Below, one piece after another: positions 1 to 64,000 of a DNA stretch of 64,000 nucleotides (positions are counted from its first letter, which is position 1; the number at the start of each line of letters is the position of its first letter). Under the pieces are notes generated by a model, which worked only from the letters and a program-made list of their open reading frames with translations, was not told the DNA's origin and ran no database searches. The translations under genes and the position numbers were made by a program. This DNA comes from Corynebacterium callunae DSM 20147 (lineage in GTDB: Bacteria; Actinomycetota; Actinomycetes; Mycobacteriales; Mycobacteriaceae): positions 124,001 through 188,000 of the forward strand of contig NC_020506.1 in NCBI RefSeq assembly GCF_000344785.1, read 5' to 3'.

Positions 1-1
1 T

Positions 2-169
2 TTGCATGCGGTTCCCAAGCTGCCAGCGCAGGCTCAAGCCTTCTATTCAAATTCCAAGGAAGCACACCTCATGTGCGCGGTGCGTGCCATGGAGTACCTG
101 GCGGTTGACCCGGAGCGTCTGCGTACCCGTAAGTTGCGCCGCACCCTCGGCGAGGTGCCTTTCCGCTAA
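2..169 (+). CDS. 3' end of an unidentified gene (partial)
   Basis: The frame is open from the window edge to a TAA at 167-169 and gives the last 55 residues of a protein whose start lies outside the window. The tail is Arg-rich (ends GEVPFR) and I do not recognise the family. Codon use looks like the host and not like the GC-rich transposon further on. It is co-directional with the aldehyde dehydrogenase 250 bp downstream, but the gap and a hairpin at the stop codon argue against a single tight operon. The competing short frame at 6-197 has no ribosome binding site and shows nothing protein-like. Confidence 0.5.
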   Translation: MHAVPKLPAQAQAFYSNSKEAHLMCAVRAMEYLAVDPERLRTRKLRRTLGEVPFR

Positions 170-198
170 AAGGATGCTTGTCGACGTCGCCTTTTAGC
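165..198 (+). terminator. possible hairpin at the end of the partial gene
   Basis: GCTAAAAGG (165-173) and CCTTTTAGC (190-198) are perfect 9-bp inverted repeats with a 16-nt loop, and the stop codon lies in the left arm. There is no proper U-tract behind it, so this is only a weak terminator candidate. Confidence 0.35.
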
Positions 199-422
199 GT
201 CTTAATGGGATCAGGTTGACACTTCAACATGTGACAAAAGTTTGTATTTCTCGCTCCATTGAAATTTATATTTAACTATAGAATTTAAACTTGTCCAGGA
301 GTTTTTCAGTTAAAAACTATTTCTTTGTAACTTAAACCACTTCATGGGCATTAGTGTGATGTAACGCTAAAATCGGTGGAAATTCATTCTCTGTTATACA
401 TTTCCTTGGAAAGGGAGAAACT

Positions 423-1889
423 GTGACCACTGCTCAACCAATGCAATCCCAACTCATCATTGACAATGAAAAGCGCCCAGCTAGCAACGGTGCCACCTTT
501 GATCGCCTGCACGCACAGGATGGTCATGTAGTTACCACCGGTGCTGCTGCTTCTGTAGAAGATGCTATTGCTGCAGTTGAGTCTTGCGCTAAGGCTTTCC
601 CAGGTTGGGCTCAAACTGGCCCAACTGAGCGTCGTCGTATTTTGCTTAAGGCTGCGGATCTTTTGGAGCAGCGCGCTGAAGAATTCATTGCAACCATGAC
701 CGCTGAGGTTTCTGCGGCTCCGGATTGGTCTGGCTTTAACGTATTCCTTACCACCCAGGTACTGCGCGAAGCTGCCAGCATGGCATCCCAGCTTATTGGA
801 GAGACCATGCCAAATGACCGCGGTGTCCTTTCCATGACCGTGCGCCAGCCTGCTGGTGTTGTATTGAGCATGGCGCCATGGAACGCTGCTGGCGTTTTGG
901 GTATGCGCTCTATCGCTTATCCTTTGGTCTGCGGTAACCCAGTGGTTTTCCGTGCTTCTGAAGGCAGCCCTCGTACCCACGAAATGCTCGTTGAAGTTCT
1001 TATTGATGCAGGCTTGCCAGCTGGTGTTGTTAACTTCATTACCAACCGTCCCGAAGATTCCGACCAGGTTGTTGAAGCCATGATCGAGCACCCTGCTGTG
1101 CGTCGTGTGAACTTCACCGGTTCCACCAAGGTCGGTCGTATCATCGCTGAAAAGGCTGCCCGCAACCTCACCCCAGTACTTCTTGAGCTCGGTGGCAAGG
1201 CTCCACTGGTTGTTCTTGATGATGCCAACGTTGATGGCGCTGTGAATGCGGCAGTATTTGGTGCATTCATGTACCAAGGCCAGATCTGCATGTCTACCGA
1301 GCGCATTATCCTCGATGAGAAGATCGCTGATGAATTTGTCGAGAAGTTCACTGCTCGTGTCGCTGAGCTCAAGACCGGCGATCCAATCAAGGATCCTTCC
1401 GTTCAGATTGGTTATGTTTACCACTCCGGCAACGGCGAACGCATCAATGCCATGATCGATGACGCTGTGGCAAAGGGTGGCACCATAGCAGTTGGCGGCC
1501 ACGCCGATGGCGCAGCTCACCGACCAACCGTTATCGACCACGTCACTCCAGACATGCAGATCTACAGCGAGGAGACCTTTGCTCCAATTACCGCTATCAT
1601 CCGCGTAAATGGCTACGATGAGGCAATTGAGAAGGCCAACGACACCGAATATGGTCTGGCTGCAGCTGTCCACGGCACCGATTCTTTCCGTACCTTCCAG
1701 GCTGCAATGTCCATCGATGCAGGTCACGTGCACATTAATGGTGCAACCGTGCAAAACGATGCCAACGCTCCTTATGGAGGCATGAAGAGCAGTGGTTATG
1801 GTCGCTTTGATGGCCGTACCGTCTACCGTGAATTCACCGAAGAAAAGTGGATCACTATTGAAGATCCAAAGCAGCAGTACGTTCTCTAA
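423..1889 (+). CDS. NAD(P)-dependent aromatic aldehyde dehydrogenase (salicylaldehyde/vanillin dehydrogenase type)
   Basis: Soluble aldehyde dehydrogenase of 488 residues that oxidises an aldehyde to the acid with NAD(P)+. The fold signatures are present: NFTGSTKVGR in the cofactor domain, ELGGKAP with general-base Glu255, and QGQIC with catalytic Cys289, spaced 34 residues apart as usual. Sequence style (MAPWNAAGVLGMRSIAYPL) places it with salicylaldehyde/vanillin dehydrogenases and not with betaine or succinate-semialdehyde enzymes; it is not the vdh I recall from C. glutamicum. It starts at GTG 423, 8-13 nt after AAGGGAG. The decayed salicylyl-CoA genes and two aromatic-acid transporters nearby fit a role in making salicylate or a related hydroxybenzoate from its aldehyde. 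The exact substrate is inferred. Confidence 0.85.
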   Translation: MTTAQPMQSQLIIDNEKRPASNGATFDRLHAQDGHVVTTGAAASVEDAIAAVESCAKAFPGWAQTGPTERRRILLKAADLLEQRAEEFIATMTAEVSAAPDWSGFNVFLTTQVLREAASMASQLIGETMPNDRGVLSMTVRQPAGVVLSMAPWNAAGVLGMRSIAYPLVCGNPVVFRASEGSPRTHEMLVEVLIDAGLPAGVVNFITNRPEDSDQVVEAMIEHPAVRRVNFTGSTKVGRIIAEKAARNLTPVLLELGGKAPLVVLDDANVDGAVNAAVFGAFMYQGQICMSTERIILDEKIADEFVEKFTARVAELKTGDPIKDPSVQIGYVYHSGNGERINAMIDDAVAKGGTIAVGGHADGAAHRPTVIDHVTPDMQIYSEETFAPITAIIRVNGYDEAIEKANDTEYGLAAAVHGTDSFRTFQAAMSIDAGHVHINGATVQNDANAPYGGMKSSGYGRFDGRTVYREFTEEKWITIEDPKQQYVL

Positions 1890-1955
1890 CTCAGCTAAAA
1901 ATTTCGACCTGCTGGACTGCTAGCACGGTAGAGATCAAACCCTAATCGGGTTTCC

Positions 1956-1994
1956 AACGACATAACTTCGATAGTTCATCGAAGTTATGTCGTT
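1956..1994 (+). terminator. strong hairpin terminator after the aldehyde dehydrogenase
   Basis: Perfect 17-bp arms AACGACATAACTTCGAT (1956-1972) and its complement (1978-1994) with a 5-nt loop, followed by CTTTAG. It lies 67 nt past the stop and ends the dehydrogenase transcript. Confidence 0.7.
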
Positions 1995-2015
1995 CTTTAG
2001 TGTCGGTACATAAAA

Positions 2016-2063
2016 ACTCCCTGGACGTTGGTTTCTAATTTCTCAGACCAACGTCCAGGGAGT
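2016..2063 (-). terminator. hairpin terminator of the broken transporter
   Basis: Perfect 17-bp arms ACTCCCTGGACGTTGGT (2016-2032) and complement (2047-2063) with a 14-nt loop. On the minus strand it is followed by a TTTTTA run, so it terminates transcription coming from the transporter pseudogene whose stop is at 2101. Confidence 0.75.
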
Positions 2064-2100
2064 GGTTTAGTTCTTGTGAGTAGGAGCTTCCCTTGAAATT

Positions 2101-2552
2101 TTAGTGGTGGGAAAGATCCAGTGGCTGCCTACCAACAACACCCTTGCGGCGTGGCACCAAGCTCACTGCAATCATGCCGACAATTGCAGGCAAAGACCAG
2201 ACTGCAAAGTTAATGAAGGTGGAGTAACCAGCGGCGACCAAAACGCCACCAAGGGAAATTGCAAGCACTGCGCCGATACGGCCAATTCCCAAGGTAAGTC
2301 CTAGAGCAGATGCACGGGTTTCATTGTCGTAGTAGGTGGCAACAAAGCCGTTAAGCAGGATCTGTGCACCGATGGAACCGAAACCAACAACAGCAACCAA
2401 GGCGTACATACCAATGAGTGGAACCACGCCGGTGGACATAATCAGCAATGCTAGTCCGGAGGAAGCAAAGGAGAAGAAGGTGATGATGCGTGGGCCAAAA
2501 CGGTCTGCCAGGTAAGAGGTAATCACAACACCAACTACAGCGCCGATGTTAA
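2101..2552 (-). pseudogene. AAHS-type MFS transporter, C-terminal part (interrupted)
   Basis: C-terminal third of a major facilitator protein of the aromatic acid:H+ symporter group, with four predicted membrane segments. The 5' part of the same gene is at 9672-10583. Joining the two across the transposon and removing one TTAA gives a continuous reading LLTVNIGAVVGVVITSYLAD, so the gene was whole before the insertion. The first in-frame ATG on this side (2526) is only an internal Met. Confidence 0.9.
2549..2552. repeat. TTAA target-site duplication, left copy
   Basis: TTAA directly precedes the CCTCGA end of the left IS1380 copy. The matching TTAA is at 9672-9675, immediately outside the right end of the second copy. 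IS1380-family elements are known to duplicate about 4 bp. Confidence 0.9.
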
Positions 2553-2724
2553 CCTCGATGTTTCATGGGGCTGGTGAGCGGGGTGGGTCGGCGTCGTTGC
2601 CGGTGTTGAGCTGCTGATTCTGGCATTCGGGTATGACAGATCGTCGCAGTGTCCGTTGCGGGCGGTCGGGTTCCACTCCCGAGAAGAGGAGCTGCTGGTC
2701 GTAGGGGCGGGTGGTCTCGCCGGG

Positions 2725-4137
2725 TTAGGTCTGTGCGACGGTGGTGCGGAGCCGGTTGACGCCGGTCAGGACCCTCACGGCTTCGGGTGCATGTTCGGCG
2801 AGGTGGAGGACCTTGTGCCGGGCGCGGCGCACGAGGGTCGCGGGGATCTCGAACAACCGCGCGCGGAGCCGTTTGGGTTCCCATTTCCTCGCGTCGTGCC
2901 TGGTGAAGGCGATGGTTTGCATCCAGGCGACGAGCTCGGAGGCGAGTTGGATGATCTGGCACCAGATCTGGTTCTGCGCGAAGCCCTGCAGCGGGAACTT
3001 CTCAAGGCCCATGTCCTTGGCGTTACGGATCCGGTCTTCGCAGCGTGCACGGCGACGGTGCCGCAGTTCCAGGACGGGAAGCTGGCCGCGCGGGGAGTTG
3101 GTGGCGAACGCGGTGATGCGCATCCCCTCGTGATCGGTGATCCGCAGCTGCGCCCCAGGATGAGGACGTTCCTTCCGCACGATCACCCGCATCCCGGGCG
3201 GCCAACCCTGAAGATCCAGCAGCTCGGTCAGCTCCGCCACCCATGTCCCCTCGCGGATCCCCTCGTCCTCGCTGTCGTAGGCGGGGGTCCACGCCTTTGC
3301 CTCGTCGATACGTTCCAGTAGGTCAGGCGTGTTCGCAGGGAGGGTGAACCCGACCGAGTAGGCCAGACGCTGCCGCTGGAGCCAGGCCAGGAAGTCTTTG
3401 GTGCCGCCAGCCCCGTCGGTGCGGATCAAGATCTTCTTCGATCCCCGACCACCCCGAGCCAGCAGGCCCGCAGGCAGCTGGGCCAGAGCGTCACGGGTGA
3501 CGGTGATGTGATCAGCGGCCGTGTTCGAGCCGGCGTTGCCGGGGCGCAGCTGGATCGCCAGTGGTTCCCCGGTCCCGTCGCTGCCGTGGTCAAGGAACGC
3601 ACACAACGGGTGGTATCCGAAGCCGCGTTTGAACGTCGGTGCGGCCTGCTCCTTCTCACTGTGGGCGGTGATCAGGGTGGCGTCGAGGTCGATGACCAGC
3701 GGGCTCTTCACGCTCGCCCCCACAGTCGGGGAATGGTCTCCGGCCAGGGCCCAGGCCTGTTCACGCGCGGCCCGGCGGGCTTTCGAGATCGCCTCGATCA
3801 CGGTGGGCGCGTCCTGGGCGAGGGTGGTGAGCGTGCGGGAGATCGTCGGGGCCGAGGCGACATCACCGAACAGGCCCGGCTCGCAACGCAGCAGATCAGT
3901 ATCCGAAGCATGCTCCCCGCCGATTGCGAGAGTGAGTGCGAGGTCCAGCAGGACCTTCGCCGCGTGGTGCTCGGCCAGCGGCTTCGTCCACGGAGCCAGT
4001 GCTTCCCGCAGCGAAGAGGCGAGGCCGGTGGCGTGGATCGCGTCGGTCAGCAGCACCGCACCAGCATGCGAGACCGCTGGAACCGGGGCGATGTCCACGC
4101 GCGGGCGGGGGTAGAAGAACAAGGTAGGGTGGGACAC
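2725..4137 (-). CDS. IS1380-family transposase, copy 1
   Basis: DDE transposase of 470 residues, the usual IS1380 length. The likely triad is Asp152 (in VIDLDATL), Asp241 (in IRTDGAGG) and Glu367 (in RCEDRIRNAKD), with a beta-strand insertion domain between the second and third acids as in this family. It starts at GTG 4137 with AGGAG 10 nt upstream. The Shine-Dalgarno sequence lies in one arm of an inverted repeat (4140-4152 / 4199-4211), which may block translation of read-through transcripts. No frameshift or missing motif is visible, so it should be active. Confidence 0.92.
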   Translation of the reverse strand: MSHPTLFFYPRPRVDIAPVPAVSHAGAVLLTDAIHATGLASSLREALAPWTKPLAEHHAAKVLLDLALTLAIGGEHASDTDLLRCEPGLFGDVASAPTISRTLTTLAQDAPTVIEAISKARRAAREQAWALAGDHSPTVGASVKSPLVIDLDATLITAHSEKEQAAPTFKRGFGYHPLCAFLDHGSDGTGEPLAIQLRPGNAGSNTAADHITVTRDALAQLPAGLLARGGRGSKKILIRTDGAGGTKDFLAWLQRQRLAYSVGFTLPANTPDLLERIDEAKAWTPAYDSEDEGIREGTWVAELTELLDLQGWPPGMRVIVRKERPHPGAQLRITDHEGMRITAFATNSPRGQLPVLELRHRRRARCEDRIRNAKDMGLEKFPLQGFAQNQIWCQIIQLASELVAWMQTIAFTRHDARKWEPKRLRARLFEIPATLVRRARHKVLHLAEHAPEAVRVLTGVNRLRTTVAQT

Positions 4138-4139
4138 CT

Positions 4140-4211
4140 GAAAGGTGCTCCTTCCAGTGGATGGCTACGAGCTTCAACACCCCGTATCATCCCAGGCCAG
4201 GAGCACCTTTC
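4140..4211 (-). promoter_or_regulatory. Shine-Dalgarno-sequestering inverted repeat in the IS1380 leader, copy 1
   Basis: 13-bp perfect arms at 4140-4152 and 4199-4211 (GAAAGGTGCTCCT and its complement), 46-nt loop. The downstream arm on the mRNA contains the AGGAG of the transposase. A TGATAC sequence in the loop could be a -10 box, in which case the native transcript would begin inside the loop and lack the upstream arm. Function is inferred by analogy with IS10 and IS50. Confidence 0.55.
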
Positions 4212-4258
4212 TCTATGCCTCCCACCCATCGAGACCATACCGCTATGAAAACTCGAGG

Positions 4259-4548
4259 CTGAGCCGCGACATCGTCTCCCAACGATGTCTGCGCGGCGGC
4301 GATCTCGTTGGTCGGATCCTCGGCGGCGAGGGCGGCGTTGAACCGGGCCTTTTGCTTGACGGTGAGGTGCTCGTAGCCGGTGAGCAGCAGTTGCCGGCTG
4401 GCCCAGACTTTGTCGGTGGCGGTGCCGCGGCGGCCGTGCAGTTGCCGGGTGATCCGTTGACGGACCTGGGTGACCATGAGGTTGGCGAGGGCGACGAGAT
4501 GCCACTTGTCGACTGCGATCCGCGCGTCCGGCAGGGCGGTGCGGATCC
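4259..4548 (-). pseudogene. ISL3-family transposase fragment
   Basis: The minus strand encodes an internal stretch of an ISL3 transposase: IRTALPDARIAVDKWHLVAL carries the family DKWH motif, followed by NLMVTQVRQRITRQLHGRRG and an AAEDPTNEIAAA stretch. Similarity stops about 30 bp before the left IS1380 copy and at an abrupt junction with an IS3 fragment near 4548. Both the N-terminal DNA-binding part and the C-terminus are missing, so it is inactive. Confidence 0.75.
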
Positions 4549-4674
4549 CGGATCGACAGGTACAACAGCGCCCGCCCGCACACCCGCCTCGGCAACGCCC
4601 CACCCGCCGAGTACGAGGCAGCGCACTGCGCTGAGCCCACCAAGTCATCGCGACCGGCAATGACACCTGCATAG
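4549..4674 (+). pseudogene. IS3-family transposase OrfB C-terminal scrap
   Basis: The plus-strand frame reads RIDRYNSARPHTRLGN then PPAEYEAAH and ends at TAG 4672-4674. The YNSARPHxxLGxxPPAEY pattern is the hallmark of the C-terminus of IS3-family OrfB integrases. Only about 40 residues remain, and the fragment is fused directly to the ISL3 remnant of opposite strand. Confidence 0.75.
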
Positions 4675-4724
4675 ACGTGGCATCAACGCGTAGATGTTTC
4701 AGTTTCTTCTGTGCTGGGGCTGTG

Positions 4725-5816
4725 TCAGGTGCTGGACCGGGTGTAGGCAGCGGCGCGCACCACATCTTCGTCCTCCAGTCCAGCTCCTAGTGCTCCGCCC
4801 ACGGTGGCCAGGCTGGCGGTGAGCCAGCTGATCTTCGCGTAGTCCAAAGCGTTCACTGGGTGACCGGCGACACCGGCCAGTACCTGCTCGTCGATAAGCA
4901 GCAGCGCGCCGACCCAGGACAGGATGAATAAGACGAGGTAGAACACCACAACCCCGATGGCCACGGTCGCGGTGGTGGCCAAATTGAACAGGATCACCTG
5001 CTCACGTTGGGCTCGCCGCCGTGGGCGCTCCCACAAGTCGGCTCCCAGGATCAGGGTGGCACTCACCGCCCCGATCGCCGTCACCGCCAGCAGGACCAGG
5101 CGCACCGGCCCGTAGGCCATGGCCAGTACCCATAGGTCCGAGGCCACCAATGTCAGCACGCCGGTGGCCGCTGCCACGACCAGCGCCCGGGAGAGCCGGG
5201 CCACGAAGGCCCAAGGCTGGTTGGCGCGGATCATGCCCAGCAGCAACCGAACGTTGCCGCTCAGCACTCGGGCCGTGAACTGCACGACGTTGTCATCCGG
5301 GCGTTCGTCGAGATCGGTGGACAGCTGGTGGGCTCTTCGAGCAAGATCCCGCTGGGCGTTGAGGTCTTCGGCGTCGTAGCCCAGGAGCTGCCCGACCACG
5401 TACACGGTGGTCTCTTGCACCTTCTGCCGCACGTGCACGGCTCCCAGGGCTGGGACGGAGACCAGTCCCACCCCGTGCACGGGGCTGAGCTGGGTGAGCA
5501 CCGGACGTCGGCCGGTCTTCAGGGGGATCTCGGTGAGCACCACGGCCAAATCCCAGTTCTCCTCCAGCACGCGGTTTCGGGCCGCCTCCAGCAGGTCCAA
5601 GGTCTCGGTGGGCGGATCGACCAGCCGGTCTTCGGCCATCTTCAGTTGCCAGCGCACTCCCGGATACCGCTGCACCAAAATCTCGCGCACCGAGGTGGTG
5701 ACCTCGGGGCCGAGCGCCGCACTCAGGGATGGTGAGACCACCAGGCCGATGAGCAGCTCGGCATCGGAAAGGGGTTCGGCAGGATCGGCAGTGGATCGGC
5801 AACGCTCAGCAGTCAT
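4725..5816 (-). CDS. transposon-borne membrane protein of unknown function
   Basis: 363 residues from ATG 5816. A longer open frame runs to 6515 but crosses the IS30 left end, so the extension is not real. The N-terminal half (about 1-185) is soluble and acidic and includes LSDAELLIGLVVSPSLSAAL and a LTEIPLKTGRRPVL segment. The second half has about four hydrophobic helices (near residues 205-275 and 290-335). Proteins of this look recur on actinobacterial chromosomes and plasmids without a demonstrated function; some are labelled methylene-tetrahydrofolate dehydrogenase without visible support. Codon use is strongly GC3-rich, matching the transposon and not the host. It is the only non-transposase gene carried. 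Confidence 0.7.
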   Translation of the reverse strand: MTAERCRSTADPAEPLSDAELLIGLVVSPSLSAALGPEVTTSVREILVQRYPGVRWQLKMAEDRLVDPPTETLDLLEAARNRVLEENWDLAVVLTEIPLKTGRRPVLTQLSPVHGVGLVSVPALGAVHVRQKVQETTVYVVGQLLGYDAEDLNAQRDLARRAHQLSTDLDERPDDNVVQFTARVLSGNVRLLLGMIRANQPWAFVARLSRALVVAAATGVLTLVASDLWVLAMAYGPVRLVLLAVTAIGAVSATLILGADLWERPRRRAQREQVILFNLATTATVAIGVVVFYLVLFILSWVGALLLIDEQVLAGVAGHPVNALDYAKISWLTASLATVGGALGAGLEDEDVVRAAAYTRSST

Positions 5817-6150
5817 CGCTCTATTATGAGGCAACCACGGGCCGGATTGCCACTGGCTCGATGGAGCCCCCAAGGTTTCGTGCAGCACCGCAGGCCGGAT
5901 TCGGTGGTCGCCTCGATCCCGGAAAGAGCGGTGCTGCTCACTGCGAAATCCTCTCCCCGCCGACGCCGCCAGCGCGAAGACATCACAGCCAGCGGGCCCG
6001 GGACCTGCCGGTGTCGAGGACGGCTTCTCGATGATGCTGCAGTGACGGATCGGTTGAAGTGCTTCGGCGGTGTGGGAGCAGTGATCAGCGTGGGGCCGGT
6101 CGATTCCGTTCGGACAGGTGATGCATCGACTGCCCAGCGGCAGGTGCGGC
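5817..6150. other. gap between the membrane protein gene and IS30
   Basis: 334 bp of GC-rich DNA with no convincing gene. An open plus-strand frame crosses it (from 5826) but has no ribosome binding site and no family resemblance. It must hold the promoter of the minus-strand membrane protein gene, which I cannot place. Confidence 0.5.
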
Positions 6151-7641
6151 GGATTCAACTGGTCGTCGCAACACCTCGACTTCGGAGGTGTTCGAGCATG
6201 GCCACGGGAGACTGGAGCAAGAAGACGAGCGACGCGCCAGTGGAGCTTCGTCGTCAGTGGCGTGCTGACCGGGCGCTGAGACCGCCGATGCGCTCGCCCG
6301 GACGCCCTGCCCCGTCCCGGGCGGTGCAACGGCAGTTCTGGCGCCTGATCGCCACGGGCATCACGTCGGCAGAAGCGGCGCTCGCGGTCGGCGTGTCCGT
6401 GCCAGTCGGGTCCCGCTGGTATCGCCACGCTGGCGGGATGTCGCCTATCTCGCTGGCTGAGCCCACCGGCCGATACCTGAGCTTCGAAGAACGCGAGGAG
6501 ATCGCCATCCTGCACGCTCAGGACAAGGGCGTTCGAGAGATTGCCCGCGAGATCGGGCGTGACCCCGGAACCGTCTCACGCGAGCTGCGCCGCAACGCTG
6601 CGACCCGTGGCGGGAAGCTGGAATACCGGGCCACGGTTGCCCAGTGGAAGGCGCAACAGTCGGCCAAGCGGCCCAAGGCCGCGAAGCTGCTCGAGAACAC
6701 GCAGCTGCGCCAGTACGTTCACGACCGGCTCGCCGGCAACGTTCGCCGACCCGACGGCACGATCGTCACTGGCCCCACCCCGGCCCCGTGGAAAGGGCTG
6801 AACAAGCCGCACCGTGCCGACCGGCGGTGGGCGCTGGCCTGGAGCCCGGAGCAGATCGCACAGCGCTTGAAGATCGACTTTCCCGATGATGAGTCCATGC
6901 GCATCAGCCACGAGGCGATCTACCAGTCGCTGTTCATCGAGGGTCGCGGCGCGCTCAAGCGCGAACTGGTCACGTGCCTGCGCACCGGTCGCGCGCTACG
7001 CAGGCCCAGGGCCCGGTCGCGGAACAAGCCCGGTGGGCATGTCACGGCCGATGTGGTCTTCAGCGAACGCCCCGCGGAAGCCGCAGACCGCGCCGTGCCT
7101 GGTCACTGGGAGGGCGACCTGATCATTGGCACTGGCCGGTCGGCGATCGGGACGATCGTCGAGCGCAGCAGCCGCTCAACGATCCTGGTCCACTTGCCCC
7201 GCATGGAGGGCTGGGGAGAGATGCCCTACATGAAGAACGGGCCATCGCTCGGCGGCTACGGCGCTCTCGCGATGAACGCGGCACTCAGTGCGTCGATGGC
7301 CACGCTGCCCGAGCAGCTGCGGAAGACCCTGACCTGGGATCGAGGCAAGGAGCTCTCTGGTCACGCGCAGTTCTCCGTGGAGACTGGCACGAAGGTGTTC
7401 TTCGCCGACCCCCACTCGCCGTGGCAGCGGCCGACGAACGAGAACACCAACGGCCTGCTCCGCCAGTACTTCCCCAAGGGCACGGACCTCTCACGATGGT
7501 CCGCTGAGGACCTCGAGGCCATCGCGCACGCGCTTAACAACCGACCCCGCAAAGTCCTCAAGTGGAAGACCCCTGCCGAGGTGTTCGAAGAACAACTACG
7601 CTCACTCCATCAACCCGGTGTTGCATCGACCGATTGAACCC
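6151..7641 (+). mobile_element. IS30-family insertion sequence
   Basis: 1,491-bp element bounded by 25-bp inverted repeats that agree at 20 of 25 positions (left 6151-6175, starting GGATTCAACTGG; right 7617-7641). The transposase stop codon lies inside the right repeat. I see no clear target duplication. To its right, sequence continues directly into an IS3 transposase end. Confidence 0.85.
6198..7637 (+). CDS. IS30-family transposase
   Basis: 479 residues from ATG 6198, which lies 47 bp inside the left repeat; the open frame upstream to 5826 is outside the element. Features in order: an N-terminal extension, a helix-turn-helix (LSFEEREEIAILHAQ, then IAREIGRDPGTVSRELRRN) and the rve-type DDE core with HWEGDLIIG, LTWDRGKEL and NENTNGLLRQYFPKGTDL supplying Asp, Asp and Glu. 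All catalytic signatures are intact, so it is probably functional. The roughly 60-residue N-terminal extension before the helix-turn-helix is longer than in classical IS30. Confidence 0.9.
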   Translation: MATGDWSKKTSDAPVELRRQWRADRALRPPMRSPGRPAPSRAVQRQFWRLIATGITSAEAALAVGVSVPVGSRWYRHAGGMSPISLAEPTGRYLSFEEREEIAILHAQDKGVREIAREIGRDPGTVSRELRRNAATRGGKLEYRATVAQWKAQQSAKRPKAAKLLENTQLRQYVHDRLAGNVRRPDGTIVTGPTPAPWKGLNKPHRADRRWALAWSPEQIAQRLKIDFPDDESMRISHEAIYQSLFIEGRGALKRELVTCLRTGRALRRPRARSRNKPGGHVTADVVFSERPAEAADRAVPGHWEGDLIIGTGRSAIGTIVERSSRSTILVHLPRMEGWGEMPYMKNGPSLGGYGALAMNAALSASMATLPEQLRKTLTWDRGKELSGHAQFSVETGTKVFFADPHSPWQRPTNENTNGLLRQYFPKGTDLSRWSAEDLEAIAHALNNRPRKVLKWKTPAEVFEEQLRSLHQPGVASTD

Positions 7642-7965
7642 AAGCAATACACTTCAATCACCTACACGAGTCGTCTTGTAGAAGCCGAGATTGAGGAGGC
7701 GTCTGTCGGATCGACTGGCGATTCATATGATAACGCAGCAGCTGAAGCGCTGACGAAGCTTTTCAAGAAGGAGGTGGTGTGGAGAAACGGGCCATGGTCA
7801 GGTCGTGATTCTGTCGAATACGCGGTGATGGAATGGGTTCATTGGTACAACAACTCGCGGATTCATTCCCGATGCAGTGACATGGCCCCGATGGCGTTCG
7901 AGGCGCTGCACTACACTCGGTCCCGCCGGCCTGTTGAGGCTCGCGTACTAGAACCAGCTCTCTAG
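7642..7965 (+). pseudogene. IS3-family transposase OrfB C-terminal fragment
   Basis: The reading frame contains QYTSITYTSRLVEAEIEEA, GSTGDSYDNAAAEAL, WVHWYNNSRIHSRC and ends at TAG 7963-7965. These are the last catalytic part (DDE Glu region) and C-terminus of an IS3-family integrase. The 5' part was removed at the IS30 right end. The stop codon abuts the left end of IS1380 copy 2 exactly. Confidence 0.85.
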
Positions 7966-8137
7966 CCTCGATGTTTCATGGGGCTGGTGAGCGGGGTGGG
8001 TCGGCGTCGTTGCCGGTGTTGAGCTGCTGATTCTGGCATTCGGGTATGACAGATCGTCGCAGTGTCCGTTGCGGGCGGTCGGGTTCCACTCCCGAGAAGA
8101 GGAGCTGCTGGTCGTAGGGGCGGGTGGTCTCGCCGGG

Positions 8138-9550
8138 TTAGGTCTGTGCGACGGTGGTGCGGAGCCGGTTGACGCCGGTCAGGACCCTCACGGCTTCGGG
8201 TGCATGTTCGGCGAGGTGGAGGACCTTGTGCCGGGCGCGGCGCACGAGGGTCGCGGGGATCTCGAACAACCGCGCGCGGAGCCGTTTGGGTTCCCATTTC
8301 CTCGCGTCGTGCCTGGTGAAGGCGATGGTTTGCATCCAGGCGACGAGCTCGGAGGCGAGTTGGATGATCTGGCACCAGATCTGGTTCTGCGCGAAGCCCT
8401 GCAGCGGGAACTTCTCAAGGCCCATGTCCTTGGCGTTACGGATCCGGTCTTCGCAGCGTGCACGGCGACGGTGCCGCAGTTCCAGGACGGGAAGCTGGCC
8501 GCGCGGGGAGTTGGTGGCGAACGCGGTGATGCGCATCCCCTCGTGATCGGTGATCCGCAGCTGCGCCCCAGGATGAGGACGTTCCTTCCGCACGATCACC
8601 CGCATCCCGGGCGGCCAACCCTGAAGATCCAGCAGCTCGGTCAGCTCCGCCACCCATGTCCCCTCGCGGATCCCCTCGTCCTCGCTGTCGTAGGCGGGGG
8701 TCCACGCCTTTGCCTCGTCGATACGTTCCAGTAGGTCAGGCGTGTTCGCAGGGAGGGTGAACCCGACCGAGTAGGCCAGACGCTGCCGCTGGAGCCAGGC
8801 CAGGAAGTCTTTGGTGCCGCCAGCCCCGTCGGTGCGGATCAAGATCTTCTTCGATCCCCGACCACCCCGAGCCAGCAGGCCCGCAGGCAGCTGGGCCAGA
8901 GCGTCACGGGTGACGGTGATGTGATCAGCGGCCGTGTTCGAGCCGGCGTTGCCGGGGCGCAGCTGGATCGCCAGTGGTTCCCCGGTCCCGTCGCTGCCGT
9001 GGTCAAGGAACGCACACAACGGGTGGTATCCGAAGCCGCGTTTGAACGTCGGTGCGGCCTGCTCCTTCTCACTGTGGGCGGTGATCAGGGTGGCGTCGAG
9101 GTCGATGACCAGCGGGCTCTTCACGCTCGCCCCCACAGTCGGGGAATGGTCTCCGGCCAGGGCCCAGGCCTGTTCACGCGCGGCCCGGCGGGCTTTCGAG
9201 ATCGCCTCGATCACGGTGGGCGCGTCCTGGGCGAGGGTGGTGAGCGTGCGGGAGATCGTCGGGGCCGAGGCGACATCACCGAACAGGCCCGGCTCGCAAC
9301 GCAGCAGATCAGTATCCGAAGCATGCTCCCCGCCGATTGCGAGAGTGAGTGCGAGGTCCAGCAGGACCTTCGCCGCGTGGTGCTCGGCCAGCGGCTTCGT
9401 CCACGGAGCCAGTGCTTCCCGCAGCGAAGAGGCGAGGCCGGTGGCGTGGATCGCGTCGGTCAGCAGCACCGCACCAGCATGCGAGACCGCTGGAACCGGG
9501 GCGATGTCCACGCGCGGGCGGGGGTAGAAGAACAAGGTAGGGTGGGACAC
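8138..9550 (-). CDS. IS1380-family transposase, copy 2
   Basis: Identical 470-residue DDE transposase, GTG start at 9550 with the same SD-covering inverted repeat upstream (9553-9565 / 9612-9624). Because both copies are intact, either could move alone or together they could mobilise the cargo. Homologous recombination between them would delete 5,413 bp and leave a single IS in the transporter gene. Confidence 0.92.
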   Translation of the reverse strand: MSHPTLFFYPRPRVDIAPVPAVSHAGAVLLTDAIHATGLASSLREALAPWTKPLAEHHAAKVLLDLALTLAIGGEHASDTDLLRCEPGLFGDVASAPTISRTLTTLAQDAPTVIEAISKARRAAREQAWALAGDHSPTVGASVKSPLVIDLDATLITAHSEKEQAAPTFKRGFGYHPLCAFLDHGSDGTGEPLAIQLRPGNAGSNTAADHITVTRDALAQLPAGLLARGGRGSKKILIRTDGAGGTKDFLAWLQRQRLAYSVGFTLPANTPDLLERIDEAKAWTPAYDSEDEGIREGTWVAELTELLDLQGWPPGMRVIVRKERPHPGAQLRITDHEGMRITAFATNSPRGQLPVLELRHRRRARCEDRIRNAKDMGLEKFPLQGFAQNQIWCQIIQLASELVAWMQTIAFTRHDARKWEPKRLRARLFEIPATLVRRARHKVLHLAEHAPEAVRVLTGVNRLRTTVAQT

Positions 9551-9552
9551 CT

Positions 9553-9624
9553 GAAAGGTGCTCCTTCCAGTGGATGGCTACGAGCTTCAACACCCCGTAT
9601 CATCCCAGGCCAGGAGCACCTTTC
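9553..9624 (-). promoter_or_regulatory. Shine-Dalgarno-sequestering inverted repeat in the IS1380 leader, copy 2
   Basis: Same 13-bp arms as in copy 1 (9553-9565 and 9612-9624). In this copy the upstream flank is the broken transporter gene transcribed in the same direction, so read-through transcripts would be the ones folded shut. Confidence 0.55.
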
Positions 9625-9671
9625 TCTATGCCTCCCACCCATCGAGACCATACCGCTATGAAAACTCGAGG

Positions 9672-9675
9672 TTAA
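9672..9675. repeat. TTAA target-site duplication, right copy
   Basis: Partner of 2549-2552. Keeping one copy restores the transporter reading frame. Confidence 0.9.
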
Positions 9676-10583
9676 CGGTCAACAAGAAGCTCAAAGAGGA
9701 AGCCAGAGAGTAATCAGCCAGGATCATAAGCTGTGGCATCCAGGTGTTAAGACCATAAACCAGAGTCTGGCCGGAGATGCCTACCAGGCAGAACAGGAGG
9801 GTAGCCAGCGCGGTCACGCCGCTAAACATGGTTGCCAGGCGACCTTTTTTAGCTTCTCGACATGGCTCGGCCGCAGCAGCAACTGGAGCAGGGCTAGCGT
9901 GGGCGAGTCCATAATCATTTTCCACTTTTTCTGCTTCTGCAATTCGTCTACGAACACGCAAGAATGCAGGAGATTCTGGAAGCAGGAAGAAAATAAGCGG
10001 GACAACGGTCACAACTGGAAGTGAGCCGATGGCCAGCATGCCGCGGAAGCCAATGTGCTGCAAAAGTGCCATGGCCAGCAAGGGTGTCATGATGCCACCA
10101 AAGGCGTAGCCGGAGAACATCAAAGCGTTTATGAAGTTACGACGGTGAGGCTTAGAGAACTCCACGGTAATTGCGATGGCGGTTGGGATAACACCTCCGA
10201 GGCCAATGCCTGCCAGTAAACGGCACAGACCGAAGACTAATGGAGTTGGTGCAAGCTGAAGCCAACATGAGGAGGGGGAAGGCAGTGATGCTAAAAGGCA
10301 AAACCTTCCTGCGTTCAATGATGTCGGTGAGGTGGTCAACCAGAATTCCGCCAAGGAACATGCCGGCTCGGGCGTAGCTGCCATAGGCGTCAGTTTCCAC
10401 GGGAGTTAGCCCCCATGGTTCGTATTTCAACAGGGCAGGGGTAATAGCTCCGTAAGCCACAAGATCATAACCATCAAAGATGATGGTGGCGAAGCAAAGG
10501 ACGATAACCCAAGCTGCAGATTTTTTGGGTTTGTCGTAACTGGTGGATGCGGTCTTTGTCGTATTCTCAGGGGATATCGTCAT
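9672..10583 (-). pseudogene. AAHS-type MFS transporter, N-terminal part (interrupted and frameshifted)
   Basis: First two thirds of the transporter, from ATG 10583 (MTISPENTTK) to the TTAA at 9672-9675. AAHS features are visible: FDGYDLVAYGAITPAL in helix 1, and LLAGIGLGGVIPTAIAITVE. A frameshift near 10265-10275 splits it: one frame runs to ACTNS and the next resumes PLVFGLCRLLAG, as if one C were lost. In the loop 2-3 motif the usual Gly before RRK is Glu (TDIIERRK), another sign of decay that predates or accompanies the transposon. It is divergent from the PaaX-type regulator gene. Likely former substrate: salicylate or another aromatic acid (inferred). Confidence 0.88.
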
Positions 10584-10619
10584 GAGTGCTCCAAACAAGA
10601 AGGGTGCACTGAACTGGCT

Positions 10620-10644
10620 CTAATCAACGACTAAAGGTGATTAG
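10620..10644. promoter_or_regulatory. candidate operator between transporter and PaaX-type gene
   Basis: CTAATCA (10620-10626) and TGATTAG (10638-10644) form a perfect 7-bp inverted repeat with 11-bp spacing in the divergent control region. TGATTAGTG resembles the TGATTCGTG core reported for PaaX operators of E. coli. Assignment to the adjacent regulator is inferred. Confidence 0.4.
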
Positions 10645-10735
10645 TGCAATATGTAACATGGTTTATGAAATAAGAATATTAAATGTTTCACAAATCTTTT
10701 GTGGAAAAGAGTTAATAAAAGTGGAGGAATGTCAG

Positions 10736-11548
10736 ATGATGGCCAAGCCTAAAGATCTGGTAATGGACCTTTTTGGCGACTATGTGCGCTATATGGGGGG
10801 CAGTATTCGGGTGGGCCAACTAACCCAGCTTCTGGAGCTGTTTGAGGTAGAGCCGGCCACAGCGCGAGTAACGCTTTCACGTATGCGCAAAGATGGTTGG
10901 TTTGAAACTGAACGTCACGGACGTGAAATTTCTTATCAGGCCACGGATAAGCTTATGAAGATTTTGGAGGACGGCCACGAGCGAATCTTTTCCAAGGCGC
11001 AGCCTGTTTGGATTGGTCGGTGGACCACTGTGATGTTTGAGCCTTCAGTGTTGGGGAAGGTGGAGACTAAGTTGCTATCCACTGGCCTGCAATGGGAAGG
11101 ATTTGCCCAGTTGAACGGTAGTAGTTGGATTTGTCCACGTGATGTGAGGGAAAAAATCCGCAGAAAATATGCAACCCAAGATGGCTCAGTTTTTGTAGCC
11201 AATCTGTGGAGTGGATCGCTTGAAGAAGATAAGCGTTTGGCGGAAACCTGCTGGGATTTTGCGGGTATATCTGAGGTTTATAAAAACTTCATTGAGCGCT
11301 GGCGTGGAAAATTGGCTGGCGGAATTGAATCGCTAAGCGCTGAACAGGCGCTCATTGCCAGGGTGGGCATGATCAATGAATACCGCTCCTTTATCTATCA
11401 AGATCCGATGATGCCGAGGGCACTTTTGCCTGAAGCATGGTGTGGAGATGGAGCTTTTTCTTTCTTGACTGATATGCACCGCGATTTGGGTCCCTTAGCC
11501 ATGGAAGCTGTCGCCGAGGTGTTGTTTGCAGAAGCGGCCGAAAAATAA
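10736..11548 (+). CDS. PaaX-family transcriptional regulator
   Basis: 270 residues. The N-terminus is a winged helix (DLFGDYVRYMGGSIRVGQL, then ATARVTLSRMRKDGWFE), followed by the PaaX central and C-terminal domains; DPMMPRALLPEAWCGD near residue 225 matches the DPxLPxxLLPxxWxG signature of the family. PaaX proteins are repressors relieved by an aryl-CoA such as phenylacetyl-CoA. Here the neighbouring remnants suggest salicylyl-CoA as the effector, which is inferred. Start chosen at ATG 10736 (or 10739), 8-11 nt after GGAGG; the open frame continues upstream to 10637 without a binding site. It is intact although its targets are broken. Confidence 0.85.
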   Translation: MMAKPKDLVMDLFGDYVRYMGGSIRVGQLTQLLELFEVEPATARVTLSRMRKDGWFETERHGREISYQATDKLMKILEDGHERIFSKAQPVWIGRWTTVMFEPSVLGKVETKLLSTGLQWEGFAQLNGSSWICPRDVREKIRRKYATQDGSVFVANLWSGSLEEDKRLAETCWDFAGISEVYKNFIERWRGKLAGGIESLSAEQALIARVGMINEYRSFIYQDPMMPRALLPEAWCGDGAFSFLTDMHRDLGPLAMEAVAEVLFAEAAEK

Positions 11549-11666
11549 TTTGTAACAAAATGTAAACGAAATAGCTTTCTCTTATTAAATTTAGTTGGTG
11601 ACTTGGAACGCCGAGCAATAGAACTCGTGATCTGAACTATCAGCGGCTAAATAGAAAGTTGATCAA

Positions 11667-12441
11667 ATGAGCATTCGTCTTGCCTGCATCGGTGGCGGAA
11701 CAGGTGGCCCTTTCACTGCAACCCTTCTCAAGCGCTACCTCCCAACCACGGAAGTTGTTCTCTTTGAGCGCAACCGCGAAGAAGATGACTTCGGTTTTGG
11801 TGTGGTTTTCTCTGACGAAACTTTGCGCCGCATCACTGAAGCTGACCCAGTTTTGGATGACGTCCTCAATGAAAAGGGCCGCCACTGTGATGCCATCGAA
11901 GTATGGAGCAAGGGTGAAAAGAACTCCTTCGCCGGCAATGGTATGTCTGCCATTCACCGCAAGGACCTACTTCGTGCACTGCAGACAAGGCAACTGAAGC
12001 TGGAGTTGAACTCAAGTTTGGCACCAACGTCGCTTCCCACACTGAGCTCGAAGGCTTTGATCTGATCGTTGCTGCCAACGGCACCAACTCTTTGACCCGC
12101 CGTGAAATCGGAGAGGACGTTTTAGACTACGAGGTTGTACAGGCAGAAGCAAAGTTCATTTGGTTCGCAACTACCCGCATTTTTGATGGTCTAACCTTCT
12201 TACACCGCAAGAGTGAGCACGGCAGCTTCGCAGCACACGCTTACCCCATCAGCAATGAGCTCTCAACCTTCATTGTGGAAGCTGATGAAGCAACCTGGCG
12301 TGCAGCTGGCCTGGATGAATTTGATGTCACCCAGACCCCTGGTCCTTCTGACATGAAGTCTAAGGAATACATCGAAGCACTCTTTGCTGAGGAACTTGAA
12401 GGTAACGAGATCGTTGTTAATAACTCCCGCTGGGCTAAATG
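11667..12441 (+). pseudogene. salicylyl-CoA 5-hydroxylase-like FAD monooxygenase, truncated and frameshifted
   Basis: N-terminal half of a group A flavoprotein monooxygenase. It starts at ATG 11667 with IRLACIGGGTGGPFTATLL (FAD-binding GxGxxG-like) and has FGFGVVFSDETL, typical of salicylyl-CoA 5-hydroxylase and 2-aminobenzoyl-CoA monooxygenase. A frameshift near 11989 (one G missing in ACAAGG) moves the frame to TEAGVELKFGTN, FDLIVAANGTNSLTRREIG and onward to EIVVNNSRW. At that point, about residue 255, the sequence switches abruptly into an AMP ligase tail. The FAD-binding GD motif and the remaining C-terminal part are lost. Cannot be functional. Confidence 0.85.
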
Positions 12442-12944
12442 AACACTTTAAAGATGTAAAGCCGGGTGAAGAAGGCGAAATCCTGGCCCGTGGACCTTAT
12501 ACTCCACGCGGTTATTTTGCGGCGCCGGAAGCAAATGCCAAATCTTTCCACGATGGTTGGTATGGATCCGGCGATATTGTGCACCGCCGACCCGATGGCA
12601 ACTTAGTGGTGCATGGCCGTAATAAAGACATCATTAACCGTGGTGGTGAGAAGATTTCTGCTGAAGAGGTGGAATCCTTTATTTACTACATTGAAGGTGT
12701 TTCACGTGCCGCTGTGGTTGCCATGCCACATCCCATCTTGCATGAGGATATTTGCTTGGTAGTAGAACTTGTGGGGCGTCATGAGTTGACGGTCTCTGAG
12801 GTTACTGACCACCTTGATGCCTTTGGTGTCGCTCGTTTTAAGCATCCAGCCAAGATCATTGTGGTTGATCATATTCCCATGACCAAAATCGACAAGATTG
12901 ACAAAAAGACACTGCGAGATTTTGTAGCTTCACAGCTTAAATAG
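12439..12944 (+). pseudogene. salicylate/2,3-dihydroxybenzoate-AMP ligase C-terminal remnant
   Basis: Reads NEHFKDVKPGEEGEILARGP, GYFAAPEANAKSF, GSGDIVHRRPDGNLVVHGR, KDIINRGGEKISAEEVE, and ends at TAG 12942-12944. The GDI(V), GRxKDxINRGGEKI and C-terminal PMTKIDKIDKK (catalytic Lys) signatures are those of EntE/DhbE-type aryl adenylating enzymes. The N-terminal 350 or so residues with the aryl-binding site are gone. It is joined to the monooxygenase fragment by what looks like one internal deletion of the intervening DNA. Confidence 0.85.
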
Positions 12945-13043
12945 GGTTTTCGAGAGTTTTTCGAACATAGCGAGTACCGGTGTCCCAGGGTGGGTACATA
13001 CTGGAAGCACACACGCTAAGAAAAACTACAAAAGGAGACCACC

Positions 13044-13922
13044 ATGAGCGCCGTTGCTGTACTTCATCATTTCCGTTATGGCGACGGCGATACTCTGATC
13101 TCTGCTGCAGTTGATGGCAAGACGCTTTTTAATCGTTGGAGTAAACACGATACTGATGCCAGCATGCGCTCCGATATTGTGGATGCTTTCTTGGACATGT
13201 GGAATGACCACGGCTCCAATGGCCTTATCATTTATGTCTCTGACCGCACTATTAGCAGGTTGCTCAAGGAACAAAGCGCGCAATTTTCCGGGCTGCAAGT
13301 GCGTGACGTAATTAGTGGTGAACGCTTGCGTGAAACCTGGGATGTATGCCGAAACTCCCACTCTGAGCAGCAGGTGGCAATACGCCCACTGCCTATTGAA
13401 ATAGAAAAACAACTGCCACCAGTGCTGGTAATTGCCACCGATGCCTCCAAGGGTAAAAACAAAAAAGCCGTGGGCATTTCAGCAGTGACGGCCGAAGGTA
13501 ACATCCGCACCCGCTGCCTGGAGTTAAAGAGCATTTTCGACGGAGAACTGGCGGCCATTCATTTGGCTTTAAGTAACTTTGGGCAGCGAGCACAAAGAAT
13601 TGAAATTCTCACTGACTCCCGCAAAGCAGTGCAATATGTAAACGGCTGGACCAGCTTAAAGTCAGAAACTGGGGAGATTTTGATGAAGTGCATTAAAGAT
13701 CTTGCAGCCCTAGGAATTGAAGTTTCCATCACCTGGGTACGCGGACATAATGGTCATGTGCTTAATAGCTTTGCTGATCGTGCTGCGGTTATTGCGCGCA
13801 GATGTGAGCAGTTTGCTACTGACAATAAGGCTCAATTAATTGAAAATCTCCGAGCGGAATTACGCTCGGAGATCACAGGGATTGAACCACAACAGTGGCT
13901 TCCACAGCCACAGGCTGCTTAA
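13044..13922 (+). CDS. RNase H-like protein with an extra N-terminal domain
   Basis: 292 residues, strong AAAGGAG 8 nt before ATG 13044. The C-terminal half (about 128-255) is an RNase HI-type fold with the four acids visible: Asp in VIATDASKG, Glu in FDGELAAIHLAL, Asp in ILTDSRKAV, and Asp in LNSFADRAA after TWVRGHNGH. The N-terminal 120 residues form a separate domain that I do not recognise; it is not the small hybrid-binding domain of type 1 RNase H. It may cleave RNA in RNA-DNA hybrids. The gene stands alone, and the tail overlaps a terminator serving the convergent transporter gene. Confidence 0.75.
   Translation: MSAVAVLHHFRYGDGDTLISAAVDGKTLFNRWSKHDTDASMRSDIVDAFLDMWNDHGSNGLIIYVSDRTISRLLKEQSAQFSGLQVRDVISGERLRETWDVCRNSHSEQQVAIRPLPIEIEKQLPPVLVIATDASKGKNKKAVGISAVTAEGNIRTRCLELKSIFDGELAAIHLALSNFGQRAQRIEILTDSRKAVQYVNGWTSLKSETGEILMKCIKDLAALGIEVSITWVRGHNGHVLNSFADRAAVIARRCEQFATDNKAQLIENLRAELRSEITGIEPQQWLPQPQAA
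13846..13873 (-). terminator. terminator of the AAHS transporter, inside the RNase H-like gene
   Basis: 11-bp perfect arms (13846-13856 and 13863-13873) with a 6-nt loop. On the minus strand the hairpin is followed by TTTTC, a standard intrinsic terminator located 51 nt past the transporter stop. It is embedded in the coding end of the convergent gene. Confidence 0.7.
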
Positions 13923-13923
13923 A

Positions 13924-15228
13924 TTAAGCTTTTTCTCCCAACATGGGGCGAATACCGATAAGCGCAATTGCAGCCAAAACCACAACTACGGCTACTCCAG
14001 CGTAAAGGTACAAAGGCGACCAGCCGGCGTCGAGAAGCGCTCCGACGGTGATGGGCGCAAAGATTGCGCCGAAGCGGCCCACGCCGATTCCCCAGCCCAC
14101 CCCGGAGGTACGCAGTGCGGAAGGATATGAGGCGGGCGTGACGGTATAAAGGCCTGCTACGCAGCCATTAATAAGCATGCCGACGAGCACTCCGCTGCCA
14201 AATGCCAAGGCTGGGATCGAGGTGGTGGTGATGAAAATGACCAATGTGATCGCAGACAGCACAGTGAAGACCATGAGCGTGTGGCGGGCGTTAAATTTGG
14301 TGGTGAGCGCGCCATAAATGAGTGAACCAAAGGTGCCACCGAGGGTAAGCATAAGACCGCCGATAATGCCTTGGTTTTGGCTCATGCCGGTCTCTACCAG
14401 CAGTTTTGGCGTCCAGGAATTGGCAAAATAGAAGCCAAACATGATGAAGAAGAAAGCAGCCCAGAGTTTAAGAGTGGTGGATCGATAAGGGCCGGTGAGG
14501 AGATCAACTAGGCGGGTGTTTGTGGAATTTTCTGCAGTGATAGCACCCAAGCCCACATTTTCATCTTTGCCTAGGCGACGCGCAATTTTTTGGGCCTTTT
14601 CCTCGGCACCGGCGGGGCGTTTAATGCGCAGGTAGTCCACGGATTCCGGAATGGTGAAAAGCACCAAAATCAGGCCGAGGACGGTGGCAGCTGCACCGGT
14701 GATAAATACCGAACGCCAACCCAAGGTCGGGATTAATTGCGCTGCTAAAAGGCCACCTAAAGTTGCCCCCAAACCATAACCAGCGGAGTAAATACTCACC
14801 GCCATGCCGCGGTTGCGGTTATTGGAATATTCGCTGGTAATCACGGTAACGGTGGCGAGGATTCCACCGATGCCAATGCCAGTAATTACACGCCACAGGC
14901 CCAATTGGGCAGCAGAACCAGCGGTGGCAGAAAGGGCCAAGCCAAAGAAGTTAATGGCTAGTGCCAAAATGAGGATCCGACGGCGCCCGAGGCGATCGGC
15001 AAGTGGACCTAAAGCCAAAGAACCAAGGGCCATGCCGATGAGGCCGGAACTTAACAATAGACCAAGCTGACTGCCACTTAATCCAAACTCTTCAGTGACT
15101 GGATTGGCGGTAAATGCTAGGGCCAGCACATCGTAGCCATCAAGTGCATTAAGAAATGTAGCTAAGGCGACGATGTACCACTGGTATTTACTCATGGCGG
15201 TGGTGTCAATTGCTTGTCTAATGTCCAT
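13924..15228 (-). CDS. MFS transporter, aromatic acid:H+ symporter (AAHS) group
   Basis: 434-residue, 12-helix permease predicted to import an aromatic acid with protons. Signatures: LNALDGYDVLALAFTANPV in helix 1 (the acidic DGYD typical of AAHS), GPLADRLGRRRILI in loop 2-3, ITGIGIGGILATVTVITSEY in helix 4, PESVDYLRIKRP after helix 6. Start ATG 15228 (MDIRQAID) has GAAAGG 7 nt upstream; the open frame extends to 15330 but lacks a site. All motifs are intact, in contrast to the disrupted paralogue at 2101-10583, so it may cover some of the lost uptake. Substrate cannot be told from sequence. Confidence 0.85.
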   Translation of the reverse strand: MDIRQAIDTTAMSKYQWYIVALATFLNALDGYDVLALAFTANPVTEEFGLSGSQLGLLLSSGLIGMALGSLALGPLADRLGRRRILILALAINFFGLALSATAGSAAQLGLWRVITGIGIGGILATVTVITSEYSNNRNRGMAVSIYSAGYGLGATLGGLLAAQLIPTLGWRSVFITGAAATVLGLILVLFTIPESVDYLRIKRPAGAEEKAQKIARRLGKDENVGLGAITAENSTNTRLVDLLTGPYRSTTLKLWAAFFFIMFGFYFANSWTPKLLVETGMSQNQGIIGGLMLTLGGTFGSLIYGALTTKFNARHTLMVFTVLSAITLVIFITTTSIPALAFGSGVLVGMLINGCVAGLYTVTPASYPSALRTSGVGWGIGVGRFGAIFAPITVGALLDAGWSPLYLYAGVAVVVVLAAIALIGIRPMLGEKA

Positions 15229-15642
15229 GTGTGCCTTTCGGGGCTGTTGTAGTGGGATTTTCCGGGGGACGGTTTTAACATTTACCGCAGAGCCATGACA
15301 ATCCGGAATTAATGGAGGGGTTTTATACACGGATTAATCGCTGGCTTAACAAGTGAGCTCTTGGCGGACATTCAGGGGTCTGCAAAGTGCTTTTTAAGCA
15401 CTTTCTTAAAACTCTAGGGGGCTAAGTTCTGTATCTTCGGTAGCTTTATGCGCTGCACAAATGGCTTTTATGGCAGCGGATGGGCGGGGGGAGGGGGCTT
15501 CCAAAAATCAATTTTGCGGTTATGTTGGGGATCACACCTCTACGGTGCTCATAAAGCGCCCATGTTCATGATCTGGACTTGGACTCTTGCAGCAAAACAA
15601 GTGCAGCGATAGTCCTTACCCAGAGAAAAGGAGTTTTGCCAA
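15229..15642. other. divergent control region between AAHS transporter and putA
   Basis: 414 bp without a gene. It must carry both promoters. I see G-rich stretches (GGGCGGGGGGAGGGGGC near 15483-15499) but no palindrome or box that I would assign. Confidence 0.5.
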
Positions 15643-18600
15643 GTGACAAACAATGCAGCAACATCCCTGAATCTGCCCGTTGAGCTGGCTACCCTCACAG
15701 ATCAAGCGGTGGATAAAGTACGCGAGTGGCTGGAGTACAGCAAGCAAGAAAGTGTGCCCAACGCTGATGCACAAAGGCTTGCCACGGTGCTCCAGGACCC
15801 TAATGGCCTGGACTTTACCGTGGGGTTTGTGGACCGTGTGGTGCGTACTGAAGATACTGAAGCAGCAGCGCGCGCTTTACATGAACTGGGCAAAATTATG
15901 CCAACTACCATGTCATTTTTGGACCGCGCCCAGATTCAAGCCGGTTCTTTGCTTGGCCGCAAGCTGCCTAAGGTAGTTGTTCCAGCCGCGCGTGCGCGTA
16001 TTCGCCAGATGGTAGACCACATGATTGTTGATGCTCGCGACAAGCCATTTGCCAAGGCTGTTTCTGAGATCCAATCCGATGGACACCGCCTTAATATCAA
16101 CCTGCTGGGCGAAGCTGTGCTGGGCTCTAAAGAAGCCAAAAAGCACTTGGATGACACGGTGCGTTTGGTGCGCCGCTCTGATGTTGATTATGTGTCCATC
16201 AAGGTATCTTCGGTGGCTTCGCAGATTTCCATGTGGGGATTTGAAGATACCGTCAACTATGTGGTTGAGCAGCTCACGCCCCTTTATACAGAGGCTGCGC
16301 GCGCTCCCAAAGGTACTAAATTTATCAACCTGGACATGGAAGAATACCGCGATCTGCGCCTGACCATGGAGGTTTTTAAGCGTCTGCTTTCCCTAGAGGA
16401 AATCAAGGGCCTGGAGGCTGGCATTGTGCTGCAGGCCTATTTGCCGGATGCTTTGGGCGCTATTCAAGACTTGGCCGAGTTTGCCAAGCAGCGCGTTGCT
16501 GCAGGTGGTGCAGGAATCAAGGTTCGCCTGGTCAAGGGTGCAAACCTGGCCATGGAGCGAGTACATGCAGAGATTGCGGGCTGGCCACTTGCCACCGAGC
16601 CCACCAAACAGGCCACCGATGCCAACTACAAGCGTGTGCTTTATTGGACCATGCGCCAGGAAAACATGGAAGGCCTGCGCCTGGGCGTTGCTGGCCACAA
16701 CCTTTTTGATATTGCTTTTGCGCATTTGCTCTCTGTTGAGCGTGGCGTGGCCGATCGCGTGGAATTTGAAATGCTGCACGGCATGGCTACCGATCAGGCT
16801 CGTGCCTTGAGCAATGATGTCGGTGACCTGCTGCTTTATGTTCCTGCCGTGCGCCCTGCGGAATTTGACGTGGCGATTTCCTATCTGGTGCGTCGCCTCG
16901 AGGAAAATGCCGCCAGCGAAAACTTCATGTCCGCCATCTTTGACCTCGACAGCAATAACGCCGCGTTCGCCCGCGAGGAGGCCCGTTTCCGCGCCTCAGT
17001 AGCTGAGCTAGCTACACTTCTCGACGCACCCCTCCCGGGCACCAACCACACCCAAAACCGTGCTGCCGAGGAACTGCTCGAAAATTCCTCGAGTGAAATT
17101 GCACCGTTTAAAAATGAGCCAGATACCAACCCTGCACTGATTCAAAACCAAGAATGGGCAACAAATGCCCTTAATCGCTCCGCTGAACCGGGTTGGCTAG
17201 AAGCCCAAACCGCACCTGCTTCCTTGGCTGATTCTGAAGTTGATGCGCTGGTTTCAGGTGTGCATGCTGCAGCGGCGCAGTGGGCGCAAGTCCCAGCAGC
17301 CGAACGTGCCCGAATCCTATATCGCACTGCCGATATCCTCAGTGCGCGCCGCGGGCACTTGGTCTCTATTGCAGCTGCTGAAGTGGGCAAAGCAGTAGAA
17401 CAAAGCGATCCTGAAATTTCTGAAGCCATTGACTTCGCGCGCTACTACGCACATTTGGCACTTAAACTTGAGGATGTAGATAACGCTGCATTTGAGCCGG
17501 ACCGCGTTGTAGTTGTCACCCCACCGTGGAATTTCCCCATTGCAATTCCTGCTGGCTCCACCTTTGCCGCCCTGGCAGCAGGCGCTGGAGTAATTCACAA
17601 ACCGTCCAAGCCCAGCCAGCATTGTTCAGCAGCGGTGGTGGAAGCACTATGGGATGCCGGAGTTCCCCGCGAGGTGTTGCACTGTGTGTATCCCGCAACA
17701 AGGGATGCAGGTAAATCATTGATTAGTCATCCTGATGTTGATCGCGTAATTCTTACCGGTTCTTCAGAGACCGCTGCCATGTTCTCATCTTGGCGCCCAG
17801 AGCTTGATATCAACGCCGAAACCTCCGGCAAGAATGCCATTGTGATTACGCCTTCGGCTGACCGTGATCTTGCAGTTGCAGATCTAGTGAAGTCCGCCTT
17901 TGGTCATGCTGGTCAGAAGTGCTCCGCTGCTTCCTTGGGCATTTTGGTGGGCAGTGTATATAACTCGGAACGTTTCCGCAGGCAGTTGGTGGATGCGGCA
18001 TCTTCACTCATTGTGGATTGGCCTACCAACCCCGCAGCCACCGTTGGTCCCTTGACCGAGCTCCCCAGCGAAAAGCTCAAGGCTGCGCTGACTACTCTGG
18101 AAGCAGGGGAGAGCTGGCTGCTTAAACCTCGCCAGCTTGATGACACTGGCAGGCTGTGGTCACCAGGCATCAAAGAAGGTGTAAAACCTGGAAGCTTCTT
18201 CCATCTCACTGAGGTCTTTGGACCAGTTCTGGGCTTGATGCACGCTGCAGATTTGGAAGAAGCGATCGCCCTGCAAAATGGCAATGAGTATGGTCTTACC
18301 GGCGGTTTACAATCACTTGATGTTGCCGAAATTAAGACCTGGTTGGAGCAAGTTGATGTAGGGAATGCCTATGTTAACCGCGGAATAACCGGTGCCATTG
18401 TGCAAAGGCAATCCTTTGGTGGCTGGAAGAAGTCCTCGGTGGGATTGGGCTCTAAAGCAGGTGGTCCCAATTATGTGATGCTTATGGGATCCTGGCGTGA
18501 TAATCCAGCACTTGATGCGCCACATCAATCGCATCCGCTATTTAGCCGCCTAAACCTGCCTGCGGAAGATATTGAATGGTTGGAAAAGGCCAATGCCAGC

Positions 18601-19125
18601 GATGAAGCCGCGTGGGCTCAAGAATTTGGTACGCCACGAGATCCTTCTGGACTCACCGCCGAAGCCAATATTTTCCGCTATCGCCCAGCAACTGTGGTGC
18701 TACGTATTGGTGATGATGCCACAGCGCGTGACGTAGTCCGCGCCCTTTTAGCTGCGCGCCGGGCTAAGGCTGAACTGCAGGTGCTGCATAGTCCAGGAAT
18801 TTCTGAGGCTGTCCGGGAAGTGTTGTCCAAGGTACAAACCCCTGTAGAAACCGTGGATGAAGCGGTATTTATCAGCAAGCTATTGCGTGGGGACTATGAC
18901 GACGGCGCCGCCGTGCGCATTCGTTTTATTGGTTCAATAAGTCCAATGCTGCGTGAACGTTTGTCGGTTCGTCCAGAAATTGCACTTCTTGACGAGCCAG
19001 TCACTTCCTCCGGCCGGGTGGAATTACGCTATTGGCTTAAAGAACAAGCAGTGTCAATGTCTTTGCACCGCTTTGGCAATCCAGTTGCTGCTTTCCATGA
19101 GCTTGCAGCTGAATTAAAAAGGTAA
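15643..19125 (+). CDS. putA: bifunctional proline dehydrogenase / 1-pyrroline-5-carboxylate dehydrogenase
   Basis: 1,160 residues. Oxidises proline to P5C with FAD (electrons to the quinone pool), then glutamate semialdehyde to glutamate with NAD+. The PRODH barrel covers about 80-440 (RLVKGANLAMERVHAEIAGW, then EPTKQATDANY). The P5C dehydrogenase domain covers about 500-960: PPWNFPIAIPAGSTFAAL, ILTGSSETA, ETSGKNA with the base Glu, and GHAGQKCSAAS with catalytic Cys760. About 170 further residues follow. No ribbon-helix-helix is seen at the N-terminus, so it should not be its own repressor as in E. coli. GTG start at 15643 with AAAAGGAG 10 nt before. Single gene with its own promoter. Confidence 0.96.
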   Translation: MTNNAATSLNLPVELATLTDQAVDKVREWLEYSKQESVPNADAQRLATVLQDPNGLDFTVGFVDRVVRTEDTEAAARALHELGKIMPTTMSFLDRAQIQAGSLLGRKLPKVVVPAARARIRQMVDHMIVDARDKPFAKAVSEIQSDGHRLNINLLGEAVLGSKEAKKHLDDTVRLVRRSDVDYVSIKVSSVASQISMWGFEDTVNYVVEQLTPLYTEAARAPKGTKFINLDMEEYRDLRLTMEVFKRLLSLEEIKGLEAGIVLQAYLPDALGAIQDLAEFAKQRVAAGGAGIKVRLVKGANLAMERVHAEIAGWPLATEPTKQATDANYKRVLYWTMRQENMEGLRLGVAGHNLFDIAFAHLLSVERGVADRVEFEMLHGMATDQARALSNDVGDLLLYVPAVRPAEFDVAISYLVRRLEENAASENFMSAIFDLDSNNAAFAREEARFRASVAELATLLDAPLPGTNHTQNRAAEELLENSSSEIAPFKNEPDTNPALIQNQEWATNALNRSAEPGWLEAQTAPASLADSEVDALVSGVHAAAAQWAQVPAAERARILYRTADILSARRGHLVSIAAAEVGKAVEQSDPEISEAIDFARYYAHLALKLEDVDNAAFEPDRVVVVTPPWNFPIAIPAGSTFAALAAGAGVIHKPSKPSQHCSAAVVEALWDAGVPREVLHCVYPATRDAGKSLISHPDVDRVILTGSSETAAMFSSWRPELDINAETSGKNAIVITPSADRDLAVADLVKSAFGHAGQKCSAASLGILVGSVYNSERFRRQLVDAASSLIVDWPTNPAATVGPLTELPSEKLKAALTTLEAGESWLLKPRQLDDTGRLWSPGIKEGVKPGSFFHLTEVFGPVLGLMHAADLEEAIALQNGNEYGLTGGLQSLDVAEIKTWLEQVDVGNAYVNRGITGAIVQRQSFGGWKKSSVGLGSKAGGPNYVMLMGSWRDNPALDAPHQSHPLFSRLNLPAEDIEWLEKANASDEAAWAQEFGTPRDPSGLTAEANIFRYRPATVVLRIGDDATARDVVRALLAARRAKAELQVLHSPGISEAVREVLSKVQTPVETVDEAVFISKLLRGDYDDGAAVRIRFIGSISPMLRERLSVRPEIALLDEPVTSSGRVELRYWLKEQAVSMSLHRFGNPVAAFHELAAELKR

Positions 19126-19155
19126 TTTGAACCCCCTTGGGTAGTTTCTCCCTTT

Positions 19156-19188
19156 CACCTGGGTATTAGTGCTTGATGTGCCCAGGTG
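19156..19188 (+). terminator. hairpin after putA
   Basis: CACCTGGG (19156-19163) and CCCAGGTG (19181-19188), perfect 8-bp arms, 31 nt past the stop. The tail is GGGGG and not U-rich, so it is a weak terminator or a transcript-end stabiliser. Confidence 0.4.
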
Positions 19189-19322
19189 TGGGGGTAAAAA
19201 TTCCCATAACGTTCCGGTTACGATTTTACTGAAGCATGTTTTCTTCACCTTCGAACTTTTAGTCTGACTTCATCGCCGGGACATCGAACCGAGATGCCCC
19301 GCACGATCGGAAGGTCCGGGAT

Positions 19323-20930
19323 ATGAGCTCGAACACCGCGTTAAAACAACCCCAAGGGGACAATCTTGCTGCGCCCAGCAGCACTTTAGGAAAATGGAGC
19401 GATAAGTTCCTCAACGGTGTGGAAAAGCTTGGAAATAAGCTGCCCACGCCGTTTTCACTTTTTCTTATTCTTTTCCTTATAACAGCCCTTGTCTCATCCA
19501 TCATGGCGTGGATGAACGTCTCGGTGATTGTGCCAGGATCTGAAGAAGAGCTCTTTGTTAAGGGACTATTCACTGCCGAAGGTTTGGTCTGGTTAACTAC
19601 CAATTTGGGAGCCAATTACATTGGATTCCCACCATTGGTTACGGTCCTTCCCATATTGCTGGCTGTGGGTATCGCTGAACGCTCTGGCATGCTTTCAGCA
19701 CTTATCCGCAAGCTTTTTGGATCTGCCAAGAAATTTGTTTTGCCCTATGCAGTTGGTGTGATTGGCGTGACGGCTTCAGTCATGGCCGATGCTGCCTTTG
19801 TGGTGGTACCACCACTTGCTGCCATGGTGTTTAAAGCTGCAGGTAGACATCCAGTCGCTGGTTTGCTCGGAGGTTTTGCTGCGGTTGGCGCTGGTTATTC
19901 CACCGCTTTGGTACCCACCAGTTTGGACGCACTTTTTGCGGGCATTACCAATGCTGTGATGCAAACCCTGCCAGGTATTGAAACCACCGAAGTAAACCCG
20001 GTTTCCAACTATTACTTCAACATTGCATCTTCTATTGTGCTGGGTGTGTTGTGTGGTTTTATCATCGATAAGGTGCTGGAACCGCGTATGTGGAAGCAAA
20101 AAGTAACCACTGAATATGCCGTTACTGAGGATTCAACCCCAGCAACAGAAGAAATCTCTGCAACCTTGTCTCCGCAAGAAAACCGCGCTTTGGCAGTTTC
20201 TTTGTGGGCAACATTGTTTGCCGCCATCATTGTTTTAATTGTGGTGCTTATTCCGAACTCTCCATGGCGTAATGAAGAAGGTGCATTCTTACCTAAATCT
20301 CCACTGCTTAGCTCGGTGGTTTTTATTGTCTGCCTATTCTTCGTGGTCATGGGCGTGGCTTATGGCAAGGTGCTCGGCAACATTAAGAAGATGGATGATG
20401 TTGTGGAGATGATGGGTGATTCCATCAAGGACATGATCGGATTTTTGGTCTTGGCCTTCATCCTCGGCCAATTTGTTGCCTTGTTTAACTGGACTGGCAT
20501 TGGAACCTGGACTGCAGTTCAAGGTGCAGCCGGTTTGGAAGCCATCGGCCTGACGGGATTCCCAGCAATTTTGGCCTTTATTATTTTGGCCTCCTGTTTG
20601 AACCTGCTCATTATTTCTGGCTCTGCCATGTGGACATTGATGGCAGCAGTCTTTGTGCCGATGTTTGCTTTGCTTGGTTATGAACCTTCCTTTATTCAGG
20701 CTGCTTTCCGTGTTGGTGACTCGGCAACCCAGGTGATCACCCCACTTAATCCTTATATGATCGTCATCCTTGGATTGTTGAAGAGATATGAACCCGAAGC
20801 CGGTTTGGGTACCTTGATGTCTCGTTTGATTCCTTTTGTGATCCCATTCTGGCTAGCATGGGCAATACTCTTAGCTATTTGGTTCTATGCAGACTTGCCA
20901 CTTGGACCAGGTTCGGGAATTTTCCTCTAA
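19323..20930 (+). CDS. abgT: AbgT-family p-aminobenzoyl-glutamate transporter
   Basis: 535 residues, about 11 membrane helices, taking up p-aminobenzoyl-glutamate (a folate breakdown product) or exporting sulfonamide-like antimetabolites, both shown for family members. Helix 1 follows an N-terminal cytoplasmic segment ending LPTPFSLFLILFLITALVSS. Family signatures: ADAAFVVVPPLAAMVFKAAG, SGSAMWTLMAAVFVPMF and GDSATQVITPLNPYM. The large polar loop at about 240-280 is usual. ATG 19323 follows GGAAGG. The gene sits 15 nt before abgB and the two form an operon; one partner imports, the other cleaves the product. Confidence 0.93.
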   Translation: MSSNTALKQPQGDNLAAPSSTLGKWSDKFLNGVEKLGNKLPTPFSLFLILFLITALVSSIMAWMNVSVIVPGSEEELFVKGLFTAEGLVWLTTNLGANYIGFPPLVTVLPILLAVGIAERSGMLSALIRKLFGSAKKFVLPYAVGVIGVTASVMADAAFVVVPPLAAMVFKAAGRHPVAGLLGGFAAVGAGYSTALVPTSLDALFAGITNAVMQTLPGIETTEVNPVSNYYFNIASSIVLGVLCGFIIDKVLEPRMWKQKVTTEYAVTEDSTPATEEISATLSPQENRALAVSLWATLFAAIIVLIVVLIPNSPWRNEEGAFLPKSPLLSSVVFIVCLFFVVMGVAYGKVLGNIKKMDDVVEMMGDSIKDMIGFLVLAFILGQFVALFNWTGIGTWTAVQGAAGLEAIGLTGFPAILAFIILASCLNLLIISGSAMWTLMAAVFVPMFALLGYEPSFIQAAFRVGDSATQVITPLNPYMIVILGLLKRYEPEAGLGTLMSRLIPFVIPFWLAWAILLAIWFYADLPLGPGSGIFL

Positions 20931-20945
20931 GCATTAAAGGAAGCA

Positions 20946-22328
20946 ATGACTCAGAATAATTTAGAACCATCCACGGTCTACCTGGACTATATGCAAGAAG
21001 GTATAGCCCAGCGCAAAAAAGAAGCTGAACAAAATGCAAGCACAGCTCAAGAATATGCCCCGGATTATCCAGGCCAGCAGGTGTTGTGGCGTCAGCTTCA
21101 AGAAGCAGGGGAGGCGCTTTATCCACAACTCGAAAAGCTAGCCTTTGACCTGCATGATCATCCTGAAGAAGCGTTTGAGGAGGTTTATGCAGCGAAGGAA
21201 ATCGCCCAGCTTTTAAGCTCTTTTGGCTTTGACGTGACGGTGGGTGCCTATGGAGTAACAACTGCCCTCGAAGCATCCTTTGAAACCCGCGGGTTTGATC
21301 CCAAACTGCATCCCACAATCGCCATTTTGGCGGAATACGATGCTTTGCCAGAGATCGGCCATGCCTGTGGGCACAATATAATTGCAGCCTCCGGGGTGGG
21401 TGCCTTCCTGGCAGCCACCAACATGCTGAAGTCCGTGCACGCTCGGGGCGTCGACAAGCTTTTTTTTGAAGGGCGTTTGGTGTTTTTGGGAACGCCAGCT
21501 GAAGAGGGCCATTCCGGCAAGGAATATATGATTCAGGGCGGTGCATTTGATGATATTGATGCCGCCATTATGATTCACCCCTTTGGTTTTGATTTGGCAG
21601 AGCATAGTTGGGTGGGTCGGCGTACCATGACGGCCACGTTCCATGGAGTCTCTGCGCATGCATCGGCGCAGCCATTTATGGGCAGGAATGCTCTCGACGC
21701 TGCGAGTTTGGCCTATCAGGGTTTGGGTGTGTTGCGTCAGCAAATGCCACCAAGTGATCGCTTGCACGCGATTATTACTGAGGGTGGAAATCGCCCCAGT
21801 GTTATCCCAGATAACGCCAGCATGGCCATTTATGTGCGTTCCTTGCTGCCGGAAGCTTTGGTGGATTTATCGCGCCGGGTTGATGATGTGCTTGATGGTG
21901 CGGCATTGATGGCCGGGGTTACTGTGGAAAAACAGTGGGATATTCATCCGGCAAGTTTGCCGGTGCGCAATAACCATTCTTTGGCAGCGCGGTGGGCCAA
22001 GAGCCAGAATCTGCGTGGTCGTACCGCGCTCAAAGAAGGTATTTTGCCAGATACTTTGGCAGCGTCTACGGACTTTGGCAATGTGTCTCATCTTGTTCCA
22101 GGCATCCATCCCATGGTGAAGATCGCGCCGGAAAATGTGGCTCTACATACCAAGGAATTTGCGGAATATGCGCGGACCGAAGCTGCCATTGATGCGGCGG
22201 TGGATTCTGCCATTGGTTTGGCTCAGGTTGCAATTGATGCCCTGGCTGATCCGAGTTTGTTGGCTGCTGCGCGGGCAGATTTTGCAGCAGCAGGTGGTGT
22301 GCTCAAGGTTGCTGACTACCTGGGTTAG
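20946..22328 (+). CDS. abgB: M20-family p-aminobenzoyl-glutamate hydrolase subunit
   Basis: 460-residue metallo-aminoacylase of the M20D group. Zinc-site features: AEYDALPEIGHACGHNIIAA (Asp and His ligands), AEEGHSGKEYM with the catalytic Glu pair, and the C-terminal STDFGNVSHLVPGIHPM segment. The dimerisation (lid) domain occupies about 230-345 with FHGVSAHASAQPFMGRNALDA. Cleaves the amide of p-aminobenzoyl-glutamate. E. coli needs AbgA and AbgB together; no abgA is present here, so the enzyme may act as a homodimer or on another substrate. AAAGGA lies 8 nt before ATG 20946. Confidence 0.9.
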   Translation: MTQNNLEPSTVYLDYMQEGIAQRKKEAEQNASTAQEYAPDYPGQQVLWRQLQEAGEALYPQLEKLAFDLHDHPEEAFEEVYAAKEIAQLLSSFGFDVTVGAYGVTTALEASFETRGFDPKLHPTIAILAEYDALPEIGHACGHNIIAASGVGAFLAATNMLKSVHARGVDKLFFEGRLVFLGTPAEEGHSGKEYMIQGGAFDDIDAAIMIHPFGFDLAEHSWVGRRTMTATFHGVSAHASAQPFMGRNALDAASLAYQGLGVLRQQMPPSDRLHAIITEGGNRPSVIPDNASMAIYVRSLLPEALVDLSRRVDDVLDGAALMAGVTVEKQWDIHPASLPVRNNHSLAARWAKSQNLRGRTALKEGILPDTLAASTDFGNVSHLVPGIHPMVKIAPENVALHTKEFAEYARTEAAIDAAVDSAIGLAQVAIDALADPSLLAAARADFAAAGGVLKVADYLG

Positions 22329-22349
22329 TGGTTTTTGAATACAACGCCA

Positions 22350-22401
22350 GACAGCGGAATATCCAAACTTTTGGTATATTTCGCTGTCTTCCGCTGTTTT
22401 T
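22350..22401 (+). terminator. terminator after abgB
   Basis: ACAGCGGA (22351-22358) pairs with TCCGCTGT (22390-22397), followed by TTTT; an alternative inner pairing uses GACAGCG / CGCTGTC (22382-22388). 22-70 nt past the stop. Confidence 0.7.
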
Positions 22402-22487
22402 GTGTGAAATCTCTTGAAATGTCGCTTTGTGGAGAAGCGGTCTATCCTTAAAGCAAAATAAAAGCATCAAAGGTGGAGAAAAAAATC

Positions 22488-22868
22488 GTGGCAGCGCAAG
22501 CAGATGAGAGAAGTAAATTCGCGCGCTTTGTTTTCCCTGATGGCCAAGAACCCGATCCCCGTTTTACCTTGGCAAATGAGCGTACGTTCTTAGCTTGGAC
22601 CAGAACCTCACTGGCATTTTTGGCCGGTGGCATTGCCTTTGAAGCTTTTCAAATTTCAGGCTTGCCGGATTCGGTACATACTGCCATTGCAGTTTTTATT
22701 ATCGCGGTGGGCATGATTATCGCTGCTGGTGCAGCAGTGCGCTGGGTGAATGTGGAAAGAGCTATGCGTAATCGGAGGCCACTGCCAGTACCTGCGATTA
22801 TTCCGGTACTTTCCTTAGCCGCATTGTTGGCATCTCTTGCTGTAATGGTGTTGATCATTGTTCACTAG
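22488..22868 (+). CDS. DUF202 (YidH-like) membrane protein
   Basis: 126 residues. The DUF202 signature DPRFTLANERTFLAWTRTSL is followed by three membrane helices, the usual YidH layout. Function unknown in the family, although eukaryotic relatives (Vtc1-like) sit in polyphosphate polymerase complexes. Start: GTG 22488 is 9 nt after AAAGGTGGAG; an in-frame GTG at 22473 overlaps that site and is less likely. It overlaps the next gene by 11 nt, so the two are translationally coupled. Confidence 0.85.
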   Translation: MAAQADERSKFARFVFPDGQEPDPRFTLANERTFLAWTRTSLAFLAGGIAFEAFQISGLPDSVHTAIAVFIIAVGMIIAAGAAVRWVNVERAMRNRRPLPVPAIIPVLSLAALLASLAVMVLIIVH

Positions 22869-23208
22869 CAGGGCCTGGGATCGGCCACAGCGCAGAATTC
22901 ACGATGATCCAGGATTGCAGCCAGAGCGCACTATTTTGGCATGGAATCGCACTACGGTTTCTATGGCGGTGTGCTCTGCTATCTTGTTGCGCTGGCTGAG
23001 TTTTTATGGGCCGATTGTGTTTATTCCTGTTGCCATTTTAGTTCTCTTGGCAGTGTTTATTTTGGTTACCCAGCGTTTGCGTTATCGCCGTCAAGCGCAA
23101 GGAGTTGCGCATGAAGAGATGCCTGCAAATATAATCGGGGTGGTCTCCTTGACTTCCACGATGTTGCTCTTGGGTATTTGCGGCATAGTTTTTGTGCTTT
23201 CCAGCTAA
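22858..23208 (+). CDS. second DUF202 membrane protein
   Basis: 116 residues if it starts at TTG 22858, within the end of the previous gene; there is no ATG before residue 40, so a non-ATG start is certain. Carries the same family signature (DPGLQPERTILAWNRTTVSM) and three helices. Tandem DUF202 pairs with this overlap suggest a hetero-oligomer in the cytoplasmic membrane (inferred). Confidence 0.8.
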   Translation: MFTSRAWDRPQRRIHDDPGLQPERTILAWNRTTVSMAVCSAILLRWLSFYGPIVFIPVAILVLLAVFILVTQRLRYRRQAQGVAHEEMPANIIGVVSLTSTMLLLGICGIVFVLSS

Positions 23209-23323
23209 GAATAAATTTCAACTCAATAACAAATTCGTTGCTTCTTCATAACATTTGTTATGAGGGGTTTCTTTATTGCGATAGAGCTGCAACCATGTGC
23301 TTTAGCGCCTTAAGGAAGAGCTT

Positions 23324-23440
23324 TTAAAAGTCACTTAAGGCAGAGAAACTTCTGATTGGTGTCGCGATTCTTGCTAGCGGTTCGATGAGCTTGGCCCATT
23401 GTCCTTCAGTCAGAGGAAAACCTCTCAGCGGATTTGTCAT
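23324..23440 (-). pseudogene. IS4/IS5-type transposase N-terminal scrap
   Basis: A 38-residue frame from ATG 23440 reads MTNPLRGFPLTEGQWAKLIE and goes on PLARIATPIRSF before a TAA. LTxxQWxxIEPL is the standard N-terminus of IS4/IS5-group transposases. The rest of the element is missing. Recognition rests on one short motif. Confidence 0.4.
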
Positions 23441-23462
23441 GGAATTTACGCTGAGAGGTTTT
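23417..23462. terminator. 14-bp perfect inverted repeat, probable bidirectional terminator
   Basis: AAAACCTCTCAGCG (23417-23430) and CGCTGAGAGGTTTT (23449-23462), 18-nt loop. A-run on one side and T-run on the other fit a bidirectional terminator; the start of the IS scrap lies within it, so it could instead be an IS end. Confidence 0.5.
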
Positions 23463-23532
23463 CAACGTTTTAGCTGTGCTTTTTTCTAAGAGCTAATGCA
23501 CAATCCACATGAGGTGGCTATCCTGGCGCCCA

Positions 23533-23921
23533 TGAGAATTGAAATTGCCAGCGTTTTGTTGATGACCAAGCTAAAGCCCTCGATTTTTATACCTCTAAGC
23601 TGGGCTTTGAAAAGAAGCACGATGTGGAAACTGGCGATTATCGCTGGTTGACCGTCGTTTCCCCCCGAAAACCCTGAGGGTGTACAGCTGCTGCTCGAGC
23701 CCAACCAGCACCCAGCGGCCTCCAGCTACCAGGCCGGAATCAAGCAAGATGGCATTCCAGCCACCCAGTTCTATGTTGATGATGTGCAAGCCGAGTTTGA
23801 GCGACTCAAGGCCCTCGGCGTGGAATTCACCCTTGAGCCTATGGATGTGGGTCCCTCCGTCATCGCAATTTTTGACGACACCGTGGGCAACCTCATCCAG
23901 ATTGTCACCCTTAAAAGCTAA
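23533..23921 (+). pseudogene. VOC (glyoxalase/bleomycin resistance) family protein with two compensating one-base shifts
   Basis: If read across two shifts the product is a single-domain VOC protein of about 130 residues: MRIEIASV, then FVDDQAKALDFYTSKLGFEK with WLTVVSP, then ENPEGVQLLLEP and ATQFYVDDVQAEFERLKALG, ending TVGNLIQIVTLKS at TAA 23919-23921. One T is missing in the T-run near 23557-23560 and one C is extra in the six-C run near 23663-23668. As given, no product is made. Both lesions lie in homopolymers, so a base-calling error is possible. Confidence 0.75.
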
Positions 23922-23957
23922 AAAGCACGCTTTTCGACGAAAAACTGCAGCTTGATG

Positions 23958-25010
23958 CTAGTTCTCAAGCCAACCGACTAATGCCTCGAGTCGCTTAACA
24001 AGATGCGACCATGGTTGGTTGAGATCAAGGGTTTTCGCGCCTATACGATTTCCTTGGATGCTGACATCTAGATCAGGTAGTTGAGCTGCCTCGGTTCGAG
24101 CATAAAGCAATAGCCCGCTGACCGAACCATCTTGATTAACATCCTTATTTTTAACATAGGTCAGGATTTGGTAGAGGTGTGCCGAGCGAACTGTCGTTTT
24201 TCCCCAGTGACTAACTTGCATTGATTGACTGTAATATTTTGCATCGATAATGAGGGTGCGTGCCCCTTTACGAAGTGTGACATCGGTGTACATCGCAGGG
24301 AGTTGCTCGAATCCAAGAGAGTTGTCGCGATCAATATCCCAGGCCACTCGTGGGGCCTTGGGAGAGAGATCGGGGTGATGGAAAGAGTAATACTCCAGCA
24401 AAAAACGCTCGTATAACCGGCTCATTTGCTCATCTGAAATCCAGGAACTTAGTTTGGTATCACCCGACGTCTGGGTGGGCAAGAGACCTCGCACAATGAG
24501 TTCACATACTCCTAGGAGCAATCGATAAGAAGCGTTGGCACGGTGGTAGGTGAGCTTTTCCCAACGAATGGAGTGCGGTGCCACGAGTTTTACTGCATCC
24601 AAATACGGCAGCAGTCGTCGCAATGCATCTCTACGCGATGGAGCGACTTGGCCATTGCGAATAAACAGGACAATCACGGATTTTAGAGCTCGGTTATGAG
24701 GTGTATCCAGTTCATATTCATCAAAATCACACACCAATTTCCCTCTCAGGGGAGAGCGAGTGGCGATGGTGCGCGTTATATCAATGCGACCCCGCACTGT
24801 GGAGAGAGCATCGCTACGCTGCAAATAGTCATGATTGAGTCCACGCTTGACCTGCGCACCAACACCACGGATGAGGATTTCTGCGAAAAGATCATGCAGG
24901 TGCTCAAAAGATTCGGTGTCTACCCACGAGTTTTCTTTACTACTGATACTGCGAAAGGCATAGGCCAGCATGACATAAATATTGCGGATGGCTATGGGAT
25001 TAGTGGTCAT
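23958..25010 (-). CDS. mcrC: McrC-like component of a type IV restriction system
   Basis: 350 residues. The C-terminal half carries a PD-(D/E)xK nuclease core: Asp in AMYTDVTLRKG and the D-x-K of LIIDAKYYSQ. The N-terminal half (RNIYVMLAYAFRSI, then STVRGRIDITRTIATRSPLR) matches the McrC/LlaJI partner domain. McrC supplies the nuclease and stimulates the GTPase of McrB. ATG 25010 overlaps the mcrB stop as ATGA, showing translational coupling; an upstream in-frame ATG at 25040 is less likely. Together with mcrB it would cut modified foreign DNA. Confidence 0.85.
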   Translation of the reverse strand: MTTNPIAIRNIYVMLAYAFRSISSKENSWVDTESFEHLHDLFAEILIRGVGAQVKRGLNHDYLQRSDALSTVRGRIDITRTIATRSPLRGKLVCDFDEYELDTPHNRALKSVIVLFIRNGQVAPSRRDALRRLLPYLDAVKLVAPHSIRWEKLTYHRANASYRLLLGVCELIVRGLLPTQTSGDTKLSSWISDEQMSRLYERFLLEYYSFHHPDLSPKAPRVAWDIDRDNSLGFEQLPAMYTDVTLRKGARTLIIDAKYYSQSMQVSHWGKTTVRSAHLYQILTYVKNKDVNQDGSVSGLLLYARTEAAQLPDLDVSIQGNRIGAKTLDLNQPWSHLVKRLEALVGWLEN

Positions 25011-27226
25011 TGGAGCGCAGCTCGAAGTGTGAGAGCCCACTCCTCAGCTTTGGCTGGTTCATCAAACCAGTATTCATCAAGGAGTGGAATGAGCTCATCC
25101 TCGACAACAGAATTCAGCCAATCGTCATCGTCGGTTGCGGCTCCAGTGAGGTAACTATGGCCAATGGTGAAACCTCTTCCGAGAGCAGGATCATCAACAA
25201 TAGCTTTGTTGAGCTCAATAATGCTCTTGACCAAGCAATCAAAAGCTGGATCCTCAATACTTTGTTGTCTAAGCAAGAAACCTTCGGATTCAAAGCCGGG
25301 TTCCATTTCGAAGAATCCGAAGCGACGGCGCAAAGCGTAGTCGAGCACTGCCAAGCTGCGGTCGGCAGTATTCATCATTCCGATGATATGGACATTTGCA
25401 GGGACCGAGAACTTTTCATTTTTATAAAGTAGCCGCAGGTCTTGGCCACGTTTATCGGCTTCGATGAGCATGAGTAATTCACCAAAGATCTTGGAAATAT
25501 TGCCACGGTTAATCTCATCAATAATGAAAAAATAAGGGCGATTAGCATCATCGGCGCGTGCTTTTTCGCAAAAGCGGTAGAAGGGACCTTCAGCAAGGCT
25601 AAATCCGCCGGTCTCTGTCGGGCGGTAACCCATCATGAAATCCTCGTAGGAATAGCTCTGATGGAATTGCACCATCTGCACTCTGCTTGGATCCTTTTGT
25701 CCCATGATTGAATAGGCCAGGCGCTTTGCTGCAAAGGTCTTACCCACACCGGGAGGACCTGCGAGAATGACATTTTTCTTACGACGCAACAAAGAACGGA
25801 GGCGATCATAGCGTTCTTCTGGAAGATACACTTCCGAAAGAAATTCTTGCTTACCATAGCCAGGCAGCGGAGTAGTAATTTCAAGAATCTCAGGTTCTTC
25901 TTCACCTGCAAATAAAGATTCAAGCTTTTCGACGATACCTTGCTTAGAGGTGATATCAGTCAGGGTTTTTAGAGGTATAGTTTCGGGATAATCCCATGAA
26001 CCATCATGAGTCCATTCAACTGAACGGACGTGATGATATTTCTCGTGTTCCGGTTCAAAACGGGCATCTGAGGTTACTTCTCCACGGCCAATAATGCTTT
26101 GGGTTCCGCGTTTCGCGTAAATTACATCTCCTACGGCAATCTCATTTTGGAATTGCCAAACGGCAAGTGAATCATTCCTTTTGGCAGTACCAGATTCTTC
26201 TACATCAAGTGCCTCTCGGACTTCTTCTTGGCTAGAGTATTTTGTCAGGTCACCTAGTCCGTCCCAACCAATCGCCATAATGTGCTTGGAATAGAATTCT
26301 TCCCACTTTGAGGCCTGTCGACCCGGGGCAAAGAGCCAATAGTGACGCGGCCGGGGCTCAGTTAATTCTTCTGCAGGGTTTTTGGGTGCGGTTTTATCCC
26401 ACAATTCTTTTACTCCTGGTGACCAGAAATGGAACGGTCCCTTAATTTCGGAGGTGAGACTTGCACGAATTTTAAGCAGGTCTTGGTCAATAGCAGCAGG
26501 AGTTGTTCCTGAAGAACCACTGATACGGTGGGAAAGTTTATCGCGAATATCTTTCTTCATCAAGGCTGAGGAGATTAGTTCGAAGACAGCTGGGCGTGCG
26601 AGAGCTTGGAGAGCATTACGAATATCAGATCTATCTTCATCAACGGAAAGCACAACTTCTTGTAGTTTCCAAGGATTGCTTCGAGCTGCTTCCTGTTCAA
26701 CATCTGAAAGGAGATTCCATTTTTGGATGAAGTTGGTCATCCAAATAATGTGCCTCCACATCCCGCCGTTGTAGCCCTGTCCAGGCTTAAATCCGGCGAT
26801 TCCACTCGGACGGTCCATCCAGGTGGACATCGCTTTTGGAACTTCAATTTGAGAATCAAGGTGTTTGAGCACTAATTCAACATGTGACCGGCGAGTTTGG
26901 GGAAGTGCTGAATACAGTGGGTATTCACGCAAAAAGACAATCTCCGCAGCGAGCAGGACAACTTCGCGGGAGGCTCCTTCGAGTTGAATATCCAGCTTTT
27001 GCCATTGGTTTAGGCTTTTTCCTTCGAACGAATTATCGGCAATTCGTGCCTTTAGTTCCTCTGCGGCATCTGCTGTCCAGATAGTGACATCTGGATCAAT
27101 GATTGATTTTCCATCACCCAACATATGGGTAAATATTTCACTGATGTCCTGGGCAAGTTTAAGGTCAGGTTCCGGGCGGGAAGCGTCAAGAGCAGCAGTA
27201 TTGAGATCAGTGAGTTTGTCAGTCAT
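25007..27226 (-). CDS. mcrB: McrB-like AAA+ GTPase with EVE-like reader domain
   Basis: 739 residues. About 1-290: a helical domain I do not recognise. About 295-420: an EVE/PUA-like fold (HYWLFAPGRQASKWEEFY, GDVIYAKRGTQSIIGRGEV), the type that reads modified bases. About 460-739: McrB-class AAA+ motor with Walker A GPPGVGKT (490-497), Walker B FFIIDEINRGNISKIFGELL and the GTP-specific MNTADRSL motif, then an arginine-finger region ALRRRF. It should form a GTP-driven ring with McrC for cleavage of DNA bearing modified cytosine or another base. Upstream gene of a two-gene operon. The domain order differs from E. coli McrB, which has a DUF3578 reader. Confidence 0.88.
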   Translation of the reverse strand: MTDKLTDLNTAALDASRPEPDLKLAQDISEIFTHMLGDGKSIIDPDVTIWTADAAEELKARIADNSFEGKSLNQWQKLDIQLEGASREVVLLAAEIVFLREYPLYSALPQTRRSHVELVLKHLDSQIEVPKAMSTWMDRPSGIAGFKPGQGYNGGMWRHIIWMTNFIQKWNLLSDVEQEAARSNPWKLQEVVLSVDEDRSDIRNALQALARPAVFELISSALMKKDIRDKLSHRISGSSGTTPAAIDQDLLKIRASLTSEIKGPFHFWSPGVKELWDKTAPKNPAEELTEPRPRHYWLFAPGRQASKWEEFYSKHIMAIGWDGLGDLTKYSSQEEVREALDVEESGTAKRNDSLAVWQFQNEIAVGDVIYAKRGTQSIIGRGEVTSDARFEPEHEKYHHVRSVEWTHDGSWDYPETIPLKTLTDITSKQGIVEKLESLFAGEEEPEILEITTPLPGYGKQEFLSEVYLPEERYDRLRSLLRRKKNVILAGPPGVGKTFAAKRLAYSIMGQKDPSRVQMVQFHQSYSYEDFMMGYRPTETGGFSLAEGPFYRFCEKARADDANRPYFFIIDEINRGNISKIFGELLMLIEADKRGQDLRLLYKNEKFSVPANVHIIGMMNTADRSLAVLDYALRRRFGFFEMEPGFESEGFLLRQQSIEDPAFDCLVKSIIELNKAIVDDPALGRGFTIGHSYLTGAATDDDDWLNSVVEDELIPLLDEYWFDEPAKAEEWALTLRAALQ

Positions 27227-27264
27227 TTCCTAATTATGCCTGAGTAGCATTACAGCTAAAGAAG

Positions 27265-27291
27265 GGGCCATAACCAAAAAGGTTATGGCCC
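27265..27291 (-). terminator. terminator of mtlD
   Basis: GGGCCATAACC (27265-27275), loop AAAAA, GGTTATGGCCC (27281-27291), perfect 11-bp arms, 38 nt past the mtlD stop and T-rich behind it on the minus strand. Also serves to insulate the mcr operon. Confidence 0.75.
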
Positions 27292-27328
27292 AAACTGTTG
27301 CTAGGGGGGTGCGTCGAAAAGCGTCTTT

Positions 27329-28849
27329 CTAAACGGTGACACGCGCAAGCAGCGCGTCGAGGGTCGCTTCGGAACCACGCTCATGCAGGGACTCTAGGGT
27401 AGCGGCATAGGCGGTGGTGAACTGCTCGGAATCGACCAGGTCGCCGAAGATGTCGCGGTCGCGAATGAAGGCGAGGATATCTTCGCGGTTGTGGGATGCG
27501 TTGGTGTGCACGCGCTCGGCGAGGCGATCGACAATCTTGATTGGATTGCCCTGCTCATCGATACCTTCGGCATAACGCGCCCAGGAAGCAACAATCGCGG
27601 CAGAGAGCTCAACCTCGCCACCCTTGGCCAGGTTCTCGCGGACCACCGGGAGCAGCCACTTGGGGATACGGTCGGAGGACTCGGCGCACAGACGAGGCAC
27701 GGTGTCCTTGACTGCGGCGTTGCCAAAACGAGCAATGAGCTGGTGCCTATAAGCATCTAAATCAACGCCGGGCAGCTCACGCAGGGTAGGAGTAGCCTCG
27801 CGCTCCATATACGCCAGCAAGAAATCGCGGAAGTGCTGATCGGCCATGACGTCGTGCACCATATGATGGCCTGCGAGGTGTCCGAAGTAGCAAAGTCCCT
27901 GGTGAGAGGCATTGAGGAGACGAAGCTTCATCAACTCATAAGGCTCAACATCGTCAACCACCTGGACGCCGGCTTCCTCATATGCAGGACGGCCAGCGGT
28001 GAAAGCATCCTCGAGCACCCACTGTGTGAAATCCTCAGAAACTACCGGCCAAGCATCGACATAACCGGTTTCCTTAACCTCAGCGCGGTCACCGTCGGTG
28101 GTCTCAGGAGTAATGCGGTCGACCATGGAGTTAGGGAAGCGGACTTTCTGTTGCATCCAATCGCCGAGCTCAGCGGAGATGGAATTGGCAAAAGCGTGGA
28201 AAAACTTCTCTGCCAGCTCACCATTTCCCTGGATATTATCGCAGCTCATGATGGTAAAAGGAGTGGTGCCAGCAGCGCGGCGAGCAATAAGTCCAGCGGT
28301 GATTAGCCCGAAGAAAGTCTGCAATCCTTCAGTGTTTCCGGTTTTAAGAGCCTCGCGGTCGGCGGCAATGCGGGGGTTGTTGTGGTCAAACTCGCCTGAT
28401 GCTGGATCAATGTTGTATCCGCCCTCGGTCACAGTGAGGGAAACAACGCGAATGGCTGGATCCGCAAGAGTATCCACCGCAGCTTGGGGATTTTCTGGCG
28501 CAAAAACATAATCAATGATGGAGCCGATAATGCGCTGATCAAGCTCACCATTAGGTGCCTTAGTAGTCAGGGTATAAAGGTGATCTTGTCCTGCAAGTGC
28601 ATCGCGCATGCGCACATCAGAAGGCATAACGCCCATTCCGACGATGCCCCAATCCAGTGCTTTCCCTCCATTCATTAGGCGATCGAGGTACATGGCTTGG
28701 TGTGCGCGGTGGAAACCACCAACACCAAAGTGCACGATACCTGGGGTGATTTGGGAACGATCATAGGAAGGGATTTTTGCTCCGGAAGTTGCTGCGATTT
28801 CTGCGAGATTAGTGGTGTTGAGCTGGAGTGGATGCTGTTGCTGGTTCAT
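27329..28849 (-). CDS. mtlD: polyol dehydrogenase (mannitol/D-arabitol 2-dehydrogenase)
   Basis: 506 residues, NAD-dependent long-chain polyol dehydrogenase oxidising D-arabitol to D-xylulose or D-mannitol to fructose. Rossmann part: ITPGIVHFGVGGFHRAHQAM near 32-51. Active-site signature KLRLLNASHQGLCYFGHLAG supplies the KxxxxNxxH residues. Length and order match the family. In C. glutamicum the mtlD homologue works with RbtT and XylB for arabitol use and is repressed by AtlR. It lies 337 bp after rbtT on the same strand, so a separate promoter is possible. GGACACC lies 9 nt before ATG 28849. Confidence 0.93.
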   Translation of the reverse strand: MNQQQHPLQLNTTNLAEIAATSGAKIPSYDRSQITPGIVHFGVGGFHRAHQAMYLDRLMNGGKALDWGIVGMGVMPSDVRMRDALAGQDHLYTLTTKAPNGELDQRIIGSIIDYVFAPENPQAAVDTLADPAIRVVSLTVTEGGYNIDPASGEFDHNNPRIAADREALKTGNTEGLQTFFGLITAGLIARRAAGTTPFTIMSCDNIQGNGELAEKFFHAFANSISAELGDWMQQKVRFPNSMVDRITPETTDGDRAEVKETGYVDAWPVVSEDFTQWVLEDAFTAGRPAYEEAGVQVVDDVEPYELMKLRLLNASHQGLCYFGHLAGHHMVHDVMADQHFRDFLLAYMEREATPTLRELPGVDLDAYRHQLIARFGNAAVKDTVPRLCAESSDRIPKWLLPVVRENLAKGGEVELSAAIVASWARYAEGIDEQGNPIKIVDRLAERVHTNASHNREDILAFIRDRDIFGDLVDSEQFTTAYAATLESLHERGSEATLDALLARVTV

Positions 28850-29186
28850 GGGGTGTCCTTTGGTTGAGGTTTTGGGTTTATTTCGCTGGGTCTTGCTGGG
28901 TCTTGCTGGGTTTTGGTGACATGGTGCTTGAGGTGGCCAGGGGTGAGGGGCGGGCAGGCGATTGAGATCCTCGAGAGCCTAGAAATCAGCGTGATAGCTG
29001 AGCCGAATGCAGAATCTCGCACAAATCGGGAAAATTTGTAAGTTTGTGCGGGATTTGGTCATTTTTGGGGATTGAAAAGTGACAGAATCTCGCACAAATC
29101 CCTGTTTTAGGGGGCTTTGTGGTGGATGTGCTGGGGGGCTAATGCTGAGTCCCTCAGCGCTCCCCAGCACTCCCGAGCTGCAAACT
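28850..29186. repeat. rbtT-mtlD gap with short tandem repeat and extragenic repeat cluster
   Basis: No gene. Near the mtlD start, GCTGGGTCTT units recur three times (28884-28915). Further on, AGAATCTCGCACAAATC occurs twice in direct orientation (about 29010-29027 and 29090-29107), with an inverted relative TTTGTGCGGGATT between them (about 29044-29056). The middle can fold. The layout is that of corynebacterial extragenic repeats; role unknown. Confidence 0.6.
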
Positions 29187-30536
29187 CTAGTGAGCCTTTA
29201 CGGTCGCCAGATCTGAGATCTCAGCATTTTCATCAAGCGGTGGCAGTCCATCAAAGCCTGGCTGGGTGCCGCGCAGCTGCAAGGTCATCCAACCTGAGAG
29301 CAGGTAGAGCGCAATCATAACGAAGATGAGGCCGGTTGCTCCGATGAGTGGGTGTAGAACTGCAACCAGTAGCGGGCCAACTGCAACGGCGCCGCCAACT
29401 CCGAGGTTGTAGGTTGCCATTGCTGCACCTGGGTGCTTGGGATCAAGGGAAACCGCGATAGCAGAAAGCGGAACGAAGCCAGCTAGGGAGATACCGAAGA
29501 GAGCGCCGGCTGCGATGGTGATGCCGTAGACAACGCCATCGGAGAGCCCGGTTTTAACACCGAAGAATGGGATGAAGTACACCATTGCCAAGGTGACAGC
29601 GCCGCCGACGGATCCTGCCCAGAAAACGGTGCGGGCCCAGCCATGGCGATCGCCGAAGCGTCCGAAGAAAGGATTGAAAGGCAGGTTCACTGCATAGATA
29701 ACAGTGGTGAGGATGAGGAACCAGCTCAGTTGCCATCCCAAGCTATCGGTGAAGAATGCTGGGAAGAACACTGCCATTGCGTAGGTAGGAATGGAGTTGA
29801 TGGTGCGGATGTAGGTAACAAAACGAGCGCGACGATCAGTACGCAGCAGCTTGAAGCCCTGACCCAAGGTTTGCTTTACGTCTTCTGGGTTGGAAACAAG
29901 GGGGTGGCGGCCACGGCGTTCTTTAACGCCCAGTAGTGCAACGAGGGAACCAATGACAACCAGTACCAGGGAAACCCAGAGAGTTTCGTAGAAGCTGAGG
30001 TCAATGAATTGGATGGAGATGGTGGCAACCAATGCACCCAGGGTAGGAAGGCCTGCTGAGAAAGCTACATAGAACCAGCCCACGCCGGTGCCCAGGTTTT
30101 TGGGGTCTGCGGTAGCGGTAATCCAGACCAGGAAGCCGTAAGCAAAGAAGGGGTAGCCGAATCCGCGGAGTCCATAAGCCAGGAAGATGAGCCAGCTTTG
30201 TTCTGAGGTAAGCGCTACTGCCAGGAAGACTAGTTCGAAGCAGATCCAGATGGTTGCGCCGAGGATCATGACGCGGCGTGGGCCCCAGAGATCGGAAAGG
30301 GCTGCGGCAAAGAAAGCTGCAATGGCAACGGCAACGCCATAAATAGTTACCAGGGTGCCTACTGAGGAAACTGTAAAGCCGTGTTCAGAGCTGAGGAATG
30401 GTTCGAGGATGTTGGTTTCAACACCGTCGCCGATCATGAAGATTGCGAGTCCGATGAATCCGAAGATGAGGGCACGAGGAATGCCGAGACGATCGAGCAG
30501 AGCCGGCTTAGCTGCTGGCGAGTGCTGTACTGACAT
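29187..30536 (-). CDS. rbtT: MFS pentitol transporter (ribitol/arabitol)
   Basis: 449-residue, 12-helix permease. Helix 1 FGFIGLAIFMIGDGVETNIL, loop 2-3 AALSDLWGPRRVMILG and the long central loop (about 205-225) place it with RbtT polyol permeases. ATG 30536 has AAAGGTGG 7 nt upstream. It is divergent from atlR with a shared 226-bp control region carrying palindromes. The C. glutamicum homologue imports arabitol and ribitol under AtlR control; the same is expected here. Confidence 0.88.
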   Translation of the reverse strand: MSVQHSPAAKPALLDRLGIPRALIFGFIGLAIFMIGDGVETNILEPFLSSEHGFTVSSVGTLVTIYGVAVAIAAFFAAALSDLWGPRRVMILGATIWICFELVFLAVALTSEQSWLIFLAYGLRGFGYPFFAYGFLVWITATADPKNLGTGVGWFYVAFSAGLPTLGALVATISIQFIDLSFYETLWVSLVLVVIGSLVALLGVKERRGRHPLVSNPEDVKQTLGQGFKLLRTDRRARFVTYIRTINSIPTYAMAVFFPAFFTDSLGWQLSWFLILTTVIYAVNLPFNPFFGRFGDRHGWARTVFWAGSVGGAVTLAMVYFIPFFGVKTGLSDGVVYGITIAAGALFGISLAGFVPLSAIAVSLDPKHPGAAMATYNLGVGGAVAVGPLLVAVLHPLIGATGLIFVMIALYLLSGWMTLQLRGTQPGFDGLPPLDENAEISDLATVKAH

Positions 30537-30554
30537 TGGTCCACCTTTGTGAGA

Positions 30555-30625
30555 AGTGTTGAATCCGGCGTTAGATTGATGTTAAAAACAATCCAATTGA
30601 GTGCTTTTAACAGTGTTGAATCCGG
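30555..30625. repeat. 14-bp direct repeat flanking an inverted repeat in the rbtT leader
   Basis: AGTGTTGAATCCGG occurs at 30555-30568 and 30612-30625. Between the copies lie TGTTAAAA (30580-30587) and TTTTAACA (30605-30612), an 8-bp inverted repeat. Positioned just upstream of rbtT, so probably regulatory. Confidence 0.5.
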
Positions 30626-30681
30626 GAATTTGAGAGTTTAGTGGTTTGGATCACGTTAACCTAACACTAATTTAACGCCAT

Positions 30682-30710
30682 TATGTTAGGAAAAAGCAAG
30701 ACCTAACATA
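30682..30710. promoter_or_regulatory. atlR: candidate AtlR operator
   Basis: TATGTTAGG (30682-30690) and CCTAACATA (30702-30710) form a perfect 9-bp inverted repeat with an 11-bp spacer, in the middle of the divergent rbtT/atlR region. Extra half-like elements (GTTAACCTAAC at 30655-30665, ATGTTAA at 30714-30720) flank it. DeoR-family repressors bind such repeats; the assignment is inferred from position. Confidence 0.65.
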
Positions 30711-30762
30711 AAAATGTTAAAAACCCCTGGTCTTAACAACATGAGCGTGGTAGTTTTTTCAC

Positions 30763-31614
30763 ATGGCCCAAGTAATCCCCGCCACCTCACAGGAGCGCAG
30801 ACGAGAACGCATCGTCGCTTATATCACCCGCCATGGCTCCGCGCGGGTAGAGCAGTTGGCAGAGCATTTTGATGTCAGTGCAATGACAATTCACCGTGAC
30901 CTGGAGGCATTAGCCACCGAAAATATGGTGGAAAGAATCCGCGGAGGCGCTCGCTCGGTATCGCCGTCCATGAGTGAATTGGCGGTGGGGCAGCGCCGAC
31001 ATTTGCATCGCAACACCAAAGAGGCACTTTGTGCGGCCGCTGCTCGTTTAATTCCAGAAGGTGCGGTGGTGGCGATTGATGATTCCACCACCTTAGAAGC
31101 CCTGGTAGAGCAGCTGCCACAGCGTTCTCCTTCAGCATTGATCACCCATTCTTTAAAGGCGATGAGTGAGCACCGCAATCGCGCCGGGATGATCGATATT
31201 CGCCTCATTGCCTGCGCGGGTCTTTACTTTGCAGAAACTGATTCCTTTTTGGGACGCTCCACAGCAGCCCAGCTGGCTGAACTTTCTGCTGATATTTCTT
31301 TTGTGTCCACCACGGCTTTGCGCGCTACGGGTAATTCCGCAGCGCTTTTCCATCCTGATATGGAGGCTGCCGACACCAAGCGTACTGTGATAGGCATCGG
31401 TGCAGTGAAAGTTTTGGTGTTAGATTCCAGTAAATTTGGGTCGCCTGGCGTGTTTAAAGTGGCTCCCATTGATAAATTTGATCACATTATTATCGATCAA
31501 CAATGCAGCCGCGAGCAGCGCGAATTGCTCAATCATTCCCGCGCCCAGATCCATGTTGTTGATATCAACGGTGAGGAAATCACCTCCACCTACACTCAAG
31601 AAGAGGAAATTTAA
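30763..31614 (+). CDS. atlR: DeoR-family repressor of pentitol genes
   Basis: 283 residues. N-terminal DeoR helix-turn-helix (ERRRERIVAYITRHGSARVE, then FDVSAMTIHRDLEALATE) and a C-terminal DeoRC sensor domain resembling ribose-5-phosphate isomerase (AVVAIDDSTTLEALVE, FVSTTALRATG). In C. glutamicum, AtlR (formerly SucR) represses rbtT-mtlD and xylB until arabitol is present. There is no clear Shine-Dalgarno before ATG 30763, so the message may be leaderless. It overlaps xylB by one base (TAATG), so regulator and kinase are co-translated. Confidence 0.9.
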   Translation: MAQVIPATSQERRRERIVAYITRHGSARVEQLAEHFDVSAMTIHRDLEALATENMVERIRGGARSVSPSMSELAVGQRRHLHRNTKEALCAAAARLIPEGAVVAIDDSTTLEALVEQLPQRSPSALITHSLKAMSEHRNRAGMIDIRLIACAGLYFAETDSFLGRSTAAQLAELSADISFVSTTALRATGNSAALFHPDMEAADTKRTVIGIGAVKVLVLDSSKFGSPGVFKVAPIDKFDHIIIDQQCSREQRELLNHSRAQIHVVDINGEEITSTYTQEEEI

Positions 31615-32993
31615 TGGCACTGGTGCTGGGAATCGATAGCTCGACCCAATCTTGCAAAGCATTGCTTGTCGACGCCGCGACCGGTCAGATTATTGACGAA
31701 GGGCGCGCGAGTCACCCCGGTGGCACCGAGGTAGACCCCCAGGCTTGGATCGATGCATTAGAAACTGCTACCGCAGGGCTTCTGGAACGCGCCGATGCGG
31801 TATCGATTGCCGGCCAACAACATGGCATGGTGGCAGTGGACGCAGCAGGTGAGGTGGTCCGCCCTGCATTGTTGTGGAATGACACCCGTTCCGCCCAAGC
31901 AGCGCGCGATCTTAATGCCGAGCTAGGGGGAGAATCAGCAGCTGTTGATGCCACCGGCAGTGTGTATTTGGCTTCTATCACGGCCACCAAAATGCGCTGG
32001 ATGCGCGATAATGAACCAGAAAATGCAGCGCGTACCCATGCGGTAATGCTGCCTCATGATTACCTCACATGGCATCTTTTGGGTCGCACTCGCATGGTTA
32101 GTGATCATGGTGATGCTTCTGGCACCGGGTATTACAGCACCCGGGATCGCGCTTGGCGCCCGGAGCTAGCAGCGCTGGCCTTGGGCCATGAGGTGGAACT
32201 TCCAGAGCTTCTTGCCGCCAATGGAATTGCGGGGCGCACCGCCGAAGGAGTCATCGTTGCTGCAGGTACTGGCGATAATGCGGCAGCTGCACTGGGGCTG
32301 AATCTGGCTGCCGGTGATGTCAGCGTTTCTATCGGCACCTCAGGTGTAGCTGCGGCGAGTGTCAAAAATAGTGTGCATGATCCTTCTGGATTGGTCACTG
32401 GTTTTGCCGATGCAACTGGTGCCTATTTGCCGCTTTCTTGCACCTTAAATGGGGCGCGCGTATTGGAATTTGGGCGCCGAATTTTAGGTGTGGAATGGGA
32501 TGAATTTGATGCGCTGGCATTGGCGGCGCAGCCTGGTTCCAGTGGCGTTACCCTGCAGCCGTATTTGGATGGTGAGCGCACCCCGAATCGTCCAGAAGCG
32601 CGGGGCGTGATTGCAGGACTGACGAGCTCGACAACTCGCGAAGAGTTCGCACGCGCTACCGTCGAAGGTTTGTTGTGCTCTATGGACGATGCGGTCACCG
32701 CGTTGGTTGAGGCAACTGGTGTTCCTGCCCAACGCATCTTGCTCATTGGTGGTGGTGCACGCTCTGCTGCGGTGCGCGAAATCGCGCCGGAGATCTTTGG
32801 CGTGGACGTTGTTGTTCCAGAACCTGCGGAATATGTTGCTTTGGGAGCCGCCCGCCAGGCAGCGTGGGCGCTGTCCGGCGCTGCCCAACCGCCGCAGTGG
32901 GACACCGCAGGTTCTGCTTCTCGACGAACCCCCAAAAACGTTGATGTGGCGCAGCGATACGCGACCCTGCGGGAAGCTACTGCTGGTTGGTGA
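31614..32993 (+). CDS. xylB: xylulokinase
   Basis: 459 residues, FGGY kinase phosphorylating D-xylulose to xylulose 5-phosphate, the step after arabitol oxidation by MtlD. Signatures: [16 protein letters not shown] at the N-terminus, [28 protein letters not shown], and the C-terminal [20 protein letters not shown] nucleotide site. ATG 31614 shares its A with the atlR stop. The 3' end overlaps the convergent panC by 17 bp, with no terminator between. Product feeds the pentose phosphate pathway. Confidence 0.94.
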
Positions 32994-33804
32994 TCTCGAT
33001 ATTATCGATCAACCGTACCGGTCCCACATAAATTGCGGCCACCGCCAAAGCAGGCTGTGAGAGATCGTTAAGAGGTTCTAAAGTGGTTGGATCAACTACT
33101 TCCAGATGATCCAGCTTAACTCCCGCAGCCTGTGCAAGTTCAGCCCGAGCATCGGCAATGTCGATTGTTCGGGCTTTAAGCTTGTTCAATACATGAGACA
33201 AGACCAGCGCATTTTTGCGTTCCTCGGGGGAGAGGCGTTGATTTCTGCTTGATTCTGCCAATCCATCAGTGCCACGAATAATCGGCACCGCACGGATTTC
33301 AACAGGAATATCCAAATCTGCCACCAGCCTGCGGATAACAGCTACTTGTTGGGCATCCTTTTGGCCAAAATACGCGCGATCAGGGCGCACCAAATTAAAG
33401 AGTTTGCTCACTACCGTAGCCACGCCATCAAAGTGACCTGGACGGCTGGCACCCTCGAGTTTTTCACCCATTACTCCAGTTCTGACCCACACCAGCGGAA
33501 TGCCAGTGGGATACATTTCGGAAACGCTAGGTGCAAAGACAATGTCCACCCCGCATTCTTCCAAGAGCTTGAGATCAGCGTCGAGATCACGGGGATAATT
33601 ACGGTAATCATCGCAATCACCCAGCGCTTCAAATTGCAAAGGATTGACAAAAATGCTGGCTACCAGCAGCTCATTTTCTTGGCGAGCCAATTTCATTAAG
33701 GAGGCATGACCGCTGTGTAGTGCTCCCATGGTTGGGACCAGTCCGATGGAGAGATCGCGGGGGATCGCGTCGAAAAGCTCTTTTTTGGTGGTTATTAAGC
33801 GCAT
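32977..33804 (-). CDS. panC: pantothenate synthetase (pantoate-beta-alanine ligase)
   Basis: 275 residues. Joins pantoate and beta-alanine with ATP to form pantothenate. HxGH motif ALHSGHASL (30-33), [20 protein letters not shown] for substrate binding, and [12 protein letters not shown] in place of the KMSKS loop. Starts directly after the panB stop (TAAATG), so the two are one operon in the order panB-panC. Beta-alanine would come from PanD at 46542, which is separate on the chromosome as in C. glutamicum. Confidence 0.95.
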
Positions 33805-34620
33805 TTAAAAAGATTCCTGCTCGGCGGGGAAGGAACCGGCGTGGACGTCGGCAATGTAATTTTGGGCGGCGGTGTGAAGATCGGCGCCGAGGTTGGCGTA
33901 TTCGCGGACGAAGCGTGGCTTTTTGCCGGTGTTGAGGCCGAAGGCGTCCTGCCACACTAAAACCTGGCCGTCAGTGCCATTACCTGCACCGATGCCGATG
34001 GTGATAATGCTTAAGTCCTGGGTGACTTCGGTGGCGGCCAGTGCTGGCACCATTTCCAAAACCACAGCGAAGGCACCTGCTTGTTGCACTGCGCGGGCAT
34101 CGGCGATGAGTTTGCCGGCGCTGGCACCACGGCCCTGTACAACATGGCCACCGAGGGCGTGTTCAGACTGTGGGGTATAGCCAATATGGCCAACGACTGG
34201 GATGCCGGCGTCGACGATGCGTCGAATAGTTCCGGCGATCTCTACGCCACCTTCAATCTTGACCGCAGCAGCACCGGTCTCGCGCATAATCCGAATTGCA
34301 GATTCTACTGCTTGATTAGGGCTTATCTCATAAGTGCCGAAGGGGAGATCAACAACTACCATCGCGCGTTTGGCGGAAACCGCAACTGCCTTGGCGAGCA
34401 CAATCATCTCATCCAAGGTGATGGACAATGTGGTTTCTCGTCCCAACACCACATTGGCGGCGGAATCGCCAACCAACAACATATCCACTCCAGCTGCATC
34501 AAAGATCCGTGCAGAAAGAGCATCGTAGCTGGTCAAAGCGGTAATCTTGGTACCATTCGCCTTTGCTTCATGAAAGTGGCGGGTACGAATTTTTGGTGCA
34601 TCAATGCCTGGCATGCGCAT
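33805..34620 (-). CDS. panB: ketopantoate hydroxymethyltransferase
   Basis: 271 residues. Transfers a hydroxymethyl group from 5,10-methylene-THF to 2-oxoisovalerate. Barrel signatures: [38 protein letters not shown] with the Mg-binding Asp, [19 protein letters not shown] and [10 protein letters not shown] with the catalytic Glu. First gene of panBC; the 150 bp upstream hold its promoter. Confidence 0.95.
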
Positions 34621-34770
34621 GAGTATAGATGTGATGGGCAGCTCAACATAAATCTAAACAGGCCTGGGCCACTGTTGATCGGTTAAGCAATCTGCTATAT
34701 CGCTTCTAATTGTCAAAAATCCCATTTTTTATCATTAAGGCTTCGACTTAGAGCTTTAAAATCTGCAAAA

Positions 34771-35340
34771 TTACATTTTTGGATATCCACGTTTGCCACT
34801 CACTGTGGGATCTCGGGGAATCCAGAATCTTAAAGGCGCTTCGGCATTTTTACTGATTCCGATGCGTGGCCCGCAGACCCATTCCGGTTCCTGGGATCTT
34901 TCCTTAATAAAAAATGACGGACCAAAAACTGAGGCATGGTTGTCACTGATATCTAAGCCCAATGTCTGACCCAAATTTCCAGGTCCTTGTGCCAGACGCG
35001 CAAAAGGGATGTGGGAACCACGCCGAGACTGCGCGGTAGCTAAGCCATCAACAACCTCACCTGCTCTTAACAGCACCCCTTGGCCAATTCCTGCAGGTCC
35101 ACACACAATATTTCCGGCACGGTGGATTCCATAGGAGATATAGACATACATGTGTCCACCCGGCCCAAACATAGCTGCATTGCGGGGAGTTTGACCGCGA
35201 AAGGTATGGGCAGCGGCATCTTCCGCGCCCAAATAAGCCTCTACCTCGGTTAGTCGCACACTGACTCCAGCGTGGCTTAAAGTGCATCCCAAAAGTTGCG
35301 GGGCAACAATATCTGCTGCTTGGAGGAAGTCTATAGGCAT
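34771..35340 (-). CDS. 3-methyladenine DNA glycosylase (AAG/MPG family)
   Basis: 189 residues. Excises alkylated purines from DNA. The family core is clear: LGCTLSHAGVSVRLTEVEAY (catalytic Glu in TEVEAY), HTFRGQTPRNAAMFGPGGHM, VYISYGIHRAGNIVC, GVLLRAGEVVDG and ARLAQGPGNLGQTLGLDISD. Monocistronic. It is one of three alkylation-damage genes within 26 kb (with AlkB-like and ATL), though they are not contiguous. Confidence 0.9.
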   Translation of the reverse strand: MPIDFLQAADIVAPQLLGCTLSHAGVSVRLTEVEAYLGAEDAAAHTFRGQTPRNAAMFGPGGHMYVYISYGIHRAGNIVCGPAGIGQGVLLRAGEVVDGLATAQSRRGSHIPFARLAQGPGNLGQTLGLDISDNHASVFGPSFFIKERSQEPEWVCGPRIGISKNAEAPLRFWIPRDPTVSGKRGYPKM

Positions 35341-35517
35341 GGGTTAATTCTAGGCGGGTTCGGAAATGGGGATTCTAGAAGGCGCGGGCAGTCAAGAAAA
35401 GCGAATGTTCCAGGGTGGAAGGAATTCAGCGTTATTCCTTGCTGCCATTTAGTCGGTCGCCTTAGGCTAAAGCCTTCATAAATTAATTAGCCATCTTGAA
35501 CAGACTCGGAGACACCC

Positions 35518-36105
35518 ATGACGCTTTCAGTTGCTTCGGTAATTAGCTCACGTCGCGCGACCCGAAAATATACCGATGACATTCCAAGTGAAGAGTTAAT
35601 TGATCGGATTGTGGAGCTTGCCCTGGAAGCCCCCTCGGCATTTAACGTGCAGCAACGTGATCTTGTGGTGGTAACTGATCCTGAAATTAAGCAAGCACTT
35701 TTTGCAGCCTCGCACCAAAAGCAATTCTTGGCAGCACCGGTAGTTTTTATTACGGTTGCTCGTATAGAAAATGAACCATCAGATTTGGCAGAGCTCTTAG
35801 GGGATGAAAGAGCCTCACGAGTTCAAGGATTTTTGCAGCACCGCTCGCCAGAAGTTGCCCGCGAAGCTGCCATTAAAGATGCAGCGTTATTGGCTGGATT
35901 TTTACTTATTGCAGCTCAAGCTGAGGGTTTAGCTACCAGTCCAACCACCGGCTGGAATGAGGAAAAAGTAAAAGCAGCAATTGGAATTGGTGGCCGCGAA
36001 GATCGCGCAATCGCCTTGGTTATCGCAGCGGGTTTCCCAGCAGAGCATCCTGAACACCCCGGTCGTGCTGCATCGCGACGCATCAACAATAGTTACGCTT
36101 TATAA
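35518..36105 (+). CDS. nitroreductase-family flavoprotein
   Basis: 195 residues. FMN-dependent NAD(P)H oxidoreductase of the nitroreductase fold. SSRRATRKYTDDIPSEELID at the N-terminus supplies the FMN phosphate arginines; EAPSAFNVQQRDLVVV and GLATSPTTGWNEEKV follow, and the C-terminal GFPAEHPEHPGRAAS supplies the last FMN contact. GGAGA lies 8 nt before ATG 35518. The 3' end overlaps the convergent esterase by 13 bp. Substrate unknown. Confidence 0.85.
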   Translation: MTLSVASVISSRRATRKYTDDIPSEELIDRIVELALEAPSAFNVQQRDLVVVTDPEIKQALFAASHQKQFLAAPVVFITVARIENEPSDLAELLGDERASRVQGFLQHRSPEVAREAAIKDAALLAGFLLIAAQAEGLATSPTTGWNEEKVKAAIGIGGREDRAIALVIAAGFPAEHPEHPGRAASRRINNSYAL

Positions 36106-37007
36106 GATTCCTCAGAGATAAGCGCAGCTTCCAGCTGGGCTCTAATAAAACGTCGCGCAGCACGGGCATCGGTGCTTAAAGTCCCAAGGTTGAGGAAAGC
36201 ATGGAGTTGTCCCATGAACTCAGCAAGGGTGACCGAGTTTCCTGCACCCAGTAGAGCCTGGGCATATGCGCGCCCCTCATGGGCCAACACATCGCATTCA
36301 GCCAGCACAAAAGTCGCCGGAGCTAGACCGCTAAGATCTGAAGCAAAAGCTGGGGAGAGACGCGGATCAGCAAGGTCATGAGTGCCTGCATACTGATCTA
36401 TATAGCGCTGCATCGCTGCCGCAGTGAGGTAGTAGCCCTCTCCAAATTTTTGGTAACTGGGGGAGTTGGTATCGGTAAGATTGCTAACCGGATAAACCAA
36501 AACTTGATGGGCAAATGTGGGGCTGTGGCTTTTTAATTGTTGTGCCATTACTGCAGCTAAATTGCCACCAGCACTATCACCAGCAACGGCTACGCGAGTG
36601 GGATCAAGTGCCAGGTCTGTTTCTCCGCTCAACACCGTTCGACATACTGCAAGAGAATCCTCAAAAGCTGCCGGAAAAGGATGTTCTGGTGCCAACCGAT
36701 AATCCACGCTGATCGCAATAATATCGAGGTCGCTTACTAAAGAGCGCACCAAGCCATCAATCATTGCTGGGTTTCCACCACTCCAGCCTCCCCCATGGAA
36801 GTAAATAAGAGCAGGTAATAGCTCATTTTCCGGGAGGGTGCGCGGACTATAAATCCGCACTGGCACGCCGGCAATTAATTGATCCTTGGCCAAATGAGAT
36901 TGCTCAGCTGCGGGCTGGGGAATGTCTTTGCCAAAGGTTAATTCTTCCTGTGGGCTGAGGGCAGGCAGGCTATCAAGGTAGAACTGTGCTTCGGGATGCA
37001 GGAACAT
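36093..37007 (-). CDS. alpha/beta hydrolase (hormone-sensitive-lipase-type esterase)
   Basis: 304 residues. Cytoplasmic esterase on short acyl esters. Oxyanion motif FHGGGWSGG, nucleophile GDSAGGN, then a late Asp (AECDVLAHEG) and His (GQLHAFLNL) complete the triad. No signal peptide. Weak ribosome binding site at ATG 37007. Physiological substrate cannot be told. Confidence 0.85.
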   Translation of the reverse strand: MFLHPEAQFYLDSLPALSPQEELTFGKDIPQPAAEQSHLAKDQLIAGVPVRIYSPRTLPENELLPALIYFHGGGWSGGNPAMIDGLVRSLVSDLDIIAISVDYRLAPEHPFPAAFEDSLAVCRTVLSGETDLALDPTRVAVAGDSAGGNLAAVMAQQLKSHSPTFAHQVLVYPVSNLTDTNSPSYQKFGEGYYLTAAAMQRYIDQYAGTHDLADPRLSPAFASDLSGLAPATFVLAECDVLAHEGRAYAQALLGAGNSVTLAEFMGQLHAFLNLGTLSTDARAARRFIRAQLEAALISEESYKA

Positions 37008-37203
37008 CTTGTGATCCTAGCTAGGTTAGGCCATAAAAAGGCAGAGCTTAGGCCCAAAAAGTGGGCAGTCTGTAAGCATGACGCGGTGTTTTAAGAAGGG
37101 GTGTAGTGCGGGGCGAAAAATTCCAGGCAGGATCGCAGTTGAGCACCTAGGCTAGAAAATAATCTTGCAGCGAGGCAAGCGTTTACGGTGAGGAGTCTTA
37201 GCT

Positions 37204-37812
37204 ATGACTAAACCCAATACTTATCTTTTTGATTTTTATGGAGTTTTGTTAAAACAAGATGCCCCCGGGCAGCTCAAGCGTGTTTTTCGAGCAGTCGGCG
37301 AGCCGGAAAAAGAAACCAAATTACAAGAAATCTACGAGGAACTCCGCCCCGATCTTGATGCGGGCAGAGTGAGCGAAATCAATTATTGGAATCAGATTAA
37401 ACTCCGCGCACAGCTGGAATTTCTTGATCCGCAGGAGGCAATTTCCGCCGATTATGCAGGCCTGGAAGAAGCCGATCCAGAAATGGTGAACTTTGCCTTG
37501 AGCCTAAAGCAGGCGGGGCACCACATCGGAGTTTTATCCAATATCCCCAAAGGTTTGGCGCAGATCGTCAAACACCACAATCAGTCCTGGCTGGATCAGC
37601 TTGATGCGCTTGTGTTCTCCTGCGATATTGGTGCTGCAAAACCTGAACTTCCTGCCTTCCACGCAGCTCAAGAAGCCCTAGGTGTGCCCGCTTCGGAGAT
37701 TGTTTTTATTGATGATCGGCTAGAAAATGTGGAAGCTGCCCGCGAGGCAGGCATGCAGGCCTTCGTTTTTACCTCACTAGCACAACTTAAAAAGGACCTT
37801 GAGCATGAATAA
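37204..37812 (+). CDS. HAD-superfamily protein (subfamily IA)
   Basis: 202 residues. Motif I is FDFYGVLL: nucleophile Asp10 is present but the second acid of DxD is Tyr12, so ordinary phosphatase chemistry is doubtful. Motif II is in LSNIPKGL, Lys in GAAKPELPAF and motif IV FIDDRLENVEAA are intact. The cap region (about 25-90) is helical. GAGGAG lies 10 nt before ATG 37204. Its end overlaps the next gene by 8 nt, so the two are coupled. Confidence 0.8.
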   Translation: MTKPNTYLFDFYGVLLKQDAPGQLKRVFRAVGEPEKETKLQEIYEELRPDLDAGRVSEINYWNQIKLRAQLEFLDPQEAISADYAGLEEADPEMVNFALSLKQAGHHIGVLSNIPKGLAQIVKHHNQSWLDQLDALVFSCDIGAAKPELPAFHAAQEALGVPASEIVFIDDRLENVEAAREAGMQAFVFTSLAQLKKDLEHE

Positions 37813-38362
37813 CGGCCCCCTGATCTTGCCTTTTAATGGCAAAACTCCGCGGATTCACCACAGTGCTTGGATTGCGCCAACCGCCACCATTATTGGCGAT
37901 GTGGAAATCGGCCCCGACGCCTCCATCTTTTATGGTGTGGTGCTGCGTGGCGACGTTAATAAAATCAGCATCGGCGCGCGCAGCAATGTGCAAGATAATT
38001 GTGTGCTCCACGTCGACGCCACCGCGCCATGCACCCTCGGCGATGATGTCACCGTCGGTCACTTGGCGCTGGTCCACGGCGCAACCGTGGAAAATGGCAG
38101 CCTCATCGGCATGAAATCAGCCATCCTCTCCGGCGCCACCATCGGCGCGGGATCGCTCATCGCCGCCGGGGCAGTAGTGCTAGAGGGACAAGAAATCCCG
38201 GCGCAAAGCTTAGCGGCCGGGGTGCCGGCCAAAGTCCGCAGGACGCTTGACGACGAACAGAGCCAGGCATTTATTCCACACGCTGGAAGGTATGTAGAAA
38301 TTTCCAAAGCTCAGGCCCCAATTTCTGAGGCACTGAGCTTGGATGAGGTGCGCTTTAGCTAG
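37805..38362 (+). CDS. gamma-carbonic-anhydrase-like hexapeptide protein
   Basis: 185 residues, left-handed beta-helix trimer. Hexapeptide turns run from TIIGDVEIGPDASIFYGVVL to ILSGATIGAGSLIAAGAVV. The three zinc-ligand histidines of gamma-type carbonic anhydrases are visible in VLHVDA and TVGHLALVHGATV. May hydrate CO2 or bind a related small molecule (YrdA/PaaY group). ATG 37805 chosen inside the HAD gene end; a TTG at 37799 is an alternative. The 3' end overlaps the convergent cysR-like gene by 8 bp. Confidence 0.85.
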   Translation: MNNGPLILPFNGKTPRIHHSAWIAPTATIIGDVEIGPDASIFYGVVLRGDVNKISIGARSNVQDNCVLHVDATAPCTLGDDVTVGHLALVHGATVENGSLIGMKSAILSGATIGAGSLIAAGAVVLEGQEIPAQSLAAGVPAKVRRTLDDEQSQAFIPHAGRYVEISKAQAPISEALSLDEVRFS

Positions 38363-39509
38363 TCTTTGGGACCAAAGACAAAGGCTCGTTAAGCAAACGA
38401 TCCAAAGCTACTGCACGAGCAGCGGCACGGGTATTTTCGCGGTGAGTTGGGATAAGACGCAATTCGATTTCAGCGTCATATTCCTTCTTCAGCTGTGCTG
38501 CAAAAACTGAGCGACCTTTTTGATCCTCAGAAAATGCAGAACCAGCAAGTACCAGAGTGGCAGGTTTTCTTTGCTGAGCTGCAGCCGCCGCAGCATGAGC
38601 CAAAAGCGTGGCTCTGTCGTCGAGAAGCTTTCGCGCTTTATCGTTGGTGGCCGCAATCTTGACCAGTTCGCCGAGACTCTCGGCGAAAATGCCCTGATCA
38701 GACACGCGGCTGAGGAAGCCCTGGGTGCTTAGCGCAGCCTCGGGGCTCATGCCGAGGGTATCCAAATCGGATCCTCCGGTGGTCTCCAAAGGGCCCAAAA
38801 CCTGCACCCCAAGATCGTCGCTATATGCAGCACCGACCGAGTCATCAGCATAGAAAGTCAAGGTGACCGGGGTGGGCTGATCTGGGTGAGGCAAAGGAGC
38901 GGCCTGCAGTTCAGAAGCTGCGATCGCGGGAATTGCCGAGGCAACGGTGGCAGGCACACTGAACTGGTAGTTGAGGCGTCCTGCAATATCAACGCCATCC
39001 CAACCGAGGTTGCTAGCAGTGACTACGCCGGCATTGGTGACCTTGCCGGAGGTCGCAACGCCAATGCCCACCAAAGGAAGTTCAATTCCGGTAGTCAGGC
39101 GGTTAACTCCAGCCATGAGGTGCTCGATAAAAGTATCGGGATCAAGGTCTGCTGCTGATTTCTCCAAGATGGTTTCGCGCAGGGTGCGGCCCTTGGTATC
39201 AAAAAGCGCAATATAGGAAGACTTGGTACCAATTGCTACACCAGCGTGAATCCAAGGGCTGGGTGCTAGTTCCAAAGGAATATTAGGACGGCCCGGACCT
39301 GAAGAAAGAGTGAGGTCAGGACGTTCCTGCACGAGGCCGGCTTGCATGAGCGCAGTAACTGCACGGGTTACCGTTGGTTGAGACAAACCAGTTGCCTCGA
39401 CTAGCTCATTTCGAATGAGCTGTTGGCCGAGGCGAATATGGTGCATGCACTTTGCTGCCGGGGTAGAGGGGCGGGCAAAGGACGCTGAGAAGTGGGCCTG
39501 ATTGGGCAT
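38355..39509 (-). CDS. cysR: ROK-family transcriptional regulator, CysR-like
   Basis: 384 residues. N-terminal winged helix-turn-helix (LIRNELVEATGLSQPTVTRA, VTALMQAGLVQERP) followed by a ROK sugar-kinase-like domain without kinase motifs. The zinc-binding cysteine cluster of active ROK kinases is not seen. Upstream are two TAGAC-N6-GTCTA palindromes, the published McbR operator. In C. glutamicum, CysR is the ROK activator of sulphate assimilation and is itself repressed by McbR; family, operators and neighbourhood agree. It would activate cysteine and sulphonate genes when an intermediate accumulates. Confidence 0.85.
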   Translation of the reverse strand: MPNQAHFSASFARPSTPAAKCMHHIRLGQQLIRNELVEATGLSQPTVTRAVTALMQAGLVQERPDLTLSSGPGRPNIPLELAPSPWIHAGVAIGTKSSYIALFDTKGRTLRETILEKSAADLDPDTFIEHLMAGVNRLTTGIELPLVGIGVATSGKVTNAGVVTASNLGWDGVDIAGRLNYQFSVPATVASAIPAIAASELQAAPLPHPDQPTPVTLTFYADDSVGAAYSDDLGVQVLGPLETTGGSDLDTLGMSPEAALSTQGFLSRVSDQGIFAESLGELVKIAATNDKARKLLDDRATLLAHAAAAAAQQRKPATLVLAGSAFSEDQKGRSVFAAQLKKEYDAEIELRLIPTHRENTRAAARAVALDRLLNEPLSLVPKTS

Positions 39510-39530
39510 GAATTAAACAATAGCCAATCG

Positions 39531-39546
39531 TAGACAGCACTGTCTA
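39531..39546. promoter_or_regulatory. McbR-type operator, proximal
   Basis: TAGACAGCACTGTCTA: exact match to TAGAC-N6-GTCTA and fully palindromic. Begins 22 bp upstream of the cysR-like start codon. Confidence 0.85.
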
Positions 39547-39564
39547 ATGAGGTCTTGGTTTAGC

Positions 39565-39580
39565 TAGACTGCATGGTCTA
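39565..39580. promoter_or_regulatory. McbR-type operator, distal
   Basis: TAGACTGCATGGTCTA: second exact TAGAC-N6-GTCTA match. Centre-to-centre distance from the first is 34 bp, about three helical turns, so two repressor dimers would bind the same face. Confidence 0.85.
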
Positions 39581-39690
39581 AGTATTGGCAGGATTTTCGC
39601 CATAAGTCCGGCTAGGGGGGATTATATTTCCATAGAAAATAAATTGAAAATTTCCAAATTAGGCATTTAGCACAATTTTTATCCGCCGAT

Positions 39691-41022
39691 TTAAGAAGAT
39701 GTGCTTTCCACTATTCCAGCAGGACGTTGGTATTTCCAAAACTTCGGAACTAAAACCATACAAAGGGAAGTAAGGGCCACAACCGCAACTCCGCCCCATA
39801 AGGTTGTCCAACCTGCGCCCCAAGGTTCCGCAAGCCAACCGTGCAGTACATCGGCCAGTCGAGGTCCGCCAACCACAACGATAATCCATACCCCTTGTAT
39901 GCGCCCCTGGACATGCTCGGCTGCTGATTGCTGCAGGATTGCATTGCGCACTGCAGAACTGAACATATCGGCCATGCCGCCGATAACCATCATCAAAATA
40001 AACATCCAGGCCCACAACGTCACTCTGCCTGGACTGAGCAAAATGGCCACACCACCCAGGGCAACCGCCACGCCCCAAGCAATAATGCACCAGTACACCG
40101 CCGCACCTTGGCGGGAAATTTGAGAAACCCAACCAGACAAGATGCCGCCTAAGACTGCACCCAAGGCCATTGAAGAATAAAGGAAAGCCAACATGGTGGC
40201 ACCGGCATCACCACCACCAAAATTAACATCGGCAATTTCTGGATAAAGCGCACGTGGCATGCCAAAAGTCATGGCAATAAGATCAAGCACCATCACCATC
40301 ATGAGCACGGGTTGGGTAGCTAGATACTTTAAGCCATCCACCACGCTGGCAAATCCGGCCTTCATGACGTCACCAATTGGTTTCATGGACGGCAAGGTCC
40401 ACACTGCCCACAGAGTTGGGATGATAGAGACCATATCGAGGAAATAGAGCCATTGAAATCCAATAAGTGGAATCAATGCGCCTGCAATAAGCGGGCCAAC
40501 AATTGCACCTGTTTGCATCAAGGTCATATTGAGCGAGGTGGCTGAGGCTAATTGATCAATGGGTAAAATGCGCCGCAAAATTGCAGTGCGAGTGGGTTGA
40601 TTTACCGCAAAAAATGCCTGCTGGAGTGAGAATGTGGCTAAAAGCAGCCAGATATTCTCATTGCCAAATAAGGTGAGCAACCAAAATCCAGCGGTGCTTA
40701 AACAAAGTCCAATGGTGGTGCAGATAAGAACAATGCGCTTATCAAAAGCATCGGCAATTGAACCGCCATAGAGTCCAAAAATAACGAGTGGAACCAGGCC
40801 AAAAAGACCAGTGAGACCAACGAAGGCAGAAGATCCTGTTATTTGATAAATCTGCACCGGCACCGCGACCACTGTTAGTTGGGCCCCCAATACGGTGGCA
40901 ATATTTCCTAACCACAGGCGTTTAAAAGCCGGGTTTTTGAAAGGCCGAGTATCGGCGAAGTAGTCTCTTAAGCTCACCTCAACCACCCTAGCCCTCGTGA
41001 GGCTATGGGTAATAGGGGTCAT
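39691..41022 (-). CDS. MFS exporter of the MFS_3/enterobactin-exporter type
   Basis: 443 residues, 12 helices. LGNIATVLGAQLTVVAVPVQ in helix 1, GLYGGSIADAFDKRIVLI in loop 2-3, AFFAVNQPTRTAILRRILP after helix 4 and QGRIQGVWIIVVVGGPRLAD in helix 10 are typical of the EntS-like group of drug or siderophore exporters. Start uncertain: ATG 41022 lies 17 nt inside the upstream gene, while GTG codons at 40986 and 40977 remain possible. It follows the hypothetical gene at 41003-42052 in the same direction and overlaps it, so they are one operon. Confidence 0.8.
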   Translation of the reverse strand: MTPITHSLTRARVVEVSLRDYFADTRPFKNPAFKRLWLGNIATVLGAQLTVVAVPVQIYQITGSSAFVGLTGLFGLVPLVIFGLYGGSIADAFDKRIVLICTTIGLCLSTAGFWLLTLFGNENIWLLLATFSLQQAFFAVNQPTRTAILRRILPIDQLASATSLNMTLMQTGAIVGPLIAGALIPLIGFQWLYFLDMVSIIPTLWAVWTLPSMKPIGDVMKAGFASVVDGLKYLATQPVLMMVMVLDLIAMTFGMPRALYPEIADVNFGGGDAGATMLAFLYSSMALGAVLGGILSGWVSQISRQGAAVYWCIIAWGVAVALGGVAILLSPGRVTLWAWMFILMMVIGGMADMFSSAVRNAILQQSAAEHVQGRIQGVWIIVVVGGPRLADVLHGWLAEPWGAGWTTLWGGVAVVALTSLCMVLVPKFWKYQRPAGIVESTSS

Positions 41023-42052
41023 CCGCGTACCAGTTGGCGCCCACAACTGGCAATGAATCGCCTTGTAAAAGCTCTTGGATTTCCGTTGCTGCAGCTAAAA
41101 CCGTGCAGAGATCAAAATTCTCCGGGAGCGGCTGGTTTGCGTCGAAAAGCGCATCTTTAAAGAATGAACCGCCCCGCCTAGCGGGGCCACCGATGCGTGC
41201 GATGGCGATGGAGCCGGCGGCTTCAGACTCGAGCAGTACCCCGCGCGGGTCATCGTTGGCGCTGTTTAGTGAGTAATCCGTCCAGACCTGCGGGAGGTGG
41301 TGGCAAAAAACGTTGCCCAAACACAGCGCAATCTCGGCGAAGGCATCGCGACCCAAATGCTTACCGATGCGGAAGTGGTACCAGGCGTTTTCGGTAGTGA
41401 GATGTTGTGGCGGGGTATCGCCAATAATTGCCGGCGGGTGGGGAAGTTCGGCCCAGCTGGCAGCTTCTTGCTTGGTATCTTCCCAGGTAGCTAGGGCGCC
41501 GATTTTGGCAATATTGCCCAGCATGCGAGCGGTGTCTTCGGTGAAAGCTCGATGAAATCCAGCGTAGGTGGCAGGTTCATGGAAGCGTCCGCGGCGCTTT
41601 TTCCAGCGATTAATGTGTGAGCTCAGCGTAGGAATTGCTGCGCCGGAATTTTCTACATCCACCACCTGGGTACCCATATAAAAAGCTAGGGGAGGTGTGG
41701 GTTCTTCGGCTGGGAGGGGGCCTGGGTTGCTTAACAGGATTGCCGCGGCGTTGTCGCGGGGTTGGAATCCTAAAATTTGCCATTCCAATACGGAACGCAG
41801 ATCAATGTGGTTAAGGGAATGTGAAATGCCTTCAAATCCCTGCAATTCAAAAATGCGCATGGGCCTAGCTAATTGCACCGCTGCCTGGGCTGCTTGAAGA
41901 ATTGTTAAATGGGGCCAGGCGCAGATGGTGGCATAAATAAATTGCTCTAAGCGGCTGCGGTGCGAGGCATGGGATTCGCTCGCTACCAATTGTTGAATTG
42001 TGGTTTGCTTATCGACGAAAAGACTTGGAACCTCTTTTCCCTCTGGTATCAA
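41003..42052 (-). CDS. hypothetical protein
   Basis: 349 residues if started at ATG 42052; the first 18 or so residues overlap the remnant on the opposite strand, so a later start is possible. Soluble, Trp-rich, with no signal peptide or membrane helix. I do not recognise the family. Features: FELQGFEGISHSLNHIDL near 69-86, a basic patch INRWKKRRGRFHEP, and a C-terminal GPARRGGSFFKDALFDANQP. The end overlaps the start of the MFS exporter, hinting at a shared task. Confidence 0.6.
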   Translation of the reverse strand: MIPEGKEVPSLFVDKQTTIQQLVASESHASHRSRLEQFIYATICAWPHLTILQAAQAAVQLARPMRIFELQGFEGISHSLNHIDLRSVLEWQILGFQPRDNAAAILLSNPGPLPAEEPTPPLAFYMGTQVVDVENSGAAIPTLSSHINRWKKRRGRFHEPATYAGFHRAFTEDTARMLGNIAKIGALATWEDTKQEAASWAELPHPPAIIGDTPPQHLTTENAWYHFRIGKHLGRDAFAEIALCLGNVFCHHLPQVWTDYSLNSANDDPRGVLLESEAAGSIAIARIGGPARRGGSFFKDALFDANQPLPENFDLCTVLAAATEIQELLQGDSLPVVGANWYADDPYYP

Positions 42053-42784
42053 TGCTCACGGTTTTAGGCTTCCAGATTTATTCCCATGCCGCAGGTTCTA
42101 CTTTTGGCATGCTTCGGTTTTTTTATTGTGGCTATTCCACTCAGCATGGTACTTCTCATCCAGATCATTTCTCCAGGTAGTCGTTTCCCCTCGTTGCGTC
42201 CGGGTGCGGCTTTCCGCCATCGTTCAATTGCTAAGAACCCGCCGTGGTGGTTCATCGTTACCATGTATCTTTTGGTATTTTCTAGCACCTTATTTTGTGG
42301 TCAATTGATGAGGTCGCAACAATGGGCGCCCCAGGAATTTGCGGTGCAGCAGGCTATTCCTTTTCTTAAAGAGGGCACACCAGCGGAAAAAGATCTAAGA
42401 ACAAAAATTCTCAAAGATTTCTCTACTGAAAAGTACGTGGCGGATTATATTGACCACCTTGAGCTTGGCGAAGGTGAACTAATTGTCTCGGCTGCAAATG
42501 CCTATGCAATTATGACGGCCTCACAAAACCAAAAGCAGTTTGTTATTCAATCTGATCTTGATTATGTGGAAATGCTGAATTCTCCAGCTGAACATGGTGT
42601 GCGCTATATTTTGGCAGCTCCTCCTAAAGATGGTGTTCTTACAGATCCCATCAGTCTGTATTATCCAGAGCTCTATGACACTGGAAGCCACATTGCTACC
42701 TTAGACATGGAATTTCCCAACCAAGGTGAAAGTCAACCAGATTGGCGTCTATTCCGAGTGCTTAATGTCCCTGCGACACCGTAG
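41998..42784 (+). pseudogene. C-terminal remnant of a polytopic glycosyltransferase-like membrane protein
   Basis: Two frames belong together. The first (from about 41998) reads WFAYRRKDLEPLFPLVSM, LGFQIYSHAAGSTFGMLRFF; the second resumes IVAIPLSMVLLIQIISPGSR and runs to TAG 42782-42784. The break is a seven-T run at 42118-42124, where six T would restore the frame. The result is the end of a multi-pass membrane protein with an extracytoplasmic C-terminal domain (RYILAAPPKDG, DWRLFRVLNV), as in actinobacterial GT-C-type glycosyltransferases. The N-terminal helices are absent, replaced by the start of the opposite-strand gene. A product from ATG 42086 alone (232 residues) could still be made. 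Confidence 0.55.
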
Positions 42785-42825
42785 AATAAAATGATTAAAG
42801 AATAAACCTCGGTTTCAGGAGAGAC

Positions 42826-43893
42826 ATGCCCCGCAAGCTTAAAGAGAAGCTTCCTAGGAATTTTGACAAAATCGTCGAGTCCGGCGATTTTGACGCGTTC
42901 AAGGAGGTCTTTGCAGAGCGTGCTCTCGACGCCCGAAATCGACATGGTGATACCGCCTTGCATATGCCCGAGGTGCCTGAAGAATATAAGATCTGGCTCC
43001 TAAAACAGGGCCTTGACGTTGACGTTCGCAATGAAGAAGGCGATACTCCGCTGCATGTGCACGCCCAGGAAAAGGACCTTAACACCGATTTCCTCATCGA
43101 TTTTGGTGCCGATGTCTGCGCGGTAAATAACGAAGGCGAGTCGGTTGCCTACGGAGCCGTGCTCTTTCCTAAAAAACTAAAAAAGCTTATCGACGCAGGA
43201 GCCGATCCGAGTTCCCGCACCAATGACGGACACTCGCCAATGATGCAAGTTATCCGCAGCGCCGATGTCGGCCACATTTCTCAATTAGCTAAAACCGTAA
43301 AAATGCTCAATAGCAGTGATTTCACCGAGGAAGAGATTCGGGAAACTCAGGAACGGATTATTCGTCTCGGCGAGCAATTTGAGGATGCTCGTGAGGATTA
43401 TGACCAAGATTATGTGGATGAAGCAGCCGTGGATATGGTCTGGCTTTATGATCGTTTTGGCATTCCGGAGGAACTCCGCGCCAACACCCCGGTACGTCAC
43501 GATGGCATCAGCAAAATTAAATTGCCAGGCAAGACGTGGCAGGAACAATTTATTGCAGGTTATGACTTCCTAGTACCCGCAGTGGGTAAGGCCAAGTCAC
43601 TACAAGGTGAGGCCATTCGAATCGCTGGTCGCGTCTCCAATGAATTCCACGATAATGGTGGAGAAAATTGGGATAAAGACTATAGGAAGATGGCCAAGGC
43701 CTTGTTGGCTATCACCTCCCAAGGCACGCCATTAAAGAAGCCTCAAGAACAGGAACTCGCCACGGCGATTAAGGCTGTTCGCAAGGGTGATCCCACTCCA
43801 GAGGAGGTAGATGTATTGCCTCGTTTAGCAACTGCTTGGGTGGTGCAGAATCCAAATCCCATGCCTTTGGGAGAGCCTGACTATCAGCGTTAG
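42826..43893 (+). CDS. ankyrin-repeat protein
   Basis: 355 residues, cytoplasmic. About five ankyrin-type repeats in the first 150 residues (NRHGDTALHMPEVPEEYKIW, NEEGDTPLHVHAQE, NNEGESVAYGAV, NDGHSPMMQVIR), then a charged helical region (180-215) and a C-terminal domain ending in a proline-rich tail. Ankyrin stacks bind protein partners; the partner is unknown. AGGAGA lies 7 nt before ATG 42826. Stands alone behind the glycosyltransferase remnant. Confidence 0.75.
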   Translation: MPRKLKEKLPRNFDKIVESGDFDAFKEVFAERALDARNRHGDTALHMPEVPEEYKIWLLKQGLDVDVRNEEGDTPLHVHAQEKDLNTDFLIDFGADVCAVNNEGESVAYGAVLFPKKLKKLIDAGADPSSRTNDGHSPMMQVIRSADVGHISQLAKTVKMLNSSDFTEEEIRETQERIIRLGEQFEDAREDYDQDYVDEAAVDMVWLYDRFGIPEELRANTPVRHDGISKIKLPGKTWQEQFIAGYDFLVPAVGKAKSLQGEAIRIAGRVSNEFHDNGGENWDKDYRKMAKALLAITSQGTPLKKPQEQELATAIKAVRKGDPTPEEVDVLPRLATAWVVQNPNPMPLGEPDYQR

Positions 43894-43956
43894 GTGATGG
43901 CAGGGGGTAGATGGCGATAGCGCATTTGCGCGTTTAAGGGCTTATTCTGATTCTTC

Positions 43957-44709
43957 GTGATAACCATCGCCATCATCCTCCTTTTATCTGTCGTTATTGG
44001 CGCCCTGCTGCAAAGAATTACCGGCTTGGGCGTCGGCCTTGTTACTGGACCGGTGCTCACCACTTTGCTCGGCCCTTTAGCCGGCGTCACCATGGTCAAC
44101 GGGCTGTCCATTATCAATGCAGTTAATAATGCTTGGTCAGTTCGTAAACGCACCGATTGGGCGCGCTTTAGAATTTTGGCCGGAGCACTCATTATTGGTT
44201 CTCTGCCTGCAGTTGCAGTGGTGCACTTCCTCAATGGGCCATGGCTGCTGATTTTTGTGGGCGCTTTGGTGCTGCTGGCTTTGTGCATTTCACTTTTCCC
44301 CACGGAGAAGTTCAGCATTAATCCAGAAGCCAAGCTGCCGATGATTCTCTTCGGTATTATCGGTGGCTTTATGTCCACCGTGGCAGGTATTGCGGGCCCA
44401 GCTTTGACTGTTTATGCACGCTTGAGCAAATGGGATTATCGCGATTTTGTGGCCACCCTGCACCCAATTTTGTTGGTTGCTAATACAGTGTCCTTCTTAC
44501 TGAAGGTCATTCTTATTGGTGGCCTGGACTTTGGTGGCGCACCTGCGTGGCTGTGGATTGCAGCAGTTGCCATGATCTTTGTGGGCGCATGGCTTGGTGA
44601 GCGCATCAACGCCAAGATCTCCACCCCGATGGCAAAGCGTATTGCTACCATCTTGGCAGCAGCTGGTGCCGCGGTAGTCCTAATCCGCGGCATTATGCAG
44701 CTTCTCTAA
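43957..44709 (+). CDS. TauE/SafE-family anion exporter
   Basis: 250 residues, about eight helices in two inverted halves. LLQRITGLGVGLVTGPVLTT in the first half and GGFMSTVAGIAGPALTVYAR in the second are the family motifs. Members export sulphite, sulphoacetate or related anions. Start GTG 43957. A bidirectional terminator follows. A second family member is at 53023. Confidence 0.85.
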   Translation: MITIAIILLLSVVIGALLQRITGLGVGLVTGPVLTTLLGPLAGVTMVNGLSIINAVNNAWSVRKRTDWARFRILAGALIIGSLPAVAVVHFLNGPWLLIFVGALVLLALCISLFPTEKFSINPEAKLPMILFGIIGGFMSTVAGIAGPALTVYARLSKWDYRDFVATLHPILLVANTVSFLLKVILIGGLDFGGAPAWLWIAAVAMIFVGAWLGERINAKISTPMAKRIATILAAAGAAVVLIRGIMQLL

Positions 44710-44724
44710 AACAAAACTTCCAAT

Positions 44725-44758
44725 AAAGCCTTTATGCACAGTGCATAAAGGCTTTTTT
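44725..44758. terminator. terminator between TauE/SafE and EamA genes
   Basis: AAAGCCTTTATGCAC (44725-44739) and its perfect complement (44741-44755) followed by TTTT. Serves the plus-strand TauE gene; the convergent EamA stop is at 44757. Confidence 0.8.
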
Positions 44759-45668
44759 AGTTGCTTATTTCGGCAACGGCGATCGGTGTAACAACTTGCG
44801 CTGGGGTGCGGGAGCGCCAAAAACCATCAAAGCCCAAGATAGCTAAAGCGATGCCGAGTAGTCCATAAACTAGGGCATCGCTTAAGTTGAGGGATTCGCC
44901 AAGCAATAGGGCTGCCACAAATAACAGGATTGGCTCGCCGTAGCTTAAAAGCCCAAACATTGGCATGCTGAGCAGGGTAGAGGCAGCTAAATAAAGCGCC
45001 ATCGCCACTGCGCCGGCTACACCAACCAACATCACCAGCATGAGCATGCGGGTGCTTAGGGTTTCTGGAATGCTCAACACCATATAAATAGCCAGCGGGG
45101 AAAGCACGAGAACTTCCGCTCCATAAGCGAAGGCATTGTTGAGGCCGGAATGTTTACGCAGGGAAAAATAGAGGGCATAACCTAAGGCAATGGCGAAGGT
45201 CACCCAGGAGATTTGAGCGGAAGCCAAGAATTTAATGGCAACTGCGGCAATCGCAATTCCCACTGCTAACCACTGCAGGGGTGTAATAATCGCGGCAAAA
45301 AAGACGCGGCCCACAATCACCAAAAAGAGAGGCAGCAGTAGGTAACCCAGGGAAGCATCCAGGGCGTGCCCTTTGGGAGCCCAAGAAAAAAGCCAGAGCT
45401 GCAGTGCAATAAGCGCTACCAAAGCTAGGAAATAAAGGGGCTGCACCCGGCTGGAGGTTAAGGTCTGCCAAAAGGAAGAGGCAATAGCGCGTCCGGCTGG
45501 GTGGAGGAGAATAAGGATATAACAGGCGGCGGTGAGGATGACTCGCCACGCGACCAGGGTTATGGCGGAGGCTTCAATAGCTCCGGAAATAAAAAAGATC
45601 ACTCCGAAGAGTAATGATGCTAAAAGTGAGGTGATGACACCTGCGGGGGATGTGCGTTCTACTGCCAT
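44757..45668 (-). CDS. EamA/RarD-type drug/metabolite transporter
   Basis: 303 residues, ten helices in two EamA halves. SLLFGVIFFISGAIEASAIT at the N-terminus resembles RarD proteins; second half begins near SWVTFAIALGYALYFSLRKH. Likely exports an amino acid or small metabolite. CAGGAGACAG lies 3-9 nt before ATG 45668. Divergent from the TRIC gene. Confidence 0.8.
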   Translation of the reverse strand: MAVERTSPAGVITSLLASLLFGVIFFISGAIEASAITLVAWRVILTAACYILILLHPAGRAIASSFWQTLTSSRVQPLYFLALVALIALQLWLFSWAPKGHALDASLGYLLLPLFLVIVGRVFFAAIITPLQWLAVGIAIAAVAIKFLASAQISWVTFAIALGYALYFSLRKHSGLNNAFAYGAEVLVLSPLAIYMVLSIPETLSTRMLMLVMLVGVAGAVAMALYLAASTLLSMPMFGLLSYGEPILLFVAALLLGESLNLSDALVYGLLGIALAILGFDGFWRSRTPAQVVTPIAVAEISN

Positions 45669-45771
45669 TACCTGTCTCCTGATAGTTAATATCTTTCTTA
45701 TACAGATAATTCACTGTCTACGCACCTTCGGCGGAGTTATATTCACATAGTTTTGAGGTTATGGTTAAGGC

Positions 45772-46494
45772 ATGGACGTACCCTTGGAAACTGTCGATTC
45801 CACCGTCTCTAACCTCTATGATTCCCTCGATCTCATTGGTGTGCTCCTCAATGGAATAATCGGCGGAACAATCGCTAGACAACGTGGTTATGATGTCATT
45901 GGATTTCTTTTTCTCGCGCTATTTTCTGCCCTCGGTGGCGGCATGATTCGCGATATGTTGATCCAGCGTGGCACCGTTGCTGCGATCGATAATCCCATTT
46001 ATCTCAGCCTCGCATTTACCGGCGCGCTAATTGCTTGGGCCGTTAATTTTAAGGGACGTATCTGGGAGGTTTTTAAAGTCCATGCCGATGCCATTGTGTT
46101 GGGTGTGTGGGCATTTACCGGTGCCACCCAAGCCATGAACTTCGGAGTAGACGTATTACCAGCCATTTTTATGTGTGTGCTTACGGCAGTGGGTGGTGGC
46201 ATGGTGCGCGATGTGGTTACCGGTGAAACCCCGAGCATTTTTGGCGGTGGCACCCTCTACGCCATCCCCGCACTGCTTTCCGCGGCGTCCATGGTGGCCT
46301 TCCACCAGGCGGATTATGTGCTCCTGGGCATGATAATCTCACCACTAATTGGCATCAGTTTGGCCATTACCGCCTATTGGTGTGGCTGGGTGATCCCGGT
46401 CAACACCGATTTTGCGCCAGTCAACCTCACGGTGGCGCAATTGCGCCGCAAATTAAAGCGGGCCGAAGAAAAAGGCCGAGATAAGAGACCTTAA
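45772..46494 (+). CDS. TRIC-type (UPF0126/YadS) cation channel protein
   Basis: 240 residues, seven helices: two three-helix repeats plus one. The duplicated glycine motifs FSALGGGMIRDMLIQRGTVA and LTAVGGGMVRDVVTGETPSI are diagnostic. Bacterial homologues form trimeric K+ channels, and some have been reported as glycine transporters. Charged C-terminal tail. Confidence 0.85.
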   Translation: MDVPLETVDSTVSNLYDSLDLIGVLLNGIIGGTIARQRGYDVIGFLFLALFSALGGGMIRDMLIQRGTVAAIDNPIYLSLAFTGALIAWAVNFKGRIWEVFKVHADAIVLGVWAFTGATQAMNFGVDVLPAIFMCVLTAVGGGMVRDVVTGETPSIFGGGTLYAIPALLSAASMVAFHQADYVLLGMIISPLIGISLAITAYWCGWVIPVNTDFAPVNLTVAQLRRKLKRAEEKGRDKRP

Positions 46495-46541
46495 AGGCGC
46501 TTTTCGACGCCGCGGTGCTGGTGGAGGGGCACGTCGATAAG

Positions 46542-46952
46542 CTACAAACTGCGGGAGGACAGCAGCGTGGAACCTGGAATGACCGCGCCGGGGTCGGTAT
46601 CGAGGGAAATGATGCGATTGTCGGAGTCGACGTGGACAATGCGTGGTTTGAAGCTGCGTGCTTCGGGTTCGGTGGCCTGTAGATAGCTCATGATGATGAC
46701 CAAATCGCCAGGATTAATGAGGTGTGCGGCGGCGCCGTTGATGCAAATCTGGCCACTGCCAGCAGCTCCGGTAATGACATAAGTCTCCAGGCGGGAACCA
46801 TTGGTGATGTCCACAATGGAGACCTTTTCGCCCTCGATGAGGCCAGCTGCCTTGACAAGATCAGCATCGATGGTCACCGAGCCGACATAGTCCAAGTCAG
46901 CTTGGGTAACTGTGGCGCGGTGAATTTTGCTTCCAAGAATGGTTCGCAGCAT
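46542..46952 (-). CDS. panD: aspartate 1-decarboxylase
   Basis: 136 residues as zymogen. Makes beta-alanine from L-aspartate for PanC. The self-cleavage site is Gly24-Ser25 in [11 protein letters not shown], generating the pyruvoyl group at Ser25. Lys9, Tyr58 ([12 protein letters not shown]) and Arg54 (NGSRLETY) of the active site are in place. The length equals that of the C. glutamicum enzyme. Single gene, 12 kb from panBC. Confidence 0.95.
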
Positions 46953-47175
46953 CGCTTAAATGATTCTCTTTCATCAAAAGGGAAAGTTGATTGGCTAATC
47001 CTAGAGCCTGGGTGCCACAGAGGTCAAAGAATTTTGTTGGCTAAATTACTTTGCAGGTGTTTTTAGTTAAAGGTGCTGGAAGAAGGCACTAATGGCAGTT
47101 TTGATTATTCCAATCTGGCAACATCCACCCGTACCAGGTGGGATAAAGTCGTTGCAATCGCTACGATAGCAATCT

Positions 47176-48840
47176 ATGACTCCTGAGAGTTCTGTGCAAC
47201 GTTCTCCTTCACTACTGGACGCCTCTTGCGAGGTTTATGTCCATGATCTGGCAGCGCTGTCGCCGACTGACGCCACCGCCTGGGGTATTCCCGGTTTCGA
47301 GGGCGAGCTGCAGGATTTTTCCCCTGATTATTGGAATGCCATCGCTGAACGCAACCGTGACATGGTTGCCGATGTTGATGCCTTTGATGATGGCACCGAT
47401 GACAATGATGATGAAGAGGACTTTGATCACGTTGATCGCGTGACCGCCGATGTGCTGCGCGATCGCGTTTGTCTGGACCTGGCACTGCATCATCAGGGCG
47501 AAACCCTGCGCCTGCTCAATAATATTGACTCTCCAGTTCAGACCATTCGTGATGCCTTCTTGGTTATGCCTCGGGAAACTAGCGAAGACCTAGAAAATAT
47601 TCGTGAGCGACTCTCTCGTGTACCTGATGCTTTGCATGGTTATTGCGAATCCTTGGCAGAAGCAGCTAGCCAAGGCCGAGTGGCTGCAATCCGCCAGGTT
47701 GAAGAAGTTGTCTCTCAATGTGAAGACCTTGCCGATGAAGACTCCATCCTGGCAAACCTGGGACTTGAGGCCCATGATCCAGTAGTTGCGGAAGCCCAAG
47801 AAGCATTTGTGCGAGTAGCTGGCTGGATGGCTGAGCAACTGGCACCCCATGCTCCCCATGAAGATGCCGTGGGCCGGGACCGCTATGAACAATTCTCTCA
47901 TCTGCACGTTGGCGAATTTGTTGACCTTGATGAGGCTTATCAATGGTCTTTGGAACAACTCCACGACATTGATTCCCAGCAACAGCGTCTAGCCAATGAA
48001 CTTTATGGTCCCGGAACCACCATCCGCGAGGCGATGAAAAAGCTCAATACCGATGAGCGATACCTCATCCGTGGTACCGATGCTCTCCAAGAGTGGATGC
48101 AGGGCATTGCTGATAAAGCGATCACCGACCTCAATGGTGAATACTTCAATATTCCTGAAGTTGCTGACAAGGTGGAATGCCTAATTGACCCAGCCGGTAC
48201 CGGTGGCATTTTTTATACCCCACCAAGCGATGATTTCTCTCGCCCCGGCCGCATGTGGTGGTCTGTTCCCAAAACCCAAGAGGTTTTCCACACCTGGCAA
48301 GAACTCACCACCGTTTTCCACGAGGGTGTGCCGGGCCATCACCTGCAGATCTCTGCAGCATTGACCGAATCCCAAAACCTCAACCTGTGGCGCCGGCTAG
48401 TGTGCTGGAATTCGGGCCACGGCGAGGGTTGGGCGCTTTATGCAGAGACCCTCATGAAAGAACTGGGCTATCACGAAGACCCGGGCAACCTCATGGGCTA
48501 TTTGGATGCGCAGCGATTGCGTGCTGCTCGGGTAGCCATTGATATTGGAATTCACCTCTCCAAGAAGACTCCAGAGAGCGCCGGACTGTGGGATGCGGCT
48601 TATGCACGCAGCTTCCTGCGAGAGAACACCTCGATGAATGAAGCTTCCCTGTCCTTTGAGCTCAACCGTTACCTGGGTTGGCCGGGACAGGCTGCCTCCT
48701 ATGCGATTGGCCAGCGATTGTGGCTCAATCTGCGCGATGAAGCTTTGGCGCAGGGGCAGACCTTGGCACAATTCCATGCAGATGCTTTATCTTATGGCAG
48801 TATTCCTATGTCTATTTTGCGTGAGCAGGTATTGCATTAA
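47176..48840 (+). CDS. DUF885-family protein, putative zinc peptidase
   Basis: 554 residues, no signal peptide. The family signature TTVFHEGVPGHHLQISAAL has an HExxxHH arrangement like a gluzincin, with a downstream Glu in HGEGWALYAETLM, supporting zinc-dependent peptidase activity. FYTPPSDDFSRPGRMWWSVP is the usual segment before the metal site. An acidic run (DDGTDDNDDEED, about 73-84) is a local peculiarity. Single gene with its own terminator. Confidence 0.8.
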   Translation: MTPESSVQRSPSLLDASCEVYVHDLAALSPTDATAWGIPGFEGELQDFSPDYWNAIAERNRDMVADVDAFDDGTDDNDDEEDFDHVDRVTADVLRDRVCLDLALHHQGETLRLLNNIDSPVQTIRDAFLVMPRETSEDLENIRERLSRVPDALHGYCESLAEAASQGRVAAIRQVEEVVSQCEDLADEDSILANLGLEAHDPVVAEAQEAFVRVAGWMAEQLAPHAPHEDAVGRDRYEQFSHLHVGEFVDLDEAYQWSLEQLHDIDSQQQRLANELYGPGTTIREAMKKLNTDERYLIRGTDALQEWMQGIADKAITDLNGEYFNIPEVADKVECLIDPAGTGGIFYTPPSDDFSRPGRMWWSVPKTQEVFHTWQELTTVFHEGVPGHHLQISAALTESQNLNLWRRLVCWNSGHGEGWALYAETLMKELGYHEDPGNLMGYLDAQRLRAARVAIDIGIHLSKKTPESAGLWDAAYARSFLRENTSMNEASLSFELNRYLGWPGQAASYAIGQRLWLNLRDEALAQGQTLAQFHADALSYGSIPMSILREQVLH

Positions 48841-48861
48841 TCGTCATATAGCCGAGTTGAG

Positions 48862-48894
48862 GCGCTCCAGAATCTTGGATTCTGTGGCGCTTTT
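48862..48894 (+). terminator. terminator after the DUF885 gene
   Basis: GCGCTCCAGAATC (48862-48874), TTG loop, GATTCTGTGGCGC (48878-48890), two mismatched pairs, followed by TTTT. Confidence 0.75.
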
Positions 48895-49549
48895 GCTATT
48901 TATATGTGGCGCTTAGGCATATTTCAGACAATGTATATATGCATTAAAGGTGTTACTTTCTAGATTCTGTGGCTGGGGTAGTGTGATTGTCGGGGCTAGG
49001 AGTTTTGTCAATTTTAGCCAGCATTTCCTGGGGTTAGTCGTGGCGCTGTTGTGCCATTTAAACAAAGCATATGGATAATTTTGCTAATGAAAAAGTGGGG
49101 AATTCCGGACGGGTTTTACGGCATTGAAGGGGTGGGTTTTGGGGTGGTGGAAAACTTAAAGGGTATAGAAAAATATACAGCCCCCCGGTGTGTCATTTAT
49201 TTGCATAAATGCATAATATAGTTTGTTCATTGGGGAATGGGTTGCGCGGGTGGCCGTAACCGGCAACGGTGATCGGTGTCAGGTTTACTACTTTCCAATT
49301 GGTCTCTAGATTAAGTAAAAATTGCCCTTAACTGCAAAAGTCTTGATGGGGGCAGGCGAAATATTACCTATGATATTATTGCCCTGGAGCGCAAAGTGGC
49401 AGTTCAGCGATGGAAAATGAACTTCTTTAAGATTGCATAGTATTAATTTCACTCAAGATAGCTTGTGCTGTGGCGTGGAAATTGGTTTGTTTTTTCCAAA
49501 AAGCAGCTTCATCTCAAGGCGAGACACAAAGCTTGAGGAGGGATCAAAG
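48895..49549. other. long AT-rich gap before the pilin gene
   Basis: 655 bp with no gene. Lower GC than the flanks. Contains a TTTGCATAAATGCATAA stretch near 49199-49215 and otherwise no structure I can assign. It sits where an adhesion locus would have its promoter or a lost neighbour. Confidence 0.5.
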
Positions 49550-51089
49550 GTGCCATGTAGGGGAAGAAATAAAGATTTTTAAGAGAGCGCTTATCGCAGC
49601 GGTAGGCTCTACATTTGTTATTACAGCTGGGGAATGACTGCTCCTGCCTTCGCAGTAACAGGCCCAGGTGCGGAATCAATGGCAGCAGCAGCGGTTGCAC
49701 CATTGACTATTCATAAGCATGCCGGTGTTGTTTTTGACGAGGGCGGCGGATCCCGTGTTGCAATGGGACAAGCTGGTGACGGTACTCAGCAAACCGTTTC
49801 CAGTGCGCCTCTGGCAGGCGAAAAATTCCTGGTTGAGCAGGTCAACGGGGTTGATCTCAAGACCGCAGCGGGTTGGCAAGCAGCACAGGACATGAACCCT
49901 GCCACCGCTGATGTCACCACCGTTGGCACTTACACCACCGGTGCTGATGGATCCGTCAAGATTGATCTGCCATTGGGTCTCTACCGAGTCACTGAAACTC
50001 AGGCCCCAACCGGATATAACTCCACCAATGGTGCATTCTTGGTCACCTTGCCTATGGCCAACCCAGAGAACCGCAGTGAGTGGATGTATGACGTTCACGT
50101 CTACCCTAAGAACAACCCGGTAGATGAGACCCTGCCAATCAAGACTGTGGTCGATGCCAACAAAAATGCTGGCGACGTCATCAACTACACCATCAATGCT
50201 CCGGTTCAGCAGGTTCAAGATGACCTCTCCCACTTCCGCATTGTGGATAAGTACCCAAGCGATCGTCTGGAAAAGCCAGTTGTAGATGGAGTCACCTTCA
50301 ACGGCGCTCCCACTGGCAACCAATGAATACACTGTCAACACCACCACTACTGGTGAGGTTGCTATTGCTTTGACTGCCGCCGGTCTGGCAAGAGTTAATG
50401 CGGTGGATGCTACTTCAGAACGCACCATTGAAGCGAAGCTAAGCTTCACTGTTTCCGCTATCACCGGTGACCCAAATGTTGCAGTACCTGCCGTGGTTAA
50501 CGATGTTGTGCTCACTCAGAGCACCACTCCGACCACTGATCCAAGCACCCCACCTCCAGGTACTCCAGAAACCACTCCACCAACTGAAACCAAGCCAAAG
50601 TCCTTCTTTGGCAATGTGAAGTTGACCAAGACTGGTGAAAATGCCGCTGGTGAAACTGCTAAATTGGCAGGTGCAAGCTTCCAGGTTTACCGCTGTACCA
50701 GTGCAACTCAGCTGGGTGACATGATTGACGGTTTCTCTGGAACCACCAATGCTAATGGTGAGCTTTTCATCACCGGTCTGCAGGCAAATAACTACCAAAA
50801 CGGTGCAGTATTGGATCCATCAACCAAGTACTGCCTGGTAGAAACCCAAGCAGCACCAGGGTATGAACTTCTAACCAAGCCAATTGAGTTTGAGCTTATA
50901 GCTGATCTTAGCGGAAGCGACACCGTACCTACCGTTAACTTGTTGGCTGAGATTGAGAACGTCCAGGCTAATGCCGGCTTCAATCTGCCTCTTACCGGTG
51001 GCAAGGGTGTGGCAATTATCCTCGGCGCAGGTTTGATCCTGCTGATCGCGGGTGGAGCTTACTACCTCATGCAGCGACGTGAGAGCTAA
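49550..51089 (+). pseudogene. Spa-type backbone pilin, three apparent one-base shifts
   Basis: Reconstructed product about 512 residues. GTG 49550 follows AGGAGG by 7 nt and encodes a signal peptide (FKRALIAAVGSTFVITAG, APAFAV). Breaks: an extra T in the T-run 49576-49580, a missing G at 49629-49632, an extra C near 50309-50311. The rest is a canonical pilin: pilin motif WMYDVHVYPKN with the Lys that forms inter-subunit bonds, two E-box-like motifs (YRVTETQAPTGY, YCLVETQAAPGY), a D2/Cna-B type body, a Thr/Pro-rich linker (TPPPGTPETTPPTETKP), sorting signal LPLTGG, membrane helix and MQRRES tail. No sortase or minor pilin is near. If the indels are sequencing errors, it is a functional gene. 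Confidence 0.8.
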
Positions 51090-51101
51090 AAGCTAAAACA
51101 C

Positions 51102-51150
51102 AAAAGCCAGTGCCAGGTTCCTTTTAATAAGGCGCCTGGCACTGGCTTTT
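51102..51150. terminator. bidirectional terminator between pilin and AbrB genes
   Basis: AAAAGCCAGTGCCAGG (51102-51117) and CCTGGCACTGGCTTTT (51135-51150), perfect 16-bp arms with A and T runs on the two sides. Confidence 0.85.
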
Positions 51151-51165
51151 TTAATGATGGAATTT

Positions 51166-52287
51166 TTACTTGCGCAGAATTAAGCGCAAGATCTTGGGCA
51201 AAAATCCTGCAATGGTCAAAATGGCCAGCAGGCGAATAATTTGCAGGGTAACAACCACTGGTCCTGCTTCACCTTCAGAAGATAATGCCAACACTGTTTC
51301 CAAAGCTCCGGGGCTGGTAGCCAAATATGCCTCAAAGAAGCTGATATCAAGCCAAACGGTGAGCAACCCCGCGGCTCCAGCGCACACTGCTAGCAATGCA
51401 AAGATAAAAAGGAATGTTGCAGGTAGTTGCTTAGAAAAGAGCTTGAGTGCTGTCATATTGAGGGCACCGCCACACATCCAACCAATGGACATAAAAGCCA
51501 CGATCTTGAACAAAGTGGGTGGTTCAAAATTGATATCTTGAGGCAAGAAGAAGCTTAAAACCACGGTGAATAACAAAGGTCCCAGCACTGCGGGAGCAGG
51601 GAAATGCAGGAGGCGCCCCAAGGGTTCACCACACAGCACAATAAAGAAGATCACCATAAGTGACATCAGGTTGGTGGAACTACCAAATTCAGAAAAGTGG
51701 AAAACGTCCAACCAATGTGGGGGAGCAGTTCCTAGATCACCACCACCCGGTACAAAGAAGTGCGTAACCAGCGGCAAGGTGATAGAAACCACCAAAAGAC
51801 GCAGATATTGGCTGAGGGCTACATAGCGGAAATCAGCACCCAGCTCCCGCGCCAGAATTGGCATAACCGAGGCTCCACCAGCAAGCATCGAGAGCACACC
51901 AGTTTCTGGAGAGATTTCACGGCGGGATCGAGCTAGTAGCAGGCCCCCAATTACGCCTACAGCCACGGTGAAAAAGGAAATCACCAAACCGGGGATGAGA
52001 TAGTGCAGAAGTTGTTGTCCCGGTGAGGTGATCAGTGGAATAGCCGCCAAAAGTGCAATGATGGAGCGTCCAAAAATATGAACACCTTTGGCCAGCGGGA
52101 GGTCTTGGCCGGTAATAAGAGCGCAGGCACCAGCTCCTAAAATAGCTCCCAAAATCCACGCGGCCGGCACACCCCACATGCTAAAAGTCCAGCCCAAGGC
52201 AATGGAAATGGGTGCAACCAAGCTCCAACGGAAAACGATGGTTTTTAGTGTTGGCTCTTGTGGGGAGTCAGAATCTTGTTCATTCAC
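51166..52287 (-). CDS. AbrB-family membrane protein
   Basis: 373 residues with a duplicated AbrB domain and about ten helices. Each half has the family pattern (WGVPAAWILGAILGAGACAL and FPAPAVLGPLLFTVVLSFFL). ETGVLSMLAGGASVMPILAR and ATSPGALETVLALSSE are the conserved loop motifs. Often labelled ammonia monooxygenase without support; more likely a transporter of unknown substrate. It lies 33 nt after the lipoprotein-like gene on the same strand. Confidence 0.8.
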   Translation of the reverse strand: MNEQDSDSPQEPTLKTIVFRWSLVAPISIALGWTFSMWGVPAAWILGAILGAGACALITGQDLPLAKGVHIFGRSIIALLAAIPLITSPGQQLLHYLIPGLVISFFTVAVGVIGGLLLARSRREISPETGVLSMLAGGASVMPILARELGADFRYVALSQYLRLLVVSITLPLVTHFFVPGGGDLGTAPPHWLDVFHFSEFGSSTNLMSLMVIFFIVLCGEPLGRLLHFPAPAVLGPLLFTVVLSFFLPQDINFEPPTLFKIVAFMSIGWMCGGALNMTALKLFSKQLPATFLFIFALLAVCAGAAGLLTVWLDISFFEAYLATSPGALETVLALSSEGEAGPVVVTLQIIRLLAILTIAGFLPKILRLILRK

Positions 52288-52319
52288 CAGTAAGCAGACT
52301 CCTCAAAATTAGCCAATAT

Positions 52320-52874
52320 TTAAGTAGTACTTACCATAGCAGTGGAGCCATTTTGGGAATCTGCAGCCTGGATCGCTTCATAGGAATCTGGAGTGATAAG
52401 CACCTCATGCTCCTTATCACTATCGATGGAAAAGCGCGCTTCATTTTCTTTTAGCAATACCCGCATTCCTGCGATCTCTGCAGTTCCGGTGATCTCAGTT
52501 GGAACCATCCGCACCGTGATGAGAGGTTTTTGAGAAGCATTCACCTGCAGCAAGCCGGATGTATCTTGGCTAATTATTAATTTTGCTGCTTGCGCGTGGG
52601 TTTCGTCGATAAGCTTCCAGGTCACTGGAAAGGTCGCCGCGCACTCGGCGCGGGTGGGGGAAGCTGCAGTGGGCTCGCTAAATGCACAGGTGAGAGCCTG
52701 TTTTTCGGAGAGTTTGAGGCTATAAAGTCCAGGCCCATAGTGGGTAATTTGCTGGGTGTAGATGGGTGTATTTTGCCGCGCGAGGGTGGAGGGACGATCT
52801 GCAGGGGTGCAAGCCGCTGCGCTCAGCAGGAAAATCGCTGCAAAACTTAAGGTAGAAGCAGATTTAAGGTTCAT
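52320..52874 (-). CDS. secreted lipoprotein-like hypothetical protein
   Basis: 184 residues from ATG 52874; a longer open frame to 53237 overlaps the divergent gene and is not credible. The signal sequence ASTLSFAAIFLLSAAACTPA ends in a lipobox-like AAAC, so Cys is probably lipidated and the protein anchored outside the membrane. The body has mainly beta-strand character (RMVPTEITGTAEIAGMRVLL) and no recognised family. Upstream of and co-directional with abrB. Confidence 0.7.
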   Translation of the reverse strand: MNLKSASTLSFAAIFLLSAAACTPADRPSTLARQNTPIYTQQITHYGPGLYSLKLSEKQALTCAFSEPTAASPTRAECAATFPVTWKLIDETHAQAAKLIISQDTSGLLQVNASQKPLITVRMVPTEITGTAEIAGMRVLLKENEARFSIDSDKEHEVLITPDSYEAIQAADSQNGSTAMVSTT

Positions 52875-53022
52875 TGTCCTAATCCTTTCGCGGGCGAACT
52901 GGCACGTGCAAAAGCTTTTAATAGCAATGCTAATCCGAATCAAAGCCCAAACAAGAGGTTTATACTTTGCCCACCGGCAATGATGCGAGATTGATGCACA
53001 AAAGTAATAGGAGAAGGCATAA

Positions 53023-53805
53023 ATGGGTGTGGAACTGGCAATAAGCGGGTGGGGAATTTTAATTGCCGGGGCTGCCGTAGCTGGCTGGATTGATGCCGTT
53101 ATTGGAGGTGGCGGACTGGTACTAATTCCACTCATCTTGGCCGTAGCGCCCCAATTGGCACCTGTCACTGCTCTTGCCTCCAATAAATTGGCTGCGGTAA
53201 CAGGCACGGCTTCTGCGGCATTTACGCTGGTCCGCAAGGTTAAGCCGGATAAAAAACTACTTGCCCTTTATGTGCCAATCGCCATGGTGTGCTCGGGAGC
53301 AGGGGCGCTAGCGGCCAGCATGATTGATAAGCAGGTAATGCGCCCGCTGATTATTGTATTAATGCTGGTTGTTGGGTTAATTGTGGTTTTTAAACCAAGT
53401 TTTGGCACCGGGGAAAGCCAAGTTCTGCCAACCGGATGGAAGCGGTGGGCAACTGTGGGCGCAGTCGGACTTATTGCAGCTTATGATGGCATTTTTGGGC
53501 CTGGTACCGGAATGTTTCTCATTATGGCTTTTACAGCATTGTTGTCACAGAATTTTCTTAGTTCTGCTGCGATGGCCAAGGTGGTTAATACGGCTACCAA
53601 CTTTGGAGCGCTAATTGTATTCATTGCAGGTGGGCATATGTGGTGGACCTTGGGTTTGGTGCTGGCGGTAGCAAATGTCATCGGAGCGCAATTGGGTGCC
53701 CGTACGGTACTTGGGGGCGGTACCAGGCTGATTAGATATGCACTGCTTACTTTGGTTGTCGTGATGTGCCTGTACCTAGGCTGGCAACAATACCAAGGAC
53801 TATAG
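53023..53805 (+). CDS. TauE/SafE-family (YfcA-like) transporter
   Basis: 260 residues, eight helices. AGWIDAVIGGGGLVLIPLIL is the YfcA-type first motif, IAAYDGIFGPGTGMFLIMAF the second-half equivalent. AGGAGAAGG lies 5-13 nt before ATG 53023. Divergent from the lipoprotein gene; followed by a small hypothetical gene in the same direction. Confidence 0.85.
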   Translation: MGVELAISGWGILIAGAAVAGWIDAVIGGGGLVLIPLILAVAPQLAPVTALASNKLAAVTGTASAAFTLVRKVKPDKKLLALYVPIAMVCSGAGALAASMIDKQVMRPLIIVLMLVVGLIVVFKPSFGTGESQVLPTGWKRWATVGAVGLIAAYDGIFGPGTGMFLIMAFTALLSQNFLSSAAMAKVVNTATNFGALIVFIAGGHMWWTLGLVLAVANVIGAQLGARTVLGGGTRLIRYALLTLVVVMCLYLGWQQYQGL

Positions 53806-53870
53806 ACAAAGCGGTTCAAAAATTAGGAAGTTCCAAGCTATCGGGATGGTTTGTGGCAGGAAAACTTTCT

Positions 53871-54278
53871 ATGCTGGGTGACATGATCAAGACACAACTG
53901 GAATCAACTTCCAGCGACCTCGCGGAAGACCCCCTCAGTTACACTGCAGAAATTGTTAAAGACCTGCAGCACGCCTCCACCACAGTCACCGTGGTAGTTC
54001 CGGAAGAACTTGAAGTGGAAGCATTCCCCGAATTATTAAGCGGGGCCGCAGAATCCACCCGCATCCTCGGCTTGGAAGAATTACACATTATTGCGCACGC
54101 CCAGCATCTGCCAGCGCTGGCAGTTGCGGCCAGCAACATTGCGCATCAGCTGCCGGAGAAATTCCAATTCTGCGAGGCAGAATCCTGCACCCATGTGCAT
54201 CCCGATGATGACACCTACCTCACCGCAGATTCCCTCATCCAGCTGGGTAAACAGCTGGGTAAAAAGCTCAGCGCCTAG
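53871..54278 (+). CDS. hypothetical protein
   Basis: 135 residues if started at ATG 53871; the open frame extends into the TauE gene, and 53883 is another candidate start. Acidic and soluble. Not recognised. The last third has CEAESCTHVHPDDD, a Cys/His pattern that could bind a metal ion. Lies 65 nt past the TauE-family gene and may share its transcript. Confidence 0.55.
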   Translation: MLGDMIKTQLESTSSDLAEDPLSYTAEIVKDLQHASTTVTVVVPEELEVEAFPELLSGAAESTRILGLEELHIIAHAQHLPALAVAASNIAHQLPEKFQFCEAESCTHVHPDDDTYLTADSLIQLGKQLGKKLSA

Positions 54279-54302
54279 CTGCAGTTTTAGCGCGCGCGGT
54301 TC

Positions 54303-56645
54303 TTAGCGCGCACGGTTTTTAGTGCGTGCAGTGGCCGGAGCACTCCACGGATCCTCCGGCCAAGGATGCTTGGGATAACGCCCACGCATCTCTGCTCGGA
54401 CCTGGGAATAGGGGCCGGACCAAAAACTTTTTAAGTCATCGGTAACTGCCAAAGGCCGGCCCGCAGGTGAGAGCAAATGAAATTGCACCGGAATATCACA
54501 TAAGCGTGGAGATTCCTCCAGCCCAAAACATTCCTGTAATTTTACGCGCAGCACCGGCCTGCCACTTTCATAATCCACCGCATGACGATGCCCACTGGGA
54601 ACCACCAAATGTGCAGGCGCCAAATCCTCTAAATGTACTGCCTCTGGCCACGGCAAAAGCCGCTGCAAAGCCGTATGCATATCCAGCTTTTTAAGAGGCT
54701 GACCTGCAGCAAGCGCTTCTAATTCTGGCCCCAACCACAGTTGCGGATCGGCCTTATCAGTATCTGGCCACGGCGCCCCAACCTGCACATATAAAAACCG
54801 CAAGCGATCACGCAAAGAACGTGCAGCGGCAGAAAACTCAAAAATATCTAGCCCAGATGCCTGCATTTCAGCTGCGACAGCAGCTGCAGCATCAGCCTCC
54901 TGAGGTTTGACAGCAGTGACACTAAGCTCGATGGCACCAGCTGCTCGCACCTTCCTGGCCTGCACTTTTCCACCGGAAATGGCGGTTTTAGTAATTTCCT
55001 CCACACCAATAATCTCCAGGGCATCCGCCTCTGAAATGCGCGCAGCAGCCCGAATCAAAGCCCGATTATTACTGCGATTAATAGCCGCAATGGCCAACCA
55101 CGGTGCTCCGGCTAAATCCTTATCTTGCAAGATTGCCCGCGTGCCGCTGGTCAGCAAATACTCATTTTCGCCCTCCCGCCGCGCAATTAACTGAGGCAAT
55201 GCCACACCCACAATCTGCCCGGCTGTCGCCGTGCCAGAATTTTTGGGTGCCAGTCGAGCCAGGCGCTTGACCTCGGCCGGTGCGGCTTTTTGCTTTGCGA
55301 CGTCGCCCTGTGGGCTATCGGCCACCACTGCCAAGATTGGTGCAGCTTGGAGGCCAAAACGTAGCAAGGAAGCCCCAAAATGTGGCGGCAGGGGTAGCGT
55401 CGATAAGCATTTTCCTAGCGGTGTGAGGGCAGAACCCTGCAGCGCACCGATGCGGCTGAGGGTCTCAATTGCGGCGGTCCACGCCGTTTCCGGAGGTGCA
55501 CTAAGCAGCGGCAGCTCGGCAATCGGAGTGCCCCAAGCTGCCAACCAGAGCGCAGCTTGGGTGAGGTCCGCGACGCTGATTTCCGGCGGATTAAAGCGTG
55601 CAGAATGTGCAAAATCCTCCGCTGAATAACAACGAATCACCTCACCTGGCCCTTCACGCCCGGCGCGACCAGCACGTTGTTGGGCAGCAGACTGCGCACA
55701 ACTAGCCGTAATTAGCCCTGTCATCCCGCGCGCAGCGTCGCGCTTGGGCATACGCGTCAGTCCTGAATCAACCACAATGCGCACGCCAGGAACCGTTAGC
55801 GAGCTTTCTGCAACTGGAGTGGAAACAATAATGCGCTGCTCATCACTACGGCTGAGAGCAAGATCTTGTTCTTGTGGCGTGAGCCTGCCATGCAGCGCAA
55901 AAACATTGTGGTGCCCTAGTTTTTGGAGCTCGGTAATTACCCACTCAATTTCCGACACACCTGGGACAAAAACCAAGGCGGAATGTGAGCTATTTATGGT
56001 GGCTTCATGAGTGACCTGCGCAATGTGCTCTAAAAAGCTGCGTTCCACCCCGCGAGTTCCCAAACGTGCACCGGCTGGCCGATAAGTAATTTCCAGTGGA
56101 TAGAGCGGTGCCTCTGCAGATAGCACCTGCGCGCCCAAAAGCTGTGCAAAAAGTTCTGCATCCACGGTGGCAGACATGGCAATAAGGCTAAAATCATCGC
56201 GCAGCTGGCTGAGTTCAGTAAGCATTCCTAGCAGCAGATCAGTATCTAGCTGGCGCTCGTGAACCTCATCAATTATAACCGCACCGACCCCGGCAAGCTC
56301 TGGGTCTTGCAAAAGTTGACGTACCAAAACGCCAGGAGTAACAAATTGCACCTGGCTGCCCGCCACATGATCTCCGCGCACGCTATATCCGACCTTATCG
56401 CCCAAGGCACTGCTATCAAGGTGGGCTAAGCGACGTGCTGCGGCTCTAACGGCAACCCTGCGTGGCGCTGTGACCAGTACTTTTTGTTTTAGCTGCTGTG
56501 TGGCAAGGACATTTGCAACAACCGGTGGGATGACGGTGGTTTTGCCAGTACCTGGAGGTGCCTGAATAACTAGATTTTGTGCTTGGTTTTGTGCTTGGCG
56601 GTCGAGCGCAGCGTGGAGCTGGGAAATTAATGAGGCCGCAGGCAA
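54303..56645 (-). CDS. hrpB: ATP-dependent helicase HrpB
   Basis: 780 residues, DEAH-box superfamily 2 helicase. Walker A APPGTGKTTVIP, motif II IIDEVHERQLD, motif III MSATVD, motif VI QRAGRAGREGPG. HrpB C-terminal domain near the end (VPSGHRHAVDYESGRPVLRV, WPEDPWSAPATARTKNRAR). Role in bacteria is unclear, RNA metabolism is assumed. No ATG fits the start; TTG 56645 is the best in-frame choice. Single gene. Confidence 0.9.
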   Translation of the reverse strand: MPAASLISQLHAALDRQAQNQAQNLVIQAPPGTGKTTVIPPVVANVLATQQLKQKVLVTAPRRVAVRAAARRLAHLDSSALGDKVGYSVRGDHVAGSQVQFVTPGVLVRQLLQDPELAGVGAVIIDEVHERQLDTDLLLGMLTELSQLRDDFSLIAMSATVDAELFAQLLGAQVLSAEAPLYPLEITYRPAGARLGTRGVERSFLEHIAQVTHEATINSSHSALVFVPGVSEIEWVITELQKLGHHNVFALHGRLTPQEQDLALSRSDEQRIIVSTPVAESSLTVPGVRIVVDSGLTRMPKRDAARGMTGLITASCAQSAAQQRAGRAGREGPGEVIRCYSAEDFAHSARFNPPEISVADLTQAALWLAAWGTPIAELPLLSAPPETAWTAAIETLSRIGALQGSALTPLGKCLSTLPLPPHFGASLLRFGLQAAPILAVVADSPQGDVAKQKAAPAEVKRLARLAPKNSGTATAGQIVGVALPQLIARREGENEYLLTSGTRAILQDKDLAGAPWLAIAAINRSNNRALIRAAARISEADALEIIGVEEITKTAISGGKVQARKVRAAGAIELSVTAVKPQEADAAAAVAAEMQASGLDIFEFSAAARSLRDRLRFLYVQVGAPWPDTDKADPQLWLGPELEALAAGQPLKKLDMHTALQRLLPWPEAVHLEDLAPAHLVVPSGHRHAVDYESGRPVLRVKLQECFGLEESPRLCDIPVQFHLLSPAGRPLAVTDDLKSFWSGPYSQVRAEMRGRYPKHPWPEDPWSAPATARTKNRAR

Positions 56646-56747
56646 CCCTGCAGAAATAGCATCTACCTTAAAAATTGTTCCAGCCTCACTTTGTTCGCGG
56701 TTTATGGGATAAGTGTAGTTTCTGCCGTGGGGGAGGATTTGCCCGGG

Positions 56748-57392
56748 CTAAAGCACTCCGAAGGCATCAACCGGCGCATTTGGTGGAAGCTGATCTCTTT
56801 CCAGCTTTTTAATATCGCGCTTTTTGAGTACTCGCGCTGGATTGCCCACCGCAATAGAATCCGCTGGAATATCCTTGGTCACCACCGCGCCAGCACCAAT
56901 GACACAACGATCACCAATGCTCACGCCGCCCACCACGGTGACATTTCCACCCAGCCATACATCTTCACCAATGGTGATGGGCTTTCCGTTTTCCCAACCT
57001 CCGGAACGCATTTCCCAGTCGTGAACCGGGTGGCCTGCGGTATAAAGCTGACAATTAGGGCCCAGCATACTGCGGGCGCCAATGTAAACGGGTGCAATAT
57101 CTAAAATGGTCAGGCCAAAATTGATAAAGACGTGTTCGCCGATGGTGGTGTTAAAACCGTATTCGATAATTGTCGGCGCCTTGATAGTGCACTGGCCACT
57201 TGCTGGGTTGAGTAGTTCTTTGATGATTTCTGTGGAACGCTGCGGATTGGTGGGGCCGAGTTGGTTGAATTCGTGGACCAAAAGGGCAGCTTGATCAGCA
57301 ACTTCTTGGCGGTGTGCGCCAGTGGCTAGATACCAGTTGCCACCTGTCATCCACTCGATGGATTCGTAGGGCGTAGGGTCAAAGTTGTCCAT
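56748..57392 (-). CDS. maltose/galactoside O-acetyltransferase-type enzyme
   Basis: 214 residues, left-handed beta-helix acetyltransferase of the LacA/Maa group. N-terminal Mac domain ESIEWMTGGNWYLATGAHRQ, catalytic His in YTAGHPVHDWEMRSGG, and hexapeptide turns GEDVWLGGNVTVVGGVSIGD with VIGAGAVVTKDIPADSIAVG. Transfers acetyl from acetyl-CoA to a sugar. ATG 57392 preferred; an in-frame ATG at 57401 exists. Only 24 bp separate it from the divergent alkB-like gene. Confidence 0.88.
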   Translation of the reverse strand: MDNFDPTPYESIEWMTGGNWYLATGAHRQEVADQAALLVHEFNQLGPTNPQRSTEIIKELLNPASGQCTIKAPTIIEYGFNTTIGEHVFINFGLTILDIAPVYIGARSMLGPNCQLYTAGHPVHDWEMRSGGWENGKPITIGEDVWLGGNVTVVGGVSIGDRCVIGAGAVVTKDIPADSIAVGNPARVLKKRDIKKLERDQLPPNAPVDAFGVL

Positions 57393-57416
57393 GAGTCCCA
57401 TTATGTAGGTGATGGA

Positions 57417-58097
57417 ATGCCCACGCTTTTTGATGAACTGCCACGTCCCAATGTTGAAGTAGCCTCAGGTGTTGTGCATCTGCCCAATTTTCTCGAGCTT
57501 AATGCTCAAGAAAGCCTGGTATCCCAATCGCGCGAGATCGCACGGTCCTTGGTACATACCCCTTTGGCCATGACCAAACCGAAAACACGCACCGGGCAGA
57601 TGAGTGTACATATGCTCACCATTGGTAGGCATTGGGTAACCGATCAATTTAGATATGTCCAAGAACTTGATGGGACTGCGGTGCCACCGGTTCCGCAAAA
57701 TTTTGTGGATCTAGCGCAGCTGACCCTGGATCGCGCCGGGGAACTCAGCCCTTCTTTAAAGGCCTGGTCCCGCTCTTTTCGCCCCGATATGGTGCTGGTT
57801 AATTATTATGAGCCAACTGCCTCTATGGGACTGCACCAAGATGGTTATGAAATTTCAGAGGCCCCAGTGATCTCTATTTCTATTGGCGATACCGCACTTT
57901 TCCGCCTCGGTGGTACGGAAAATCGCAATAAGCCCTGGCACGACATTCCGCTGCTGAGTGGCGATGTCATTATCTTCGGGGGAGCTAATCGACGCGCCTT
58001 CCACGGCGTTCCCAAAGTGATGGCCAATACTGCGCCCTTGGGTTGTGGACTTAAAGAAGGGCGCATCAATATCACCATCCGCCAGGTCGACTTATAA
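57417..58097 (+). CDS. alkB: AlkB-type 2-oxoglutarate/Fe(II) dioxygenase
   Basis: 226 residues. Repairs 1-methyladenine and 3-methylcytosine by oxidative demethylation. Iron ligands are His140 and Asp142 (GLHQDGYE) and His196 (RRAFHGV); the 2-oxoglutarate arginines are in GRINITIRQ (Arg216, Arg222). NYYEPTASMG precedes the first ligand as in E. coli AlkB. Start at ATG 57417 is 15-24 bp from the divergent gene, so promoters must overlap coding sequence. The LysE gene follows 13 nt behind. Confidence 0.93.
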   Translation: MPTLFDELPRPNVEVASGVVHLPNFLELNAQESLVSQSREIARSLVHTPLAMTKPKTRTGQMSVHMLTIGRHWVTDQFRYVQELDGTAVPPVPQNFVDLAQLTLDRAGELSPSLKAWSRSFRPDMVLVNYYEPTASMGLHQDGYEISEAPVISISIGDTALFRLGGTENRNKPWHDIPLLSGDVIIFGGANRRAFHGVPKVMANTAPLGCGLKEGRINITIRQVDL

Positions 58098-58110
58098 ACT
58101 CAAAAAGATA

Positions 58111-58773
58111 ATGACAATTGCACAATTTCTCGCACTTTTTCTTATCTGGGTCGCCGCTATTGCTTCACCTGGACCTGACCTTTTCCAAATTATTAGGCGT
58201 GGTTCCAAAAGTCGAAGTGCTGGCATTTGGACAGCCCTTGGCATCATGGTGGGCAATACCATCTGGATTGTGGGCAGCCTCCTCGGACTTTCCGCACTAA
58301 TTTCTAGCCAGCCACTTGTACTCAACGCGCTGCAATTAGTGGGTGGCGCTTACCTGACCTGGATGGGTTATGGAGCAGTACGTTCCTGGTGGCGTAGCCG
58401 TGGAAGTATTCCGGTTACCGCGGCAGCCACCCCAATTGCCCAGGATGAAGCTTTGGGAATGTGGGCAGCGCTGCGCACAGGTATTGCCACCAACTTGTCT
58501 AATCCCAAGGCCGTACTCTTTTTTGGATCTGTTTTTGCGCAGTTTATTAGGCCTGATATGGGATTTGGCTGGAGCTTTTTTATCGCAGCTTTCCTTATCT
58601 TTACGGGGGTGTTGTGGTTTGTGGGCTTTGCCATTTTGGTACGCAAGCTGGCAGCGGGAATTACTCGCTATTCAGCGCTGATTGATCTTTTCACGGGGGT
58701 GATCTTCATCGGGTTGGGAATGTTCATGATCGTGGAGGGGGTTATGGGAATTGGTGTTAAAGCCTTGGGTTAG
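58111..58773 (+). CDS. LysE-family amino acid exporter
   Basis: 220 residues, six helices (RhtB group). WVAAIASPGPDLFQIIRRGS is the signature first loop; ATNLSNPKAVLFFGSVFAQF is the conserved second repeat. Exports an amino acid or homoserine-lactone-like compound. ATG 58111, 13 nt after alkB, likely co-transcribed. Confidence 0.87.
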   Translation: MTIAQFLALFLIWVAAIASPGPDLFQIIRRGSKSRSAGIWTALGIMVGNTIWIVGSLLGLSALISSQPLVLNALQLVGGAYLTWMGYGAVRSWWRSRGSIPVTAAATPIAQDEALGMWAALRTGIATNLSNPKAVLFFGSVFAQFIRPDMGFGWSFFIAAFLIFTGVLWFVGFAILVRKLAAGITRYSALIDLFTGVIFIGLGMFMIVEGVMGIGVKALG

Positions 58774-58807
58774 CTCCCCTTAAAGGAGACAACTAGACTC
58801 AATCACC

Positions 58808-59104
58808 ATGCAACCCCAAGAAGTGCACATCAGGGACGAAGCCATCAAACTTGGCCAGTTCATCAAATTGGCCAATCTCGTTGAAACCGGCGGAGAGGCT
58901 AAAGACGCCATTAGTAATGGTGACGTCACCGTTAATGGTGCAGTGGATACCCGTCGCGGTAAAACATTGCGCGATGGAGATGTGGTGTGCATTGGTGACG
59001 TCTGTGCGCAGGTAGTCACTGGTGACAGCACCGACGATGATGATTATTTTGATGAAGCCACCGCTAATGATGACTTCGATCCCGAAAAGTGGAGGAATAT
59101 GTAA
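58808..59104 (+). CDS. S4-domain RNA-binding protein
   Basis: 98 residues. S4 core EAIKLGQFIKLANLVETGGE, AKDAISNGDVTVNGAVDTRR, GKTLRDGDVV as in YbcJ/RqcP-like small proteins, then an acidic tail (STDDDDYFDEATANDDFDP). Binds structured RNA, perhaps the ribosome. Stop and next start share one base (TAATG). Confidence 0.85.
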   Translation: MQPQEVHIRDEAIKLGQFIKLANLVETGGEAKDAISNGDVTVNGAVDTRRGKTLRDGDVVCIGDVCAQVVTGDSTDDDDYFDEATANDDFDPEKWRNM

Positions 59105-59958
59105 TGCCAGCTTTTGAAGCCATGCCGGGAATGCCCTATTGGATTGACCTTTCTACTTCCGATATCGCCAAGTCCAGCTACTTTTATGAAAACGTGCTGG
59201 GCTGGGAAATCTCCGAGGTAAATGACGGCTATCGCATGGCGCGTGTGCAGGGTCTGCCGGTTGCCGGTCTTATTGATCAGCGCGGCGAATCCAGCATTCC
59301 AGATACCTGGATTAGCTATTTCCTCTCCTTTGATCTGGATGCCACATCCACCAAGATCGTTGAGCTGGGCGGACGTATCCTGGCACCTGCTACCGAGGTT
59401 CACTTGGGACGTATGGTCTTGGCTGTTGATACCGCTGGTGCCCTCTTTGGAGTTATTGAACCAGGTAGCGAAGAGTCCTTTGTGGCTGCGGGTGAACCCG
59501 GGACCCCGGTATGGCATGAGCTAAGCACTGTAGCTAAGTACAACGAGGCTGTGGACTTTTATGGAGAGCTTTTCTCCTGGACCACTTCTCAGCTAGATGG
59601 TGCAGGTGATGAGGGATTCCATTACACCACCGCTTTGGTTGATGGTTCTGCCTTTGCGGGAATTTTTGATGCCTCCGGCCACTTCCCACCGCAGGTTCCT
59701 AGCTTCTGGCAGTCCTACCTGGGCGTTTTGAGCGTCGACGAGGCTGCTGCCAAGGCCCCAGAGTTTGGTGGCGAGGTTATCCGCGAGCCTTGGGATTCCG
59801 AGTTCGGCCGCATGGCGCTGATTTCTGATTCCACTGGCGCCACCATCACGCTGTGTGAAGTTGATGAGTATGTAGAAGAGGGCGCCGAGGGCGATGACCT
59901 CCTCAACATTGATCTCAGTGCTTTTGAAGAGCAGTTCCGCCAGCAAAACGGCGAGTAG
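59104..59958 (+). CDS. two-domain VOC family protein
   Basis: 284 residues, tandem glyoxalase folds (about 10-120 and 135-250): PYWIDLSTSDIAKSSYFYEN and WHELSTVAKYNEAVDFYGEL begin the two halves. Resembles CFP30B/CFP32-type actinobacterial proteins. Metal ligands are not obvious in each half. Long acidic C-terminus. Translationally coupled to the S4 gene and 4 nt before the ATL gene, so three genes form one unit. Confidence 0.82.
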   Translation: MPAFEAMPGMPYWIDLSTSDIAKSSYFYENVLGWEISEVNDGYRMARVQGLPVAGLIDQRGESSIPDTWISYFLSFDLDATSTKIVELGGRILAPATEVHLGRMVLAVDTAGALFGVIEPGSEESFVAAGEPGTPVWHELSTVAKYNEAVDFYGELFSWTTSQLDGAGDEGFHYTTALVDGSAFAGIFDASGHFPPQVPSFWQSYLGVLSVDEAAAKAPEFGGEVIREPWDSEFGRMALISDSTGATITLCEVDEYVEEGAEGDDLLNIDLSAFEEQFRQQNGE

Positions 59959-59962
59959 AAAA

Positions 59963-60283
59963 ATGAGCACCATGGAAGAGCTAGATTTCATGGTGCTTTC
60001 CCTTGTCGACGCCATCCCGCCGGGCAGAGTCGCCACCTACGGCGACATCGCCGCCCTTGCGGGCACCGGACCGAGGCAGGTGGGGCGCATCATGGCAGAA
60101 AAGGGACAGCTGAGTAATTGGTGGCGGGTTGTGCGTTTCGACGGGGGCTCGCAGGTGGCTGCGGCAGCGAAATTAAAGTGGGAGAGCGAGGGGATTGCGC
60201 ATTCCACTGGACGGAATCCCAAAGTCCGAATGCAGTCGCATCGCTTGAGTGAAACAGAGCTTTTATCACTAAGCGTTTATTAA
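59963..60283 (+). CDS. alkyltransferase-like protein (ATL, MGMT family)
   Basis: 106 residues. Helix-turn-helix GRVATYGDIAALAGTGPRQV of the MGMT C-terminal domain, Arg-finger position in GPRQVGRIM. The PCHRV cysteine loop is replaced by NWWRVV, so there is no alkyl transfer; ATL proteins bind O6-alkylguanine and hand it to nucleotide excision repair. ATG 59963, 4 nt after the VOC stop. Confidence 0.88.
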   Translation: MSTMEELDFMVLSLVDAIPPGRVATYGDIAALAGTGPRQVGRIMAEKGQLSNWWRVVRFDGGSQVAAAAKLKWESEGIAHSTGRNPKVRMQSHRLSETELLSLSVY

Positions 60284-60359
60284 TGGTTTTCTCATAATTC
60301 CCGCATAAATCGGTTTTCAGCTAGGGGATTTCTAGGGCCACAGGATAAGGTCATCCCTT

Positions 60360-61235
60360 ATGAAAAATACTCGTCTGATGGCAGCTATCAGCGTGTTGCT
60401 GACTGTCATAGGACTTGTATCAGCTGTACCTGCCAACGCCATTGAACTCGCTGATGCCATTCCTGAGCGCACCCAAATTGTCATTGTTTATGATGATGGC
60501 ACCATCGTGGCCTCGGAAAATGCCGATGAATCCCGCCCAGCTTTATCCTTGGCAAAGCTTTATTTGGGATACTACGTGCTTGAAGAAGGCGATGAGGAAG
60601 ACGCCGTCTTGGTATATGACATGATCCGCTATTCCCAAGATTCCACCGCAGACTATTTGGAATCGATTTATCCAGAAGCAATCGAGGAGATTGTGGATGA
60701 ATTTGACCTGCGCGACACCGATTGGGCAGGTTATTGGGGAAATTCCACCACCAGCATGTTGGACATGGCGGAGTTTGTCTCCAAAGTTAATGATGATCCA
60801 ACCGCAGCACCCCTGATTGATGGCATGGCCAATACCGCCGAGGAAGCCGCTGATGGATATGCCCAAGATTTTGGCACCATCACCTTGCCCGATATGCTCG
60901 GCACCAAATTGGGATGGTCGGACAACCTTGATGTGCATGCCTCGGTAAGTATCGGCTCTGACTTTGTGGTGGCAGCCAATACCTATGGTGATGCTGACAC
61001 CCTAACTGAGGATGTACAGGACTACCTCAGCGAGGATTCGCCGGAGGTAACCACCCCAGCTATTGCTAATTCCTATGCTGGCAACACTGTCTCAGTTGTA
61101 GAAAGCGCTAAACAGATGAAAACCGCAGCTGATGTCAAAGATGAGTTGGCCGGAACCATAAAAGCTGAGGCATTGTCTCTGGTCCCGGATGCTTTACCCA
61201 TTCCGAACTTTATTTATCGACTACTGATTCTTTAG
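60360..61235 (+). CDS. secreted beta-lactamase-fold protein (degenerate serine hydrolase)
   Basis: 291 residues with a Sec signal peptide cut after PANA (about 27). The class A beta-lactamase/DD-peptidase layout is visible: SLAK (Ser63, Lys66), RYSQDST (92-95) at the SDN position, GTKLGW (181-186) at the KTG position. The loop motifs are altered, so activity on beta-lactams is doubtful; a cell-wall or regulatory role is as likely. The 3' end overlaps the convergent esterase by 15 bp. Confidence 0.7.
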   Translation: MKNTRLMAAISVLLTVIGLVSAVPANAIELADAIPERTQIVIVYDDGTIVASENADESRPALSLAKLYLGYYVLEEGDEEDAVLVYDMIRYSQDSTADYLESIYPEAIEEIVDEFDLRDTDWAGYWGNSTTSMLDMAEFVSKVNDDPTAAPLIDGMANTAEEAADGYAQDFGTITLPDMLGTKLGWSDNLDVHASVSIGSDFVVAANTYGDADTLTEDVQDYLSEDSPEVTTPAIANSYAGNTVSVVESAKQMKTAADVKDELAGTIKAEALSLVPDALPIPNFIYRLLIL

Positions 61236-62135
61236 GAACTCCGCCACATCGGTGATTTTCTCCCGCGCGATTTTCGGGGTAGAAATACGGTGCCGCGCGA
61301 CATACTCCTTGATCTCGATATTCTCCTGACCTTCAATACCTACAGGTCGGGTAGCGATCTCATCCTGCAAAGCAATCTGTACTAAAGCCTTCGGCCAGCT
61401 TTGAGGATCTGCAATCTCCACATCGGCCCGAATTTCCTCCGGCAGCTTTTCCACACTTCCCAGATCTGGGAACGTGAGAATCAAAGCGTCGAAAAGCGAA
61501 GCGTTTAGTGCTGCCAACGCTGCCCCGGAGGAATAACCCCAGCCCGTGATCGACGTTGCGTTATGGTGGCGGGCGTAGCCGACCGCCTTGGCCACCGCAT
61601 CGTTGATCTGTGGCAAGGTGTGACCAGGGGCGAGCGGATAATCCAGATCCACAATAGTGGTACCTGAAAGCTCAGCGGCCGCTGCGACCTCCGGACGCCA
61701 CTGCATCTCCAGCGCATCACCGGAACCGCGCCACCAACCACCGCTGTGGAAAGACACCGCCCACCGGCCAGTTGGCTGTGAAGGACGGAAAATGGCCGCC
61801 CCGATCTCCGGAGCATTATCGACGCTCACGCCGCCAATAAAAGCAACGCCAGGCATGGAATGATCCAAACCAGAACCCAGCATAATCATCGCAGTGTGGG
61901 TGGTGCGATCTGGCAAATGCGCAATATAACGATCTGCTGCATCAGGATTGCCATCGCCACCTGCCCATGGAGGGGTGAAATCAGGCAAAGGATAATGCGC
62001 ATCAATATAAGAGCCCAGCTGTTCTAGCTGCTCTTCATCGGAAAGTTGGCGATCTTTACCGCCGACCTCAAACTCATCGCGGAAGCGCTGATCGCGCTGT
62101 TCCTCGGATTCAGAAGGATTATTGTTTTCAGCCAT
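61221..62135 (-). CDS. alpha/beta hydrolase
   Basis: 304 residues, cytoplasmic, acidic N-terminus (AENNNPSESEEQRDQRFRDE). Oxyanion motif FHSGGWWRGSG in place of HGGGW, nucleophile GWGYSSGAAL. The downstream acid and His are less certain, and no His near the end is in an obvious position. ATG 62135 has AGGTGGTGA just upstream; an in-frame ATG at 62144 is less likely. Confidence 0.75.
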   Translation of the reverse strand: MAENNNPSESEEQRDQRFRDEFEVGGKDRQLSDEEQLEQLGSYIDAHYPLPDFTPPWAGGDGNPDAADRYIAHLPDRTTHTAMIMLGSGLDHSMPGVAFIGGVSVDNAPEIGAAIFRPSQPTGRWAVSFHSGGWWRGSGDALEMQWRPEVAAAAELSGTTIVDLDYPLAPGHTLPQINDAVAKAVGYARHHNATSITGWGYSSGAALAALNASLFDALILTFPDLGSVEKLPEEIRADVEIADPQSWPKALVQIALQDEIATRPVGIEGQENIEIKEYVARHRISTPKIAREKITDVAEFLKNQ

Positions 62136-62302
62136 GCTCACCACCTTAGTTCCCTTGCATTAAGTGATGGGGTGAATCCGCACCGAAGCTTTCGCTCTTG
62201 CTCTTGCTCTCGCACTCGCTCGCAGCGCCAAGATGGGCGAAGGTGCGTAGGCTGGGGGCTAATTTATTACCTAAAGTTTATTGCTTAAAGGGAGAAGTCT
62301 TT

Positions 62303-62932
62303 ATGAGTGGCACTGCAAAAATGTACGACACCACACTTAAGCCAACAAAGCAGGAAATTGCTCAGGCCTGGATCGGAGCTTCGGAAATCCTCGGCAGCTA
62401 TCGCCTGGTGGACACCGTTGAAGGTGAAGTGGGAATTGAAAGCCTAATTGCCCATGAACGCGAAGGTCGACTCATCCAAATTCCATTGAGCTACCGCTCT
62501 GCAGAAATTAGCCCTGAGCACACTATTTCCACCCTCGAGCATGGAGTGCTGGGTAAGCGCTGGGTGACCAATGCACTTGGAGACCCTGTAGCCGTTAGAG
62601 AATATATCCGCACCATCTTGACCGGCGATGATGGAGCCAGCCGTGACGATGGCGTAGCTAGCTATTTATCAGTAAAAGGCACCGGCACTTTTGATGCTAA
62701 AGACCTTGGCCTGGGCGAAGTAACTCTCATCGAGGTGGGGCGCCAGCGTGTTATTGGCTCCGTTGAGATCGACGGCGAAGGAAAATACTTTAAGCTGCGT
62801 ATTCCTCAGGTTTTGCAAGGATTTAAGCATACCGGCCGCGGACACAGCGCAACTCATTTGCGTTTAGTTGCTCAAAACCCCGAAAAGCCTGAGCAAGAGT
62901 TGCTTATTGCCGAGTTCAACTGGGTTGAATAG
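62303..62932 (+). CDS. maltokinase N-terminal-cap-like protein (CG0192-type)
   Basis: 209 residues. Similar in style to the N-terminal cap domain of mycobacterial/actinobacterial maltokinase (IGASEILGSYRLVDTVEGEV, LIQIPLSYRSAEIS, MTLEHG-like STLEHGVLGKRWV) but with no kinase domain attached. Sometimes labelled 1,4-alpha-glucan branching enzyme without support. GGGAGAAG lies 5 nt before ATG 62303. Function unknown. Confidence 0.7.
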   Translation: MSGTAKMYDTTLKPTKQEIAQAWIGASEILGSYRLVDTVEGEVGIESLIAHEREGRLIQIPLSYRSAEISPEHTISTLEHGVLGKRWVTNALGDPVAVREYIRTILTGDDGASRDDGVASYLSVKGTGTFDAKDLGLGEVTLIEVGRQRVIGSVEIDGEGKYFKLRIPQVLQGFKHTGRGHSATHLRLVAQNPEKPEQELLIAEFNWVE

Positions 62933-63387
62933 AGCCTTTTGTTCTTGAGGAGCTTGGCTTTGGCTGCTTTGTAGGTGGCTTTGGCGTCCGTTTTGGTGCT
63001 GAAGGGTGCCGCCAGAGGAGTTTGAGCCACGAAGAGCCTTGATTGGTGCTTTAAGCGTGCCGATTTACGAAGAAATTTGCTTCAGGTATTCTACTTTGGG
63101 CAAATCGGGATCTTGGAACGTCAATTCTGGTGCCGATTTACGACAAAAACCCCTGTCGGGCAACTATTCTGCGTAAATCCGCACGCTTTACCGATATATC
63201 TTTCAAAAAGTGCCCACTACCTGCAAAAACTGGTACGTCCTAGAAGCTCATTTAAGGGCTGATCGCTTTGTCAATCACCCTTGGAATCGAAAGGGGAGGT
63301 TCGGCCTCTTAAATCGGCTTCTGGCGGTGGGCTCTTGGGTGGATCAGTAGTACCGCAGAATCCCTTGAATTTCCCGGGTGCGCAAAA
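62933..63387. repeat. gap with an extragenic repeat cluster
   Basis: No gene. GTGCCGATTTACGA occurs twice in direct orientation (about 63057-63070 and 63131-63144), and an inverted relative TGCGTAAATCCGCAC at about 63170-63184. The two-direct-plus-one-inverted layout equals that at 28990-29110 although the core differs. Confidence 0.55.
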
Positions 63388-63411
63388 GGACTCACACAAA
63401 AGTGTGAGCCC
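63388..63411 (-). terminator. terminator of the M13 peptidase gene
   Basis: CTCACAC / GTGTGAG perfect core with extended G:C ends and an AAAA loop; followed on the minus strand by TTTTGC. 22 nt beyond the stop codon. Confidence 0.75.
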
Positions 63412-63432
63412 TCAGCTTTTAGAAATTCCGTA

Positions 63433-64000
63433 TCACCAAATGGCTAGGCGGTCTTCTGGCTTGATGTATACCGGTGCATCTTCTGGCACCTCAAAAGCCT
63501 CATAGAATTCTGCTACATTGCCCGCGATGACATTGCAACGGAATTCAGCAGGGGAGTGAGGGTCAATAGCTAAGTACTGTAAGGCCATTTGTGGACGGAT
63601 AGCCGTGCGCCAAACGCGAGCCCAAGCGAGGAAGAGTCGCTGTAGGCCATTAAATTCCTGGCCTGCGAGTTCTGGTTCAGCCCCTTCGGCAACAAAAGGC
63701 TGCTTTGGAGAGGTCTCAAAATTAAGTCCCAAATCGGCTAGGTACTTTTCATACGCAACCACAGCAATTCCGAGTCCACCCAGGTCACCGATGTTTTCTC
63801 CAAGGGTGAATTCACCATTGACGCCCTCGGTGGAGATGTCATTCTGGCGTAGAACAGCGGGAACTAGACCGTTGAATTGCTTGACCAAGCGTGAGGTCAG
63901 TTTCTCAAATTCAGCGCGGTCCTCGTCGGTCCACCAAGAATTCAGGTTGCCATCGCCGTCGTATTGGCTGCCCTGATCATCAAATCCGTGGCCGATTTCG
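63433..64000 (-). CDS. pepO: M13-family zinc metallopeptidase, C-terminal part (partial)
   Basis: The last 188 or so residues of a neprilysin/PepO-type peptidase; the 5' part lies beyond 64000. At the edge the frame reads EIGHGFDDQGSQYDGDGNLN, the second half of the HExxH zinc motif. It continues with GENIGDLGGL (third zinc ligand Glu in GEN, plus GDLGG) and FFLAWARVW-type segment LFLAWARVWRTAIRP, ending PEDRLAIW; the family usually ends CRVW, so this variant lacks the terminal cysteine. Cuts oligopeptides. The frame is open across the edge, so the 151-residue piece from 63888 is only an internal Met. Confidence 0.92.
   Translation of the reverse strand, partial: EIGHGFDDQGSQYDGDGNLNSWWTDEDRAEFEKLTSRLVKQFNGLVPAVLRQNDISTEGVNGEFTLGENIGDLGGLGIAVVAYEKYLADLGLNFETSPKQPFVAEGAEPELAGQEFNGLQRLFLAWARVWRTAIRPQMALQYLAIDPHSPAEFRCNVIAGNVAEFYEAFEVPEDAPVYIKPEDRLAIW

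Follow-up and report, generated by a model that had tools for sequence, protein, structure and literature searches.

The window, i.e., the whole stretch of DNA analyzed here, comprises 64,000 nt of Corynebacterium callunae DSM 20147 (GCF_000344785.1, NC_020506.1, positions 124,001 to 188,000 of the forward strand) and carries two IS1380-family elements (Table 1), which are also the only two copies retrieved by a genome-wide transposase search. The transposase of copy 1 is a 470 aa protein encoded on the minus strand from a GTG start (2725-4137), and corresponds to DDE_Tnp_1_4 (PF13701, E 6.1e-78, 262.4 bits against a cut-off of 34.7; PF01609, 6.6e-12). Members of the IS1380 family have terminal inverted repeats starting with CC and generate a 4-bp target duplication. 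Both ends of the element begin with CCTCGA, and TTAA is present at 2549-2552 and 9672-9675, flanking the outer ends of the pair; no target duplication was found around either single copy, only the outer ends of the pair carrying TTAA. The pair (2549-9675) is a composite element with a TTAA target duplication. When the composite is excised and one TTAA is kept, a stop-to-stop open frame of 393 codons spans the site and, as judged by eye, the insertion target reads like an MFS transporter gene. By visual inspection, a fragment resembling an ISL3-type transposase lies in the inner flank of copy 1 (4259-4765, minus strand), and an IS30-like transposase lies between the IS1380 copies (5826-7637, plus strand), overlapping a long opposite-strand ORF (4725-6515) that may encode a membrane protein. 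Directly before the CC end of many of the related elements described below, CTAG, TTAG, CTAA or TTAA was seen, with no count being made; these left flanks suggest that a YTAR target preference may exist.

Table 1. Observed and proposed features of the IS1380-family elements in the window.
Feature	Position	Strand	Details
IS1380-family element, copy 1	2553-4258	-	1706 bp; transposase ORF 2725-4137; left end 4258
IS1380-family element, copy 2	7966-9671	-	1706 bp, identical to copy 1; 5413-base offset
5' arm of leader hairpin	4199-4211	-	GAAAGGTGCTCCT on the minus strand; missing from the proposed loop-started mRNA
3' arm of leader hairpin	4140-4152	-	AGGAGCACCTTTC on the minus strand
Transposase Shine-Dalgarno AGGAG	4148-4152	-	In the 3' arm (stem), 10 nt before GTG 4135-4137
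Leader hairpin, copy 2	9553-9624	-	Arms 9553-9565 and 9612-9624; exact duplicate of the copy 1 hairpin
Proposed sense -10 GATGAT	4186-4191	-	TG extension at 4193-4194; proposed from conservation
Proposed transposase mRNA start region	4177-4180	-	T65 4179, G66 4178; hairpin top; proposed from spacing and conservation
Proposed antisense RNA	4137-4258	+	Start codon toward IS left end; predicted transcript
Proposed antisense -10 TAGGGT	4125-4130	+	In the first transposase codons; 9 nt before the RF02469 match; predicted
Proposed antisense -10, copy 2	9538-9543	+	Predicted by the 5413-base offset; RF02469 match 9553-9646, plus strand, 21.8 bits

Just upstream of the transposase gene, the plus strand reads GAAAGGTGCTCCT at 4140-4152 and AGGAGCACCTTTC at 4199-4211. 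Together these form a perfect inverted repeat of 13 bp; the arms, separated by 46 nt, grow to 24 nt (79% complementary) if mismatches are allowed, and the transposase start lies 2 nt past the 3' arm (GTG at 4137-4135, minus strand). The original prediction had described this repeat and its 46-nt loop, an AGGAG in the downstream arm, and a recurrence of the whole structure at 9553-9624. All of these are present as claimed, the 3' arm including the transposase Shine-Dalgarno sequence and the recurrence being an exact match; since the IS copies do not differ anywhere in their 1706 bp, the second hairpin constitutes no independent evidence. The leader as carried by a read-through transcript folds at -46.4 kcal/mol (z -3.9), with 1 of 200 shuffles equally good. 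A perfect 13-bp pair anywhere in 64 kb is by itself only mildly improbable (rough estimate 0.1-0.2), thus it is the position of the repeat and its covariation in relatives, rather than the length of the pair, that exclude a chance origin. The leader inverted repeat is real and not a product of chance.

Related leaders were gathered from transposase searches, which gave 47 genome-contig loci; matches were present in 72 of the class's 296 genomes, and 194 plasmid records had them as well. Among 78 transposase-search loci, 16 provided no leader, as the match or the contig stopped short; 25 of 30 loci matching the Rfam family RF02469 (Ms_IGR-7) were added, the other five duplicating leaders already in the set, for a total of 87 leaders. 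The anchor, GCAC/GCAT or something close to it in the 3' arm, was present in 84 of these (and missing from L030, L036 and L069), which were reduced at 85% identity to 51 representatives, 32 of them obtained via transposase searches and 19 via RF02469. L029 and L079, which were anchored on the wrong GCAC, were retained in the counts, as were poor or short rows (L045, L048, L063, L073 and L080 among them) in the covariation counts of the 51 leaders. The plasmid set comprised 12 of 14 loci, L128 and the Bacillota element L136 (Loigolactobacillus) being without an anchor; as L136 lies outside Actinomycetes, the layout is established for the actinobacterial branch only. The anchor rule for the plasmid set was widened after its sequences had been seen, and the motif rules were set after viewing the leaders, plasmid leaders included, so this set does not count as a blind test; its member L126 has 99% identity to L027, one of the 51 leaders, and each of the remaining eleven shares no more than 83% with any of the 51.

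Over 17 pair positions in the 51 actinobacterial IS1380 leaders, 608 of the 867 arm cells are paired, compared to a mean of 565 (sd 7.2, maximum 583) in 200 permutations of the 3' arms among elements with the register re-optimised; the arm covariation that had been set beforehand as a check is therefore seen, with a significance that these permutations, like the shuffles used elsewhere in this work, overstate because the relatives share ancestry. Given that 19 of the 51 leaders came via RF02469, a structure-aware search that favours a hairpin, the analysis was rerun on the 32 leaders found by transposase only: 382 of 544 cells are paired (mean 354, sd 5.3, maximum 367 in 200 permutations), and two-sided changes occur at 14 of the 17 pair positions. 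The stem is kept with altered bases in, for instance, L043 (GGAATGGTGCC/GGCACCATTCC), L060 (AGTGCCTCTGAC/GTCGGAGGCACT) and L084 (GAAAGTGCCTTCTG/CGGAAGGCACTTTC), and the 12 plasmid elements have a mean stem score of 8.29, versus 6.35 when permuted (maximum 7.92, 500 permutations). RNAalifold on a MAFFT alignment recovered a 5-bp inner stem only and missed the outer stem, since that alignment shifts the 5' arms relative to one another; the arms were consequently aligned on the conserved GCAC, and the outer stem then appears. Element by element, a comparison of the hairpin with 60 shuffles is weak (36, 30, 58 and 29 shuffles as good for L130, L133, L134 and L138, respectively, and 1 to 14 for the other ten elements), for which reason a fixed-register permutation test was used.

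An inverted repeat near the left end of an IS could also act at the DNA level, as a binding site for the transposase or a host factor in which RNA folding is incidental. This is very improbable, since the covariation maintains pairing rather than a fixed sequence, and the arm has no copy at the right end, which led us to reject a transposase end-binding repeat; with up to 2 mismatches allowed, the arm has four matches in the window, all of them leader arms.

Regarding the start of the transposase mRNA, a TGATAC in the loop had been put forward as a -10 element. Of the six bases of this hexamer two agree with TATAAT, A2 and T6 being absent, and it was dropped in favor of the overlapping GATGAT, which is conserved instead. 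The loop retains a TGN-GANNAT motif, with A2 and T6 together in 40 of the 51 leaders and TG in 29; as single columns, A54 is conserved in 41, A57 in 48 and T58 in 42. In the fold of the window element, A57 stays unpaired and the partner of T58 is A78, a base conserved in no more than 29 of the 51 leaders; pairing alone therefore does not explain the conservation of these two bases. The hexamer is followed by a conserved TTG (T in 42, T in 48 and G in 40 of 51), whose G comes after a 7-nt gap. A regular expression for this -10-like motif matched the loop of 32 of the 51 leaders (shuffled mean 5.1, maximum 13) and of 9 of the 12 plasmid elements (mean 1.5, maximum 6). No conserved -35 was found in a scan of 47 of the 51 leaders, and a sigma-70 promoter scan of 4050-4350 found no promoter.

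The -10 scan covered -60 to +30 around the 5' anchor in 47 of the 51 leaders (L048, L063, L073 and L080 were omitted due to their anchor distance). Among the positions with at least four occurrences, GANNNT peaks in the loop, at +14 to +17, with 37 in all; outside the loop, the peaks are TANNNT at -55 (9 leaders), which is the IS end as read, and GANNNT at -4 (10 leaders), which is the GAAAGT of the arm itself. These counts bear on a further explanation, namely a hairpin that is always formed and keeps translation low, the start of the mRNA being close to the IS left end and ahead of the 5' arm: the 47 nt of leader between the IS end and the arm leave room for a non-canonical promoter, but apart from the IS end and the arm no peak comparable to that of the loop is common there. 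A promoter upstream of the 5' arm was accordingly rejected as a candidate, and we consider an always-formed hairpin doubtful.

The IS10 transposase is protected from read-through transcripts; in this kind of protection, known in IS10, IS50 and IS200, a hairpin hides the Shine-Dalgarno sequence in transcripts that enter from outside only. In the window element, a transcript starting at 4178 would carry the 3' arm and lack the 5' arm. The computed mean unpaired probability of the Shine-Dalgarno sequence in 45 of the 51 leaders (L029, L048 and L063 were removed by name, and three were too short downstream) is 0.17 for read-through transcripts and rises to 0.48 if the transcript starts in the loop, and to 0.49 upon shuffling of the 5' arm, the corresponding values for the window element being 0.17, 0.40 and 0.40. 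Loop-started transcripts are the more accessible in 42 of the 45 leaders, and no more open in 3 of them. As judged from these computed values together with the conserved loop motif and the covariation, the fold of the leader in stray transcripts probably conceals the start of translation; the earlier proposal of a loop promoter coupled to read-through hiding is supported in part, and not in its choice of TGATAC.

The same leader resembles, on its opposite strand, the small RNA family RF02469. Ms_IGR-7 reportedly originates from the study of Li et al. on sRNAs of M. smegmatis. It spans from the transposase start to approximately the IS left end, and the window element shares its place, orientation and hairpin; unlike members of the family, however, its match (4140-4233, plus strand, antisense to the leader) scores 21.8 bits, under the gathering cut-off of 45, hence by score it is not a member. 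This match has an E value of 0.62 in 7.5 kb and 0.023 in 281 bases, the minus strand scoring 16.7 bits, and the genome from which the window comes yielded nothing when RF02469 was searched genome-wide at E 0.001. Of the 296 genomes, 43 have the family at this threshold or better, and 16 have it above the cut-off; among the latter, G162 (49.8 bits) and G132 (48.2 bits) have it beside IS1380 transposases about 60% identical to that of the window. The laboratory organism Corynebacterium glutamicum, one of 14 control genomes, matches both RF02469 (below cut-off) and PF13701.

With a transposase profile, a transposase was found at 17 of the 30 RF02469 loci, and in all 17 the RNA is on the opposite strand to it, including L081, where only a fragment is found, further in. 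By pairing of coordinates, 6 of 6 RF02469 matches in G003 are antisense beside PF13701; among the matches listed, so are 11 of 11 in G134, a genome that holds 28 PF13701 matches, and 10 of 11 in G030, where the remaining one adjoins a nested insertion. As the scoring covered no more than 11 RF02469 candidates in each genome, a PF13701 match lacking an RF02469 partner carries no information. No PF13701 match was found in G205 nor in G282, which has five RF02469 copies (116.5 bits); all five G282 contigs stop 39 nt into an ORF, and its VKVSHRFAAASAV is similar to the VKVSHTFSAEAAV found in L087, a locus on a PF13701 gene. By eye, the remaining RF02469 loci are at contig ends, in remnants or beside no readable gene.

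Furthermore, a candidate antisense promoter is placed consistently. In 21 of 29 RF02469 loci (L084, at a contig end, was omitted from the 30), the 5' end of the family lies 5-7 nt after a KANNNT hexamer, as compared to a shuffled mean of 1.9 and a maximum of 8 in 500 shuffles. The hexamer occupies a fixed place in 41 of the 51 leaders (mean 4.5, maximum 11), in 29 of the 32 transposase-found leaders and in 12 of 12 plasmid elements (mean 1.1, maximum 4); in the RF02469 group itself, GANNNT is commoner than TANNNT. Within the first transposase codons it takes the form of a third-position T before an A codon in 29 of the 42 readable ORFs of the 51 leaders, a third-position T being found elsewhere at 7.5% over 15151 later codons. 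These observations make it probable that the opposite strand of the leader encodes an antisense RNA. Hence, the original reading of the hairpin was largely right but incomplete, as it missed this probable RNA, which is Ms_IGR-7-like in place and fold and provides a second, equally good reason for the conservation of the repeat.

Covariation looks alike whether the hairpin serves in the sense or the antisense RNA, and cannot separate Shine-Dalgarno hiding from antisense folding. Cells that wobble in the antisense RNA only (47 leaders) outnumber those that do so in the sense RNA only, 56 to 28 (98 and 74 when permuted), for which reason the stem may be retained mainly for the antisense RNA. An account in which the repeat is kept solely as a stable Ms_IGR-7-type hairpin, Shine-Dalgarno hiding being a by-product, would draw on this excess, on the strong conservation of the antisense -10-like site and on the expressed sRNA reported in print; we nonetheless regard it as unlikely, given that the arm includes the Shine-Dalgarno sequence, which becomes exposed upon shuffling the 5' arm in silico, and that both functions predict identical covariation. 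Since covariation is the same for either hairpin and the wobble leans towards the antisense RNA, we propose the two functions together.

According to this proposal, to which we assign a probability of roughly 0.6, the leader in this IS1380 subfamily restrains translation of the transposase by means of a brake made up of two RNAs. The transposase mRNA would start at a weak promoter of the extended -10 type within the loop, as motif conservation and folding suggest, and would carry the 3' arm with its Shine-Dalgarno sequence and not the 5' arm, which would leave it translatable. A transcript arriving from outside, having both arms, would fold and hide the Shine-Dalgarno sequence, the pairing being shown by covariation and the effect computed as accessibility. 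A promoter in the first transposase codons would direct an antisense RNA toward the IS left end, and this RNA would fold into the complementary hairpin, with a loop complementary to the 5' end of the mRNA; it may thereby block translation, presumably more strongly at higher copy number.

Besides RF02469, two known systems provide the closest likenesses. As in the RNA-IN/RNA-OUT pair of IS10, the putative antisense RNA is on the opposite strand and its first part is complementary to the translation start of the transposase mRNA, and by analogy multicopy inhibition would be expected for the IS1380 leader; unlike IS10, IS1380 is a different IS family, and the likeness here is in sequence layout alone. 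IS200 has another class of transposase than IS1380, and its structure is not known to be coupled to a hairpin-loop promoter, as that of the IS1380 leader would be. In both, antisense RNA and mRNA secondary structure would restrain transposase expression together; the antisense RNA acting on IS200 tnpA is art200 (PMC4963395). The layout thus resembles the IS10/IS200 kind of control, for which IS1380 would be a new case. In a single literature library, no published account of IS1380 control by a leader hairpin or an antisense RNA was found, nor did a direct search of it yield a paper on a small RNA upstream of a transposase in M. smegmatis. Transposase-adjacent sRNAs of M. smegmatis have already been published, PMC4109619 reporting that Li et al. 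found sRNAs in this organism; what is presented here is the place of the family against IS1380 transposases. The name Ms_IGR-7 occurred in only two papers of the literature searched: PMC11129820 gives two Ms_IGR-7 genes with RNA-seq counts, and PMC4974804 gives ribosome-protected reads on MS_IGR-7, in both cases in M. smegmatis. Hfq takes part in the RNA-IN/RNA-OUT control of IS10/Tn10 (PMC5006887), and one section of PMC4109619 is devoted to the missing Hfq homologue in mycobacteria.

If the proposed brake is true, IS10-style RNA control would extend to the IS1380 family in Actinomycetes, with a brake on transposition like that of transposon Tn10; an Rfam family described only as 'Actinobacteria sRNA' would acquire a function; and an antisense system would operate in bacteria with no known Hfq homologue. 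More speculatively, and with small odds of being correct in full, one repeat could supply a complete brake across actinobacterial IS1380 elements, comprising the loop promoter, the fold that hides the Shine-Dalgarno sequence and an Hfq-free Ms_IGR-7-type RNA acting in trans between copies, with orphan leaders persisting as sRNA genes that restrain incoming active copies. RF02469-type leaders beside transposase genes that by eye are decayed or unreadable were seen at L080, L082, L083, L085, L089, L100, L103 and L105, and it is possible that leaders in this position are orphan antisense RNA genes. In L055 (G031:C12), the stretch from the IS end to the leader hairpin contains another long inverted repeat (GCCAATTCCGGCAC / GTGCCGGAATTGGC), which might stop incoming transcription.
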